DNA from: Pirellulaceae bacterium
GTDB taxonomy: Bacteria; Planctomycetota; Planctomycetia; Pirellulales; Pirellulaceae
DNA: 54,859 bases
Assembly: GCA_030681235.1 (NCBI GenBank)
Contig: JAUXWY010000139.1
Location: forward strand, 1-54,859
Reading direction: 5' to 3'
The notes under the pieces: generated by a model
Database searches by the model: none
What the model was told of the DNA's origin: nothing
Seen by the model: only the letters and a program-made list of their open reading frames with translations
In this document: piece after piece, positions 1-54,859 of the stretch
How the letters are laid out: every line of letters begins with the position of its first letter
Position numbering within the stretch: the first letter of the stretch is position 1
Position numbers and translations under genes: made by a program

Positions 1-147
1 CCGGCTGAAGCCGGTACACCAGCGCTTGCTAAAGAGATCTTTCACACTACCGCCGGCTGAAGCCGGTACACCAGCGCTTGCTAAAGAGATCTTTCACACT
101 ACCGCCGGCTAAAGCCGGTACACCAGCGCTTGCTGAATTGCCGTGAG
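1..147. repeat. 52-bp tandem repeat with palindromic core, nearly three copies
   Basis: Copies begin at 1, 53 and 105; the third diverges after about 30 bases. Each opens with a short perfect hairpin (CCGGCT, two-base spacer, AGCCGG) followed by a conserved tail. The third copy has a one-base change in the hairpin spacer. The array lies just past the hslU stop codon, and its left end is cut by the window, so more copies may exist. It could act as an RNA hairpin after the operon, but no T-run is present to call a terminator. Confidence 0.85.
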
Positions 148-154
148 TACGGAT

Positions 155-1603
155 CTAGAGGATAAACCGACTGAGGTCTTGATCCGCCAACAGATCCTTC
201 AACCGCGCGTCGACGTACGCGGCGTCGATCGTGGTTAAGCGACCTTGCAAATCGGGAGCGGTGAAACTGACTTCTTCCAAGATCCGTTCCAAGAGGGTGT
301 GAAGTCGACGGGCGCCGATGTTTTGGGTCGTTTGGTTCAACTGGAACGCGTTGCGAGCGATTTGACGAATGCCGTCCTCGGTGAACTCCAACTGCACGCC
401 TTCGGTTTCCAACAAAGCCGCGTATTGTCGAGTCAAGCTGCTGGAAGGTTCGGACAGAATCCGCACGTAGTCGTCTTCCACCAAATTGGACAGTTCGACA
501 CGAATAGGGAAGCGACCCTGCAATTCGGGCATCAAGTCACTGGGTTGATGTTTGTGAAAAGCGCCGGCCGCGACAAACAGGATGTGATCGGTCCGCACTT
601 GGCCGTAGCGAGTATTGACAATCGTGCCTTCCACCAAGGGCAACAAGTCGCGCTGGACACCTTGTCGCGACACATCCGCGCCCTTGCCTTCACTGGCGAC
701 CAGTTTGTCGATCTCGTCCAAGAAAATGACACCCAAATTTTCGGCCAACGCAATCGCTTGAGCGTTGACTTGGTCTTCATCCAAAAGTTTTTCGAACTCT
801 TGCTCGAACAGGACTTTGCGGGCTTCCTTGACCGAAGTCTTCTTCGTCTTGGATGACTTCGGCATGAACTTTTCCAACATCGACTGCATGTCGCGGTCCA
901 TGTGATCACCGCCCAAAGCTCCGAACATCATGGGACTCGACTTTTGCTCGATTCGAAACTCGACCACTCGCTCTTCCAATTGGCCGGCGCGCAGTTTGGA
1001 ATTCATTTTGGAACGCAGCTTCGTGTACGAGTCCGACTCGATCGACTTGGCGGACTCGCCGACCGACTCCGGGTCGGACTCGGACTCGTCAGCACCATTC
1101 GCATCCAGCATGTCGGCGGCTGAAACCGACTCGCTGCGCTGTGAGTGTGAGGAATGGGGATGCGGACCGCACAGCAGATCCAATAACCGTTCTTCACACC
1201 GCTGCTTGGCCGTGGCTTCGTTCTGGATTTGTAACTCTTTCTTGACCAACACGATGGCATTTTCGACCAATTCGCGAATCATGCTTTCGACGTCGCGCCC
1301 GTAGTAGCCGACCTCCGTGAATTTGGTCGCCTCCACTTTGATAAACGGAGCGCCGGTGATCTTGGCCAAGCGTCGAGCGATCTCGGTCTTGCCCACACCG
1401 GTGGGTCCAATCATCAGAATATTCTTGGGGTTGACTTCTTGTCGCAGTTCTTCATTCAATTGTTGTCGCCGCCAGCGATTGCGGACCGCGACGGCCACAC
1501 TGCGTTTGGCGGCAGCTTGGCCAATGATGTATTGGTCGAGCATTTGCACGATCCGAGCGGGAGTCAGATCGGCGGGAGCGGAGTGTGGAAGAGGATTCGT
1601 CAT
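155..1603 (-). CDS. hslU: HslU, ATPase subunit of the HslUV protease
   Basis: AAA+ unfoldase that feeds substrates into the HslV chamber in the cytoplasm. The 482-residue product starts with the family's TPARIVQMLDQYIIGQ segment. It has a Walker A GPTGVGKTE near residue 68, Walker B VIFLDEIDK near residue 293, and the typical C-terminal tail LSRFIL that docks in HslV. The inserted I domain (about residues 135-245) carries a long Ser/Glu/Asp-rich stretch, making the protein somewhat longer than the E. coli form. The ATG at 1603 follows the hslV stop by 14 bases, so the two subunits are co-transcribed. Family assignment is secure. Confidence 0.98.
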   Translation of the reverse strand: MTNPLPHSAPADLTPARIVQMLDQYIIGQAAAKRSVAVAVRNRWRRQQLNEELRQEVNPKNILMIGPTGVGKTEIARRLAKITGAPFIKVEATKFTEVGYYGRDVESMIRELVENAIVLVKKELQIQNEATAKQRCEERLLDLLCGPHPHSSHSQRSESVSAADMLDANGADESESDPESVGESAKSIESDSYTKLRSKMNSKLRAGQLEERVVEFRIEQKSSPMMFGALGGDHMDRDMQSMLEKFMPKSSKTKKTSVKEARKVLFEQEFEKLLDEDQVNAQAIALAENLGVIFLDEIDKLVASEGKGADVSRQGVQRDLLPLVEGTIVNTRYGQVRTDHILFVAAGAFHKHQPSDLMPELQGRFPIRVELSNLVEDDYVRILSEPSSSLTRQYAALLETEGVQLEFTEDGIRQIARNAFQLNQTTQNIGARRLHTLLERILEEVSFTAPDLQGRLTTIDAAYVDARLKDLLADQDLSRFIL

Positions 1604-1617
1604 GCGTTGGGTCTTCG

Positions 1618-2187
1618 CTAGGCTGGGTGGTTGGGTGTGGGGAGTGTTTCTACCACGACATTTTGATTGGTGTAGATATCGATCGAGCCCGCGATCTTCA
1701 GGCTATGCTCCACGATCTCACGAGGCGACAGAGAACTGTGCGCGACCAGGGCTCGAGCGGCGGCCAAGGCGTAGTTCCCACCCGACCCAATGGCGGCGAT
1801 TCCATCGGTCGGTTGGATCACATCACCGGTGCCGCTGATCAACAACACGTGCTGCCCATCGCTGGTGATCAGCATGGCTTGCAGTTGCCGTAGGGCACGG
1901 TCCATTCTCCATTGTTTGGCCAATTCGATGGCCGCGCGAGGTAAATTCTGAGGGAAGTCCCGCAGTCGTTCCTCGAACCGCTCCAACAAGGCAAAGGCAT
2001 CGGCACTGCTGCCGGCAAAACCGCAGAGGACTCGGCCATCCAACAGTTTGCGGATTTTCATGGCATCGGCCTTCATCACGGCGTCGCCCAACGTGACTTG
2101 GCCGTCGCCGCCAATCGCAACTTCGCCCTGCCCTTTGACACACAAAATGGTCGTGGCGTGAATTTCAAATTTGCGGGTTCCCGCCAT
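1618..2187 (-). CDS. hslV: HslV, peptidase subunit of the HslUV protease
   Basis: Threonine peptidase, proteasome-beta-like, forming the proteolytic chamber under HslU. I place the start at the ATG at 2187 (189 residues); the open frame continues upstream only into a shadow of the preceding gene. The N-terminus [17 protein letters not shown] has about 11 residues before the Thr that aligns with catalytic Thr1, so a short propeptide must be removed, as in several bacterial HslV proteins. The GGDGQVT and [12 protein letters not shown] motifs and the IYTNQN tail are all present. It sits 11 bases after the isochorismatase-fold gene and 14 bases before hslU. Confidence 0.97.
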
Positions 2188-2198
2188 AAGGCACTTTC

Positions 2199-2780
2199 TC
2201 AAGGAGCTACGGTACGTGCCTTGACCCGGGCACTGATTTCTTTGAACTGCGGATGGCGACTGTCGCCACACCACTCGAACAACGCGGACTCGGTCGTGGT
2301 CAGGATCGCCCCGCTGATTTCCATGCGTTGCCACGCGATTCTTTGATCCAATTCGTGGCGTGATCCCGTCGCATCGACGACGACAAAACAATCGAACCCC
2401 ATGGCCAACAAATCCAACACCGTTTGCAAAACGCAGACGTGGGCCTCGATCCCCACGACCACAACTTGGCGGCGGCGTTGGGCATGCCATTGGCCAAAGA
2501 CCTCGTGACATTCGCGGCAACTGAACATGCGTTTCTCCAGCGCCGGTCGGGAAAGTCGTTCTGTCACGGCCGCGACGCTCGGACCCAGACCTGCCGGGTA
2601 TTGTTCCGTCGCGACGATCGGCACTTCGAATCGGCTCGCAGCGTCCATCAACAAGGCCACATTGTCCCGCACCGCTGAAGATCGTTGCACCAGCGGCAAT
2701 AGTTTTTCTTGGACATCGACGACCAACAAGGCGCTCGTTGAAGGATCCAGCAACAGCGGGCTACGACTCAGGTCAGACAT
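2199..2780 (-). CDS. Isochorismatase-fold cysteine hydrolase
   Basis: Small cytoplasmic hydrolase of 193 residues. The family triad is visible: Asp in [10 protein letters not shown] (near residue 22), Lys in LEKRMFSC (near 86) and Cys in EAHVCVLQT (near 115). Members act on amides such as nicotinamide, on isochorismate, or on unknown substrates. Nothing here fixes the substrate, although the EKLLPLV start resembles the YcaC/ribonuclease-named hydrolase group. The ATG at 2780 has GAAGGAA upstream. The gene lies between moaD and hslV in a tightly spaced run, which suggests co-transcription rather than a shared pathway. Confidence 0.88.
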
Positions 2781-2822
2781 TAGAAAAAATTCCTTCGCAG
2801 CTACGGACTTGCTTCAGCGGCA

Positions 2823-3071
2823 CTAGCCGCCACTAAACGGTGGCAAGATCGCAATCTCATCATTCAGCCTCAGAGGCTGACTATCGGGCACAATCTCTTG
2901 GTTGATCGCCACTTGAGAAAACGGCAACAACGGCTCCAGCCCCGGATATTGCTCCAGTAAGTTCGCCCTCAAGTCTGCCACCGTTGGATCGACATTGGGA
3001 ACCGTGATCGTGATTTCGTCAAATCCGACGATTTCACGAACCATCGCGAAGAGTTTGATCGTCATCTTCAT
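2823..3071 (-). CDS. moaD: MoaD, small sulfur-carrier subunit of molybdopterin synthase
   Basis: Ubiquitin-like sulfur carrier of 82 residues for molybdenum cofactor synthesis. The beta-grasp pattern MTIKLFAMVREIVG, the AINQEIV segment and the obligatory C-terminal Gly-Gly (ILPPFSGG) are all present. The C-terminal glycine is thiocarboxylated and donates sulfur to precursor Z through MoaE. No moaE or other Mo-cofactor gene is in the window, so its partner must be elsewhere. It could also serve as a related ThiS/MoaD carrier, but length and motifs favour MoaD. The ATG at 3071 was chosen; a second ATG two codons in is possible. Confidence 0.85.
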   Translation of the reverse strand: MKMTIKLFAMVREIVGFDEITITVPNVDPTVADLRANLLEQYPGLEPLLPFSQVAINQEIVPDSQPLRLNDEIAILPPFSGG

Positions 3072-3128
3072 GTGTGGCGCCTTGGGAGGTCCTTGATTGC
3101 CATGTTTCCGATCGATCCGCCAACGGTG

Positions 3129-3539
3129 TCAGCCGCGGCTTCCATCGATCAGCCGGAAGCTGTTCGGTAGCAAGTCGGAAATCTTGTAGGATTGTTGCAC
3201 CGTCGGGTTGGTGGGATCCACACAATAAACGTCGATGTCCAAACCGAACTCGGCCAGGACTTGGCGGCAGGCGCCGCACGGGGCGGCCACGGGCGAGGCA
3301 GTCACCACGATTCGCAGCGGGGGGAACTTGAGCAGGTCGTACTTCGCTGCCGCTGCCCCAATCGCCATTCGCTCCGCACAGACGGTCAGTCCAAAGGACG
3401 CGTTCTCGACGTTGCAGCCGACAAAGATGTCTGGTTGACCTCGCAATTCCAAAGCCGCGCCGACCAAGAAACGCGAGTACGGCGCGTAGGCTCGTTGCCG
3501 AACTTGGCCGGCGGCTTCAATCAATCGCGCCAGCTCCAC
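3129..3539 (-). CDS. cdd: Cytidine deaminase
   Basis: Zinc enzyme that deaminates cytidine and deoxycytidine to uridines in pyrimidine salvage. The 136-residue protein has the homotetrameric short-form layout: YSRFLVGAAL, NVENASFGLTVCAER (first zinc Cys and catalytic Glu near residue 57) and PCGACRQVLAEF (two zinc Cys near residues 87-90). Translation starts at a GTG at 3539, only three bases after the stop codon of the membrane protein. Its AAGGAG ribosome site lies inside the end of that upstream gene, so the two are translationally coupled. Confidence 0.96.
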   Translation of the reverse strand: MELARLIEAAGQVRQRAYAPYSRFLVGAALELRGQPDIFVGCNVENASFGLTVCAERMAIGAAAAKYDLLKFPPLRIVVTASPVAAPCGACRQVLAEFGLDIDVYCVDPTNPTVQQSYKISDLLPNSFRLIDGSRG

Positions 3540-3542
3540 CGT

Positions 3543-4361
3543 CTACTCCTTCTTAAGTTTTTCTGCTTTTGCGACTTTCTGCATGTGTCGATAACGCCGC
3601 TCCAGAAAGATCACCAAGACCAAGCAAAACGCCACGCCGGACAACTTCAACCACCAAGCGTCCTTGTCGATGTACTTCTCGAATTGTCCCGCCAGCAGAT
3701 ACATCAGACCGTTGCCCAACAAACTACCGACGCCAATCGCAGCAAATGTTACAAATCGGCCCAAGCCCATCAGGTTTCCAAAGATCGAACCGCCCACACT
3801 TCCCGTCGACGAGGTCGGAAACATCACAAAGACGATCAACACCAGAACCGAGGCCCGTTTGACCCAAGGTCGATCGTTGACCAAGGCCTGTGTGTCACCG
3901 ATCAAGTCGGCAGCTTTCGGGCCGAAAAAGGGAATCCGAAACATGAACCCCAAGTGAAACGCCAAAAACCCCGCGACAACGAGGTCCAAGTACATGACCA
4001 ACAGGAACAGCTCCAACGAACTGATCTGGGCCAATTCTTGATACATCTGGTACCAAAACGAGCCCTCCTCAGCCGGAGGAGGAACGCTCCCCGCCGATTG
4101 TCCGAACAAGATCACAAAACGCCCTAAAACCAAGACTGTCGCGATGGCAGCGATGACGAACTTGTAGGCCGAATAAGGACCCTGAATCAGCGCGATGAAC
4201 ACGACCACGACCACCGTTAAGGCAATCGGCAGCAACAGGGTAAAAAACCAAAACACCCGGGAAAAATCCCATATTTTCCGTTCGAAGTGTTCGAACGACT
4301 CGATCACGGCTCGCCCCGATTCCGTCTGTGGCGCTCGTGCCGAATTTTCCTGAACTTCCAT
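3543..4361 (-). CDS. Small multidrug-export-family / DedA-like membrane protein
   Basis: Polytopic inner-membrane protein of 272 residues from the preferred ATG at 4361; a GTG at 4424 would add 21 residues. About five or six hydrophobic segments are visible. The segment VFVMFPTSSTGSVGG followed by GNLMGLGRF resembles the re-entrant loop typical of the so-called small multidrug export family, which is related to DedA/SNARE-associated proteins. Transport activity of this family is poorly proven, so I infer only a membrane location. The charged, lysine-rich C-terminus ends three bases before cdd, and the gene heads the minus-strand run ending in hslU. Confidence 0.65.
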   Translation of the reverse strand: MEVQENSARAPQTESGRAVIESFEHFERKIWDFSRVFWFFTLLLPIALTVVVVVFIALIQGPYSAYKFVIAAIATVLVLGRFVILFGQSAGSVPPPAEEGSFWYQMYQELAQISSLELFLLVMYLDLVVAGFLAFHLGFMFRIPFFGPKAADLIGDTQALVNDRPWVKRASVLVLIVFVMFPTSSTGSVGGSIFGNLMGLGRFVTFAAIGVGSLLGNGLMYLLAGQFEKYIDKDAWWLKLSGVAFCLVLVIFLERRYRHMQKVAKAEKLKKE

Positions 4362-4550
4362 ACAGGCAAGTCTTTTCGTTAAATAATGGGGACGGCCTTG
4401 CGGCAACCCCTTTGTAGCAGCCACAACGCAGGATCGAATTGAATTCTATTCGAGAGAAAATGTCTAGTGGACCGCTTGAATCGCGCCAGCAAACTCGACC
4501 AAAATAGCTCGCGACATTCTGACAATTTTCCACAACCGGAAGTAGAAACC

Positions 4551-4579
4551 CTTTCTGCCGCCCGCCCGCGACCTATAAT
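4551..4579 (+). promoter_or_regulatory. Possible promoter for the secreted protein gene at 4647
   Basis: A perfect TATAAT hexamer sits at 4574-4579, 68 bases before the chosen ATG. The hexamer 17 bases further upstream, CTTTCT at 4551-4556, is a poor -35 match. The block lies in the divergent gap between the membrane protein (start 4361) and this gene. The call rests on the -10 box alone. Confidence 0.35.
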
Positions 4580-4646
4580 GAACGCAGGGCGTCTGCGAGA
4601 TCCGGCACGAATTCGCGGGCCCACCGGACGGAGATTCACGCGTCTT

Positions 4647-5942
4647 ATGATCAAGCTTTGCAGTTCGATTTTGCTCGGAACACTATTTGTCCTCCATACT
4701 TCAATGGTTCGAGACGTCGTGGCTCAAGATGCCACGACGACAGTTCGCAGCGACCAGGTTCTGCTGCACTCCGGCCAAACGCTGTACGGGAGCATCACGC
4801 AGTCTCGAATTGGACCCCGGAATGATGAAGAATTAGAACTGGTCCTGGATGACGGCAGCAAACTGATTCTCCACCGCGACCTGTATCAGTCCTGGAAACC
4901 CGAATCGGCCGCCCTGCCAGAATATCGCGAGCGATTAGAAAAGGCGGTCCGGACCGTGGACAGCCAATGGGAACTGGCCCAGTGGTGCAAAGAAAACAAT
5001 CTCAAACCCCAAGCCGACACACACGCGCGCCTCGTCGTCGAACTGGATCCCGAGCACGAACCGGCCCGCCGCGCCTTGAACCACCAACGAATCCGCGGTC
5101 GCTGGCAGGACCCCGAAGTGGAAAAAAAGAGAGAGGGCAGAATCAAGGTCAAGACCGAGTGGGTACTGCCTGAGATTGTCGACATCAAAAATGCGATGGC
5201 GGCCTATAACGAAAAGCAACTTGCCTGGAAGAAGGATTTGACATTGCTTTTCAAACAGGCACTTGGCACCGGCTCTAAGGCCGGAGAAGCTACCAACAAA
5301 ATTCGCAACGTTCGTGACCCTGAAGCCGTCGAGACTCTGGTCGCTCGACTGGTGGAAACCAAGCCCGTCCCTTCCATTCGCGAGCGCTCCGTGATCGTCG
5401 AAGTGCTATGCGAAATCCCAACGCACAGTTCCACGATGGCACTATTGGATTATTACATGAACAATCGCGATGACGGCGAAGGTCGTGACCGCGCGATTCA
5501 GGCAATCGCGAAACGACCCGCCCATCAACCTCAAGTCGCTCGGCGTTTGGTGCAAGACTTGGATGTTGACAAGAGCGGCGACCGCGAGAAACTAACCAAC
5601 CGAACGGTCGCTCTGGACAACCATTTGCGATTGGAGCGAGCCGCCACCGCGCTGCGGGTGATCAACGCCAGCGTCGGGATTGAGGCGCTGATTGTCTCGA
5701 TCCAAGTTCCCTACACGATCAAGGTCAAGGTTCGAGAAAACGCGGCCCTCAGCGGCGGCAACGTGCAAGGCGGCGGCGGAACGCGAGAAATCACGGACAC
5801 CTTCGTGTTGGAAAATCTATCGGCCGTGGAAACTCTGGAAAAATTCACAGGGCAAAAGTTTGGCAAGAACCAAGACGCCTGGCTGAAATGGTGGATCGCA
5901 GAGAACACTCCGCAATACCTCAATCTCCGCCGTGATCGGTAG
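4647..5942 (+). CDS. Secreted protein of unknown function
   Basis: I do not recognise this gene. From the ATG at 4647 the product has 431 residues and starts with a clear signal peptide (MIKLCSSILLGTLFVLHTSM, cleavage probably near VVAQ). An upstream in-frame start at 4467 would put 60 non-hydrophobic residues in front of it and is unlikely. The mature protein begins with a beta-rich stretch, then a charged region around residues 90-180. A helical region with HEAT/TPR-like character follows (DPEAVETLVARL; ALLDYYMNNRDDGEG). The C-terminus carries LEKFTGQKFGKNQDAWLKWW, which resembles the tail of HEAT-type planctomycete proteins that score gene-wide damage or repeats. Function is unknown. Confidence 0.8.
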   Translation: MIKLCSSILLGTLFVLHTSMVRDVVAQDATTTVRSDQVLLHSGQTLYGSITQSRIGPRNDEELELVLDDGSKLILHRDLYQSWKPESAALPEYRERLEKAVRTVDSQWELAQWCKENNLKPQADTHARLVVELDPEHEPARRALNHQRIRGRWQDPEVEKKREGRIKVKTEWVLPEIVDIKNAMAAYNEKQLAWKKDLTLLFKQALGTGSKAGEATNKIRNVRDPEAVETLVARLVETKPVPSIRERSVIVEVLCEIPTHSSTMALLDYYMNNRDDGEGRDRAIQAIAKRPAHQPQVARRLVQDLDVDKSGDREKLTNRTVALDNHLRLERAATALRVINASVGIEALIVSIQVPYTIKVKVRENAALSGGNVQGGGGTREITDTFVLENLSAVETLEKFTGQKFGKNQDAWLKWWIAENTPQYLNLRRDR

Positions 5943-5946
5943 TCAA

Positions 5947-6078
5947 AACCGTTCACGACCAGAGCAAGCGGCGTTGGTTAACCGCGTGGCCAGAGCAGTT
6001 TTGGCGAGTTCCAACTTGGCGAAAAAAACAGTTGCCGCTGTCAACATTGCGGCGGCCCGCGTTTGCGCGTGAACGGTT
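5947..6078. repeat. Widely spaced 11-bp inverted repeat between convergent genes
   Basis: AACCGTTCACG at 5947-5957 is matched by its reverse complement at 6068-6078. The pair spans most of the 170-base gap between two convergent genes (secreted protein and glyA). It could fold as a bidirectional termination structure, but the 110-base loop is long and there is no T-run. Nothing else is evident in the gap. Confidence 0.4.
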
Positions 6079-6112
6079 ACCAGTCGTCTGGCCGAACCAA
6101 GCAGTGTCCGAT

Positions 6113-7387
6113 TCAACCGCAACTCTTGCTGAGCGAATCCAGGGGCACTCGATCCGCCGGCACAGTGAACTGTCCCGCTAAGGCGATCACGTCGCGACGA
6201 ACTTCTTCCAACTTGTCCGCGTTATCGTGATGCCGCAGCGCTTGCAAGATCCAATCGGCGATGGTCTTCATCTCGTCCGAGCCCATGCCACGGGTCGTAA
6301 GCGCTGGGGTGCCAATGCGAATCCCGCTGGGGTCGACCGGGCGGCGCTGATCAAACGGAATCATGTTCATGTTGACGGTAATGCCGCAGTGATCCAAGGT
6401 CGACTCGGCGATCTTGCCACCGATCCCCAACGGAGTCACATCGACTAACAACAGATGGTTGTCCGTGCCACCGCTGACAATTTTTAGGCCGCCACTTTGC
6501 AAGGCTTCGGCCAACGTCTTGGCATTGGCCACAACTTGGGTTTGATAATGGATGAAGTCTGGGCCAAGTGCTTCACGGAAGCAAACGGCTTTGCCCGCGA
6601 TCACGTGCATCAAGGGACCGCCTTGCATGCCCGGGAACACGCTTCGATTGAGCAGCTTTTCATCTTCCGAGCTGCACAGAATCAATCCACCGCGAGGACC
6701 GCGCAAGGTCTTGTGCGTGGTCGTGGTCACAAAGTCAGCCACGCCGACCGGATTGTGATGCAAACCGGCCGCCACCAAACCGGCATAGTGGGCCATGTCC
6801 ACCATCAACTTCGCCCCCACGCCGCGCGCGATTTCGGCAAACCGATCGTGTGGGATCTCACGTGGATAAGCACTAGCGCCGGCGACAATCAGCTTGGGCC
6901 GATGCTCGGCGGCCAATCGTGCGACTTGATCGAAGTCGATCCGCGAATCCTGTGGGCTCACTCCGTAATGGACGAAGTTGTACAGTTGTCCCGAAGAATT
7001 CAGTTTCATGCCGTGCGTCAAATGCCCGCCATGAGCCAGATCCAGACCCAAGACCGTATCACCGGGCTTGAGTAGGGTCATGTAAACGGCTTGGTTGGCC
7101 TGGGAGCCCGAATGCGGTTGCACGTTGGCATGAGCGGCACCGAACAATGCTTTGGCTCGGTCGATCGCCAACTGTTCGACGGTGTCCACGTGTTCGCAAC
7201 CACCATAATAACGCTTGCCGGGGTACCCTTCGGCGTACTTGTTGGTCAACACGCTCCCAACCGCTTCCATCACCGCCGCGCTGGTGTAGTTTTCGCTGGC
7301 GATCATTTCGAAGCCTTCGCGTTGTCGCCGAGCTTCGGCGACAATGGCTTGGGCGAGGGCCGGATCTTCGTGGGCCAAGATACTCAT
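6113..7387 (-). CDS. glyA: Serine hydroxymethyltransferase
   Basis: Cytoplasmic PLP enzyme that interconverts serine and glycine and charges tetrahydrofolate with a one-carbon unit. The 424-residue length is normal. Visible motifs include [11 protein letters not shown] near residue 27, [15 protein letters not shown] near residue 55, and the PLP-lysine segment [14 protein letters not shown] near residue 225. The C-terminal [18 protein letters not shown] is also typical. The ATG at 7387 has AAGGAA about 10 bases upstream. It is followed upstream by the methyltransferase gene with a gap of 56 bases, so a two-gene transcript is possible. No glycine-cleavage genes are nearby. Confidence 0.98.
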
Positions 7388-7443
7388 GATGGTCGGTTCC
7401 TTGTGCGTGGGTCCCGGAAGTTCAATATTCCAAGTCGTGTAGG

Positions 7444-8382
7444 TTATTCGATGCGGCGCAGGACAAAGACGACGTCTTCGGTTTGGTCATCCAACGCCAT
7501 CGGTGTTTGAATGTCGTAAGCAAAGTCAAATACGGACGCGATTTCCCAACGGGGCTCGCTGGCGATCAGGCCCAACACTTGCTTCACATTGTAGGTCAAG
7601 AAATTGAACTGGTCCTCGAGAATTTCGCGACCGTTCGGCTTGGTGACCTCGTACTTCATGCCGTAAGCCTCCAAGCGCTGGGCCGGCATGCGATCCACCA
7701 GCCACATCTGGCTGCGGATCTTGAGGTTGCCGCGACTGGCGGTCCAAGTCTCCTCGACAACTTTCGCTTCAGTCAAGGGCGTCAAGTGCAGTCCCAAGAC
7801 GTACAATCCGCCGGGCGCCACCGCGTCAGCCATCACACGCATGTGAGCTTCGGCCAACTCCGGTTTTTCCAGGTGGCGAAAGCTGTTGATTGTGTTGAAC
7901 GCCGCGTCGACCGGTTTCTTGAGTTTGAAGTTGCACATGTCGCCGACAAACGCCGATACCGGAAAACCGTACTTCTCCAGCCTGCGATTGCAGAAGTCGA
8001 TCGCTTTTTCGTTCAAGTCATTGCCGGAAATCTGATAACCCAGTTTCGCAAACCGGACCATCAGCCGCCCGGTCCCACACGCCGGCTCAAACAGCTTCTT
8101 GATTTTGCGATCGGCAAAACACGCGAAACAGTCTTGCAAGAAGTCCAGTTCCGCCTGGCAGTCGGAACCAAAGATCAAGTCATAGTATTTCGGATAATCG
8201 TAAATATGCCCCGGCAACCGAACTGTTTTGGGCTTCTTCTTGGCCACTGCGGTCGCTGTCTTTGCGACCGATTTCTTTGCGGCGATATTCTTCACGCTCC
8301 CTTTTTTGGAGCCGGTTGCTTTGGAGCCAGATTTCTTCAAGGGATTCTCAATTTTTAGCACGAAGGAAGGTGCCCCGCCCAA
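7444..8382 (-). CDS. Class I SAM-dependent methyltransferase with Lys-rich N-terminal tail
   Basis: The 312-residue product has a Rossmann methyltransferase core. The SAM-binding glycine motif is [19 protein letters not shown] (near residue 100), followed by the acidic residue in [11 protein letters not shown] and the NTINSFRHL post-motif. The first 55 residues are Lys/Ala/Ser-rich ([19 protein letters not shown]), resembling a histone-H1-like or DNA/RNA-binding tail, and precede [11 protein letters not shown], where the enzyme domain begins. The start is uncertain: a TTG at 8382 gives the longest frame, and GTG or TTG codons at about 8361 and 8340 are alternatives. The substrate is not evident. 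Confidence 0.82.
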
Positions 8383-8681
8383 GGACTGCCCGAGTCCGTC
8401 GCGGGCGTTGCCTATGTTAAATGCCCCACGAATTTTCGTAAATGAGCCCTGAGGGTCGCGAGCCTCCGGAGCTGCGAATCCCTGTGCGGCTCGGCCAACG
8501 ACCTACATGGGAACGATACCAGCCGCGTCCAGCGCCAACGGGGCACCACCAATTTCTTTCCAAGAGATGCTCGGGGAAGACGCAGATTCTCGAAACGCGG
8601 GACAGCCGTCGAACCGGAAGGCTTCATCAATGATTTCTAATGGTTATCGGACGCGAACCGTTGCCGGTCTACATTACATAG
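8383..8681. other. Gap upstream of the methyltransferase gene, no gene recognised
   Basis: Short open frames occur on both strands, but none carries a recognisable motif or a ribosome site. The stretch lies immediately before the oxidoreductase fragment and may be the decayed 5' part of that gene; I could not match it in any frame. Confidence 0.4.
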
Positions 8682-8915
8682 TTCGGGGCGTCCGTTCAGC
8701 GTTGGCAACATTTGCGAACCTGCGAGATCCCGCACGCCCTGCCCCCGCAAGATTCGATCGATCCTCCTTCGGCGCGACCGCGATTTGCGATTGATCCCAG
8801 CGGAGTGATCGTCTGTGGCGACTCGCACGATATCGCTTCGATCCAAGGCGCGATGCGCAGCGGCCGCGAAGCTGCCGAATTTATCCTCACCGAACGCCCC
8901 CGAAGCTTGACATAA
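8682..8915 (+). pseudogene. C-terminal remnant of a FAD-dependent amine-oxidase-like oxidoreductase
   Basis: After an in-frame TAG at 8679, the frame reads VQRWQHLRTCEIPHALP and then GVIVCGDSHDIASIQGAMRSG followed by REAAEFIL. This matches the C-terminal end of renalase-like/amine-oxidase flavoproteins, where a W-x-x-x-x-P segment precedes the GD...S..GA..SGR.AA motif that contacts FAD. The N-terminal dinucleotide-binding GxGxxG half is absent from the window, so the product cannot bind FAD as a complete fold. I call it a gene relic. The TAA at 8913-8915 ends 11 bases before the convergent haem-protein gene. Confidence 0.6.
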
Positions 8916-8926
8916 GACTCGTTTGG

Positions 8927-11900
8927 CTATTTCTTGAGCGTCGTCAGGTACTCGATTAAGTTGACCAAGTCGTCTGCCGATAGGGCTTCATGCAGATTGT
9001 CCGGCATGATGCTCTTTTCCAAACGCTGGAACTCCTCCAGGTCCTCGCGCGCGATCGTGCGCTGGATTCCTTCGGCATCCTTGAGCACCACTTCTTTCTC
9101 GGTTTGACTCACCAACAAGCCGACGACCTGTTGTCCGGAGGTGGTCAACGCGGCGTAGCTTTCGTAACTGTGACTGATCCCAGCCGAAGGATCCAAGATC
9201 GACACATACAAGGCTTCGCGGGCCAACTTGTCGCCGATTTGGCTCAGTTCCGGCCCCACGTTTTTGCCCTGACCGCCGACCTGATGACAATTGGCACACG
9301 TTCCGGTCGTCCGATAAATGACTTCGCCTTGTTCGACACTGCCGCGACGTTCCACAAGTTCTTGCAACGACGGCAATGGTTCCGCGGCACGACCTTTTTG
9401 CGCAGGGAACAGTTCATTGGCCCGTTGTCGCACCGCTTCGTGCTGGCTGCTGCGTAAGCGCGAGCCGACACTCAGTCGAGCCTCGGCGTACAACTGGCCC
9501 GCTTCGGCCATCTTCAACAGTTCCAACGAACCCGCCTCACTGCGCGTCATACCTTTGGCCGCTTCCACTCGGACGGCGACAGGCAGTCCGTCGTCAGCCA
9601 ACATCGCGGCCAAAAACGGCTGAGCCAAGCCAGGATTCGCGGCCCCAATCGCTGAGGCCAATCCGACGGCGCTTGCGTTCTTTTCGTCCTGCAACCACAT
9701 CCGCCATTGACCACTTGGGTAACGTTGCAACAGCATTTCGGCCGCCGCGATTCCCGACGTATCCACTTGAGTCGCCAATCCGATAAGCATCGATTCGGTA
9801 TTTGTCAGTGGCAACTTCCGCAAATATTCAACTTGGCTTTCACGGTCCGCTGCCGAGACGATCTTGCGGACAGCTGCGTCAAGCTTCCCATGCTTCTCGA
9901 GCCACTGGAGACCGTTGCCCACGTTCACCAGCGCGTGCATCAACAGCGTCTCTTGCGGCGCGGACCAAGCGTTCTGTTTCGCCAACCGTTCCAAGACCGA
10001 ATTGAAGACTTGAGCTCGGGCATCTGCCGAGTGATAATCCAAAGCCCGCAACAGCCGCAAGACTTGTTCGGCAGTCGCTTGCGTGGAGGTCAACCGTTCG
10101 CTCACCAAAGGCAACGCTTGCGGCGTACGGGCTCGCCAAATGACATCAAACGAGGGTTCGCGTTTTCGACTCTTGCTCGCTGCGATGTAAGCCGCAAAAC
10201 AATCGTCCCAACGCAACTCCGCTCCTATCCCCAAGGCTTCCAAGTACCAGCGATCTTGATCGTCGTGTTGCAGAGCCAACTCCGCCCAACGTCGTGGCAT
10301 TTCTTCGGATCGATCGAACCGCAACGAGATCGCCAATTCGCGCCGGACACTGGCGGCTGGATCCTTTGCCAAAGTCGAATAATAGTTATTGGGCGAGACA
10401 TTCGTCTGCCGAGCCATTCGCACGGCCACGCAGCGCACGTCGGCGTCCAAGTCACGTGCCGCCGCCGCGACCGCCGCTTCCGCGGCGCCCGGCAACTTGC
10501 CCCACGCCCACAACGCCCGCGCCCGAATTTGAGGACTAGGGTCCTTCGCCAGCGTTTGCAACGGACCGAGCGCCGTGGCGCCAAACTTTTGGATCGCTTC
10601 CCAAGCTAGATAGCGAGCACTGAGGTTTGGATTCCGCAGCGCTGCGACCGCTCCCACGGGCGTCGAGAAATCAAACTCGGGGATCGTATACCGAGCCGAT
10701 GGCGGAGCGACTCGATACAAACGACCGCGATCCAAATCACCCATGGCGTGCCCACCGACACCGGGATCGTACCAATCGGTCACAAACACACTTCCATCCG
10801 GAGCCACACAAACGTCTGCCGGACGAAACCATTTGTCAGCAACGCCTTCCAATAAGTTGACCGTTGTCGCTTGATAGCCCGCACCTTGCACGGTCGTGGG
10901 ATAACTGCGGACAACGTTCGGGCCGGGATCACAGTGAATGATCTGGTTCCGAAAAACTTCCGGCAACAAGTCGCCTTCATAAAACATGATGCCCGACGGT
11001 GAGCCCGCACCCGTCAACAGCATGGTCGGCACCACGCCTGGATCATTCAAATGCCAGTGTCGTTCCGGAATGTTTTGCTCCATATTGACGCGCGGTGATT
11101 GCCACCCAGCGCCGGTCAATTCATCCGTGTATCCGTAGTTGCCATATTCCATCACGTAGTTGATTCGCACGCCGCGATTGCCATCGTCGTCGTTGTCGGA
11201 TTGCCACAAGGTGCCAAACGAATCGATCGTGACTTCATAGTTATTGCGGAAGTTGTGACCGAGAACTTCGAAGTTGCTGCCGTCCAAGTCACAACGGAAC
11301 ACCATCCCTTGGCGATAGGGCCGACCTTGGTCTTGGACTGTGTTGCCAGCCATGTCGACAACCAAGTTTCCGTCACGGTCATGCACCGTGTGCCCTGTGT
11401 TTCCAAAATTCCAATACAACTTGCCGTCCGGACCAAACAAAAAGCTATGGGCCGAGTGATCGTGTTGCGGAATACCTGTTTTGGTAAACAACAATTCTTG
11501 TCGATCCGGAATGTCGTCGCCGTCTTCATCGGTAAAGATCCATACGTTGGGCGAGGCCGACACGATCACTCGGTTGCCTAACACACAGATGCCCATTGCC
11601 GAATCGATATCGCGGCCTTGGAAAAACACCTTCGCCGTGTCCATCACGCCGTCGGCGTTTTCATCTTCGAGAATCAGAATTCGATCCCCTTCGGGACGGC
11701 GACCGTTGTGGCCACGGTAGTTCATCACTTCGCAAACCCAGACTCGGCCGCGATGATCCACGTCCAAATTGGTCAGCGAATAAAGCATGGGTTCCCAAGC
11801 CGAAAGAGTGGCCACGACACCGGAGTGCACTTCCAAGCCACTGACCGCCTTCGTTGGATCGCGGTCCGGATGGCCGTCCACCGTCGAACTCGTCGGTACT

Positions 11901-13369
11901 CCATCCGCATAAATGGAGAACTGCGCCGAACTTTGATTCCCTCCGGCCTGGTCCGTCCCCCCGTTGTCCAAACCGCAACGAACCTTCAACTGCTGATAGC
12001 CCGGCGGTAACTTGAAGCCAATCACGCTGTTGGCATGAGTACCGATGCCATCGGCGAATTCCGTGCCGTTGACGCGTAGGGCACCACCGCCGGCATTTTG
12101 ACCCTTGAGGACTTGTCCCCACTGTGTCTGTGCAGTCGTCCACGCGAGCTGCGTCAGTCGCAGATCGGGCTGACCGGAGCCCGATAAAGTTGGTTCGATC
12201 CAATCGGCCCAGTCACACGCAAATCCATTGCCCCCATCATTGACCACCAAAAATAGTTTCTCCACTCCAGTTACATCCACTTCCAACTCTTCCGCATGCC
12301 CAGGCGTTTGCTTGGTGATCACTTTGGTCTGAGCCAACTTGCGCGCGGGCGATGCGGGTGATTGTTCGGTCGGCTGTTGAGTCGGACGCGAAAGAATCTT
12401 GAACTCGCGTTGGATCTGTTCACGCTTGTAGTCACCCGGCTGAGGAAAATCTTGACCCGCCTCCAATTGTTCGACGCCGGGGCGAACCACTGGCAAGCCC
12501 GATAGCGGCACTTCGACTTTCGCCGTCCAAATAATCGCGTTGGAAACGACTTTGAGAATTTCTTCGCGGCCCCAATTCCAATGAAAATGGCCGCCGGTAA
12601 AACCAAACGACCGACCACCATTGGGTCGTTCATAAACCCACGCGGTATGTTGAGGGTCGCCGTTTGAGACGGCTTGGCGAACGGCCGGATTGCCGCTGTG
12701 CGGGCCGTCCGGTCGGCGAATCGTATCCAGCGGCGGCACGGCCGTCAGGATCGGCGTGACACCTTTCATCTGCGGTTGGAATCGCATGTGGAAGTACCAT
12801 TCGTCCAACGCTTTGAAAGGACGCACGCCGCGCGAAACCGGATGATCGGGTAGCGACGTGTAGTCCGCTTCCCAATGCGGATTGACCGACCAATGTGTTT
12901 CAAAATACCCGCCCAACCATTCCAGGAATTCCGGGCCGCCGCGATCGGTGGGCACCTCGACCGCGTAGTGCAAACAAACAAAACCAACGCCTTGGTCCAT
13001 CAGTTCCTTCAAGCGCGGCAAGTGGCCCAAGGCCGGATGACCGCCGCCACCATCGGCGTACATCACGATCGAGCTTGCTCCATCGAGAACAGCGTCGTTT
13101 TCCGGCCAACCGCCCGTATAAACTTCGCACACCACGTTGCCGCCCGTGCTCTTTTCGACCGACTGGGCCAAGATCCGACAGCCTGCGGCATGCTCGTGCG
13201 ACCCGAATCCGTGACTGGGATTGCCCGCTAAAAATACGATCCGCGGCTTGTCGCTGGACTTCGGTTCAACGGCGCTCGCAATTGCAACACCGGGAACAAA
13301 CAGACTCAGTTGGAAGAGTAAAACGCAAAACAACCGAACGAACTTTTGACGGCAAACTGAAAGGGTCAT
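8927..13369 (-). CDS. Secreted ThuA / NPCBM / PVC dehydrogenase-propeller / HEAT / haem-binding protein
   Basis: Product of 1480 residues from the ATG at 13369, chosen because of a GGAGG site upstream and the signal peptide FCVLLFQLSLFVPGVAIASA. Domains in order: ThuA-like (about 40-270; FLAGNPSHGFGSHEHAAGC), an NPCBM-type carbohydrate-binding region (about 370-520; VNGTEFADGIGTHANSVIGF), a PVC-type membrane-bound-dehydrogenase beta-propeller (about 540-930), HEAT repeats (about 940-1290), and a PVC-type c-haem domain with CANCH near residue 1358 and a likely Met ligand in KSIMPDNL. It probably oxidises a sugar or sugar derivative outside the cytoplasm and passes electrons to its own haem. 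It ends the operon begun by the Gfo/Idh gene. The substrate is unknown. Confidence 0.9.
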   Translation of the reverse strand: MTLSVCRQKFVRLFCVLLFQLSLFVPGVAIASAVEPKSSDKPRIVFLAGNPSHGFGSHEHAAGCRILAQSVEKSTGGNVVCEVYTGGWPENDAVLDGASSIVMYADGGGGHPALGHLPRLKELMDQGVGFVCLHYAVEVPTDRGGPEFLEWLGGYFETHWSVNPHWEADYTSLPDHPVSRGVRPFKALDEWYFHMRFQPQMKGVTPILTAVPPLDTIRRPDGPHSGNPAVRQAVSNGDPQHTAWVYERPNGGRSFGFTGGHFHWNWGREEILKVVSNAIIWTAKVEVPLSGLPVVRPGVEQLEAGQDFPQPGDYKREQIQREFKILSRPTQQPTEQSPASPARKLAQTKVITKQTPGHAEELEVDVTGVEKLFLVVNDGGNGFACDWADWIEPTLSGSGQPDLRLTQLAWTTAQTQWGQVLKGQNAGGGALRVNGTEFADGIGTHANSVIGFKLPPGYQQLKVRCGLDNGGTDQAGGNQSSAQFSIYADGVPTSSTVDGHPDRDPTKAVSGLEVHSGVVATLSAWEPMLYSLTNLDVDHRGRVWVCEVMNYRGHNGRRPEGDRILILEDENADGVMDTAKVFFQGRDIDSAMGICVLGNRVIVSASPNVWIFTDEDGDDIPDRQELLFTKTGIPQHDHSAHSFLFGPDGKLYWNFGNTGHTVHDRDGNLVVDMAGNTVQDQGRPYRQGMVFRCDLDGSNFEVLGHNFRNNYEVTIDSFGTLWQSDNDDDGNRGVRINYVMEYGNYGYTDELTGAGWQSPRVNMEQNIPERHWHLNDPGVVPTMLLTGAGSPSGIMFYEGDLLPEVFRNQIIHCDPGPNVVRSYPTTVQGAGYQATTVNLLEGVADKWFRPADVCVAPDGSVFVTDWYDPGVGGHAMGDLDRGRLYRVAPPSARYTIPEFDFSTPVGAVAALRNPNLSARYLAWEAIQKFGATALGPLQTLAKDPSPQIRARALWAWGKLPGAAEAAVAAAARDLDADVRCVAVRMARQTNVSPNNYYSTLAKDPAASVRRELAISLRFDRSEEMPRRWAELALQHDDQDRWYLEALGIGAELRWDDCFAAYIAASKSRKREPSFDVIWRARTPQALPLVSERLTSTQATAEQVLRLLRALDYHSADARAQVFNSVLERLAKQNAWSAPQETLLMHALVNVGNGLQWLEKHGKLDAAVRKIVSAADRESQVEYLRKLPLTNTESMLIGLATQVDTSGIAAAEMLLQRYPSGQWRMWLQDEKNASAVGLASAIGAANPGLAQPFLAAMLADDGLPVAVRVEAAKGMTRSEAGSLELLKMAEAGQLYAEARLSVGSRLRSSQHEAVRQRANELFPAQKGRAAEPLPSLQELVERRGSVEQGEVIYRTTGTCANCHQVGGQGKNVGPELSQIGDKLAREALYVSILDPSAGISHSYESYAALTTSGQQVVGLLVSQTEKEVVLKDAEGIQRTIAREDLEEFQRLEKSIMPDNLHEALSADDLVNLIEYLTTLKK

Positions 13370-13403
13370 CACGACCTCCGTGAACTTGGTGGGAATATGT
13401 TTA

Positions 13404-14825
13404 TCACGACCCGACGCCGGGCCCGGTCCAGGTCTTGCCCTCTTTGTAACGTTGAGCACGCTCTTGGACGATCGGATCACGGCTCGCGCTTTGGACGCGA
13501 TCCAACGCCGCCATGAACTCATCTTTGAACTCGTCGCGGAGCCAACGCAAGTGAGCCAGCTCGACGATGGCCTGGCAGGCCTGTTCGGTCAACGTCGGTT
13601 GTTCGACAAAGCTCATGGCAAACCGCAGCGACTCGATGTCTCGGACCGCGCTCAACCGCTTGAGGACCAGCAGTCGTTCGTCATCGTCTTTCGCCAAGCG
13701 AGCCGCGGCCTTCAACCAATCCAGCCGTTGCAGCACCTCTAGCGAGTCGTCGGCCAGACCCGCCACGCGGACCAAAGCCTTGAACGCCAATGCACGCCGT
13801 TGATCATTGGCCGGTTTCTCGACGGCAGCCAACAGGTCGGGAGCGACGGAAGCATCTGGCCAGAGCGACAAGGCTCGCCAACCCACATCACTCACAAACG
13901 GGTAGGGATGTTTGACATACCAATCCACCACTTCGCGAGCACGTGACCCGCCAACGCGACCGACCGCTGGCAACACGGCGGCTTGCTCATCGCCTGACAA
14001 CTTAAAAAACTCTTCGAGCACTGGATGCATGGGCTGTTGATTCAGCTTGGGATGGCGATTGTAGATGGCCACGATCGCTTTCTCGGGCCATTCGCGTTCA
14101 CTGGCTTTGGTCACGATCACTGCCGAGACGAGTCTTGTGATGTGTTCGGGACTGCCAAGTTGCCCGACGGCTGCCAATGCCGCTTGGCGTACCGACAGAT
14201 CGGGACTCAAACCAAGTTCCAGCAATGTTGGAACCACCGCCGCAGCGCGACGTTCGACAACAATCTCGATCAGCTTCACGCGCGGAGCCGATTCTGCCAG
14301 CGTCCCAATTTGGTCCGCCAATCGTTCTGGAACCTGGTCGCCCGGCAAACGAACCAGACTGGCGGCTGCCATCGTTCGCTCGGCTTCCAAACCACTGCGC
14401 AATCGCTCGACCAACAACGGAAAGTCGTCGCTGGTTCCCAAGTCGCCCAAACACCGCAACGCCGCGACGCGTACGGACTCGTGCTCGGATTTCATGACGC
14501 CAAGTACTGCGGGACGAGCCGCCCCGTCCCGCCGTTCTGCCAAGGCTTGCAACAGCCCGACTTGGCCTTCAGCTGGCAGCGATGGCAACAGTGCCGCAAA
14601 ACGCTGCGTCGCGGCCGCGCCTTTGGCTTCGGTGCGAACTTGTTCCAGCGCCAACGTTCGCAAGTCGGCATCGGAGCCCGTCAACCACTCGGTGACCAAC
14701 CCCAACAATTCCTCGTCGGCGTTGTCTTGTACGGCTGAGGCACGATCCGCCAGGATCAACATCGGCGCCGCCGCGCCCAAACAAAGGAGCAAGAAACGAC
14801 GAACCGCGTGCTGAAGGAACATCAT
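13404..14825 (-). CDS. Exported HEAT-repeat protein
   Basis: Alpha-solenoid protein of 473 residues. The ATG at 14825 (or 14822) was chosen because it opens a signal peptide, VRRFLLLCLGAAAPMLILA; the longer frame overlaps the preceding gene and is not convincing. HEAT-like helices recur, for example VRVAALRCLGDLG, LERLRSGLEAERTMAAASLVRL and VRQAALAAVGQLGS. There is no catalytic motif. It lies 28 bases after a smaller HEAT gene and 34 bases before the ThuA/haem protein, so all are probably co-transcribed. It may scaffold or bind a partner of the haem protein. Confidence 0.82.
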   Translation of the reverse strand: MMFLQHAVRRFLLLCLGAAAPMLILADRASAVQDNADEELLGLVTEWLTGSDADLRTLALEQVRTEAKGAAATQRFAALLPSLPAEGQVGLLQALAERRDGAARPAVLGVMKSEHESVRVAALRCLGDLGTSDDFPLLVERLRSGLEAERTMAAASLVRLPGDQVPERLADQIGTLAESAPRVKLIEIVVERRAAAVVPTLLELGLSPDLSVRQAALAAVGQLGSPEHITRLVSAVIVTKASEREWPEKAIVAIYNRHPKLNQQPMHPVLEEFFKLSGDEQAAVLPAVGRVGGSRAREVVDWYVKHPYPFVSDVGWRALSLWPDASVAPDLLAAVEKPANDQRRALAFKALVRVAGLADDSLEVLQRLDWLKAAARLAKDDDERLLVLKRLSAVRDIESLRFAMSFVEQPTLTEQACQAIVELAHLRWLRDEFKDEFMAALDRVQSASRDPIVQERAQRYKEGKTWTGPGVGS

Positions 14826-14853
14826 GAACAGACCTATCACGAACACGACCAAC

Positions 14854-15555
14854 TCATCGACGCACGGTGGACAGAACACCTTTGTTGGCGGCCAACCGTA
14901 CGTGCTTCGGCTGAGCTTCGCCGGTGAACTTCTTATAGAGGTCCCGCGCGCCGGCGTTATTGCCTTCGGCCAAGAATCGATCGGCACACAACAGCATCGC
15001 GTCGGCGACCGCCATCTTGGTCGCATCGTCGCTTGGCGCGACACTTGTCAACGCGGCGACGGCATCGGCACCTCCGATTTGTCCCAAGCACCACACGGCG
15101 GCGTGGCTGACTTGAGCGTCCGCATCTTTAGTGGCAGCCGCCAACATCGCCACCGAGGCGGCATCTTTCAACTTCGCCAACGAACCCAACAAGCCGATCT
15201 TTTGCAAGCCAGTCGCCGCAGCGGCAGCGGTTCGCAGCGCCGCGATCGCTTCGGGCGAGCCCATGCTCTCTAACGCCAACCTCGCCAAGTGCGACGTCTC
15301 GGCCGCCGGCAACATCCCGGCCAAAGCCGCGACACTGCGAGCACTGCCGACACTGACCAAGCGGCGACAAATAAAGTCACGACCAGCCGCCGACGCGGTG
15401 CTCAGCATACCGAGCAGTTTTTCTTCAAGTTCCACCGTGGCCGCTTCATTGCCGTGGGCCTGGGCGATTGCTTGATCGATAGCCGCCAACGGCGCGACAT
15501 CCGCGCCCCAATCGAGGCCTTTCAACGCCTCCCATGCTTGATCCAATGTTTTCAT
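14854..15555 (-). CDS. Small HEAT-repeat protein
   Basis: Product of 233 residues built from Ala/Leu-rich HEAT helices (SARSVAALAGMLPAAE; GSPEAIAALRTAAAAA; AVWCLGQIGGADAVAAL). No signal peptide is visible at MKTLDQAWEALKGLDWG, unlike the next gene, so it probably stays in the cytoplasm. The C-terminal part (RFLAEGNNAGARDLYKKFTGEAQPKHVRLAANKG) resembles a TPR hairpin. It sits 80 bases after the Gfo/Idh gene and 28 before the exported HEAT protein. Splitting of one longer ancestral HEAT gene into two is possible but cannot be shown here. Confidence 0.8.
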   Translation of the reverse strand: MKTLDQAWEALKGLDWGADVAPLAAIDQAIAQAHGNEAATVELEEKLLGMLSTASAAGRDFICRRLVSVGSARSVAALAGMLPAAETSHLARLALESMGSPEAIAALRTAAAAATGLQKIGLLGSLAKLKDAASVAMLAAATKDADAQVSHAAVWCLGQIGGADAVAALTSVAPSDDATKMAVADAMLLCADRFLAEGNNAGARDLYKKFTGEAQPKHVRLAANKGVLSTVRR

Positions 15556-15635
15556 GTTCTTGCTCTTTTCTTTGGTATCTCGAATAAATCTATAGATTTC
15601 TGGTGTTCCAACTCGTCAATCTCGCACGACAGGGA

Positions 15636-16883
15636 CTACAGCAGCCACGGTTCGCGCCGCGCGTAGTCCAAGAAGCGATTGGCCTGGGCGTCATTCACAA
15701 ACTGTTGAGCGACCGCATCCCACTTCAGGTTTCGCTTCAGTTGATAGGCGATGATCCCCAAGTGGCTGACGGCCACCGAATTGACCGCATATTCGATATC
15801 CCGGAAGGGAGTCTCGCGAGTTTTTACGCATTCGATGAAATCGCCATAAATACCGCCCTGACCTTTGTAGCTGGGGACGGGTTTGGCTTCGCGTTTTTCG
15901 CCGGGAGTCCCTTCGACCGCCAAGTTGTCTTTGCCTGGAGAATTGTGGGTCAACAAGATTCCGTTGGGATAACGGAACGTCAGATGCGGACCTTGATCGC
16001 CCTCGTGATACAGCACTTCTTCGGGTTGCAAGCTGCGGACGTCGATCGCAAAAGTCGCACCGCCGAAATGGTGTGCGCCCCAATCGGTCATGCCGCCGCC
16101 GGAGTAGTCACTGTAAGAGCGCCAACTGTTGCCGCCAGTGCCGAAGTTGCCGTCACAACGCTTCGAATTGTAAGGAGCCCACGGGGCAGGTCCCAACCAT
16201 CGTTCCCAATCCATGTCATCCGGCACGGACTCGGCCGGCAAGTAGCATTGTTGGGCCAACGGACCGACGTTGACGTTGATCGACTTGATCGGCCCCAGTT
16301 CCCCGCTCCAACAACGATCGACGATGCCACGATAATCTTCCAACACGCGCTGGCTGCCACCCGAGACAACACGGGAGTAACGTCGCGCGGCTTGTACCAT
16401 CAGCGGCCCTTCACGCAAGGTTTTGGTCTCGGGCTTTTGACAATAAACGTCTTTGCCATTCACACAGGCTTGGATAACTTGGATCGCATGCCAGTGATCG
16501 GGCGTGGCGATGTGCACCGCATCGATGTCGGTTCGAGCCAAGATGTCGCGGAAGTCCGCGTAGGTTTGGCAATCCGAGTTTTGATAGTGCTTGTCGGCTC
16601 GATCTTTGGCCGCGTTCATGATGTGTTTGCGCACATCGCAAACGCCGACGTATTGTACATCGCCGCGTCCCAGGAACGCTCCTTGATCGCCCGAACCCAT
16701 GTTGCCCAATCCAATGCCAGCCATCACGATGCGGTCACTGGCCGGGGCTCGGTGTGCATTGCCCAGGGCCGTCGACGTGATCACATAGGGAATCGCCAAC
16801 GTCGCCGCAGCGGCGGAAGTCTGTTTGAGAAAATCTCGCCGCGAATTTTGGGGCGCGGGAGAGTGGGAGTCTGGCAAAGACAT
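15636..16883 (-). CDS. Tat-exported Gfo/Idh/MocA-family oxidoreductase
   Basis: NAD(P)-dependent oxidoreductase of 415 residues acting on sugars or cyclitols. The N-terminus has a twin-arginine signal (SRRDFLKQTSAAAATLAIP), as is usual in planctomycetes, where bound cofactor would be exported with the folded enzyme. The Rossmann motif GIGLGNMGSG lies near residue 57. The family's EKP motif is present as YCQKPETKT near residue 150, and the C-terminal Gfo/Idh domain includes DWGAHHFGGATFAID. It heads a probable operon with two HEAT proteins and the ThuA/haem protein, consistent with extracytoplasmic carbohydrate breakdown. Confidence 0.92.
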   Translation of the reverse strand: MSLPDSHSPAPQNSRRDFLKQTSAAAATLAIPYVITSTALGNAHRAPASDRIVMAGIGLGNMGSGDQGAFLGRGDVQYVGVCDVRKHIMNAAKDRADKHYQNSDCQTYADFRDILARTDIDAVHIATPDHWHAIQVIQACVNGKDVYCQKPETKTLREGPLMVQAARRYSRVVSGGSQRVLEDYRGIVDRCWSGELGPIKSINVNVGPLAQQCYLPAESVPDDMDWERWLGPAPWAPYNSKRCDGNFGTGGNSWRSYSDYSGGGMTDWGAHHFGGATFAIDVRSLQPEEVLYHEGDQGPHLTFRYPNGILLTHNSPGKDNLAVEGTPGEKREAKPVPSYKGQGGIYGDFIECVKTRETPFRDIEYAVNSVAVSHLGIIAYQLKRNLKWDAVAQQFVNDAQANRFLDYARREPWLL

Positions 16884-17137
16884 AGGCCAAGTTCCTTGTG
16901 GGTAGAGTTGTTAGGAGAGGTGGGACACGGAGGGAGCTCTTTCGAGCCGCCCCATTGTGAACGACCCCACCCCAAAAGTCCACTAGCGGACGCCAGCGGC
17001 CCCGTTGTTTCCACCAGACCGATTTGCCGACGAAGCAAAACCGAGCGTTTTTCGGAGATAACGAGTCCGGCATGAAAACACGGAAAAGAATGTCACCCTG
17101 CACCTTAAGGCCATCTTCGCATCCCCGGAGGACACGC

Positions 17138-17335
17138 CATGAATGTCACGCCCGCTTCGCTCAAGACGCAAACACGCAAAGAATGCAAGAAAGCCATGAA
17201 ACAAGTTCTCCCAATCTCAATCATCTTCTTTTCTTTGCGTCTTCGCGTCTTTGCGTGAGAAACACCCCATGAAACTCACGCCCGCTTCGCTCAAGACGCC
17301 AAGACGCGAAGAAATGTAAGAAAGCCATGAAACAA
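17138..17335. repeat. Two direct repeats flanking an inverted copy of a GACGC-rich element
   Basis: The stretch at 17138-17203 recurs at 17268-17335 with a few changes; both contain CACGCCCGCTTCGCTCAAGA and a tail AAGAAAGCCATGAAACAA. Between them, 17231-17258 holds the element's core in the opposite orientation (CTTTGCGTCTTCGCGTCTTT). Together they can fold into long hairpins. This is an intergenic repeat cluster filling the gap between the Gfo/Idh gene and the tRNA; no gene is seen in 16884-17390. Confidence 0.8.
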
Positions 17336-17390
17336 ATAGCGGAAAAAGCGAGTTTCGGGGAGATGGTCGCGGTTTTAGAAACTGCCCAAA

Positions 17391-17464
17391 TAGCGGAGGA
17401 GGGATTCGAACCCCCGACACGCGGATTATGATTCCGCTGCTCTAACCAACTGAGCTACTCCGCC
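17391..17464 (-). tRNA. tRNA with anticodon CAU, probably elongator Met
   Basis: A full cloverleaf can be drawn in 74 bases. The acceptor stem is GGCGGAG paired to CTCCGCT with A73. The D arm has GCTC/GAGC. The anticodon stem GCGGA/TCCGC closes the loop ATCATAA, giving CAT at positions 34-36. The T loop is TTCGAAT. The first acceptor pair is a G-U wobble. It lacks the three G-C pairs in the anticodon stem that mark initiators, and the C4-G69/C5-G68 pairs of E. coli lysidine-modified tRNA-Ile, so elongator Met is favoured. The 3' CCA is not encoded. Confidence 0.93.
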
Positions 17465-17759
17465 GCCTGGTTCTTGGCGCCAAGTCGTTTTTGCGACCCG
17501 CAATGGCGACCCGTAATGGCAACCCGTAATGGCAACCAAGTGTTTTTGCCGCGCCCAGTGTTTTGGCCGGGCGTCAAACAAGACGCAGATTTTACTCGAA
17601 GGGTTCGATTTCGCAAGGCCGAACGACATTCTCCGGCCTTCCGGGGCCAAAACCGCAGATTCGACTTGATCCAACCCCCAAATAAACGCTACATTTTGCC
17701 CAGTCGACACCACCCGGCGCGACTCGACGTTCGATTCTCTGTTCTTTCGGCTATCCACT

Positions 17760-19304
17760 GTGCAAATTCAATTCTACAACTCGCTGTCCAAACAAGTTGA
17801 ACCGTTTCGCACCGTGACCCCCGGCGTTGTCCGGATGTACTCGTGCGGCCCGACGGTGTACGACTTCGCCCACATCGGCAATTTCCGCTCGTTCTTGTTC
17901 GCCGATCTGCTCCGCCGGTTCTTGGAAACGGCTGGGTACCAAGTCGACCATGTGATGAACATCACCGACGTCGGACACATGACCGAGGACAACGCGGCGG
18001 ACGGCGGCGGCCAGGACCGCATGCAAGAAGCCATCAGCCGCATGAAGGAGAACAAAAAGAGCGGAAAAGTCCCCGAAGGTGCGATCCAAGACGCCAACGA
18101 TCCGTTCCAAATCGCCGAATATTTCACGCGAGCCTTCGTCAACGACGGCCGCAGTTTGGCCTACAAAATCGCCTACGAATACCCGCAGCGCACTCCACGG
18201 GCCACCGAACATATCGCGGGCATGCAGGACATGATCCGAACCCTCATCCAAAAAGGGCACGCCTACGTCGCCTCCGATGGGGTGGTCTACTTCAGCGTCG
18301 AGAGCTTTCCCGATTACGGTCGCCTGAGCGGCAACACGCTGGAGCATCTTCATGAAGGCAAAGGCGGTCGCGTCTCCGATCAGAACCAAGCCCTCAAGCG
18401 ACATCCGGCCGACTTCATGCTTTGGAAGCCGGACAATCACCACATCATGAAATGGGATTCGCCGTGGGGTGTCGGCTATCCCGGCTGGCACATCGAATGC
18501 TCGGTCATGGCTCGGCAATTGTTGGGACAACCTGTGATCGATATTCACACCGGTGGTGAGGATCTGATTTTCCCGCATCATGAATGCGAGATCGCCCAAT
18601 CGTGCGGTGCGTCGGGCCACACCAGCTTCGCGAACTTCTGGATCCATGCTCGTTTCCTGATGGTTGAAGGCGAGAAAATGTCCAAGAGCAAGGGCAACTT
18701 CTTCACCGTTCGGCAATTGCTGGATGGGACGGCCAAATTCCAAGGTGAAACCCTACCCGCCGTTCATCCGGCTGTCCTGCGCTACGAGCTGCTGAAGGCC
18801 CATTACCGTTCGAACATGAACTTCACGCGGAAGGGACTGCAAGATTCAGCGGGCGCTGTCAAACGCTTGACCGAATTCCGCCGCCGCTTAGAAGCCGATT
18901 CGGCTGGCAAAGTCGCTCCACCTGATTTGAATCATCCGATCGTCAAACGATTCATGGCGTGCTTGGCAGAAGACCTGAACATCGCCGGTGCGTTGGCGGT
19001 TGTGCTGCCGTGGGCGAATGAGCCTTCGACCGCCCCCGCCGAAGACTTGGCGGCCTTCAAGCTGATCAACCAGGTCCTGAGCGTCGCTCCGCTAGGGGAA
19101 GGACTGCCCGGCGTTGAACTGCAATACTACGGCGAGTTCGACGAAGATGACGAAGCCTATCAAGCCGCCCTCAGTCTCTGCAAAGAACTGGACGTCGCGC
19201 GCCAACAAAAAGACTTCGCTCGCGCCGATCAAATTCGGACGCAACTGCAAAGCGCCGGATTCGATGTGAAGACGACTCGAGAAGGGACCGTGATTAGCGT
19301 GTAG
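17760..19304 (+). CDS. cysS: Cysteinyl-tRNA synthetase
   Basis: Class I aminoacyl-tRNA synthetase of 514 residues that charges tRNA-Cys in the cytoplasm. It begins at a GTG (17760) with the family start [14 protein letters not shown]. The HIGH-type signature is HIGNFRSF near residue 38, the zinc ligands are in [17 protein letters not shown] and HHECEIAQS, and KMSKSKGN lies near residue 302. The [15 protein letters not shown] motif marks the C-terminal anticodon-side domain. An insert near residue 95 ([20 protein letters not shown]) is longer than in E. coli. No good ribosome site precedes the GTG. The gene is monocistronic as far as can be seen. Confidence 0.97.
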
Positions 19305-19527
19305 CCAAGCTGGTTAAGCGAAGGCTTCTGCCAGGGTGGTGGCGTCAAGGATATTTTCTGACCCGCGGACGATGTCCGATTCCCATGGCCGCGTCGAGTT
19401 TCTCGACCGTTGTGGCGTGTGACAGGCCAAACTTGTTGGTCAACAGATGCGACCATCTGACGGACGACGTGACCTGCAACACCGACGAACAAGATCCCGG
19501 GCGAACATCTGAAGTTCTAGGCAAAGC
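19305..19527. other. Convergent gap, possible decayed coding sequence on the minus strand
   Basis: The minus strand reads NILDATTLAEAFA and a stop at the left edge, and a neighbouring frame reads FGLSHATTVEKLDAAMGIG upstream. These look like protein text split by a frameshift, but I cannot name a family. No complete gene, terminator or RNA is evident in this gap between cysS and the phosphatase gene. Confidence 0.25.
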
Positions 19528-20235
19528 CTAACTCGATATCGCACCCGGAGACAAATGGGCGATTTGATTCAGTTCCAACAGGCGGCAGGTCTGATCCGCC
19601 GACAAACGGACTTTGCTGATCGAAGTGTTGTAGATCGACCGCGGACGAACGAAGTAGTCTGGTTGGCCGGTTAGCAATCTCGCCAGCAACAACGCGATGA
19701 ACTCGCCGTGCGACACGATCAAGACTTTTTCAATGGTTTTGTCGACCGCCTGACGTTGCTCGGCTGCCAACGCCAACTGTTGTAGTGATTGCTTGACGCG
19801 ATCGGCCCGAGGGATTGCCGCTTCCATGGTTTCGAATTCGGTCAATTGATTCCAGCCTCCGTCCGTCCAATCGGCAGGTGGCGTGGCCCAGGGAAATTGT
19901 TGTCGAACTTCCGCAACCGTCATCCCAGGTTCGGCGCGCCGAGGACAAGCGGAATAGCCGGCAAAACACCCGCCGACTTCATACACGTCGTTCCAAATCT
20001 GAAAGCCTTGGGCGATAGGCAGAGCCGTGTGATGAAAGGGCGCCGCCGTTTCTAAAGCTCGCTTGAACGCGCTCACGTAACGCCGGTCAAACGGCCCGGA
20101 CTCATGCAGATGCCGCGCGACCGCGTCCGCTTGCCACTGGCCCAATGAAGTAAGAGCCGGATCAGGTTGTCGTTCAGACTCGGGACCCGCGTTATTTTGC
20201 GATTGGGCGTGCCGCACCAACCAAATCTCAATCAT
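19528..20235 (-). CDS. Histidine phosphatase family protein
   Basis: Phosphoglycerate-mutase-like phosphatase of 235 residues. The ATG at 20235 gives MIEIWLVRHAQSQNNAG, placing the phospho-accepting His in RHAQ near residue 9. The second His is in VLIVSHGEFIALLLARLL near residue 180, and Arg/Glu partners are in AFKRALETAAP. The substrate is not evident. The gene overlaps the end of the YhaN-like ATPase gene by eight bases, indicating translational coupling with the nuclease-fold/ATPase pair. The upstream part of the longer frame is a shadow of that gene. Confidence 0.9.
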   Translation of the reverse strand: MIEIWLVRHAQSQNNAGPESERQPDPALTSLGQWQADAVARHLHESGPFDRRYVSAFKRALETAAPFHHTALPIAQGFQIWNDVYEVGGCFAGYSACPRRAEPGMTVAEVRQQFPWATPPADWTDGGWNQLTEFETMEAAIPRADRVKQSLQQLALAAEQRQAVDKTIEKVLIVSHGEFIALLLARLLTGQPDYFVRPRSIYNTSISKVRLSADQTCRLLELNQIAHLSPGAISS

Positions 20236-23200
20236 TTCCGTTCCTTGGATCAACCGCGGCCTCGTAGGCGGTTTCCCACCACATTTCCGACTTGAGGTTT
20301 TCGTGGTCGACCAAATCTTCCAAGATCGGCGGCGCCACTTCTCCCTCGACGTCGTCTTTGTATTCTGGCTCCAGCGGTTCGTCAACCAAGTAGTCCCATT
20401 CGTCCTCGGCATTCACCTTCACGACAGCCCCGCCTTCCGTCTTGATCACGTCGCGATGATGCGGCAAAGCTTGGACCGCAACACCATGTCTGGAAAACGT
20501 TTGATGGATATGATGATGGCACGTGAACATGAGAACTTGGTAACCAGTCTTCGCGAACTTGGCCAAGACCTCGGCCGCACAATGGCAGCGTTCTTCGTCA
20601 AAGTTGACCAAAACGTCGTCCAAGACCATCGGCAGAGTGATCCCCCGCCGAGCATAGGCGCTGACCAAGGCCAAACGCAGCGCCAGAAAAACCGCCTCGC
20701 GCGTGCCACGGCTCAAGAACTCGACATTGATCGCTTGCCCCCCTTCGTGATCCACAAACAGGTTCTCGCCGACCAACCGCGTCCAAATGCGTTTGTATTC
20801 ACCGTCGGTCAATTCTTCCAAATACTTGGAAGCCTCTTTCAACGTCTCGGGTTGGCGCAGCTTTTCGTGTTGTTCGCGAATCGACTCCAGTAATTGGTTG
20901 ATCACGGCCAACTGCTGCCACGACCGAGTTAGATCTTGAATCTGTTGCTCGACAACACTCAACTCCAAACGAGAAACTTCCAAGCCTTCGTTCGAGCTCA
21001 ACGATTCCATTTCTTGTAGCAACTTACCCCGTTCCAATGTCAGTCCCGAAACGCGTTGCTTCAATCCTTCGGCGTCCTGGACCAACTTGTCCCACACGCG
21101 TTCCAATCCTGCGGGTCCGTGACGTTGGACCAATCCCACGACGACGTCCCATTGAAAGTGTCCGCCCAAGGCCGCGCGAATTTGTTCGTCGATGGCCTCC
21201 AATTTGTCCCGCAGCTTGGCCCGCTGTTGATGTTGATGGGCAAAATCACGGAATTGCTCTTCCGTGGTGGCGCCCGCCGCCGACAGCAAGCGTCGCTTCG
21301 AGGCTTGCAGCTTGTCCTGCCGCGCCCGCTGCGCGTGATAGTTGCTGCGCAACTTCTTGAACTCGGTCGCCAATTTCTCGCGCCGCTCGATCAATTCGCG
21401 CTGGCTGCGAACCAAACGCTGCAATTCGGCCAGCCGTTTCTGAGGATTGTTTTCGGCGGCTGCCAATTGCGTTTCTTCCGCCAGCGTGTGAATCCGAGCA
21501 CAGAACAGGCGGTGCTCGTTTTGCTTTTCGGCCAACCGCTGCGAGCTTTCTTCCAAGGTGGCGCGCCAGGTTTCCAAGCGTTGGATCAATCGGGACAAGT
21601 CCTTGATGTCGGCCGGCTTGAGTTTCTCCGGCAAGTGGAGTCCCTTCAGCGTTTCGCGCCAATGACGTTGAGCTTTCTTCAAAGTCGCCTCGACCTTGTC
21701 GCGTTTTAGCTTGAGCGTTTCCAAGTGCTGCCGCGATGCGTGCAGCTTGTTCTCCAGCGGGATGATGTCTTCCATCTTGCCGATCTGTCCCTCGGCTTCT
21801 TTCAAACGAGTCTCCCAATGGGTGACACCCGGCGGAAGCTCGGCGTCCAATTCGTCGCGGATCTGGCGGGCTCGTTTGAGTTGTTGCCGCACCAACTCAA
21901 TTTGATGGAGAAAGTCGTTCAATTCGTCGCGAGCATTGCGTTCGTAACTCTGCTTCAACCAGTAGGCAAACAACAGGCCCACCATGCCCATCACGAACAT
22001 CAAGATGCCCGCCGGTCGGAGCGATTCTTCAACTTCGCGGCTCAACCAATTTTGTGCACCAAACAGCAGCAACAACAAGCCAGCTAGTGCGACGCCACCA
22101 ATCACCAACAAACGCGATGCCGGCAATTCCTGATTCTCGACCACCACATCCAAATCACGCTGTAACTCTCGCCGCGTCGTTTCCAGCGACTCGATCTTTT
22201 TATCCAATTCGGTCCGCTTCCGCAGTCGATTGGCCAATCGCGAGGTATCTTCCAGGGTCGATGGGGCTCCTTGTTGCACGCCCGCATGAGCCCGCGCCGA
22301 CTCGAGCGTATCGCGGAGATGCTTGACTTCGATCTCGGCTTCCCGAACTTCCGTTTCCGCTCGCGTCAAACGATCGCGATCTTCGCGGATTCCTCGCGCC
22401 ACTCCGTGTAGCGAAGACAGAGTGTTTTGTGTGAGCACGGACGAATCGCGGTTCGCCACGCCCAGGCTGCGGTGGATCTCGGCCGTGACTTCTTTCAGAC
22501 CCTGCTGGGCTCCTTGTCGTTGCTCATCCAATTGCGCGATGTCGCGTTCGACCGACTCCAGCCAGGGTACGTGTTCGCCCAGGGCTTCGATGCGGTTGCG
22601 GTTTTTCCACAGCAATCGATTGATCGGTATGCTGCCGACACTTTGCCGCAAATGTTTTCGCTCGACCAATTGGTTATTGACCACATCTCGCTGTTTGAGC
22701 AGCTCTTGGTTCAATTGATCCAAACGAGCAATGTCGATCAGCGCCAGATCGGGAAGGGCGCCGAAAGCTGCAATTTGTTGCTCGACCACGCAACGATTTT
22801 GCCATCGGTCGGCAATCTGCATCGCCATTTCCACCTGCCGAGACTCTTGCTCGGTGGTCGCCAATTGTTGTTCCAGTTCAGCCAATTGCCGCGAAAAATC
22901 CTTGGCGTGAGCCGCGATCTTGGCCCATCGTCGTCCGCCCGCAACCAGGCCGTCGATCTGCACCAACAAATCCTTGCGACGTTTGAGAAGTCGGCCCAAT
23001 TGATGCGCGGGGTCGTACCAATCGCCGCCAACCAATTTTTCGCGCTGTTGCCGAATTTCGCGGAGTACGTCAATCAAAGACACCCGATCGAAACCGCTCG
23101 TCAAGCGATACAAATGATCCGCTGCTTGAGTGTCGTTCAACGCCCCGAGTTCTTGAATCTCTTGGAGCCCAATCGCAAACACATGGTTGAAGATGGGTTC

Positions 23201-23563
23201 GTCCACTTCGTTCATGATCACCTTGAGGCGACTCTGGCCGCTGGCGCTGCCTTCCGATGTGGTGATGATCACATCGCCTTCGTCTGTCGGACGCTGCAAG
23301 TCCAATGAACGCTGAATCTCGAGTGGCCCTTCAATGCGTTGCAGTTGCAGGCGTCCACCTGGAGTCCCCCCATAGACGGGCGGCATGTACTTTTCGCGTC
23401 GGTCTTTGGGAAACCCAAAGAAGCAAGTGCGAATAAACTGCATCAACGTGCTCTTGCCCGCTTCGTTGCGGCCAAAAAATACCGTCATGCCTTCGGGAAT
23501 GCTCTCGATGCTCAGGTCCCGCCAGATCCCGAACCCGTCAATCCGCATGCCTTTGATCTTCAT
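20228..23563 (-). CDS. YhaN/SbcC-like coiled-coil AAA ATPase with a membrane hairpin
   Basis: SMC/Rad50-type ATPase of 1111 residues. Walker A is GRNEAGKST at 31-39. The ABC-type signature LSRGTREAVFLALR is near 950, and Walker B LPMVLDDVLVNFDEER near 980. Between the two ATPase halves are long coiled coils interrupted at about 484-536 by two hydrophobic helices (LLVIGGVALAGLLLLLFGA and ILMFVMGMVGLLFAYWL), so the arms are probably anchored in the membrane. An acidic C-terminal tail follows residue 1050. The gene begins 17 bases after the metallophosphoesterase-fold gene, the usual partner order for SbcD/SbcC and YhaO/YhaN. The likely role is in DNA repair or a membrane-linked DNA process. Confidence 0.88.
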   Translation of the reverse strand: MKIKGMRIDGFGIWRDLSIESIPEGMTVFFGRNEAGKSTLMQFIRTCFFGFPKDRREKYMPPVYGGTPGGRLQLQRIEGPLEIQRSLDLQRPTDEGDVIITTSEGSASGQSRLKVIMNEVDEPIFNHVFAIGLQEIQELGALNDTQAADHLYRLTSGFDRVSLIDVLREIRQQREKLVGGDWYDPAHQLGRLLKRRKDLLVQIDGLVAGGRRWAKIAAHAKDFSRQLAELEQQLATTEQESRQVEMAMQIADRWQNRCVVEQQIAAFGALPDLALIDIARLDQLNQELLKQRDVVNNQLVERKHLRQSVGSIPINRLLWKNRNRIEALGEHVPWLESVERDIAQLDEQRQGAQQGLKEVTAEIHRSLGVANRDSSVLTQNTLSSLHGVARGIREDRDRLTRAETEVREAEIEVKHLRDTLESARAHAGVQQGAPSTLEDTSRLANRLRKRTELDKKIESLETTRRELQRDLDVVVENQELPASRLLVIGGVALAGLLLLLFGAQNWLSREVEESLRPAGILMFVMGMVGLLFAYWLKQSYERNARDELNDFLHQIELVRQQLKRARQIRDELDAELPPGVTHWETRLKEAEGQIGKMEDIIPLENKLHASRQHLETLKLKRDKVEATLKKAQRHWRETLKGLHLPEKLKPADIKDLSRLIQRLETWRATLEESSQRLAEKQNEHRLFCARIHTLAEETQLAAAENNPQKRLAELQRLVRSQRELIERREKLATEFKKLRSNYHAQRARQDKLQASKRRLLSAAGATTEEQFRDFAHQHQQRAKLRDKLEAIDEQIRAALGGHFQWDVVVGLVQRHGPAGLERVWDKLVQDAEGLKQRVSGLTLERGKLLQEMESLSSNEGLEVSRLELSVVEQQIQDLTRSWQQLAVINQLLESIREQHEKLRQPETLKEASKYLEELTDGEYKRIWTRLVGENLFVDHEGGQAINVEFLSRGTREAVFLALRLALVSAYARRGITLPMVLDDVLVNFDEERCHCAAEVLAKFAKTGYQVLMFTCHHHIHQTFSRHGVAVQALPHHRDVIKTEGGAVVKVNAEDEWDYLVDEPLEPEYKDDVEGEVAPPILEDLVDHENLKSEMWWETAYEAAVDPRNGND

Positions 23564-23580
23564 GATCGCCTCTCTTCCTG

Positions 23581-24981
23581 TTAAGTCTGGTTTCCGCCCA
23601 ATCGTTCGATACCGGCCAGCAACGCCGCATCGAGCACGGATTCCCGCGCGGCAGCATCCATGCGCGTCAGACGAGTCACACCGTCAATCTCATCCTGGCC
23701 ACCCGAGTAGTGCGCCAAGTGAAACGGCAACTTGGTGTCTTGTCGATAACGGGCCACTTCGCGAAGGTAATCGCCCAGGATCGTGTCCTCATTCTGCCAA
23801 CCCTTCGGCAAGTTTTGCGGAGCCGAGAAAGTCAAACTGACCGACCACAACCCCGGCGAACTACTGAACTCATGCCGCAACCACTTGAGCAGCTTGCTGT
23901 GATTCTCTTCCCGGCGAAATTCGGCCGAGTAATCACCGGTTGTCGCGATGCGCCAATCCACCAACAAGTGTTGATCCGGCAACTTGGATGTCATCTGCAG
24001 CGCTCGATCAGCCAACAAGTCTTTCAACGCGTCCACGTGCACGGACTCGGCCACCGAAAGACTCATGGTCAACCAGCGAACACTGTCGCAATCGACGCTT
24101 TGAGTCCGCACTTGCCCATCCGCCTCCACCGAAACCAAGATCGCGCCGTGGGGACCAGCCGCGGCCGAATCCCGTCCCAAGTGACTGCCGGGATAAGCGA
24201 CGATTTGCCCCGGCTGCGTCACCAATTCGCGATTCAGTTTGCCGCCCAACGCCCAATAGCGCACACCATGGCCCGCCAAACGCTGGGACTCGTAACTGCC
24301 ATGCGTCAATCCAATGGGGAAGCCCACGTTGGCCCCCGCTTGAAATTCTTTCATGGAGGTGCGGTGCGGGTCAGAAGCCGCTCCGTAGATCGTCGCCAAC
24401 GGCTTGCCCTGCCGGCGGACCGTGGCCGTATCGACTAAGGTCGAAGGGAACAATCGCACGTTCGGCGGCAGTTCAATGGCGGTCGGCCAACGCTCCAAAT
24501 GATCTTGCTGGCCACCACACCAATAGACTTCGATCCCGCGCTGTCCCAATCGCTCGAACTGCGACAATAAAAACGCAATCGCTCGCGGTCCGCCGTAATC
24601 CAAATCCACGACGTTGCCCGACAACAGGACAAACGACACACGCTCCGCAATCGCCGCATCGAAAAACCGGATCGCCGAATGATAAGCTGCCGAAGCCAGT
24701 ACGGATTGCCAGGCGGTTGGGAATTCGGCAAGGCCCTGCAACGGCCGATGCAACAACAAATCGCTGGCATGCAAAAAGCGAAAGGGCTCCCAACGTCCCG
24801 CCGTCGGCGCGATCCCCGCCTGAACGGCCGGCCCAACCTGAACGGCCGGCCCAACCTGAACGGCCTGACCAACCTGAACGGCCGGCCCAACCTGAACGGC
24901 CTGACCTGAACCGGCCTGACCGGAACCGGCCTGACCGGAACCGCCCAGTGTATGGCTTGGCGTCTTTCCTGTTTCGCTCAT
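23581..24981 (-). CDS. Metallophosphoesterase-fold partner of the YhaN-like ATPase, active site degenerate
   Basis: SbcD/YhaO-like protein of 466 residues from the ATG at 24981 (GGGAG upstream). After a low-complexity N-terminus (about residues 14-58), the fold begins at FRFLHASDLLLHRPL, but the metal-binding signatures are altered. The usual D-x-H is DLL (74-76), GD is GN (122-123), GNHD is GQQD (157-160), and GHIH is GGKL (246-249). Only the His of THG (227) and scattered Asp residues remain. A two-metal nuclease centre is therefore unlikely, and the protein may be a structural or regulatory subunit. Gene order and spacing with the ATPase support a physical complex. Confidence 0.85.
   Translation of the reverse strand: MSETGKTPSHTLGGSGQAGSGQAGSGQAVQVGPAVQVGQAVQVGPAVQVGPAVQAGIAPTAGRWEPFRFLHASDLLLHRPLQGLAEFPTAWQSVLASAAYHSAIRFFDAAIAERVSFVLLSGNVVDLDYGGPRAIAFLLSQFERLGQRGIEVYWCGGQQDHLERWPTAIELPPNVRLFPSTLVDTATVRRQGKPLATIYGAASDPHRTSMKEFQAGANVGFPIGLTHGSYESQRLAGHGVRYWALGGKLNRELVTQPGQIVAYPGSHLGRDSAAAGPHGAILVSVEADGQVRTQSVDCDSVRWLTMSLSVAESVHVDALKDLLADRALQMTSKLPDQHLLVDWRIATTGDYSAEFRREENHSKLLKWLRHEFSSSPGLWSVSLTFSAPQNLPKGWQNEDTILGDYLREVARYRQDTKLPFHLAHYSGGQDEIDGVTRLTRMDAAARESVLDAALLAGIERLGGNQT
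24820..24945. repeat. In-frame minisatellite in the metallophosphoesterase-fold gene
   Basis: Five 18-bp units (consensus CTGAACGGCCGGCCCAAC, the last shortened) adjoin about three 15-bp units built on CGGAACCGGCCTGAC. Read on the minus strand they encode GSGQA pentamers and then VGPAVQ hexamers in the N-terminal tail of the protein. Unit length is a multiple of three throughout, so copy-number change would keep the frame. Confidence 0.9.
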
Positions 24982-25158
24982 AGGCAAACTCCCTTTTTCG
25001 AGCGCCGCCTGCGATCCACGCAGGCCACACCGCCTTAAAAATTACGCAGCCCATGCCAAGCTCTCATTTGACACGGATTGCTCAAACAGCCCAGTTTAAT
25101 GATTTCAGAGAATCCGAACTAGACCAATATGTATAATTCACTGGACAGGCAGGAGGAG

Positions 25159-26244
25159 TCAACGCCGATTTCGGAGGGCGGTTTGAATCGTCACAAATTC
25201 GCCCACATTGTCCATGGTGAGGAGCCCCACCAAGCGGCCCTGACTCACGACCGGAACCGTCGTGCAAGCACAAGATCGTAGCTTGTGAAAGGCGACTTCC
25301 AGCATTTCGTTGGCGTCCACGGTGACAAATTCGGTCTCCATCGATTGGCGAACGGGCGACTCCGGCCCGGACGAGGTCAGGCCATTGATCAAACCCTGAC
25401 GCGATAACACGCCGACCACTTGGTCGTTTTCGACGACCGGAAAATCATGCTGGCTACCAGCGACCACCAGACTCATGACATGGCTGATAGGATGGTCGGG
25501 GTGAAGCACGTGGAACCGAGTCATCATGGCCCGAGCGACCGGCAAACCTGCCATGGCCGATTTGAGCTGTGCGAAACTGGCCTCTGAAGCCGCACCGATC
25601 CAGACGAAAAACGCAATAAATACCAAGAACCAATTGCCCGACAAGATACCGAACAAGCCAAACAGTAGAGCCATCGCTTGTCCGACGACTGCGGCGATCT
25701 GAGTCGCTTTGGTATAATCCAAGGCCATTGCTAATCCGGCCCGCAGGACTCGGCCGCCGTCCATTGGGAACGCGGGCAACATGTTGAACAACACCAAAAA
25801 CACGTTGACCACCAGCAGTCGCTCGATAAACGGCCCGCTGGTCACGGTCAGTTCTTGCCACGGTTGGAAACTTCGCGAGAACACCAGCCAGGCGATCAAT
25901 GCCAACGCGATGACGACGTTGACCATTGGCCCGGCCAACGCAACCCAGAGTTCATGTAGGGGCTTATCCGGCATCCGCTCCAATTGCGCGACACCGCCGA
26001 TCGGCAATAACGTGATATCCCGAGTGCGAATGCCATATATTGCCGCCGTGAGCGAGTGGCCGAACTCGTGCAACAACACGCAAAAGAAGATCGCCAGCAC
26101 AAACGCGACCGCGTTCAAGGCGTCGCCTAGGTTTTGACTGACGGTCCAGTGGCTGTAGGCGACAAACACCAGCTACAAGAAGAACGTGAAATGCACGTAG
26201 ACGCCAATGCCACGAAACTGGCCAATCTTCAGCGACCATTTCAT
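25159..26244 (-). CDS. Site-2 protease (M50) with two CBS domains, interrupted by an in-frame TAG
   Basis: Intramembrane zinc metalloprotease. HEFGH gives the zinc ligands and FPMDGGR the third; several membrane helices surround them, and two CBS domains follow (VARAMMTRFHVLHPDHPI; FVTVDANEMLEVAFHKL). The natural N-terminus is recognisable from the ATG at 26244, which reads MKWSLKIGQFRGIGVYVHFT. Codon 24 is TAG (26173-26175), within FFL-stop-LVFVAYSHW, where a hydrophobic residue is expected. Translation could restart at the GTG at 26169, losing the first half of helix one and lacking a ribosome site. It is either a recent pseudogene, a sequence error, or a shortened protein. It lies 21 bases after the anti-sigma operon's third gene. 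Confidence 0.8.
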
Positions 26245-26265
26245 GTTGTACCGCCAGTCAAAATA

Positions 26266-27219
26266 CTACCTATCCGCCCGCTCGGTATTCTTGGCCGTTT
26301 CGTCTTGTCGTAGTGGATCACGCGGTGGATCGATCGGTTGCCCGCCTGGACGGCGATCGTCCGGGCCGAAACGGTCGATCGGAGGGCCAACACGTGGCGC
26401 ACCAGGTCCGCCCTGTGGGCCACCGGGGCCGCGTCCCGGCCCACGATTCATCCGCGACAACCAGCCCAAATCAACACGATCAAAATAATATTCTTTCAAT
26501 TTGTTTTCGATGGCGTCCGGCGTCATCTCCGGAAGTTCACTCAAAGCGATTCGTTCATCTTCGGTCAGGGATTCGTAGACGGACTTGAGCATCGCGGAAC
26601 TCGGTTCCATCAGCGCACGACCCCAGCTTTCGACCAGTGCCCGACGCTCGTCACGACCGTCGACGATTTTCCCTTTCCGCTGCGCCATCAACTCGGCCGC
26701 TCGACCTGTGAATCGACTTTGCAAGACATCTAATCTCGCATTGAACTCGTCAATCGTCGGAACCGGATCGGTACGACGTCGTGACGATAGAGACTCGCGA
26801 AACCATTGTTGTAGAATCTTGAGTTCTTCCAAACTCAAGCGTGACGATTCGTCTTTGCCCAAATTCCGTTCGTGCTGCTGGAGCCGGATCTTCTGGACAA
26901 GCTCCATCCGTTTGTCGACCGAATCCGACGAAAGGGTCGCCCGATCGCGATCGGATAAGGCCAGGTTCCATTCGTAATATTGATCCATCACCGAGCGCAG
27001 TTGTTCGGCGTCCGGATGAGCCGCCAACTGCGCGTCGAAGGCTCGCCAACGTTCTTGATCCGCTTCGGAAAGTGTGGAAAAGCGTTCCCATTTACGCACC
27101 ATTTCGCGTTGGGCGTCCGGTGCCATGGCTTCGAACAATCTTTCGTTCTCCACGACCGCGTCCGGCAGACTCCATAGCCCGGCTATCACCAGTAGCAAAG
27201 CATATTTAGGGCTCCACAT
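26266..27219 (-). CDS. Exported helical protein of the sigma/anti-sigma operon
   Basis: Product of 317 residues; the ATG at 27219 has a perfect GGAGG site eight bases upstream and opens an N-terminal hydrophobic segment (YALLLVIAGLWSLPDAVV). The rest is charged and helical, with repeated W-x-x-F/L-x-x-x-x-x-x-x-R motifs (MVRKWERFSTLSEADQERWR), which recall the DUF3106-like proteins found beside planctomycete ECF factors. The C-terminus is a Pro/Gly/Arg-rich, disordered tail. The start overlaps the end of the anti-sigma gene by 14 bases, so they are coupled. I infer a periplasmic sensor or accessory role; there is no catalytic motif. Confidence 0.78.
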   Translation of the reverse strand: MWSPKYALLLVIAGLWSLPDAVVENERLFEAMAPDAQREMVRKWERFSTLSEADQERWRAFDAQLAAHPDAEQLRSVMDQYYEWNLALSDRDRATLSSDSVDKRMELVQKIRLQQHERNLGKDESSRLSLEELKILQQWFRESLSSRRRTDPVPTIDEFNARLDVLQSRFTGRAAELMAQRKGKIVDGRDERRALVESWGRALMEPSSAMLKSVYESLTEDERIALSELPEMTPDAIENKLKEYYFDRVDLGWLSRMNRGPGRGPGGPQGGPGAPRVGPPIDRFGPDDRRPGGQPIDPPRDPLRQDETAKNTERADR

Positions 27220-28021
27220 GGGGCACCTCCCGCGCGAACCAGCCTTCCTTTTCCAACCGAAGCAGGAACTCGAAGTCGCCAATCAATTGATATTTTTCCC
27301 AATCGCGAACCAAGCGATACGACTCAAAGAACTCGCGTTCGTTTGCCGATTGCCAACGCTGCGTTACGAAAAAACCCATTCCGAGGGAAAACACCAACGT
27401 GGCCGCCACTCCCATCCAACCGAGTGATCGACGAACCCATTTCCCAGTCGGGCGAATCGCCAATTCTTTCTGCACCACCAACTTCATGGTGCTTTCGGTG
27501 AAGTCCGCACTGCACGTCGGACGCGGCAGACAGTCCAAAGCGTCCCAAGAATTCTGCAAGGCCGCCAGATTCTCTCGAGCCGACTCATCCTCAATCAAAC
27601 GCTGCTCGACTCGCCGACGTTGGTCATCGTCCAGGTAGCCGTCCAAATAGACCACCAATTCGTCGACCGTGCTCGAAACATCGACGGTGTCCGCCAAATC
27701 GTGGGCGTCTTCGTCTTCATCTCGGGCCCCGGCAGCCCAGTCCATGATATCGCCGACTCCTCGATGAGTTCGGTCCTCAACCGTGTCCGGCACACGCAAG
27801 TCCGGCACACGAGAAGAGCTTGGCCCCTGAGCGATTCTCGGGCTCACAGCCCCCGAGTCCGGTCCCGACGGTGGCAGGTCGTCTGCAGGTTTGGGGCTAG
27901 GTTGTGACATTCCGCTGATCCGTTTGCTGGCACTTGATGCGTGAGGTTCGGCCATCCGATCCGACCGCTGCTGTTCGCTCGCTCCCGAGCAACTGGCATT
28001 TAAACCACTCGAAGTGGACAT
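27206..28021 (-). CDS. Membrane-bound anti-sigma factor
   Basis: Product of 271 residues following the ECF sigma gene. A disordered Ser/Pro-rich N-terminus (1-115) leads to an anti-sigma-like helical domain, VDELVVYLDGYLDDDQRRRV near residue 118. It lacks the HxxxCxxC zinc motif. One membrane helix spans about 200-220 (GWMGVAATLVFSLGMGFFV), and about 50 residues lie beyond it. It is expected to hold the sigma factor at the membrane until a signal triggers release. Internal ATGs at residues 23 and 38 could be the true start. Confidence 0.83.
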   Translation of the reverse strand: MSTSSGLNASCSGASEQQRSDRMAEPHASSASKRISGMSQPSPKPADDLPPSGPDSGAVSPRIAQGPSSSRVPDLRVPDTVEDRTHRGVGDIMDWAAGARDEDEDAHDLADTVDVSSTVDELVVYLDGYLDDDQRRRVEQRLIEDESARENLAALQNSWDALDCLPRPTCSADFTESTMKLVVQKELAIRPTGKWVRRSLGWMGVAATLVFSLGMGFFVTQRWQSANEREFFESYRLVRDWEKYQLIGDFEFLLRLEKEGWFAREVPHVEP

Positions 28022-28100
28022 TGTTCCGGTCGCTTTTGATAAAAACGGTCGACATTCTCATACGAAACCTCTGTGAAGGCCCCATTCTGGGGACTTCGGA

Positions 28101-28919
28101 CTAAACGTCGAGGTCGGGGCTGGACACATCGGCACCGGCCCCCGATCTCGGCAATCCGCCTTTTTCCAAATACGGTTGCAAGGCATCCCGCAAGTTGTTT
28201 CTGGCCCGGGACAAGAGCGACTTGATCGCGGGAACGGTAAGGCCCATCGTGTCCGCGATCTCCTGGTAACTCATGTTCTCGAACTTGGCCAAGAGCACCG
28301 CCATCCGCTGCCGTTCGGACAATGTTGCCAGCGCCAACCGGACGATCTCGCTCATTTCCAAACGATCCAATTGTCGAGCCGGCTGGAAACCACTGGGGTC
28401 CGTCGCCAACTGCTCCATGGTCAATTCTTGCCCACCGTCGGTCGGTTGGAGTCCGGACACCGATTGCTCGCGACGTCGAGACAACTGCCGAATAGCGTTT
28501 CGGGCGACGTTTTGGGTGATCGTGAAAACCCACGTCGAGAATTTGGCGTTTGGAACATAACCCTCTCGGGCTCGATACATTCTGAGAAAGACGTCTTGGG
28601 CCAAGTCTTCCGCCAATTGCTGGTTGGAGATCAAGTTTCTGAGAATCGCCAAGACGCGGTCCTGATACTGCCGAACGAGCTGCTCGAAGGCCGCCGCGCT
28701 TCCTTGTTTGACCAGAAGCATCAAGGCTACGTCCGGGTCGGTAAGCTCAAAGTGCGTGGCTTCCGTCGGGGACGCCTCGCCAATAACGTCTGGCTTTCCC
28801 ACCGCTGAAGGCCGAAACCGCTGGCCAGTCGGTCGAGATTGAGAGTCGTCAGGCGAATCAACGGTCAAGAAATCCCACTCCCAATCAATCCTATTCGGCG
28901 GCGTTTGTACGTCGGGCAT
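28101..28919 (-). CDS. ECF-type RNA polymerase sigma factor
   Basis: Sigma-70-family regulator of 272 residues. Region 2 is at about 75-140, with YQDRVLAILRNLISN, EDLAQDVFLRMYRAREGY and FSTWVFTITQNVARNAIRQ. Region 4 is at about 190-245, with LATLSERQRMAVLLAKFENM and the helix-turn-helix YQEIADTMGLTVPAIKSLLSR. Unusually long flanks are present: about 65 residues of disordered N-terminus and 25 residues of C-terminal tail. The ATG at 28919 has AGGAA just upstream. The gene is first in an operon with the anti-sigma factor, an exported protein and the site-2 protease. Confidence 0.95.
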   Translation of the reverse strand: MPDVQTPPNRIDWEWDFLTVDSPDDSQSRPTGQRFRPSAVGKPDVIGEASPTEATHFELTDPDVALMLLVKQGSAAAFEQLVRQYQDRVLAILRNLISNQQLAEDLAQDVFLRMYRAREGYVPNAKFSTWVFTITQNVARNAIRQLSRRREQSVSGLQPTDGGQELTMEQLATDPSGFQPARQLDRLEMSEIVRLALATLSERQRMAVLLAKFENMSYQEIADTMGLTVPAIKSLLSRARNNLRDALQPYLEKGGLPRSGAGADVSSPDLDV

Positions 28920-28986
28920 TTATTCCTGGTGATGTTGCCGCAGACGTGGCCAACTTTCAGCCTGACCGGTCAAAACCCCGGTTCCG

Positions 28987-30243
28987 TCAGCTGCCATTGG
29001 CTATCTCAACACTGGACTTGGCGACCATTCGCCGCAATTGACCGCAGGCCGCGTCGATGTCGTCGCCTTTGCGCTGACGACACTTCACGACCACCCCCCG
29101 ATCTTCCAATACCTTGCGAAATCGAGCAATGGCGTGATTCGACGGCGTGGCGTAAGGCAAACCCGCCACCGGATTATACGGAATAATATTGACCAACGCA
29201 TCTTGTCCTGCCAAAAGATCCGCCAGATCCTCGGCAGCTTCCAAGGTATCGTTGATCCCACCCAACAGCACATACTCAAATGTCAATCGCCGACCTGTTT
29301 CGCGTTTGAAACGGGCGGCCGCCTCCATGATTCCCTCGACGCCAATCTTTTCATTGGTGGGCACAATTTGGTTGCGAAGCGAGTTGGTCGGTGCATGCAG
29401 ACTGATCGCCAACTGATAGCGTTTACCAACCTCTAACAAGCGGTCGATGGATTTGGTCAACCCCACCGTGGAAATCGTGATTCGCCGAGGGCTGATTCCC
29501 AAACCAAAATCGGAACTGGCAACCTCCAACGCCGGCAGCACGTTTGCCAAGTTCGCCAACGGCTCGCCCATGCCCATCATCACAATATGGCTGAGGCGTT
29601 CTTCCGCTGGCAGCACACCCGTGATCCTGAGCATTTGCTCCAAGATCTCGTTGACCTGCAAGCTGCGATCGACGCCATCAAGACCGCTGGCACAAAACAC
29701 ACAGCCCATGCCGCAACCGACTTGACTGCTGACACAAATCGTTCGCCGCAGCTTTTCGCGAATCAACACACACTCGATGCGGCCCGCTCCGTGACGGCCC
29801 ATCGGCGGAAACTCAAGCAATAGCTTCTCCGTCCCGTCTTTGCTAATTTGATGCCGGACAACTTGGCCCGTAAAGATCGAGAACTCAGCGGCCAAACGCT
29901 CGCGAAGCGCCAGCGGAAGATCTGTCATGTCGGCGAACGACGTGGCTCGTTGCTGAAAGATCCACTTTTCGATTTGCTTGCGGCGAAATTTCGGCTGCCC
30001 CGCAACCTCGGTCACCCAGCGTTCTTGCTCCGCCGCTGAAATCGACAACCAAGAGGGCTTGCGTGGATCAACGACGCCAAGCTCCGTCTGGCGTGTACGA
30101 GACGGTGCCGCAACTTCCACTGCGTTCGACAATACCGGCAACGACCGCCCTGCCGACGCGATCAAACCCGTCCCGTCGGGCCTTCCAAGAGGAGGCCCGC
30201 CTCCAGATTCGTCAGCCGGACTTGATCCGGACTCAGCCGACAC
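28987..30243 (-). CDS. rlmN: RlmN, 23S rRNA A2503 and tRNA A37 C2-methyltransferase
   Basis: Radical-SAM methyltransferase of 418 residues. The cluster motif CGMGCVFC (CxxxCxxC) lies near residue 177, preceded by ICVSSQVG. The glycine-rich SAM site MMGMGEPLANL and the C-terminal KCRQRKGDDIDAACGQLRR with the methyl-carrying Cys are present. Translation starts at a GTG at 30243, and about 70 low-complexity residues precede the family core (WVTEVAGQPKFRRKQIEKWI). The start overlaps the end of carA by 11 bases, indicating coupling. A later start cannot be excluded because the first 65 residues are not conserved-looking. Confidence 0.95.
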   Translation of the reverse strand: MSAESGSSPADESGGGPPLGRPDGTGLIASAGRSLPVLSNAVEVAAPSRTRQTELGVVDPRKPSWLSISAAEQERWVTEVAGQPKFRRKQIEKWIFQQRATSFADMTDLPLALRERLAAEFSIFTGQVVRHQISKDGTEKLLLEFPPMGRHGAGRIECVLIREKLRRTICVSSQVGCGMGCVFCASGLDGVDRSLQVNEILEQMLRITGVLPAEERLSHIVMMGMGEPLANLANVLPALEVASSDFGLGISPRRITISTVGLTKSIDRLLEVGKRYQLAISLHAPTNSLRNQIVPTNEKIGVEGIMEAAARFKRETGRRLTFEYVLLGGINDTLEAAEDLADLLAGQDALVNIIPYNPVAGLPYATPSNHAIARFRKVLEDRGVVVKCRQRKGDDIDAACGQLRRMVAKSSVEIANGS

Positions 30244-31408
30244 CGCAAGAACTCTCTTTATATTTCACGATCATTTCGCGAAACAAGCCAAACAGATACT
30301 GACTGTCATGCGGACCGCTGGAAGCTTCCGGATGATATTGAACCCCGAAGGCAGGCAACTCGCGATGGGCGATGCCGGCCACGGTATTATCGTTCATGTG
30401 GCGATGCGTCACGCGCAGCTGAGCCGGCAATGAAGATTCCTCGACGGCAAAGCCATGATTCTGGGCCGTGATTTCAATCTTCTGGGTGTCCAAATGCTGG
30501 ACCGGTTGGTTGGCACCTCGATGCCCGAACTTCAACTTGTAGGTCTTTGCCCCACATGCCAAGGCCAAGATCTGATGGCCCAAACAAATCCCAAATATCG
30601 GCAATTTACCCAACAGGTCCCGCACGGTTTGCTGGGCATAGTCCAATGGTTCGGGATCACCAGGCCCATTCGACAACATCACGCCGTCGGGTTGGCAAGC
30701 CATAACTTCCGCCGATGAACTGGTGCCGGGCATAACGACCACGTCAAAGCCTTGGCTCCGCAGGTGCCGGGCAATATTCCACTTCATGCCGAAATCCAAA
30801 AGCACGACCTTGATCCGCTCGGAACCTTGCCAAGCAGTCGCCGAGTCACTGGCCACTGAATCCACGCCGGACATTTGCCACCAGGGACTCAGAGCGGATT
30901 CCCATTGCCGACGGCCCTCGGTAACCACGGTCTTGACCCAGTCGCTGCCTTGCATGGTTGGACTGTTTTTCGCTTTCGCCACCAGCGACGCATCATTCAA
31001 ATCAATCGTTGAGATCACGCCGCGCATTGCACCTTGGTCGCGGAGCATGCGGACCAATCTTCGAGTATCAATGCCTTCGATCCCCACCACGTTGTGTTGG
31101 ACCATGAACTCGTTGAGATCTCGCTGTGCTCGAAAGTTACTTGTGACCGGCGAATTCTGCCGAACCACAAATCCAGACACAAACGGTCGGCAGCTCTCCA
31201 TGTCCTCGGAGCAAGTACCGACATTGCCAATCAACGGATAGGCCATCGTGACAATCTGTCCCGCGTAGCTAGGGTCGGACAAAATTTCCTGATAACCTGT
31301 CATCGAGGTGTTGAAGACCACCTCGCCAAAAATCTCCCCGTCCGCCCCAAAACCTGTCCCGGTGAACACAACCCCGTTTTCCAATGCCAACTTTGCTTTG
31401 CGCAACAT
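30233..31408 (-). CDS. carA: Carbamoyl-phosphate synthase small (glutaminase) subunit
   Basis: Releases ammonia from glutamine for carbamoyl-phosphate synthesis with CarB, feeding pyrimidine and arginine pathways. The product has 391 residues from the ATG at 31408 (AGAAGGA upstream); an ATG at 31468 would add 20 residues. N-terminal family motifs ALENGVVFTGTGFGADG and MTGYQEILSDPSYAGQI are present. The class I amidotransferase triad is visible as GICLGHQ (Cys), and His/Glu in VQYHPEAS. carB is not adjacent. rlmN is translationally coupled downstream. Confidence 0.97.
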   Translation of the reverse strand: MLRKAKLALENGVVFTGTGFGADGEIFGEVVFNTSMTGYQEILSDPSYAGQIVTMAYPLIGNVGTCSEDMESCRPFVSGFVVRQNSPVTSNFRAQRDLNEFMVQHNVVGIEGIDTRRLVRMLRDQGAMRGVISTIDLNDASLVAKAKNSPTMQGSDWVKTVVTEGRRQWESALSPWWQMSGVDSVASDSATAWQGSERIKVVLLDFGMKWNIARHLRSQGFDVVVMPGTSSSAEVMACQPDGVMLSNGPGDPEPLDYAQQTVRDLLGKLPIFGICLGHQILALACGAKTYKLKFGHRGANQPVQHLDTQKIEITAQNHGFAVEESSLPAQLRVTHRHMNDNTVAGIAHRELPAFGVQYHPEASSGPHDSQYLFGLFREMIVKYKESSCGVG

Positions 31409-32087
31409 GTCCTTCTCTTCAAAAACCGAATGCCCACTTTCGGCAAGTCGAACGACACGCCGATTCATTAGTCTGTCCTAATTTGCCAGAGAAACAAAGG
31501 AGTCCAACCCACAGGTTGCCACCGATTTCGTGATCTAATTCTCCTTAAATTCCGGTTTTTCTGTTGAGTCCGAAGAAACCACCGCTATCCAGTGGTTCGC
31601 AATCCGCCCTTAGCATATAGTCCCAAAATAAGTTCCCGCTTTGCTCTTGAGAAACCCGGGTTCGATTTTGTCATCGATTGTCCGGCAGTTTTCATTGCTC
31701 TAAGAGTCAGAAACCGCTGCCAGCAAGCACTGCCATTAAGGAAGCTCTTTCGCGACTTTTACTTAGTGGTGAATCCTGGGCTCAACCAAGACGAACTCGG
31801 TAGGGGCCGTGTTCGGCGCCGCCATCACTGCCCTCGCGCGGCGCGTCCTTCTAACCTCAAAGCTATCGCTCCGACCGGATCAACCGGTCGGGGGCGGCTC
31901 TTGCTCGCAGTCTTTTTAACCTCAAACCTTCACCGTCGGTTTGCCAGCCACCGAACTGATTGACCCGCAGAAGTCACCTAAACGTTCAGTCACCAGTTAA
32001 ACAGCGCAAGAGCGACTTTCACTTGAACAACGCCGCAACGCCGAAAAGGAATGGCACGTGCAATGTAGCGGCGGCATTGCTTTTCCG
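31409..32087. other. Intergenic stretch upstream of carA, no convincing gene
   Basis: A plus-strand frame of 123 codons at 31592-31963 carries no recognisable motif and runs through a repeat element, so I do not call it a gene. The stretch becomes visibly more A/T-rich toward its right end, where the redox operon begins. It would contain the carA promoter on the minus strand, but no clear -10/-35 pair was found. Confidence 0.45.
31845..31920 (+). repeat. Hairpin repeat element, copy A
   Basis: An eight-base perfect stem CCGACCGG (31871-31878) and CCGGTCGG (31884-31891) encloses a five-base loop. It is flanked by CTAACCTCAAAGCTATCGCT on the left and GGGCGGCTCTTGCTCG on the right. A related element lies at 38225-38300 with the same flanks but different stem bases that still pair. 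Confidence 0.65.
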
Positions 32088-33026
32088 TCAATCAGCTCCA
32101 TTCGAAAGCGAAATCCAATCTGGTCTTTTTCCGGCGATGCCTCGATCTGATTCGACAATAAACGGTGTTGCGACATTCCATGTGCATGTGTTATTGGCAC
32201 GATGGAATGAGAATTTTGTCGAACGAATCGACTCTTGATGTGTATCATCACCAACGCTTACAACAACGACTTTTGTAGAAGACAATAGTTGATTCGATTC
32301 AATCGTGTTCGCCAGTTTCACAAGAAATTCACTGCACTTTGCACATTCGTCACGTACGATTACTAACAGGAACGTATCAGCCGCTAAGACGGGAGCGATT
32401 TCGGAATTGAGCAAAACGGCATAATCAATTTTGCTGCCAATAATTCGATTATCAATTGTAACGACATCCTTTGAATAGAGCAGAAAGGACTTCGTTGGAT
32501 CCGTTGTCGTCGAACCCAATAGGGTTGGGGCTTTGGTCGAGTAAACAGCCAAGAGCACAATAAACGCGGCAGAAAATAAGACGAATACGTGCAAGCCAAG
32601 AGTTCTTAGCCCCGATCTCACTGCTCTTTCGGCAAGGGTTCCTGAGTTCATCGATAAAGTGAAAGCGGTTGCCGCAATGACAACATCAAAGATCGCCATT
32701 GCGATTGGCGGTATTATCACTGGTCCGAAGCAACCGCACGAATCGTCGCCAACTTGATACAACGAAAATTGCCAGATCGAAAAAACGAAAAAAAGTCCCG
32801 CAATAGCCAGCAGGTTCACGTGCGGACGAAATAACGTATCCGTCACCAAACTTAGCCCGACCGTCAACTCAAGGAATATAATAGTTGCAGTGAAGGCGAA
32901 GACTATTGCAGACGGCGGAAGTCCGTCAGCAAACAGCGTCAGCGACTTGAGGACAGCGGCCACCATCAGCAAAACACCGACTGAGATGACAAACAACCTA
33001 TCAAATTGGAATCGCGATATCGACAT
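32088..33026 (-). CDS. MauE-like membrane protein fused to a thioredoxin-like domain
   Basis: Product of 312 residues. The N-terminal half has four or five membrane helices with the MauE/DoxX-type redox motif DDSCGCFG near residue 95. After a further helix (VLFSAAFIVLLAVYS, about 150-165), the C-terminal part is an exported domain resembling thioredoxin or peroxiredoxin folds (TFLLVIVRDECAKCSEFL), with a CxxC motif near residue 230. MauE supports disulfide formation in methylamine dehydrogenase. Here the fusion suggests electron transfer across the membrane to exported thiols. It closes the five-gene run that starts with a 12-Cys secreted protein. Confidence 0.75.
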   Translation of the reverse strand: MSISRFQFDRLFVISVGVLLMVAAVLKSLTLFADGLPPSAIVFAFTATIIFLELTVGLSLVTDTLFRPHVNLLAIAGLFFVFSIWQFSLYQVGDDSCGCFGPVIIPPIAMAIFDVVIAATAFTLSMNSGTLAERAVRSGLRTLGLHVFVLFSAAFIVLLAVYSTKAPTLLGSTTTDPTKSFLLYSKDVVTIDNRIIGSKIDYAVLLNSEIAPVLAADTFLLVIVRDECAKCSEFLVKLANTIESNQLLSSTKVVVVSVGDDTHQESIRSTKFSFHRANNTCTWNVATPFIVESDRGIAGKRPDWISLSNGAD

Positions 33027-33035
33027 ACTGCCTCG

Positions 33036-34463
33036 TCACTTTTTGTTCACGGGCCGCAATAGGAACTCTGCGGCCATCGGGAATTCCGGGTATTTGTATT
33101 TTGCTAACCAATCCGAATCCAATTTATGACGCGTCATAATCGAACTATAGCGATCAACGGCTGCGTTGCATGTCTTGGCATACTCTTCACGCAATTGCTT
33201 CAGGCCCAGTTCAAACGCCTCGGACGACGGTCGCGTTTGGCTGTCCAATTCGTCATAGATAACATGGGGACCTATAGTAAATAGGGCATGAAACCGGACG
33301 TAGTTCGCAACCCCAGCCATCTGCCGCGGCGTCAACGCGGCCTCGATCGCTTCGTTTTCTTTGATCGCAGTTTCCAGCAACATTTTCTTCAGTGCAACGG
33401 GATCGCTGGCCAGCTGCCGAATCTTTTGTGCCGAGTCGGCACCATCGCCAGGCCGAAGGTTTAATCCAAGTACACTTTCAATGGAGGGCAATTGATATTC
33501 GGCCAAGTCGCCATTGGCGTTACTCATAACCATCCTGGCAACCGAAGCCGGGGCAGCTGAATTCAAACTCCGTTGAACCACCCGAACTTGTCCTCCGGGT
33601 CGAAATTGAACCGATTGTGATGGAAAAACGAAGCGACCCTCTAGCGGGTTAACCTCCGTTCCCTCGCGGAGCTTCTTCCAATCCCTGCGACACACATCCG
33701 GAGTTGCTGCCAATTCCAAGAACAAGCCAATTGGCAAAACCATTTCTTGCGGGAGCCTAAGTTCGCGTGCATCAATGAAACCCGGAAAAATCTTCTCCAA
33801 ATGATGCACAAGGAGCTGGTTGTATTCCCCGCACAGTTCTAGTCGCAGCGCCTCCAATTCTTTGCTAAGTTCCATTTTGCTGGTGGCAGGAAGTTCACTA
33901 ATATCAAGAACTTGCTCCAAAGAATCGAAATGGACTCCGTTGATCAACACAATATCACGCAACCGAAGCTGGTCTAGCATTCGCTTTTGTTGCTCCGTTG
34001 CCTGAGCCTGAAGTTCGCTTTCGTAATCGTTCAATTTTTGAACAATTGCGTCGAAAACGGCCATTTCACCCGTCTCTTGATAGACTCGTAATTTCTCAGG
34101 CCATTCCTTTTCAAGTTCCTGGCTGCGTTTGATCAACGAATCTACCTTGCTGCCAGCGAAAACGAAGCCAGAGATTTTCGCGTCGCTCAGCAGCTGATAT
34201 CGGCGAAAATCACCTACCACAACCGTGATTCGATGTCCGGCATCGATTAGTTGCCAATCATCGGCAACACGGAATACCGCCATCGACTCCTGTTTAACAC
34301 GATCCTTGATCGCCTGCAAATTAGCACTCCACTTGAGCGCCTTCTGCTGCAATTCCTGGCGTCGGCGTTCCAATTCTTCGGACTGGCCAAATAGGTTGTC
34401 GTTAAGACAAAACAACAGGAATACTGCAAAATGAAGCACTACGTATTGCGCACGAAAATTCAT
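33036..34463 (-). CDS. Secreted helical protein of unknown function
   Basis: I do not recognise this family. From the ATG at 34463 the 475-residue product starts with a signal peptide (FRAQYVVLHFAVFLLFCLN). An upstream ATG at 34499 would overlap the C39-like gene. The mature chain opens with a coiled-coil-prone region (SEELERRRQELQQKALKW, about 30-60). It continues with charged helices and two short beta-like regions, FRVADDWQLIDAGHRITVVV and VQFRPGGQVRVVQRSLN. It has few cysteines. It lies nine bases before the MauE-like gene and 25 after the C39-like gene, so it belongs to the same operon. Confidence 0.75.
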   Translation of the reverse strand: MNFRAQYVVLHFAVFLLFCLNDNLFGQSEELERRRQELQQKALKWSANLQAIKDRVKQESMAVFRVADDWQLIDAGHRITVVVGDFRRYQLLSDAKISGFVFAGSKVDSLIKRSQELEKEWPEKLRVYQETGEMAVFDAIVQKLNDYESELQAQATEQQKRMLDQLRLRDIVLINGVHFDSLEQVLDISELPATSKMELSKELEALRLELCGEYNQLLVHHLEKIFPGFIDARELRLPQEMVLPIGLFLELAATPDVCRRDWKKLREGTEVNPLEGRFVFPSQSVQFRPGGQVRVVQRSLNSAAPASVARMVMSNANGDLAEYQLPSIESVLGLNLRPGDGADSAQKIRQLASDPVALKKMLLETAIKENEAIEAALTPRQMAGVANYVRFHALFTIGPHVIYDELDSQTRPSSEAFELGLKQLREEYAKTCNAAVDRYSSIMTRHKLDSDWLAKYKYPEFPMAAEFLLRPVNKK

Positions 34464-34488
34464 GATCGATCCACCGAAAGAGTATAGA

Positions 34489-35682
34489 CTATGGTTCATT
34501 ACTCAAGAAATATCCTTGAATCGCTACCCCTCCATGAACATTCCCATTTTGCACGTCAACGAACTCAAGTGTATCGAGAAACGCTCCCGATTCATTCGAT
34601 AGACGTTCGATTTCAAGTTCGTACGCAACAATTGAAGGCGAGTCATTGATCGGCACAAAGCCGGCGCTACCCGCACCAACGGCAGCATTGTATTCGTCAA
34701 GTGAAATGTGATTACAAACGATTGCCCAACGTTCAGGCATTTGTTGCCTAAACACCATGCCATCATTAAATTGATGGCCGATCGGTAAATCGACCAGAAT
34801 ATGACGCTTAAACACCTGAGATGGACGCACGTATTCCAGGTCAATCTTGGCCGGATACACTTCAACACGCCCGCGAAATACGCCGGAAACTTCTAACGTT
34901 ACAAACGGACGCTTCGGGTCATTCGACGTTACGACGAAATGCTGTTGAAAGAATCCGTTGTCTTTACTGATTTTTGGAATGTACTGGGCACGAATTTCAA
35001 CGACTTCTTCAATCGCAATTTCGTCTTTTGGCCATTCGACCCTAACACAATCACACCCTACTTGGACATTTTCGATCTTTAAAGGTTTATCGCCGTGATT
35101 TGTTACCTCAAAAGTAAACCAGGGTGTCTTCCCTAAATGTTCGTAAAATTCCAGTACACCTGTATCAATGACAAGCGTGTTAAAACTAATACCAGGGCCG
35201 CTAGAACGTTCGATTTTAGGGCGAGCCACTTCCAGCCAAACGCCGGAGTATCTCGTGTCGATGTTTTTACTTTCACCTTCCACCACCGCTTTGTAATCTA
35301 CGTGATACTGAAGCCGACCGTCCACTCCGCGCGAGACGACAACAAAATGGTTGGGTGAGTTCAGCTTTAAGACTGCGATTCGATCTTGTTCTACATGATA
35401 CTCGCCTAGTCGCACTTCGACACCAAAGCCAACACGCTTTAGACCGTCAGCAAGCTCACGTACTGTCATGCCGGCGTCGCGCATCGGCAAACTCGCCAGT
35501 TGCTGTTTTCCTATGTCATAACCAAGCAGTTGCGAACTTCTATAAAAAACCCAATGTCCGCACTGTGCATGAGAATCAAATTGGTTTTTTTCATGTGCTT
35601 CATTGTGACGTTTTGACGCAACGATAAAAACAGCTGTACTCGTTAGTAGCAATGCCAAGACCTTAGCCGAAGCTCCCAACAT
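34489..35682 (-). CDS. Exported C39-peptidase-like domain joined to a DUF1573 domain
   Basis: Product of 397 residues with an N-terminal hydrophobic anchor (VLALLLTSTAVFIVAS). Residues about 38-135 resemble the C39 bacteriocin-processing peptidase fold: a Cys in AQCGHWVFYRSSQLLGYD near residue 41, the helical MTVRELADGLKRVGFGVEV, and a His in PNHFVVVSRG near residue 109. From about 185 a DUF1573/ASH-type beta-sandwich follows (WFTFEVTNHGDKPLKIENV then GCDCVRVEW). Whether it cleaves a leader or only binds one is unknown. AGGAG precedes the ATG. It lies nine bases after the upstream secreted protein gene. Confidence 0.7.
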   Translation of the reverse strand: MLGASAKVLALLLTSTAVFIVASKRHNEAHEKNQFDSHAQCGHWVFYRSSQLLGYDIGKQQLASLPMRDAGMTVRELADGLKRVGFGVEVRLGEYHVEQDRIAVLKLNSPNHFVVVSRGVDGRLQYHVDYKAVVEGESKNIDTRYSGVWLEVARPKIERSSGPGISFNTLVIDTGVLEFYEHLGKTPWFTFEVTNHGDKPLKIENVQVGCDCVRVEWPKDEIAIEEVVEIRAQYIPKISKDNGFFQQHFVVTSNDPKRPFVTLEVSGVFRGRVEVYPAKIDLEYVRPSQVFKRHILVDLPIGHQFNDGMVFRQQMPERWAIVCNHISLDEYNAAVGAGSAGFVPINDSPSIVAYELEIERLSNESGAFLDTLEFVDVQNGNVHGGVAIQGYFLSNEP

Positions 35683-35691
35683 ATCTTACTC

Positions 35692-36780
35692 CTAGGGCTT
35701 CTTGTTTTGCAGCTCATGCAGGCGGGTATTCCTAGTTCGCGTGTCGACGACTTGAACTTGATCCGAAACGGGCAGACTATCAATTTCGAACTGTTTGCTC
35801 AGGTCGCCGTTAATTTGATGGGAATACCAACTTCGTTCACAACGCTGCTTCCATTGATTTCGCAAAAAATCAAACTGATCGCTTGTGGCTCGGACTGGAA
35901 CCCAACAATTATCGAACTGGGCAAATTGAGTGGACTGGACATAAACCGCACTCGGTGTCGTTCGGTTTTCCCGATAGACAGAAAACCCGCCTTGGTCCAA
36001 ATCAAATAACCACAATAAGTACGACTCAAGTCGACCGACTTGACTTAGTTTCAACTGCACCAAGCTTCCTTTCTTGTGCATGGCGACGACATAGAATTTA
36101 TTGCTAATCCGATCAACGGTTTCAGCCCAAAAGTCTTCCGGACTGCGATAGTCTGTCAGCCAGTGGTAATTCAGTTCGAGATTGGAAATTCCCGTGTGAA
36201 ACTTCGCCGGCTGGCGAATCGAGATCGTTTCAAATGCCTTTCCAGCCTCGAAGTTGTTGAACCGATCCCCATAAACAAGCATCCCTGGTGTATAGATCTT
36301 CGCTTCAATAGGAAGAAATCGCTCGCTGTGATACCTACCCCCTTCTTGCCACAATTTGATTGGCGGATAGCTCATGATTCTCTTCAATGAACGGGCTTCC
36401 TGATCATACCAGTTGACTTGGTGGGCCACCGTGCTTTGCCCCCCACCATGGCGTGCAATATTCTTCCACTCTTCACAGTAGACCGACTTCATCCGAGACA
36501 AGTTTTCCACCTGCAGGTCTCTCAATTGTTTCGCGACAAGTCGCCAGTCTTCAACTTCGTCAGCTTCAACTAACTCGCGGGAAACAAATGCGGGCGGACC
36601 AAGAGACGGAATTGGAACGGGAGATAGGTCGCGTCCCTCCCCCATTTGTTCATCCAATTTATCCGTTGATTGAAGCCGAGCCCCGAATACCAAGCCTTGA
36701 ACGCTTCCCGATCCCGAAAAAGCCGCAACTAATAGAATCGACAAACACCTCGATAAACTAATCGAGCGAAAAATCGACAT
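35692..36780 (-). CDS. Secreted protein of unknown function
   Basis: Product of 362 residues with a signal peptide at MSIFRSISLSRCLSILLVAA. The mature part has a proline-rich start (SPVPIPSLGPPAFVSREL), then a helical segment DWRLVAKQLRDLQVENLSRM. A mixed, probably beta-rich region of about 220 residues follows (SLVQLKLSQVGRLESYLLWL; SVYRENRTTPSAVYVQSTQF), which loosely recalls LolA-like or outer-membrane lipoprotein carrier folds. The resemblance is weak and I leave the function open. It lies 62 bases after the 12-Cys protein gene. Confidence 0.72.
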   Translation of the reverse strand: MSIFRSISLSRCLSILLVAAFSGSGSVQGLVFGARLQSTDKLDEQMGEGRDLSPVPIPSLGPPAFVSRELVEADEVEDWRLVAKQLRDLQVENLSRMKSVYCEEWKNIARHGGGQSTVAHQVNWYDQEARSLKRIMSYPPIKLWQEGGRYHSERFLPIEAKIYTPGMLVYGDRFNNFEAGKAFETISIRQPAKFHTGISNLELNYHWLTDYRSPEDFWAETVDRISNKFYVVAMHKKGSLVQLKLSQVGRLESYLLWLFDLDQGGFSVYRENRTTPSAVYVQSTQFAQFDNCWVPVRATSDQFDFLRNQWKQRCERSWYSHQINGDLSKQFEIDSLPVSDQVQVVDTRTRNTRLHELQNKKP

Positions 36781-36841
36781 TAGAACACCTCCCAGAACGA
36801 ACTACTCAAAAGCTAAATAGAATAACCCCAAAGTCGAGTCA

Positions 36842-37540
36842 TTACGGAGTCAACGGTAACCCTAAATCACACGACTCGTCGAAGAAATAGGTTCGCAATG
36901 TTATTCCTAGCGTCCAGGCGTTTAGTTCGAGCAGTTCAGGCGCTCGCATCGTGCATGTCCGGCAATATCCCTCAAACCCTCGATCCACCGGATTTTGAGG
37001 ATTTGGCCCACCTGGGACACAATTACCCGGAAATACCCCGACCGCTCCATTGTTCTGCCATGTTGCAACGTCGCAATCCATTGTATTGTCCGGGTCGCCA
37101 GGTTCACAAATCGCCGGTCGCGTGCACCATTGAGCTATAACTGTACTTGTTGATACAAACTCGTTAGGAACGGACTGCAGCATTACTTCGTCCACCATGT
37201 TGGAATATTCCAAACTCGGAGAATAGTCACAATTACGACCCGGTGGGATCGTATTATTAATAAACGGAGCTAATACATTTGGATTAGGATCCCACTGATC
37301 ACACCCGATAAAATCGCAATAGTTATTGAAGTTGCCACCAAAAGCCGTGTCGCATTTTCCGGTTTCTTCTCGAATACCGGCCACACATAGCCCGTTTACC
37401 GTAATGCCAGGAATTACTACATCCAAACCATGGTGAATGCTCGCGAGATATTCCCGAAATGGATAACTTGAAACTACCACGAATTTTGCGGAGCCAAACG
37501 AGACCAACGCCACCAAAACAATTGATGCAAACCACTTCAT
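36842..37540 (-). CDS. Secreted 12-cysteine protein, possible substrate of the redox operon
   Basis: Product of 232 residues from the ATG at 37540; GGGAGG upstream fits this start better than the ATG one codon earlier. Signal peptide WFASIVLVALVSFGSA. The mature chain has 12 cysteines, an even number that suits up to six disulfides, including a CRTC motif near residue 199. It is rich in Asn, Pro and Gly and resembles no family I know. As first gene of a run with a MauE-thioredoxin fusion and a C39-like protein, it may be the exported product that those proteins mature. That role is inferred from context only. Confidence 0.68.
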   Translation of the reverse strand: MKWFASIVLVALVSFGSAKFVVVSSYPFREYLASIHHGLDVVIPGITVNGLCVAGIREETGKCDTAFGGNFNNYCDFIGCDQWDPNPNVLAPFINNTIPPGRNCDYSPSLEYSNMVDEVMLQSVPNEFVSTSTVIAQWCTRPAICEPGDPDNTMDCDVATWQNNGAVGVFPGNCVPGGPNPQNPVDRGFEGYCRTCTMRAPELLELNAWTLGITLRTYFFDESCDLGLPLTP

Positions 37541-37563
37541 CATTGCCTCCCTCGAACGGTTAA

Positions 37564-37604
37564 GAGCTCTGAAAACACGAGAGCTCTGAAAACACGAGAG
37601 CTCT
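37564..37604. repeat. 17-bp tandem repeat, about 2.5 copies
   Basis: The unit GAGCTCTGAAAACACGA occurs at 37564 and 37581, and a partial copy starts at 37598. Each contains a GAGCTC palindrome. It lies about 25 bases upstream of the 12-Cys gene start, in its leader or promoter region. Confidence 0.85.
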
Positions 37605-38125
37605 CACCTAATGGCAATCCTAACAGAAAAGTCCACCAAGTCAATGCAGGAAACTCAAAATAGAATGTTTTTAAGAAATTCAAACGCTTCTCGATTTCGG
37701 CCAAGTCTATACTCGTCGGTCTTTGCGTGGGCGCCTTGGTTGACGACTTTTGCTTGATCGTTGGATCAACTTCCAGTGGTTTTACCAATTCTTTTGGCCT
37801 CAAATGCTTGGCAGGCCCGGTTGAGGTCGCTCATGATTTTTAGGCGTTCCAGAATGGCGGCGGGACTTCTATCGATAACGATGCCCCGCGAACGAGCTTT
37901 GAGAGCGGTGTCGTCTGGTTGCGTGGAAAAGGGGGGAAAAGGGGGACACACAACTTTCTGGTTGTGGCCGGGGAGGATTGGGGGGGGTGTGGTTGGCTCT
38001 GAAAGAGAGTTCGCGTTTACTCGGCGGATTTTTTCGGTTTCTCGGTACATCAGCATGGCCGGTTTTCGAGGGCGTAGGACCGGTCCGGCTTCAGACACGT
38101 CAGCAAGTAGGCCGATCGGTTTTGG

Positions 38126-38169
38126 TCTTGGGTACGGAGCGTCCGGACTTGCGAGCGTGAACCGTTGCG
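38126..38169. repeat. Direct repeat flanking hairpin element B, left copy
   Basis: The stretch begins TCTTGGGTACG and ends GACTTGCGAGCGTGAACC plus TTGCG after one variable base. It recurs at 38301-38344 with changes only in the middle and one base near the end. The pair brackets the hairpin element. Confidence 0.8.
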
Positions 38170-38224
38170 GTCTCGGTGAAGCTGTTTTGCTGAACAAGTC
38201 TGTCCCTCGACCGCTCTCTGCGCG

Positions 38225-38300
38225 TGGAGGCGTTCTAGCCTCCAAACTTACGCTCCAACGGGAACGAGCCCGTTGGGGGCGGTCATCGCTCGGGGTTTGT
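38225..38300 (+). repeat. Hairpin repeat element, copy B
   Basis: A perfect eight-base stem CCAACGGG (38254-38261) and CCCGTTGG (38268-38275) encloses a six-base loop. Flanks match copy A at 31845-31920: TAGCCTCCAAACTTACGCT on the left and GGGCGGTCATCGCTCG on the right. Stem bases differ from copy A at several positions, yet pairing is kept. Confidence 0.65.
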
Positions 38301-38344
38301 TCTTGGGTACGAATCTCGCGGACTTGCGAGCGTGAACCATTGCG
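38301..38344. repeat. Direct repeat flanking hairpin element B, right copy
   Basis: Second copy of the stretch at 38126-38169, sharing TCTTGGGTACG and GACTTGCGAGCGTGAACC. It ends 19 bases before the stop codon of the PQQ-like protein gene. Confidence 0.8.
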
Positions 38345-38363
38345 TCCACTTTTGGCGGCCGCC

Positions 38364-39800
38364 TTAAATCTCGAAACAATAGATTGTTTGCTTGTCGCGG
38401 CAGAAGAGACTTCCGTTGGCCAACGCGGGACTGGCCCAGGCGGGATAACGCAACACCTGGCCGGGCTCGCTAAAGCGATGCGTCGTGATTCGTTCATAAC
38501 CCGCCGGAGTCGCGCGCAGTAAAAATAGTTCGCCGCGTTCGGCCAAGACCACCAGATCTTCACCAGCCGCTTTGGTCAAACTGCATCGACTCAGCCCCCG
38601 CTGCCGCCACTTGACCTTGCCCGTCGCCCACTCGACACAACGCAGTTCGGCATTCCCTGTGTTGCGACCGCTGCTGGCATAGATAAAACCCTCGTGGACA
38701 ACCGGTGTGTTCCAATGAGCCTGCAAAGCCTGATCCCGCGCGCTGGGCTCATCCTGCCATACAACTCGCGGCTTGCTCAGATCCGCCGGATCCAACTCCA
38801 ACAGCACGCTGCCCACGCTGTAGGTTTCCGACAACAGCACCTGATTGCCGACCACGACCGGCGTCGCGGCGTTGACACTTTCCATCAACGAACTGCGGAA
38901 CGGAAAGTGAAAGTGCTGCCGGCCATTTTCTGGATCAAAGGCCAACAGCCCACTTCGACAAAACGCCAAGCCGATCGTAACGCCCAAGTTGTTCGTAACG
39001 CCCAAGTTGTCCGCGCCGTTGCTGGGCAACGTCACTACCAGCGGCGAACTATAACTGGCCAGATCTTGTCCCATTTCATGCAACGTCTTACCGGTCCGGA
39101 GATCGACCGCCACCATGGCTGTGCCATTCGGTCGAACTCGGTCCAATGCTCCAGGCGCGACCTCTTGGTCTTCGATCGGACTACCGCCGACCATGACCCA
39201 CAAGCGATCGCGGAACACCACCGGAGCACTGCCGACGCCAAAAAAGTTTTGGACGACGCGATAGTCACGATTCAAATCTCGCTGCCATAAAACGTGGCCA
39301 TCGTCCCAGCCGCGAGCCATCAAGACGCCATCGACTCCATAAGTAATGATCGCGTCGGCAGTCAAAATCGGACTGCAGCGCGGCCCACCATCGTACCCGT
39401 ACAAATCCCGATACGCGGTCGGGCGCTGTTGTTGCCAAAGGACTTGCCCCGTCCGAGCTTCGACACAAAAAGTTCGCTCTTGATCCCCGACTCGATCCGT
39501 CTGTACAAACCGATCGCCCAAACAACTTCCAACGGTATAGCCTTCACCCAATGGCATTCGCCAACGAATTGGCAAACCATTCCAATCTCGTTGGCGAATC
39601 GGTTGAGTCGATACGCCGTTGCGGCTGGGCCCTAAGAAATCCGGCCAATCAAAGCGGTCTTCGTCAGCCTTCGTGCGCGGCCGCGGTGAACCAGCTGTCG
39701 AGATCGACAGCTGCCTGGCCGACGCGTCTCGATCGGGTATCGGCAACAGCGCGGCCGCCGACGCCGCGATCAACCAATCACGTCGATGCATCTGAGTCAT
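38364..39800 (-). CDS. Tat-exported PQQ-like beta-propeller protein
   Basis: Product of 478 residues from the ATG at 39800 (or 39791). Twin-arginine-type signal HRRDWLIAASAAALLPI. The mature protein repeats the quinoprotein/BamB-like blade pattern, each with a D-x-x-T-G-K/Q-V-L-W-type turn: VEARTGQVLWQQQRP, AVDLRTGKTLHEMG and WATGKVKWRQRG. The family in planctomycetes (often named for outer-membrane assembly or PQQ dehydrogenases) usually lacks a proven activity. An 18-bp in-frame duplication gives NLGVT twice in tandem near residue 270. It begins five bases after the M28 peptidase stop codon, so the pair is co-transcribed. Confidence 0.87.
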   Translation of the reverse strand: MTQMHRRDWLIAASAAALLPIPDRDASARQLSISTAGSPRPRTKADEDRFDWPDFLGPSRNGVSTQPIRQRDWNGLPIRWRMPLGEGYTVGSCLGDRFVQTDRVGDQERTFCVEARTGQVLWQQQRPTAYRDLYGYDGGPRCSPILTADAIITYGVDGVLMARGWDDGHVLWQRDLNRDYRVVQNFFGVGSAPVVFRDRLWVMVGGSPIEDQEVAPGALDRVRPNGTAMVAVDLRTGKTLHEMGQDLASYSSPLVVTLPSNGADNLGVTNNLGVTIGLAFCRSGLLAFDPENGRQHFHFPFRSSLMESVNAATPVVVGNQVLLSETYSVGSVLLELDPADLSKPRVVWQDEPSARDQALQAHWNTPVVHEGFIYASSGRNTGNAELRCVEWATGKVKWRQRGLSRCSLTKAAGEDLVVLAERGELFLLRATPAGYERITTHRFSEPGQVLRYPAWASPALANGSLFCRDKQTIYCFEI

Positions 39801-39805
39801 GGCAC

Positions 39806-41317
39806 TTACTTTCGATCCGCTGGCGCGGGACGTTGCTCGTTGGCAGCCGAAGCGGATTTCTGCGGAGTCACTTCTCCTTGAACCAATCGCCAACTCCCGG
39901 CAAACAAGCCTTGAATGACTTTCGTCATGTGTGGCAAGTTCAGCTTCTGCCAATGGTCGCCCACTTGATGATAGTCCTCATGTAGCGAGCCGGCAGAAAA
40001 ACTATGTGCGATCACGCCTTTTTCCACAAAGGAAAGATTGTCGCTGGACCCGTACAACATGGCACTGAACCGAGGATGCTCGAAAATGTCGACACCCACT
40101 GCTTGCGATGTTTCATGCATCAAAGCGCCCAGATCGGATTTATCCCAACCCGTGACCCAGGCTTTACCAAACGCGCCGTCTTCCGGCCGCCCCACCATTT
40201 CGATATTGATGTTCGCAATGATCTTGTCCAGCGGAATCGAGGGCGTTTGCGCAAAGGCCCGCGAGCCCAACAAACCGCGTTCTTCACCCCAAAACAACAT
40301 GAAGACCAGCGACCGCTTGGGCCGTTGGGGCAAAGCCGCAAACGCATCCGCCAACGTAAGAACCGAGGTGACTCCCGTCGCATTGTCGTCGGCTCCATTG
40401 AAAACTCGATCCTCACCTGTCGCTGCGACGCCGATGTGGTCCAAGTGTGCCGAATACAAAATAAACTCTTTTGATAACTCGGGATCGCTACCCGGCAGGA
40501 TCGCGATCACGTTGCGAGCCTCCGCTTCAAGTGGCTTTTGGGCTGGCAGAGCAAGCTGGTATTCGCTTTCTTCCGCCCATGGCAAGTCGTCGGGCACCAA
40601 CAGTACCGGCAAATTGAATTTGGTCCGCGAATCCTCCGGTCGATTCAGTGTTTGACGCTCCCGAGCGGCGTCGATCAAAGGACTATTGCGAGCCACTCGT
40701 AAGATGACGGCGGTCGCACCTGCTTGTCGCCAACGATTGGTAGCGCGGACGATTTGGTTCACAACTCGGGGAGCGTTGGAGGCCATGCTCCAATTGGCGA
40801 GTACCGGACCACGTACTGCCAACACGGCTTCTTCCGCCTGCAAATCCACGGCGACGATTTTTCCTTGAAATTGAACATCCGAATCACCACTACCCAAGAG
40901 CCCGAAGTTCTCGACCGGCTGTTTGGCAGCGTCTGTTATTTCCACGCCTTCGGTCGGTACTCGCGTCACCGGCAATTTGGTGACATGGTAGTAGCTGTCG
41001 CCCGCTCCTGGTTTTAAACCTGCTCCCTGCAATCGTTCCACCGCATAGGCTGCCGCTTTGTCGAAGCCAGCCGACAAGGTGTCCCGCCCCTCCAGTTCGT
41101 CGCTGGCCAAGAACTTGATCGCATCGGTTACGGACTTCTCGGTGATCTTCGCCAGGCCCACGCGCAGCGCTGCCTCATCGGTTTCGCTCAAGGATTCAGT
41201 TTTTATGAGCGTCGTCTCCTGAGCAATGGTCGTCGATGGCGCCGCGACACTTGCGAGCCAACTATAGAGCGCGACACAGCCAAGATTAAAAGACCATCGC
41301 AACAGCTCTTGTTTCAT
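39806..41317 (-). CDS. Exported M28-family zinc peptidase
   Basis: Aminopeptidase-like enzyme of 503 residues with a signal peptide (FNLGCVALYSWLASVAAPS). A PA-type insert lies at about 140-245. The M28 two-zinc site can be followed: His291 in YSAHLDHIG, Asp310/311 in NGADDNATG, the Glu pair 345-346 in FWGEERGLLG, residue 373 in NIEMVGRP (Glu where Asp is more usual), and His in DYHQVGDHW near residue 463. It probably trims peptides outside the cytoplasm. It lies 21 bases from the amidohydrolase/beta-lactamase fusion gene and five from the PQQ-like gene. Confidence 0.92.
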   Translation of the reverse strand: MKQELLRWSFNLGCVALYSWLASVAAPSTTIAQETTLIKTESLSETDEAALRVGLAKITEKSVTDAIKFLASDELEGRDTLSAGFDKAAAYAVERLQGAGLKPGAGDSYYHVTKLPVTRVPTEGVEITDAAKQPVENFGLLGSGDSDVQFQGKIVAVDLQAEEAVLAVRGPVLANWSMASNAPRVVNQIVRATNRWRQAGATAVILRVARNSPLIDAARERQTLNRPEDSRTKFNLPVLLVPDDLPWAEESEYQLALPAQKPLEAEARNVIAILPGSDPELSKEFILYSAHLDHIGVAATGEDRVFNGADDNATGVTSVLTLADAFAALPQRPKRSLVFMLFWGEERGLLGSRAFAQTPSIPLDKIIANINIEMVGRPEDGAFGKAWVTGWDKSDLGALMHETSQAVGVDIFEHPRFSAMLYGSSDNLSFVEKGVIAHSFSAGSLHEDYHQVGDHWQKLNLPHMTKVIQGLFAGSWRLVQGEVTPQKSASAANEQRPAPADRK

Positions 41318-41338
41318 TGAATTTCCTTGTTTGTCGTT

Positions 41339-44191
41339 CTATTTCCCGAACAAATCGGTCGAAGGCCATTCGGCGACTTCCGCCGCCGCGCGATGAAGCT
41401 CCGCGTCGATTTCGCGACCCAAATGCTGGACCAACGGGCCCACTCGCGAGTTTAACAACGCGACAAAGTTCTTGCCATCGTGCCGCCGAATGAGAATCGT
41501 GGCCGTCCCTGGCAAAGATCCCGAGTGCCACACATTGTAGCTGTTTCGCCCGACTTCGCGCACTTGCCAACCCAAGCCGTAATACACATTCTTGGGCGTT
41601 TCACCTTCAAAGCCGGCGGCTCCCAGCGGGCGTTGGAACATCCCCGAGATACTGTCCGCCGACAATATTGGGCACGCCTCGGGTCGATCGAACGCCGCCG
41701 CAAAACGCGCCAAGTCCGTCGCCGACGCCAACCAGCCCCCGTGAGCGTCCATCGCTTCCAAGTGCCAGGCACCGTAGGGCGACGCCACCAACTGATCCAA
41801 ATCTTCCGCGAACACCGATTTCGCCGTCCCCGGGTGATAGTAACGCACTTCGCCTGGCTGTCGCTGTTGCCATCGCGTGCTTCCTAATTTCATGTCGGTA
41901 ATCCCCAATGGCTTGAGAACTTGTTGTTGGACATACGTTTCGTAATCTTGGCCGCTGACACTTTCGATCACGCGGCCCAATAAGTTGTAGCCAAAGTTCG
42001 AATACGCGTACCGCTGCCCCGGGTCAAAGTCCAACGGCTGCTGCAACATCGCGTGGATCACATCGCGACGATCCGCCGGAGCCGGAACCCCCACCAAATT
42101 CGCAAAGACGACCGATCGGAACATGGCATCAAAAGACTTGTCACGATCCCATCCTCCTCGATGTTCCAACAAGTGCCGAATCGTGACTTGATGCCAACGC
42201 GCGTCAAACGCGGTGCCTGCTGCTTCAATTTGCTCAGCCAGCTGCAAACGACTCAGCACCGGATCGTCCAATTGCAATTGTCCACGCTCGATCAACTGCA
42301 AAACCGCAACCGCAGTGATCGGCTTCGAAATACTGGCGATGCGAAACAAACTCTCCGGCGTGACCTTGGTCCGCTGAGCCAAGTCGGCGTATCCGTACCC
42401 TGCCGCGTGAACCAATCGTCCCTGATCGGTCACCGCGACGGCCAATCCCACGGCGGCATGACGCTGCAAGAACTTGCGACTCATTTCATCAAAGGCTGGC
42501 AGTGTTGGTTGGCCGAGACTGTCCTGCTGCGCCGCGGGCAAAGAATCTTCCCGAAACCCCGGACCCCGCAAGACTCGGCCTGTTCCGACGCCCGTCAATT
42601 TTCCGTCGGCGAAAACCACGGCTCCGTTGACCAAGACCTTGGCCACTCCGGTGGATAAGTTCGCTGGCTCACGAAAGGTGGCCCGATCGGCAATCGTCTG
42701 TGGATCGAACAGAACGATGTCCGCCGCTTGTCCCACAGCTATCCGACCCCGATCCGATAACTTCACATGTCCCGCCCCTACGAACGAAGCCTGTGCCACG
42801 GCTTGCTCCAACGTCAACGCTTTCAATTCGCGAACATACCGCGAGAACAGTCGTGGAAAAGCGCCGTAGGCTCTTGGATGCGCCGCATAGTCACGACCTG
42901 TCGCCGGGCCAACGTCCGTACAGAAGGCGACAAAGTCCTGCTGCATGGCGAGTATCTTGTTCTCTTCACTCATGCTTTCGGGCAACACAAAAGCGCCGCT
43001 GCGCAGCAAGTGAAAAAAAGTTTCCCAGGGGTCTTGGTCGTGTAGTTTCGCGATCTCGGCCAACGACTGTCCCACAGCGGTTCGATATTTCGGATGTTCG
43101 GTTTGTCCGACAATGATCTTGTTCCAATCAAATCCCACATGTCGAAACCAATTCTCCCACCCGGAGGTCGTTTCGATTTCGTGGCGAATTTCTTGCTTCA
43201 ACTGGCCGGTATCCTGATCCAACTTGATCATCAACGCGGTCGGTCCTTGGGCAAAATGCCGAGGATGAACCAGCGCGGTGATCGATAGTCCGTTGTTGAT
43301 GTACGGATAGATATCGACGGAGACCCCCTGCCCCGCTTCGCGCGCCGCACGGATCGCCGCGATCGCCAACGGCATCTTGTGCCAGTTCTGTCGTCCCGCT
43401 GTTTTCAAGTGAAAGATATGCACACTGGCATCGCCCAACCGACCAATCTCCAAGGCCTCGTCGATGGCCTCCAACAACAAGTCGCCTTCGTTGCGCATGT
43501 GGGTGTAATAACCACCGCCATAACGACCGGCGACTTTGACCAAGGCCGCGATCTCTTCCGTAGGCGCGTAGATGGCGGGCGGATAAATCAACGCGGTCGA
43601 AACTCCAATCGCTCCTGCTTGCATGGCCTCTTCCACTAAAGCCTCCATGCGGGCCAATTCTTCCGGACTGGGTCGGCGATCGATGTCCCCCAAAACCAGT
43701 TCTCGCACCTGCGTATGCCCAATCGTTTGGACCACGTTGAGCGGCAAGCCCTTCATATCCAAGAGCGCGAAGTACTCGCGCATGGTGGCCCAACCCTGCC
43801 GCCCGCCACTTTCTGCGGGCAAAGGAGCCGCCGATGCGCCCTCGCCGCAATTGATGGTCGTGATGCCTTGCGTCAACAAATTCAGCGCCGCGTCTGGGCT
43901 GTCCAGCAACGCCGACGCCGATTGCCCCATCAAGTCGACAAAGCCAGGCGCAACGACCAAGCCGGACGCCTCGATCTCGGATTCGCCACGGCCGGGGATT
44001 TCGCCCACGGCGACAATGCGTCCGTCGCGAATCGCCACGTCGCCCAGAAAAGCCGGTTGCCCGGTTCCGTCAACAATCCGGCCACCGCGAATCACGATTG
44101 AATAGACCGGCGTCTGAGCCCCTGCCGAGCCCGACACCAGACATAAAACAATGCCGACCCACCACCGAAAGCAAAAATACTTCATACACAC
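41339..44191 (-). CDS. Fusion of a D-aminoacylase-like amidohydrolase and a serine beta-lactamase-fold hydrolase
   Basis: Exported product of 950 residues with a signal peptide at the N-terminus. Residues about 28-560 form an amidohydrolase close to N-acyl-D-amino-acid deacylases: YYTHMRNEGDL, VHIFHLKTAGRQ, and FCTDVGPATG leading to HPRAYGAFPRL are kept, but the usual first metal motif (GFxDxHxH) reads GFVDLMGQSAS. Residues about 575-945 form a class C beta-lactamase/esterase domain with SISK (the S-x-x-K nucleophile), YSN in YAYSNFGYN, and a WHSG motif near 905. The arrangement suggests breakdown of D-amino-acid-containing material such as peptidoglycan; the substrate is not shown. It precedes the M28 gene by 21 bases. 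Confidence 0.9.
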   Translation of the reverse strand: MCMKYFCFRWWVGIVLCLVSGSAGAQTPVYSIVIRGGRIVDGTGQPAFLGDVAIRDGRIVAVGEIPGRGESEIEASGLVVAPGFVDLMGQSASALLDSPDAALNLLTQGITTINCGEGASAAPLPAESGGRQGWATMREYFALLDMKGLPLNVVQTIGHTQVRELVLGDIDRRPSPEELARMEALVEEAMQAGAIGVSTALIYPPAIYAPTEEIAALVKVAGRYGGGYYTHMRNEGDLLLEAIDEALEIGRLGDASVHIFHLKTAGRQNWHKMPLAIAAIRAAREAGQGVSVDIYPYINNGLSITALVHPRHFAQGPTALMIKLDQDTGQLKQEIRHEIETTSGWENWFRHVGFDWNKIIVGQTEHPKYRTAVGQSLAEIAKLHDQDPWETFFHLLRSGAFVLPESMSEENKILAMQQDFVAFCTDVGPATGRDYAAHPRAYGAFPRLFSRYVRELKALTLEQAVAQASFVGAGHVKLSDRGRIAVGQAADIVLFDPQTIADRATFREPANLSTGVAKVLVNGAVVFADGKLTGVGTGRVLRGPGFREDSLPAAQQDSLGQPTLPAFDEMSRKFLQRHAAVGLAVAVTDQGRLVHAAGYGYADLAQRTKVTPESLFRIASISKPITAVAVLQLIERGQLQLDDPVLSRLQLAEQIEAAGTAFDARWHQVTIRHLLEHRGGWDRDKSFDAMFRSVVFANLVGVPAPADRRDVIHAMLQQPLDFDPGQRYAYSNFGYNLLGRVIESVSGQDYETYVQQQVLKPLGITDMKLGSTRWQQRQPGEVRYYHPGTAKSVFAEDLDQLVASPYGAWHLEAMDAHGGWLASATDLARFAAAFDRPEACPILSADSISGMFQRPLGAAGFEGETPKNVYYGLGWQVREVGRNSYNVWHSGSLPGTATILIRRHDGKNFVALLNSRVGPLVQHLGREIDAELHRAAAEVAEWPSTDLFGK

Positions 44192-44295
44192 AATCGCTTC
44201 AGAATTTTAGTGGTGGTTACGTTTGCTAGAACGTCGGCTGCTACCGTTGCCTAGGTTTTCTGCGGGCTCATCCACTTTCGGGCGGGCGAACGTCG

Positions 44296-45192
44296 CTACT
44301 TGGACTCGATGCCTCGCAGATGCTTGTCGAACCATGCGAGCAACGCTTGTTCGGCGCGTTTCTTGTCGTCGCCGGTAAATGCGTGCCCCGCGTTTTCAAT
44401 GACGATCAGTTCGTTCGCTACTTTTTGCTCATCCAGTTTGACCTTCAATTTTTCGCTATGAGCCAGAGGAACCAAGGTGTCTTGATCGCCGTGAATCATT
44501 AGAATCGGCGCATCGTCGCTGGTGGCTTGCAGTTCGGGCGACATCGGATCGACCAATGCACGATCGAAGACCAAGGCTGGAAAGTCTTGGCGAAACTTGG
44601 GATCGTCCACGTAACCGTTCAAATTGGTCGGCGGAAAGTAGGCTGCAACCGCCGCGACACGTTGATTTTCCACACCGGTTGTTCCCAACATGATCGACAA
44701 ATGTCCTCCGGCACTTCCGCCGAACGCGCCCAATTTATTGGGATCGACACCGAAGTTGGCGCCATTGTCACGGATCTTCTTGATCGCCAATCGCACATCG
44801 TCGACCGCGTCGGGTACTTTGTACTTCGGCGCACTGCCATGCCGAACCAAGAACAAGGTATAACCACTGCTCAACAGCGACTGATACAACGAATCTCGCA
44901 CAAATTGCTTCGGCGGAAACCACATCGAATTCCATCCGCCGGACACCATAAAACACAGACCGATGCCATTGGGTTCGGCCGGCCGCACCACGTCAAACGT
45001 CAGGGCCATTCCATCTTTTCGTCCATAGATATAATCTTCTTGGACCTCGATCTCGACTTCCGTACGACGCTGGGACCAAACCGTCGGCTCGGCGCCGGGA
45101 ATCGACCCGATTCCAATCCAAGCGACTGCAACGCACAACAACGACTTGATTAGTGACCCGTTCCGGGACGGTGGCAGCAGAAACAGTTTCAT
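44296..45192 (-). CDS. Exported alpha/beta hydrolase (esterase-like)
   Basis: Product of 298 residues with a signal peptide (SLLCVAVAWIGIGSIPGA). The serine nucleophile lies in the elbow GAFGGSAGGHLSI near residue 161. The acid is in MIHGDQDTLVP near 238 and the His in ENAGHAFTG near 270. The VSGGWNSMW segment supplies the oxyanion hole. The fold matches the BD-FAE/carboxylesterase group, which often acts on polysaccharide or aromatic esters. It shares a 30-base overlap with the longest frame of the divergent epmA gene, but the preferred epmA start leaves a 98-base gap. Confidence 0.9.
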   Translation of the reverse strand: MKLFLLPPSRNGSLIKSLLCVAVAWIGIGSIPGAEPTVWSQRRTEVEIEVQEDYIYGRKDGMALTFDVVRPAEPNGIGLCFMVSGGWNSMWFPPKQFVRDSLYQSLLSSGYTLFLVRHGSAPKYKVPDAVDDVRLAIKKIRDNGANFGVDPNKLGAFGGSAGGHLSIMLGTTGVENQRVAAVAAYFPPTNLNGYVDDPKFRQDFPALVFDRALVDPMSPELQATSDDAPILMIHGDQDTLVPLAHSEKLKVKLDEQKVANELIVIENAGHAFTGDDKKRAEQALLAWFDKHLRGIESK

Positions 45193-45290
45193 TTGAATCT
45201 CCGAACATCTTGCGAACGAACATGAACCTCGACCCGCCCCACTCGAATCCTCTTGGCGACGACTCTTTCAGGGCAGGCACCGATTTTAGC

Positions 45291-46268
45291 ATGACCGCCG
45301 ACCTGGCGACACTCAAGCGCCGCAGCGACATTCTGCGGCAAGTCCGAGATTTTTTCTACCAACGGGACTTCTGGGAGGTCGAAACTCCGGTCCTATCGCA
45401 AGAATCCGTGATCGATCTGTTTCTGGACCCCTTGGAAGTACCAATGCCGTCCGGTGCTGATGGAACGCGTTATTTACAGACGTCACCGGAATTTGGCATG
45501 AAGCGAATACTGGCTTCCGGAGCTCAGGCTATTTTCCAAGTGACAAAAGCATTCCGGTCTGGCGAGTCCGGACAACGGCACAATCCCGAATTCACAATGC
45601 TGGAATGGTATCGCTGCGGGGACACTTACCAAGAAGGCCGCGCGTTGTTGGCAACGTTCATTGAAACTTGGCTCCCAGGGCCGTGCGAACAAGCCACCTT
45701 TCACAGCAAGTTCGAACAACACGTGGGCTGGGACCCGTCTCTGGCTTCGGCTGGACAGCTGTGGCAGCAAGCACACGAGCTAGGTTACGCCAGCGATCTG
45801 GAGTCGGACGAAGAAGCGCACGACTCGTTGTCTCGGCGCAACGTCCTCAACTTTTTGTGGGCCGAACTGGTCGAACCGCAACTGGGCACCACTGTACCGA
45901 CAATCATCTACGACTGGCCGGCCTCCGAATCCGCCTTGGCTCAAACCGCCACCCGCATCACCGCAGACGGCAGGTCGCGAAATGTTGCCGAACGGTTTGA
46001 GCTCTACGTGGGCGGCGTCGAGTTGGCCAACGGTTACCATGAATTACTTGATGCCGAAGTATTACAGCAAAGAAACACTGCCAACCAATCGGCTCGGTTG
46101 CAGATGGGCAAGTCGGCTCTGCCCGAAAATTCACGTTTGTTGTCCGCCATGCGACATGGCTTTCCAGATTGCTGCGGCGTCGCATTGGGTATCGATCGAT
46201 TGATCATGGTCTTGTTGAACAAAACCCACATCGACCAAGTCCTCACATTCCCCTGGGCTCGCGCCTGA
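45291..46268 (+). CDS. epmA: EpmA, elongation factor P lysine ligase
   Basis: Class II lysyl-tRNA-synthetase-like enzyme that attaches beta-lysine to EF-P, formerly PoxA/GenX. The ATG at 45291 gives 325 residues, the length I recall for the E. coli protein; an ATG at 45222 would add 23. Motif 1 region RDFFYQRDFWEVETPVLSQ, motif 2 GQRHNPEFTMLEWYR and motif 3 GVALGIDRLIMVLLN are present. The N-terminal OB-fold of true LysRS is absent. Neither epmB nor efp is in the window. Confidence 0.92.
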   Translation: MTADLATLKRRSDILRQVRDFFYQRDFWEVETPVLSQESVIDLFLDPLEVPMPSGADGTRYLQTSPEFGMKRILASGAQAIFQVTKAFRSGESGQRHNPEFTMLEWYRCGDTYQEGRALLATFIETWLPGPCEQATFHSKFEQHVGWDPSLASAGQLWQQAHELGYASDLESDEEAHDSLSRRNVLNFLWAELVEPQLGTTVPTIIYDWPASESALAQTATRITADGRSRNVAERFELYVGGVELANGYHELLDAEVLQQRNTANQSARLQMGKSALPENSRLLSAMRHGFPDCCGVALGIDRLIMVLLNKTHIDQVLTFPWARA

Positions 46269-46804
46269 AGCACGCTTCACTCCATTGAGGATTGGCCTGC
46301 CAGCGACACCGATCCGCTCCCACGTTTCATCAATCGCCTCGGTTCGAGATGCCGTGGGGAATAGCAGGGCCTCGGCCGAGGACTGGTTGGATACCGTGGC
46401 GGATATCGTCGCGTGCGTTGTGGTGTTAACGCTGGGGTTGGATGTTCGGCCAGTTGGTGAGAATCCCGCCGACCTGCTCGGCGGATGGTTAGGTTTCTAG
46501 CTACACACAAAAGCCGCTAGGGTTTTAGCGGTCGAGCCCAAATCTCCTTTAGCAAGGTACCATAAATCCTGAGGCGTTGCTCCCGTCGTCCTCGCCATCA
46601 ATGGGGAGATCCCAATATCGCTGCAAGCATTCGTCCTTCGAGAGGGCCAGCAGCTAGGGGTGAGAGTCGCTGGGATGGTGAATGGCCTCGGTTGGTCGCA
46701 ACCTTGTTATCCAGCCTTGCGGGTGTTTTTGACGTTCAAATGGTCTAAACTAACTGCAGAGGGTGTGGGCGACGTATGCTGACTGCAAACGCGAGTAGGC
46801 GACC
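46269..46804. other. Intergenic stretch, no convincing gene
   Basis: A 71-codon frame (46285-46500) has no motif or ribosome site. A short inverted repeat CCGCTA (46514-46519) and TAGCGG (46526-46531) could be a weak hairpin. The T-run needed for a terminator is inside the loop rather than after the stem. I see nothing else here. Confidence 0.5.
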
Positions 46805-49800
46805 ATGTCACAACCGAGTTCTCAACGCACGGTACTGGAGTCAATCGTTCATCTTCTCTTGGATTGCAGATCGCGGGTCGGCAGGGGAGGGGGACTGGCA
46901 AGTGTTTGTTGGCTGGTGCTGCTCGGACAGACGCTGGTAGCAAGCGACTTGCCGGCGAACCCGATTGCCTCCGCAAAGACAGCAACAGCGGATCGCCCGG
47001 GCTCCGATCGTCCGAACATCGTTTTTGCCTTTGCCGACGATTGGGGACGCTTGGCCGGTGCTTACGCGGCTTTGGACCAGACACCCGGTTTGAACTCGGT
47101 GGTGCAAACGCCCAACATCGATCGCATCGCCGGCGACGGGGTGTTGTTTCGCCACGCGTTTGTCAGCGCACCGTCTTGTACGCCTTGCCGTAGTTCGTTG
47201 TTGTCGGGACAACATTTTTGGCGCACGGGACGAGGAGCGATTCTGCAGGGGGCCGTGTGGGATCCAACCATCCCCGCCTTCCCCTTGTTGCTCAAGGATT
47301 CGGGTTACCACATCGGCAAGACCTTCAAGGTGTGGAGTCCAGGCGTGCCGGTCGATGCCCCTTTCGGCGGGCAAGCTCACAGTTATGAAAAGGCCGGTCG
47401 GCGATTCAATCAGTTCTCGCAACAAGTCACGCGGATGGTAGCTGATGGGCAAGAAGTGCCGGCAGCCAAAGAGACGTTGTACGACGAGGTGCGTGGCAAC
47501 TTTCGGCAGATGATTGCGGAGTGTCCGGAAGGACAGCCATTCTTTTATTGGTTTGGACCCACCAACGTGCATCGAACGTGGGTCAAAGGTTCGGGGCAAA
47601 AACTTTGGGACATCGATCCGGCCACCTTGCAGGGCAAACTGCCACCCTTCCTGCCCGATGTAGCGGAAGTCCGTGAAGACATGGCGGACTACTTAGGCGA
47701 GATCGCGGCGTTTGATGCAGCGATCGGGGTGTTGATGGAGGAGTTGGAGCGAACAGGTCAAGCCGAGAACTCGCTGTGGGTGATCAGTGGGGATCATGGT
47801 CCGCCCGGCTTCCCCCAGGGCAAGTGCAACCTGTATGACTTTGGCTCGGCAGTGCCGTTGGTGATTGCCGGCCCGGGCGTGGTCGGCGGCCGAGTGGTCG
47901 ATGACTTCACGACCCTGCCCGACCTGGCACCCACATTCCTGGAGGCCGCTGGTGTCACTGTCCCCGAAGTTATGACAGCGAGAAGCCTATGGCCCACGTT
48001 GGGCAGCGAACAAGTAGGCCAAGTGGACAAACAACGCACGCTGGCCTTCGTGGGCCGCGAGCGCCATGTCGAGATGGCCCGTGCAGGCAACTTGCCTTAT
48101 CCACAACGTGCCATCCGCACCGCTCAACACGCTTACATCATCAACTTCGAACCCGACCGCTATCCGCTGGGCGACCCGTATCATCTGGACAGCGACCGGG
48201 AACCGGACTTCGCGGAATTGGAGCAGTCGACCTTCGTCACGCTGCCCGATGAAGACGCCGGTCCGACCAAGGCTTGGTTGGTGACCAACCGCAAAGATCC
48301 CCGATGGCAACCCTACTTCCAACGCGCTTACGGCAAGCGACCTGGCGAAGAGTTGTACGACCTCCAGCGTGATCCTCACCAGATGCAGAACTTGGCCGCT
48401 GATCCCGCTTACACGACGATCCGCGCCAGTCTGCGGCAGCGATTGTTGGCGGAACTCACCGAGACGAGTGACCCGCGAGTGACGGGCGATGGCCGCTACT
48501 TTGAAGAGCCACCGCTGGCGGGGCCACTGCCCGACGACGTCCCGCAGCCCAATCGGCAACGACGCCCGCCGCCCTCACCGACGACTGGCCGTGTCCCCAC
48601 ATCGACAATCAGCAATACAGCAGCTACCGAGACTCAACCACCAAACGTGGTGGTGATCTTCTGCGATGATTTGGGGTACGGCGATTTGGGCTGCTTTGGT
48701 CATCCCACGATCCGCACTCCGCAATTGGATCGTTTGGCAGCGGAGGGGCAGAAGTGGACCAGCTTCTACGTGGCGGATCCGGTGTGCACCCCCAGTCGCG
48801 CGGGGTTGTTGACTGGCCGCTATCCGATCCGCAACGGCATGACCAGCGCCCCGCAAGCCGTTCTGTTCCCCAATTCGCAGGGTGGACTACCGGCCGCAGA
48901 AGTCACGCTGGCAGAACTGCTCAAACAACGCGACTACGCGACCGGCTGTTTTGGCAAGTGGCATTTGGGGCATCTACCGCAATTTTTACCCACCACGCAA
49001 GGCTTCGACACCTACTTTGGGATCCCTTACTCGAACGACATGGACGCGACCCCGGACGCTCGAGAATACCATCGACGTTCCCGCGGCGAAGCAAATTTTC
49101 AACCGCCAACCGAGTGGTTCAATGTTCCCTTGATGCGGGATACCGACATCATCGAGCGACCTGCGGATCAACGCACGATCACGCAGCGTTATACGGATGA
49201 AGCGATTGCGTTTATTCGGCAGCACAAAGCCGAGCCGTTCTTTGTCTACTTAGCGCACAACATGCCCCACATTCCGTTGTTGGCATCCGACGATTTTCAA
49301 GGCCGCAGTCCGCGTGGTTTGTATGGGGACGTGGTCGAAGAATTGGATTTTCAAGTGGGGCGTTTGGTACAGACTTTGCGAGAGGAGGGCTTGGCCGAGA
49401 AGACCTTGGTGGTGTTCACCTCGGACAACGGGCCGTGGTTATCGTTTCAATTGCAGGGCGGTTCGGCCGGCCCACTCCGCGCGGGTAAAGGCACGACTTT
49501 CGAAGGTGGTCAGCGGGTGCCGACCGTGTTCTGGTGGCCAGGTACTATTCCCGCAGGGACTACGGTGACGGACATGGGCAGCACGCTGGATCTGATGGCG
49601 ACCGTCGCGACTTTAACGGGTACGACCGTACCGGCGGATCGGACCTTGGACAGTTATGATTTGACGGCGGCGTTAACTGGCACTGGGATGAGTCCACGGC
49701 AAGAGTTCTTTTACTGGACCCGAGCCAAACTGCATGCGGTGCGTGTGGGTCCGTACAAGCTGCATGTCCATCAACGCCAACCGTTGAACTACGGGCAATC

Positions 49801-49972
49801 ACGCGACTTGGAGACACCGGAGTTGTATCACGTCGAGCACGACGTGAGCGAGCAGTTCGACATCGCCGCGGAGCATCCGCAAGTCGTCGCGCAGTTACTG
49901 GAACGCCTCCAGGCCCATCAAGCCAGCATCGAACCGGTACCCGACCAACTGGCGAATCGTCAGGAGCCGTGA
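46805..49972 (+). CDS. Two sulfatases fused in one exported polypeptide
   Basis: Product of 1055 residues with two complete S1-type sulfatase domains. Domain 1 (about 68-570) has [13 protein letters not shown] and the formylglycine site [11 protein letters not shown] with Cys125. Domain 2 (about 613-1040) has [18 protein letters not shown] and [12 protein letters not shown] with Cys661. Both keep the C-x-P-x-R motif needed for Cys-to-formylglycine conversion and downstream metal/sulfate residues (ISGDHGPPG and [10 protein letters not shown]). They are joined by a Pro/Arg-rich linker (about 570-610). The N-terminus holds a hydrophobic signal ([15 protein letters not shown]). The fused enzyme probably removes two sulfate positions from one algal or host polysaccharide. 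Confidence 0.92.
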
Positions 49973-50620
49973 GCGACTGTAAACCAATTCCCCGAATTCA
50001 TTGATCCCATCTTTCACGAGTTGTCCCGCGCCGCCTGCGCCCAGCAGAAGCGTCGTCACGGGCGGTACTATGGCCAGCGGTTCGAGACTGATCTTTTCTT
50101 TGTTGATATCGATCGAGGCCACTTGCCAGACCTGACCGCGACGCTGATAAAAACTGAAGTCATCTTCGATCATAAGTGCATGATTCTCCGGGATCGAAAA
50201 CAGCTTCTTCTCGTCGGTTAAAGGCGGAATCGTCCCTTCTTCGCCGGCCGGCGGTACGACGAAGTAGCCATGCACATGAGTCCCTAGCGGGAGATCGCGC
50301 AGTTCGGCCTGCGCCCCGTTATGCCACACAGGAGCGTACGGCAGCAGCGCGAACCAATGCGGTGGCCCGGTGTGGTATCGGCCTTGATCGCCATCCAGCC
50401 GAATGCCACCACGACGATTCACAGGGTCGATGTAGACCAGTTCACCGGAGATGTAGCGGGCCTTGGTTGCATCCGCGAATTGCGGCGTTGTCTGGTCCTC
50501 CGCGGCTGTAATCGACGCATTGCCCGCCATGGCTAATAACACCACCAGACCAGTTTTGCTGAAGGAAGTGAGCCATAGGAAGTTCTCCCGGCATTCGGCG
50601 TTAATAGCGTAATCCACCAC
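49895..50620 (-). CDS. Secreted protein of unknown function, possibly truncated at its C-terminus
   Basis: Product of 241 residues with a hydrophobic N-terminal segment ([18 protein letters not shown]). The best-looking part is [20 protein letters not shown] and [18 protein letters not shown]. That kind of text is common in planctomycete exported proteins encoded near sulfatases; I know no function for it. The last 26 codons overlap the 3' end of the convergent sulfatase gene. This part looks less conserved, so the natural gene may have been shortened by a rearrangement. The start is a GTG at 50620, and a later codon is possible. Confidence 0.65.
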
Positions 50621-51002
50621 ACCCTGATCGGCCGCAGGATGATAGCCCCGGTCTTGGCAGCCGCTAAATCAGCCACCGAGACGATCGCCTATCGGCGCCA
50701 CACCCATGTGTGTCCCCTATAGGTTCACCTCCGAATACCTTGGCCGCGATTCTGTCGGTAGCCCTGGATGTTTCGCGTTACGTTGCAACGTTTCGACCTA
50801 GCGACTAAACTTTCGCGTGCCGTGCGGATCGCGTTGACAGTCGATTATCGCAAGGAAGACTTAGCCCCACTGAATCAAACGACTGTTGCGTCGAGCGAAA
50901 TTGGTGACGCCGTCTTGGCCGGTTGTGGCAATGGATCAAGAATGACGCGTTTCGGGGGATGGTTGGTGCAACTTTATTTCGGATTGAGAGGGTGTTAGCA
51001 GG
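50621..51002. other. Divergent gap before the HSP90-family gene
   Basis: A 76-codon plus-strand frame (50768-50998) has no motif and stops just before the HSP90 gene; I do not call it a gene. The gap should hold the promoters of both flanking genes, but no strong hexamer pair was found. Confidence 0.45.
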
Positions 51003-52841
51003 ATGTCGCAGGCCAGTGAAAATTTTCAAGTTGATTTGGGTGGTGTGCTGCAACTGTTCTCGGCGCACTTGTACACGACCGCCGATGTATTTGTACGGGA
51101 ATTGATTCAAAACGGAGCGGACGCGATTGCCGCTCGGAAAAAACTCGAACCACAGTGGCAGGGACGAATTGTGGTCGAGAGTTCCGTCAAAGCGGGAACG
51201 ATCATTTTTATCGACGACGGGATTGGCTTGTCACCGGCCGAGGTACGCGACTTTTTGTCCCGTGTGGGCGCGTCGATCAAACGAGGTGACGGAGCGGATC
51301 GTTCCACCTATTTGGGCCAATTCGGAGTTGGGATTTTGTCCAGCTTTATGGTGGTTGATGAATTGATTGTTCTGACCCGCCGATGGGGAGAAGACTCCAA
51401 CGGGATTCGTTGGACTGGCCGATCGGATGGGACTTACACCGTCGAGGAATTGGAACAACCGGTTTCAGTGGGAACCCAGGTGATTCTGAAACTGAAGTCG
51501 TCCGCGAAAAAATACGCTCGCAGTGAGACTTTGCGGGAAATCCTTTTGCAATATTGCAAATACCTTTCGACTCCAATCTTGATCAACGGCCGTTATGCGC
51601 TAAACGAATCTCCACCGTGGGAATTGGACCTCAGTGATTCGAACGAACGGGAAGAACTGTTGGAACAATTTGCGCGTCAATGTGGAAGACCCGCTCTGGA
51701 CGTAGTGGAATTGAATGATCTCAAATTGGGCTTGCACGGCGTTGCCTACGTGCTGCCCGACCTGCCTGCCAACGCGACGGAGCAACGTCACGACATCTAT
51801 TTGAAAAACATGTTCGTCACCGACCGACCTGGAGACCTATTACCCCGGTGGGCTGGTTTTACTCAGTGCGTCATCAATAGTGATCGCTTGCGCCCCACAG
51901 CTTCCAGAGAGTCGTTTTATGAAGACCGCGGATTTGCCAAAGTTCGCGAGTCTGTTTCGCGTAGTTTGTTTCAATACTTGAAGCGATTGGCGGTTGAAGA
52001 CCGGGCCACCTTGTCGATGTTGCTGAGTCTGCAAGACGTGGCTTTTCGGCAATTGGCTCGAGAAGACGACACATTCTTTGATGCGGTCATCGATCTGTTG
52101 AGCTTTGAGACAAGTACGGGGCGAATGACGTTTGGGGATTTTCGACGCGAGAACATGGTGGTGCGAGTGGCCTCGACGGTGGACCAATTTCGTTCTGTCG
52201 CCGCCTTGGCTGCCGCCCGAGGCGTGATTGTCTTTAACGGAGGCTACGCTCACCACGAAGACTTGCTGGAAAAGGCCGTGGCGCGAGACCCCGAACTCAC
52301 GCTGGAACCAATCGATGGCCGCGACTTGATCGAGCAATTGGGGCGAGCGACGGAACAAGAGATAGCTGCATTCGAGCCGATTCGTGAAGAAGTGGAAGCC
52401 GCACTATTTCCGTTGGGGGCCGTGCCCCGTCTGTCGCGTTTCGATCCCAGCGATGTGCCAGCGGTGTATGCCGAAGGGGCTGATAGTAACTTGGTCCGTG
52501 CTCTGCGAGCCGCGCGAGATATGAGCCAAGGATTGTGGGCGGAACTGCTGGAAGCGGCAGGCACGACGCTCAACGAAAATGAAGAACTAGCTGTGCTGTG
52601 CTTGAACGCGGCCAATCCCGTCATCCAGCGGCTTCTGGTCCCCGACGGAAGGGGAAGCGGACTAGCGGGCGAAGTTGCCAAATTGCTCTACGTCCAGGCC
52701 TTGTTGCTCAGTCAACAGCCGCTCACCACCGACGAAACCAACGCGTTTACAATCGCTCTGACAACGGTACTCCAAAAAGCCTTACAGACGGACAACCGTC
52801 AACAACGGTCCACCCAGACGGAAGGAGAGCCAGGCAAATGA
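51003..52841 (+). CDS. Short HSP90-family ATPase (HtpG-like)
   Basis: GHKL ATPase of 612 residues related to HtpG. The Bergerat ATP site is spread over FVRELIQNGADAI (near 34), IIFIDDGIGLSP (near 72) and YLGQFGVGILSSFMV (near 104). Middle-domain residues include YLKNMFVTDRPGDLLPRWAGF (catalytic-loop region) and CVINSDRLRPTASRES. It is shorter than true HtpG and has a reduced C-terminal dimerisation region; the tail does not end in MEEVD. Its stop codon overlaps the start of the TPR-like gene by four bases (ATGA). It probably forms a dedicated chaperone with that protein. Confidence 0.9.
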   Translation: MSQASENFQVDLGGVLQLFSAHLYTTADVFVRELIQNGADAIAARKKLEPQWQGRIVVESSVKAGTIIFIDDGIGLSPAEVRDFLSRVGASIKRGDGADRSTYLGQFGVGILSSFMVVDELIVLTRRWGEDSNGIRWTGRSDGTYTVEELEQPVSVGTQVILKLKSSAKKYARSETLREILLQYCKYLSTPILINGRYALNESPPWELDLSDSNEREELLEQFARQCGRPALDVVELNDLKLGLHGVAYVLPDLPANATEQRHDIYLKNMFVTDRPGDLLPRWAGFTQCVINSDRLRPTASRESFYEDRGFAKVRESVSRSLFQYLKRLAVEDRATLSMLLSLQDVAFRQLAREDDTFFDAVIDLLSFETSTGRMTFGDFRRENMVVRVASTVDQFRSVAALAAARGVIVFNGGYAHHEDLLEKAVARDPELTLEPIDGRDLIEQLGRATEQEIAAFEPIREEVEAALFPLGAVPRLSRFDPSDVPAVYAEGADSNLVRALRAARDMSQGLWAELLEAAGTTLNENEELAVLCLNAANPVIQRLLVPDGRGSGLAGEVAKLLYVQALLLSQQPLTTDETNAFTIALTTVLQKALQTDNRQQRSTQTEGEPGK

Positions 52842-53956
52842 TCCGATTTCGATCTGCGAAGGCCAACGAGTTGATTGAAAAGGCGCGGGAAATGCCGTCC
52901 GGGGTACAACAAATTGAAATGTACCGTCGGGCCAGTGTCCTGGCCGATCGGCAAGGGGATCTCGCCGCTGCCTTTGCCGCTCGAGATGAACTGTGCCAAG
53001 CCGCTTATTATACCGAACAGACTTTGGACCAATTGATCGCTTTTGCTTATTGCTTGGGTGCCTCGCAACGGCATCCAGATCAATTCAACCAAGGCGATTT
53101 GATGTGGCGATACAAATGGGTGGCAGGAAGCTTAAAAAGTTGCATTTACGTACCGATCAGGTTGTATGAACGGCTGCTGGAGGAAATGGAGGTCACGTAT
53201 CGAAAGCATGGACTGGGGACGGCGGCCGTGGATCAGCTTCGGCTATCCTTCTATATAAACACCGGCCAAAAGGATCGTTTGGAACGAGCCTTTATCGCTT
53301 GGGAAAATAATCGGGATCGCTCGGGATCGGACTGCGCTGCCTGCCAACAAGATCGGCGTGTTGATTATTATGTTGAGATTGGCGATCACGAACGAGCCAT
53401 CCAGGAAGCCGAACCGCTGATCTCGAAACGCATGCGATGCGCCGAGATACCGCACATGACCTTCGGGACTTTGTATTGGCCGTTGCTCCACCTCGGTCGA
53501 TTCGAAGCAGCCGTTGATTGTTTTGTCCAAGGATACGATATGGTCAAAGGTCGCGAAGGCTTGACCTCGACCGTTGCCGAACACCTCATGTTTTTGGCGG
53601 TGGCCGGGCAATTGCCTGCGGGCTTTCAAGCCATGCAGTATCATCTGAAGGTTGGAATGTCGCTCCCATACGAAGCCCAATTGCTTGTTTTCTACCGCGG
53701 CGTTTGGGCCTTGCTCGAACGCGCCGTTATGGAAGGCTGGGGAGTGGTCACCTTATCGCTTTCACCGCGGTTCCCCCTATACGAGTCCGATGGCATTTAT
53801 GACGTCCCACGCCTGCGAGATTTTTTTTGCAGTCAGCTAGACGATTTGAACACGCGATTCGATCTCCGCAACGGCAATTCGTATATATCCCAATTGACTG
53901 CAGATGTCCAATCGTGGCTAAACCTCCGCCTGCATCTTTCACTCGAACGGGATTGA
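52838..53956 (+). CDS. TPR-like protein coupled to the HSP90-family ATPase
   Basis: Product of 372 residues. The ATG at 52838 sits in the ATGA overlap with the HSP90 gene and has GGAGAG upstream. Long helices fit TPR-like hairpins (IEMYRRASVLADRQGDLAAA; PHMTFGTLYWPLLHLGRF then EAAVDCFVQGYDMV). A Cys pair DCAACQQD near residue 168 lies within a loop, possibly a metal or disulfide site. The protein has no signal peptide. Context suggests it is the co-chaperone or client-recognition partner of the ATPase. The upstream part of the longer frame is a shadow. Confidence 0.82.
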   Translation: MIRFRSAKANELIEKAREMPSGVQQIEMYRRASVLADRQGDLAAAFAARDELCQAAYYTEQTLDQLIAFAYCLGASQRHPDQFNQGDLMWRYKWVAGSLKSCIYVPIRLYERLLEEMEVTYRKHGLGTAAVDQLRLSFYINTGQKDRLERAFIAWENNRDRSGSDCAACQQDRRVDYYVEIGDHERAIQEAEPLISKRMRCAEIPHMTFGTLYWPLLHLGRFEAAVDCFVQGYDMVKGREGLTSTVAEHLMFLAVAGQLPAGFQAMQYHLKVGMSLPYEAQLLVFYRGVWALLERAVMEGWGVVTLSLSPRFPLYESDGIYDVPRLRDFFCSQLDDLNTRFDLRNGNSYISQLTADVQSWLNLRLHLSLERD

Positions 53957-53975
53957 TCATAACGCTTGACCGAGT

Positions 53976-54215
53976 TTGCCAACGATCTTCGCGAGGTTCC
54001 ACCCGGATATCTGTTTCATTGTGGCGGGTTGCGATACTTTGGCAGGCGACCCGTTAGCGAATCTGGAAATGAGTCATGAGGGGATCGTCAAACGTGACGA
54101 GATGATCGTCGCGGCGTGTGTCCAACGGAACATCCCCGTCGTATTCACGCTTTCCGGCGGTTACAGTCGCGACGCTTGGCTGGCTCAATACAAGAGCATT
54201 AAGAACCTGGCGACG
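53976..54215 (+). pseudogene. C-terminal fragment of a histone-deacetylase-family gene
   Basis: The frame reads FHPDICFIVAGCDTLAGDPL, then EMSHEGIVKRDEMIVAACV, then IPVVFTLSGGYSRDAWLAQY. This is the C-terminal end of the HDAC/acetoin-utilisation family, including the Gly-Gly-Tyr motif that carries the catalytic tyrosine and an Asp metal ligand. About 75 residues remain; the remaining three quarters, including the HHxD site, are missing. The text loses family character after KSIKNLA. It begins 19 bases after the TPR-like gene, so an insertion or deletion joined it there. Confidence 0.75.
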
Positions 54216-54378
54216 GACGCATCTCGGCATCGAAAGTCGCAATTTTCGGTGCCGCTCCGAGGATTACCGAACGATATGCAAATCGCGGCAACAATCCGCT
54301 CAACGCGATACAGCGAGCATTGTGTCGCCCCGTTATTCCTCGTGTGGTTCGTAACCCTCGACCGTCGGTGATCCGTCG

Positions 54379-54446
54379 AACGGGTCGTTAGCTCCTGCCC
54401 GTTGCTCCGGTCAATAATCAGCCAACGGAAACCCTTGTCGTTGGCT
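54379..54446. repeat. Two REP-like hairpins upstream of the transposase fragment
   Basis: Hairpin 1 pairs AACGGG (54379-54384) with CCCGTT (54398-54403). Hairpin 2 pairs AGCCAACG (54420-54427) with CGTTGGCT (54439-54446), a perfect eight-base stem. Both lie within 150 bases of the start of a RAYT-family transposase gene, the usual partner of REP elements. The AACGGG/CCCGTT stem also resembles that of hairpin element B at 38225. Confidence 0.6.
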
Positions 54447-54519
54447 CGTTTCCCACCCGTATTAGGCTGCAATGGCCAGTCGGTGTTTGGGATGTCGTTC
54501 AATGAAAGGAGAGTAAGTT

Positions 54520-54721
54520 GTGCCACGCCAAAAGCGCGCGGATGAAGCCGGTGGGATTTACCATGCTTTAAATCGTGGAAATCGACGACAGACGATTTTT
54601 CGTAAGGACGGGGACTACGAGGCGTTCCTGCAAGTGTTAACTCAGGGGCTGGAATTGTACCCCGTCGAATTGTTCGCCTATGTACTGATGCCCAATCACT
54701 GGCACATGGTCCTGCGACCGG
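54520..54721 (+). pseudogene. REP-associated tyrosine transposase (RAYT), truncated
   Basis: Starts at a GTG at 54520 with AAAGGAG upstream. GGIYHALNRGNRRQTIFRKD and YVLMPNHWHMVLRP show the Y1 HUH-type nuclease fold, and HWH is the metal-binding histidine pair. After VDG near 54721 the frame turns into unrelated text and stops at 54819. The half carrying the catalytic tyrosine is therefore lost, and the gene cannot be active. Confidence 0.85.
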
Positions 54722-54859
54722 TTGATGGAATTGTTTCCCGAGGCGGCGTTTCAGTTGGCCAGTACGCAGTTGATCAAGATTTCGGAAGAGACGGAGGACA
54801 AGAAGATGTACGATGCTAGAGAAAAGGCCATTCGCGACCAAGAATGGGCCGTCATCGTA
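54722..54859 (+). pseudogene. Rpn-like (PD-(D/E)XK) nuclease/transposase C-terminal fragment, runs off the window
   Basis: In a frame different from the RAYT fragment the sequence reads LMELFPEAAFQLASTQLIKI and then DKKMYDAREKAIRDQEWAVI. This resembles the C-terminal region of Rpn-family recombination-promoting nucleases, where a D-x-K-x-Y-E/D-A-R-E-K-A-I motif is common. The PD-(D/E)XK catalytic core would lie upstream and is replaced by the RAYT piece. The frame is open to the window edge. The family match is by memory of the motif. Confidence 0.5.

Follow-up and report, generated by a model that had tools for sequence, protein, structure and literature searches.

A recurrent Pirellulaceae gene cassette around a MauE-thioredoxin protein that may export and fold disulfide-rich proteins

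What might be the role of an operon that places the gene of an exported protein with 12 cysteines (the 12-Cys protein) beside those of a second exported protein (sec2), a DUF1573 protein, a mainly helical exported protein (HEL) and a membrane-bound MauE-thioredoxin fusion (MauE-Trx)? This arrangement is found in a contig of a Pirellulaceae bacterium (JAUXWY010000139.1, assembly GCA_030681235.1), analysed over its whole length of 54,859 nucleotides (hereafter the window). Greedy longest-ORF calls, used throughout, place five minus-strand ORFs at the expected positions and in the order given by a preliminary description of the sequence (Table 1). Of the gaps reported there (62, 9, 25 and 9 bases) both values of 9 hold; the longest ORFs are separated, in transcription order, by 61, 9, -11 and 9 bases, and the third gap becomes 25 instead of -11 only if gene 4 begins at an internal Met. 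We consider it fairly probable that the operon represents one copy of a recurrent cassette for the export and oxidative folding of a disulfide-rich protein.

Table 1 Features of the operon and its surroundings (positions in the window; loci in relatives carry L numbers)
Feature	Position	Strand	Remark
Exported 12-Cys protein, 233 aa	36842..37543	-	N-terminal hydrophobic signal; presumed cassette product
sec2, exported, 362 aa, without C-terminal anchor	35692..36780	-	Positional counterpart of the relatives' anchored sec2
C39-like stretch + DUF1573 protein, 397 aa	34489..35682	-	DUF1573 6.3e-16; C39-like from residue pattern only
DUF1573 domain, residues 184-267	34882..35133	-	Pfam
HEL, exported, mainly helical, 487 aa	33036..34499	-	Positional counterparts in six loci
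MauE membrane domain + thioredoxin-like domain fusion, 312 aa	32088..33026	-	MauE 1.8e-7; aligned with 13 relatives
CGCFG motif, MauE part, residues 97-101	32724..32738	-	Both Cys invariant, 14 sequences
CAKC motif, thioredoxin-like part, residues 228-231	32334..32345	-	Both Cys invariant, 14 sequences
6750-base stretch missing at the same site in L236	31615..38364	.	78 unaligned bases there instead
Dispersed non-coding repeat adjoining the operon	38016..38344	.	Own-genome matches

The block had been described as more A/T-rich than its neighbours, and it is: its GC content is 0.474 against 0.549-0.584 in 149 further segments of 5456 bases from the contig, and the five genes also have a lower GC3 (0.42-0.53) than nine genes flanking them (0.61-0.68). 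Transfer, at which this composition had been taken to hint, is supported by the low GC together with the empty site in a close relative, L236, the closest named one. The empty site itself is observed; the direction, namely gain of the A/T-rich island by insertion in the window, we infer. The region 37900-38360 has 74 matches in its own genome among those listed, itself included.

The presumed product agrees with its description as a secreted 12-Cys protein, with an N-terminal hydrophobic signal and exactly 12 cysteines, none before residue 53 (positions 53, 64, 76, 81, 105, 140, 146, 157, 175, 194, 197 and 225). It is an orphan among 242 family genomes, where searches returned itself and weak partial matches, and by eye it has no GG cleavage site ahead of the Cys-rich part. 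Pfam gave no usable score for this protein, sec2 or HEL (proteins 1, 2 and 4).

Unlike the 12-Cys and C39-DUF1573 proteins, the MauE protein used as query opened a family of loci. Its proposed nature as a MauE-thioredoxin fusion stands for the MauE part (PF07291, 31.9 bits in Pfam, cut-off 27), whereas Thioredoxin_8 stays below its cut-off (16.9 bits, cut-off 27) and the second part is recognised by its CxxC and by PDB matches, thioredoxins being the best matches of the alignment profile (E 9e-4). The CxC of the MauE part and the CxxC of the thioredoxin-like part are invariant in the 14 aligned proteins. In Pfam, no protein of the operon matches the methylamine dehydrogenase (mauA/mauB) families. 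The profile matches 47 of the 242 family genomes; because it was built from 14 proteins, among them the window's own and others from loci that this protein first revealed, the family set cannot count as independent of the window.

For the protein described as C39-peptidase-like/DUF1573, the DUF1573 half is sound (PF07610, 58.6 bits, cut-off 26.1), but the C39 half amounts to a residue pattern, Cys41, His112 and Asp129 occurring in order and, by eye, in C39-like contexts. Peptidase C39 (PF03412) does not match the protein at E 1 nor the domain alone at E 10, and the protein is absent from the 3 C39 matches in its own genome; a working C39 peptidase in the window is therefore not upheld. True C39 domains do occur in L132 (27.9 bits, cut-off 22; fused to DUF1573 and matching the ComA peptidase domain) and L206 (28.6 bits, cut-off 22; a separate gene adjoining the Cys-rich one). 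The hhalign probability of the window domain against these two is 0.6%, only the Cys lines up when all three are aligned with MAFFT, and a profile of the three found no further member in the loci. As a query, the C39-DUF1573 protein returned itself and hits covering its DUF1573 part. This search led to 40 loci, 13 of which were read gene by gene; none of the 40 matches the MauE protein, and one (L041) carries a strictly defined Cys-rich ORF.

The sec2 proteins of relatives are usually membrane-anchored and that of the window is not. In hhalign, the probability was below 1% when the window sec2 was compared with two sec2 groups, and about 3% between these groups, so we make no claim that the sec2 types are homologous; a low-confidence model indicates that sec2 may adopt a LolA/RseB-like half-barrel. 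HEL has positional counterparts in L208, L134, L139, L203, L207 and L209, against all six of which hhalign again gave probabilities below 1%; its predicted structure has a pLDDT of 45 and a PDB search with a HEL profile returned nothing usable. LTXXQ/Spy-CpxP (PF07813) does not match the window HEL and is sub-threshold in those of L139, L203 and L209 (18.3, 16.4 and 20.0 bits, cut-off 24.3), no more than a hint that HEL is a Spy/CpxP-type chaperone.

It is the neighbourhood of MauE that recurs. Under a strict rule, a short Cys-rich exported ORF lies on the same strand within 6 kb (≤6 kb) at 30 of 60 distinct MauE genes, a looser first rule likewise giving 30/60; L137, L138 and L189 (no called MauE ORF) and one duplicate MauE were left out of the 60. 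By comparison, one such ORF was found in 389 kb of control DNA (positions picked by the authors on contigs from fourteen of these genomes) and one in 550 kb around DUF1573-only genes. A hold-out set gave 9 of 20 loci, and outside the family a Cys-rich neighbour is present at only 3 of 27 MauE ORFs (40 places taken, 14 without a called MauE ORF left out). The low count outside the family speaks against the cassette reading, and so do the 30 MauE genes without a strict neighbour, although some of their contigs end early; the window's own is among them, as a second hydrophobic stretch makes its 12-Cys protein fail the filter. By eye, L177, L201 and L128 are near-misses, and L141 has its Cys-rich ORF on the opposite strand. 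The thioredoxin CxxC (as a motif label) is missing from 27 of the 60 MauE ORFs (19 lack CxxC only, 8 also CxC), and 15 of these 27 keep a Cys-rich neighbour; thus, MauE and Cys-rich genes are associated even where the thioredoxin domain is lacking, which also counts against the reading.

One locus, L208, has the same five-gene order as the window by architecture, and related orders occur in L134, L139, L145 and L132. The expected co-occurrence of five families holds, then, for the architecture (L208) but not as one conserved set, because the proteins in the position of the 12-Cys protein are numerous and lack kinship with each other. Within the set, 21 of 33 Cys-rich ORFs stand alone and the remaining 12 fall into five groups, and none of six Cys-rich proteins scanned matches a Pfam family above cut-off. 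Were the five genes a chance assembly on an A/T-rich island without common function, the lack of detectable homologues of the window sec2 and HEL in other loci would be expected, but the recurrent architecture and an enrichment far above control make this very improbable.

Another possibility is that MauE-Trx works for pseudopilins or for secretion of a type II-like kind, the Cys-rich protein being a surface fibre or tip component exported along with DUF1559 pseudopilins. Indeed, in L316/L317 MauE-Trx lies inside an operon for type II secretion, in L140 it adjoins a GspL gene, and DUF1559 prepilin-like proteins are present in many cassettes (that of L136 combines PF07596 and N_methyl). However, no prepilin motif was flagged or seen by eye in the window operon or in L208, and by eye the Cys-rich proteins have no prepilin signal, so we regard this role as unlikely.

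The cysteine counts bear on the chemistry of the products. After the signal, 30 of 32 Cys-rich proteins (25 of 27 when collapsed) have an even number of cysteines, against 56 of 99 control exported ORFs; the window 12-Cys protein is counted here, although it is a miss in the 30/60. As the parity rule was written after the sequences had been looked at, a hold-out set was used with the prediction noted first, and all 12 of its Cys-rich ORFs have even mature counts. Since counts are even in 30/32 and 12/12, the mature cysteines of cassette products are probably paired. Even counts also fit metal sites. The cysteines could then bind a metal or cofactor, as in an electron carrier or metal sensor, with MauE-Trx keeping them reduced; thioredoxin-like domains can reduce as well as oxidise, and mature counts that are multiples of four (14/32, hold-out 7/12) would fit ligands in fours. 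We nonetheless find this improbable, given that the proteins are exported, that no ligand spacing recurs by eye and that the commonest mature count is 10 (12/32).

The claim that the operon is a maturation system for a disulfide-rich exported protein is thus well supported as a reading, because MauE adjacency far exceeds control, cysteine counts are mostly even and L208 repeats the order; a working C39 peptidase in the window and homology of its sec2 and HEL to their positional counterparts are not part of this support. In the export and folding scheme that we favour, the N-terminal signal would take the 12-Cys protein across the inner membrane, as the sequence suggests, and MauE-Trx (CxCFG plus CxxC) would form or reshuffle the disulfides of the product, as judged from the motifs, the reported role of MauE and the neighbourhood, with parity supporting the pairing. 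Where a true C39 is present (L132, L206), it could trim the product, a step for which the case is weak in the window, and the DUF1573 protein, sec2 and HEL may be exported helpers or partners. Finally, the product may be exchanged, with signal and partner anchor kept and mature part and partner body swapped jointly.

Such exchange is best seen in L375, where three tandem Cys-sec2 pairs agree in 33-34 of 35 residues of the signal and in 30-32 of 34 residues of the C-terminal block of sec2, its membrane anchor. Their mature parts and sec2 bodies are dissimilar, and DNA homology is confined to the two ends. Mature part and partner body clearly change together here while signal and anchor stay, and this is clear in L375 only; in L202 three Cys-rich ORFs are interleaved with sec2 ORFs, yet their protein products still resemble one another. 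That relatives have many such operons with mostly different Cys-rich proteins hints at a secreted arsenal that is diversifying. It is possible, although we would not call it probable, that the Cys-rich proteins are antagonistic effectors (bacteriocin- or toxin-like) and sec2 a cognate anchored immunity protein or receptor, a reading compatible with export and oxidative folding, to which it adds a role for the product. The tandem pairs of L375 with conserved ends and exchanged middles, the interleaving in L202, the 21/33 ORFs without relatives and GG-leader-like N-termini, seen by eye only in L205, L178 and one L375 ORF, would all suit it. Against it, no toxin domain of known type was found where scanned and activity is not known, sec2 is equally a candidate for a dedicated chaperone, exchange is clear at a single locus, and the window copy is single with an unanchored sec2. 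We tentatively envisage conotoxin-like arsenals in this family, in which a conserved signal precedes a mature part that is hypervariable and has all its cysteines in disulfides, a dedicated MauE-thioredoxin system seeing to its folding, and in which product and cognate membrane-anchored partner (immunity protein, receptor or chaperone) would be exchanged as a block by recombination at signal and anchor.

The beta subunit of methylamine dehydrogenase is a small protein with six disulfides. MauE is speculated to act in disulfide formation in this subunit (PMC7794033), and MauE/MauD of Paracoccus denitrificans resembles our cassette in linking MauE to the disulfides of the protein served; here, however, MauE forms one protein with a thioredoxin-like domain, DUF1573, sec2 and HEL are added, and the six scanned products belong to no Pfam family above cut-off. 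The same paper places mauE homologues of Streptomyces beside predicted precursors in three candidate RiPP families from decRiPPter and proposes a modifying role (PMC7794033). The likeness is a mauE beside a predicted product gene; relative to those families as described there, ours come from Planctomycetes and have N-terminal export signals, larger products, a fused thioredoxin-like domain and, at some loci, tandem pairs that include an anchored partner. With C39/double-glycine exports (ComA, bacteriocin ABC transporters) the cassettes share true C39 domains in L132 and L206 and a few GG-like leaders by eye, but C39 is carried on a DUF1573 protein, and the window has no ABC transporter, no GG leader on its product and no profile match for its domain. 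L375 recalls polymorphic toxin-immunity cassettes (PMC3482391) in its conserved trafficking or delivery end and exchanged effector end and partner, whereas the window copy is single, and the products here, toxins at most by conjecture, are small and Cys-rich and bear a signal peptide in place of a large delivery module. Within the open-licence literature we found no report on MauE with DUF1573 (absence from print is not implied), on planctomycete DUF1573, on planctomycete Cys-rich proteins with DUF1559, or on hypervariable Cys-rich planctomycete proteins or NVEALA.

If the export and folding reading is right, a poorly understood phylum would possess multiple copies of a system devoted to making disulfide-rich secreted proteins outside the cytoplasm, whose products may diversify like animal venom peptides and possibly include new antimicrobial or recognition molecules, and MauE-thioredoxin fusions and DUF1573 proteins would gain a testable role. 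The gene-neighbour rule already points to ca. 36 mutually unrelated groups of small Cys-rich proteins (27 plus 9 from the hold-out set).

The window operon comprises five genes, all on the minus strand in the same orientation, separated by 61, 9, -11 (25 if an internal Met is used) and 9 bases. Its preliminary description as a five-gene maturation operon for a disulfide-rich exported protein was borne out in layout, while the C39 label of the third gene kept motif support only. PF03412 matched neither the whole protein nor the domain alone, its three matches in the window's own genome all lie elsewhere, and the C39-like stretch had no usable relative in a PDB search. No sequence link was found between the second and fourth genes (sec2 and HEL) and their counterparts at other loci, so they are placed in the scheme by their position and because both are exported.

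Features of the operon and its surroundings in the window
Feature	Coordinates	Length (aa)	Description
Stretch unaligned with L236	31615-38364		6750 bases
Operon	32088-37543		five genes, minus strand
Gene 1 (transcription order)		233	exported 12-Cys protein; Cys between positions 53 and 225
Gene 2		362	sec2, exported
Gene 3		397	C39-like stretch and DUF1573 domain (E 6.3e-16)
Gene 4		487	HEL, exported, mainly helical
Gene 5		312	MauE-Trx: MauE membrane protein (E 1.8e-7), C-terminal thioredoxin-like part with CAKC
Tandem copies	37560-37605		short gagctctgaaaacac-like units directly upstream of the 12-Cys gene
Dispersed repeat	38016-38344		non-coding, partly tandem, beside the operon

The A/T-richness of the block, earlier taken as a hint of transfer, was confirmed: its GC content is 0.474 vs 0.549-0.584 in 149 other contig windows of equal length, and GC3 is 0.42-0.53 in the five operon genes vs 0.61-0.68 in nine flanking genes. 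In a named close relative (L236, JAEUIP010000127.1; CarA 92% identical) the flanking genes are the same on both sides, with 78 unaligned bases at the place of the island; two further relatives (L237, L238) have only the CarA side in common with the window. The simplest reading is that the island was gained in the window's lineage, its loss from L236 being a possible alternative. The dispersed repeat beside the operon counts 74, itself included, among the matches listed in the window's own genome, on many contigs.

Searches with the 12-Cys protein returned only itself and weak partial matches in 242 genomes of the family, and only itself and one weak match elsewhere in its own genome. MauE-Trx matched 19 of the 242 genomes (its own included) as a single-sequence query, and a profile built from 14 such proteins matched 47; six MauE matches fall in the genome of the window itself. 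The two Cys of CxCFG and the two of the thioredoxin CxxC do not vary in the alignment of the 14. We fetched 60 places within the family and read the neighbours for short, exported Cys-rich ORFs, the presumed products (60-260 aa, an N-terminal hydrophobic segment and no other membrane segment, at least 6 Cys and at least 4.5% Cys after the segment, same strand, within 6 kb of MauE). Such a neighbour stands beside 30 of 60 distinct MauE genes (616 kb scanned, single strand). On both strands, by contrast, the rule picked up 1 in 389 kb of control DNA from the same genomes and 1 over 550 kb surrounding DUF1573-only genes. At E 0.01, 21 of the 33 ORFs so identified (31 distinct) were without relatives among the others, and the remaining 12 fell into five groups. 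The window's own genome holds four more cassettes (L144, L196, L197 and L198), whose Cys-rich ORFs carry 11, 12, 15 and 13 Cys over the whole ORF; its sixth MauE gene (L199) has no Cys-rich ORF by the rule. Outside the family, the MauE profile matched 62 of 382 genomes of the phylum at E 1e-10 (own included), and only 3 of 27 MauE ORFs (40 loci fetched) had a strict Cys-rich neighbour. One genome (G271; L179 and L180) carries a tandem repeat of a MauE/Cys-rich/sec2 unit and a further copy on a different contig, the Cys-rich ORF being identical in all three copies; this repeat could be a real amplification or an assembly effect.

If the cysteines form disulfides, even counts are expected in the mature proteins. 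With an automatic cut after the hydrophobic core of the signal, the count is even in 30 of 32 Cys-rich proteins, the window's included (25 of 27 with relatives collapsed), as compared with 20 of 32 without the cut and 56 of 99 among the remaining exported ORFs (280-560 aa) of these loci. As this first set had already been inspected, the prediction was recorded beforehand for 20 unread places, with the rules unchanged: nine of them bore a Cys-rich ORF, and all 12 ORFs had even counts, three being related to one another and to L197. Metal sites in fours would also be expected to give even counts; multiples of four account for 14 of 32 mature counts in the first set and 7 of 12 in the hold-out, but 10 is the most frequent count in the former (12 of 32), and counts range from 6 to 16. 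No common Cys spacing was seen by eye among the Cys-rich proteins.

By architecture, the window order recurs in L208: Cys-rich ORF (172 aa, 9 Cys), anchored sec2, DUF1573 (26.8 bits, cut-off 26.1), HEL and MauE-Trx, with gaps of 81, 1, 1 and -4 bases. Other loci read Cys-rich, sec2, DUF1573 (48 bits), MauE, HEL (L134), sec2, DUF1573, MauE, HEL (L139), or Cys-rich, sec2, DUF1573, MauE (L145). In L132, a Cys-rich ORF (16 Cys) and sec2 are followed by a C39-DUF1573 fusion, two further ORFs and MauE-Trx; the fusion carries a true C39 (27.9 bits, cut-off 22), for which a PDB search gave a match to the peptidase domain of ComA (E 4e-4). In L206, a true C39 is encoded by a gene of its own between the DUF1573 and Cys-rich genes. 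A profile of these C39 stretches found no further C39 in the loci, and C39 is thus a minor component of these cassettes. By a loose rule that also picked up unrelated ORFs, 40 loci have sec2-type proteins with a single C-terminal anchor; 17 make up one family, in which a YGLPEP-like motif often precedes the anchor. The sec2 model from L144 reached a pLDDT of only 58, and its best structural neighbours (VioE, RseB, LolA and LprG) scored too weakly for reliance. By motif label, the thioredoxin CxxC is absent from 27 of 60 MauE ORFs, in several of which (e.g., L129, L136, L144) a DUF1573-like stretch, by eye, replaces the thioredoxin part. L192 (6433-7998) and L199 (6722-8416) each combine, in one protein, a family 2 glycosyltransferase with parts resembling MauE and DUF1573, neither of which reaches the Pfam cut-off. 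DUF1559 prepilin-like genes are common in the loci (one confirmed, L136). Small regulator-like ORFs also recur beside cassettes, one cluster being found in L130, L201, L204 and L205, the last with a LuxR-type HTH (GerE).

Three tandem Cys-rich/sec2 pairs were found in L375, from a genome labelled as the same genus as the window (G357). Between pairs, 33-34 of 35 residues are identical in the signal region and 12-17 of 56-64 in the mature part (6-11 of 50-58 excluding shared Cys); the sec2 bodies agree poorly up to a last block, identical at 30-32 of 34. At the DNA level, the pairs have in common a block over the start and signal (129-166 bases, 90-95%) and another at the sec2 end (145-207 bases, 87-93%), with no match between the two, a pattern that would be expected if the mature part and partner body were replaced together. 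L202 (7807-15196) interleaves three Cys-rich ORFs with four of sec2 type, and a Cys-rich-like N-terminus opens one of the four; the copies are still alike throughout; in L130, two sec2 copies are identical in the last 115 aligned columns and different before. Adjoining the L375 pairs, and divergent from them, is a Cys-rich ORF (6289-6639) whose N-terminus ends GG-leader-like (DEEAVVGG).

We propose that the product would be exported through its signal, that MauE-Trx may act as a thiol oxidase or isomerase, that C39, where truly present, would trim the product, and that DUF1573, sec2 and HEL are candidate helpers or partners. The scheme resembles MauE-dependent maturation, in which a disulfide-rich exported subunit is matured; PMC7794033 reports the speculation that MauE forms disulfides in methylamine dehydrogenase, and its MauE-bearing candidate peptide families of Streptomyces are also similar. 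The exchange pattern recalls polymorphic effector-partner cassettes. The window operon falls outside the C39/ABC bacteriocin systems. No earlier description of such a cassette was found in the open-access literature searched. That the Cys-rich products make up a venom-like arsenal is conceivable, though we consider it rather unlikely.

MauE-Trx is also found within a type II secretion operon in L316/L317 of G587, a genome outside the family, and beside a GspL gene in L140 (G316). The type II genes at these places include GspE, GspF, GspL and pseudopilins, and the placement suggests that type II secretion in planctomycetes may involve a redox step. Seven genomes labelled f18 (L015, L017, L023, L029, L031 and two more) have DUF1573 relatives with one in-frame TGA; these may be selenoproteins, since the OS_HP2 selenoprotein model also matches the window's DUF1573 part, below cut-off.
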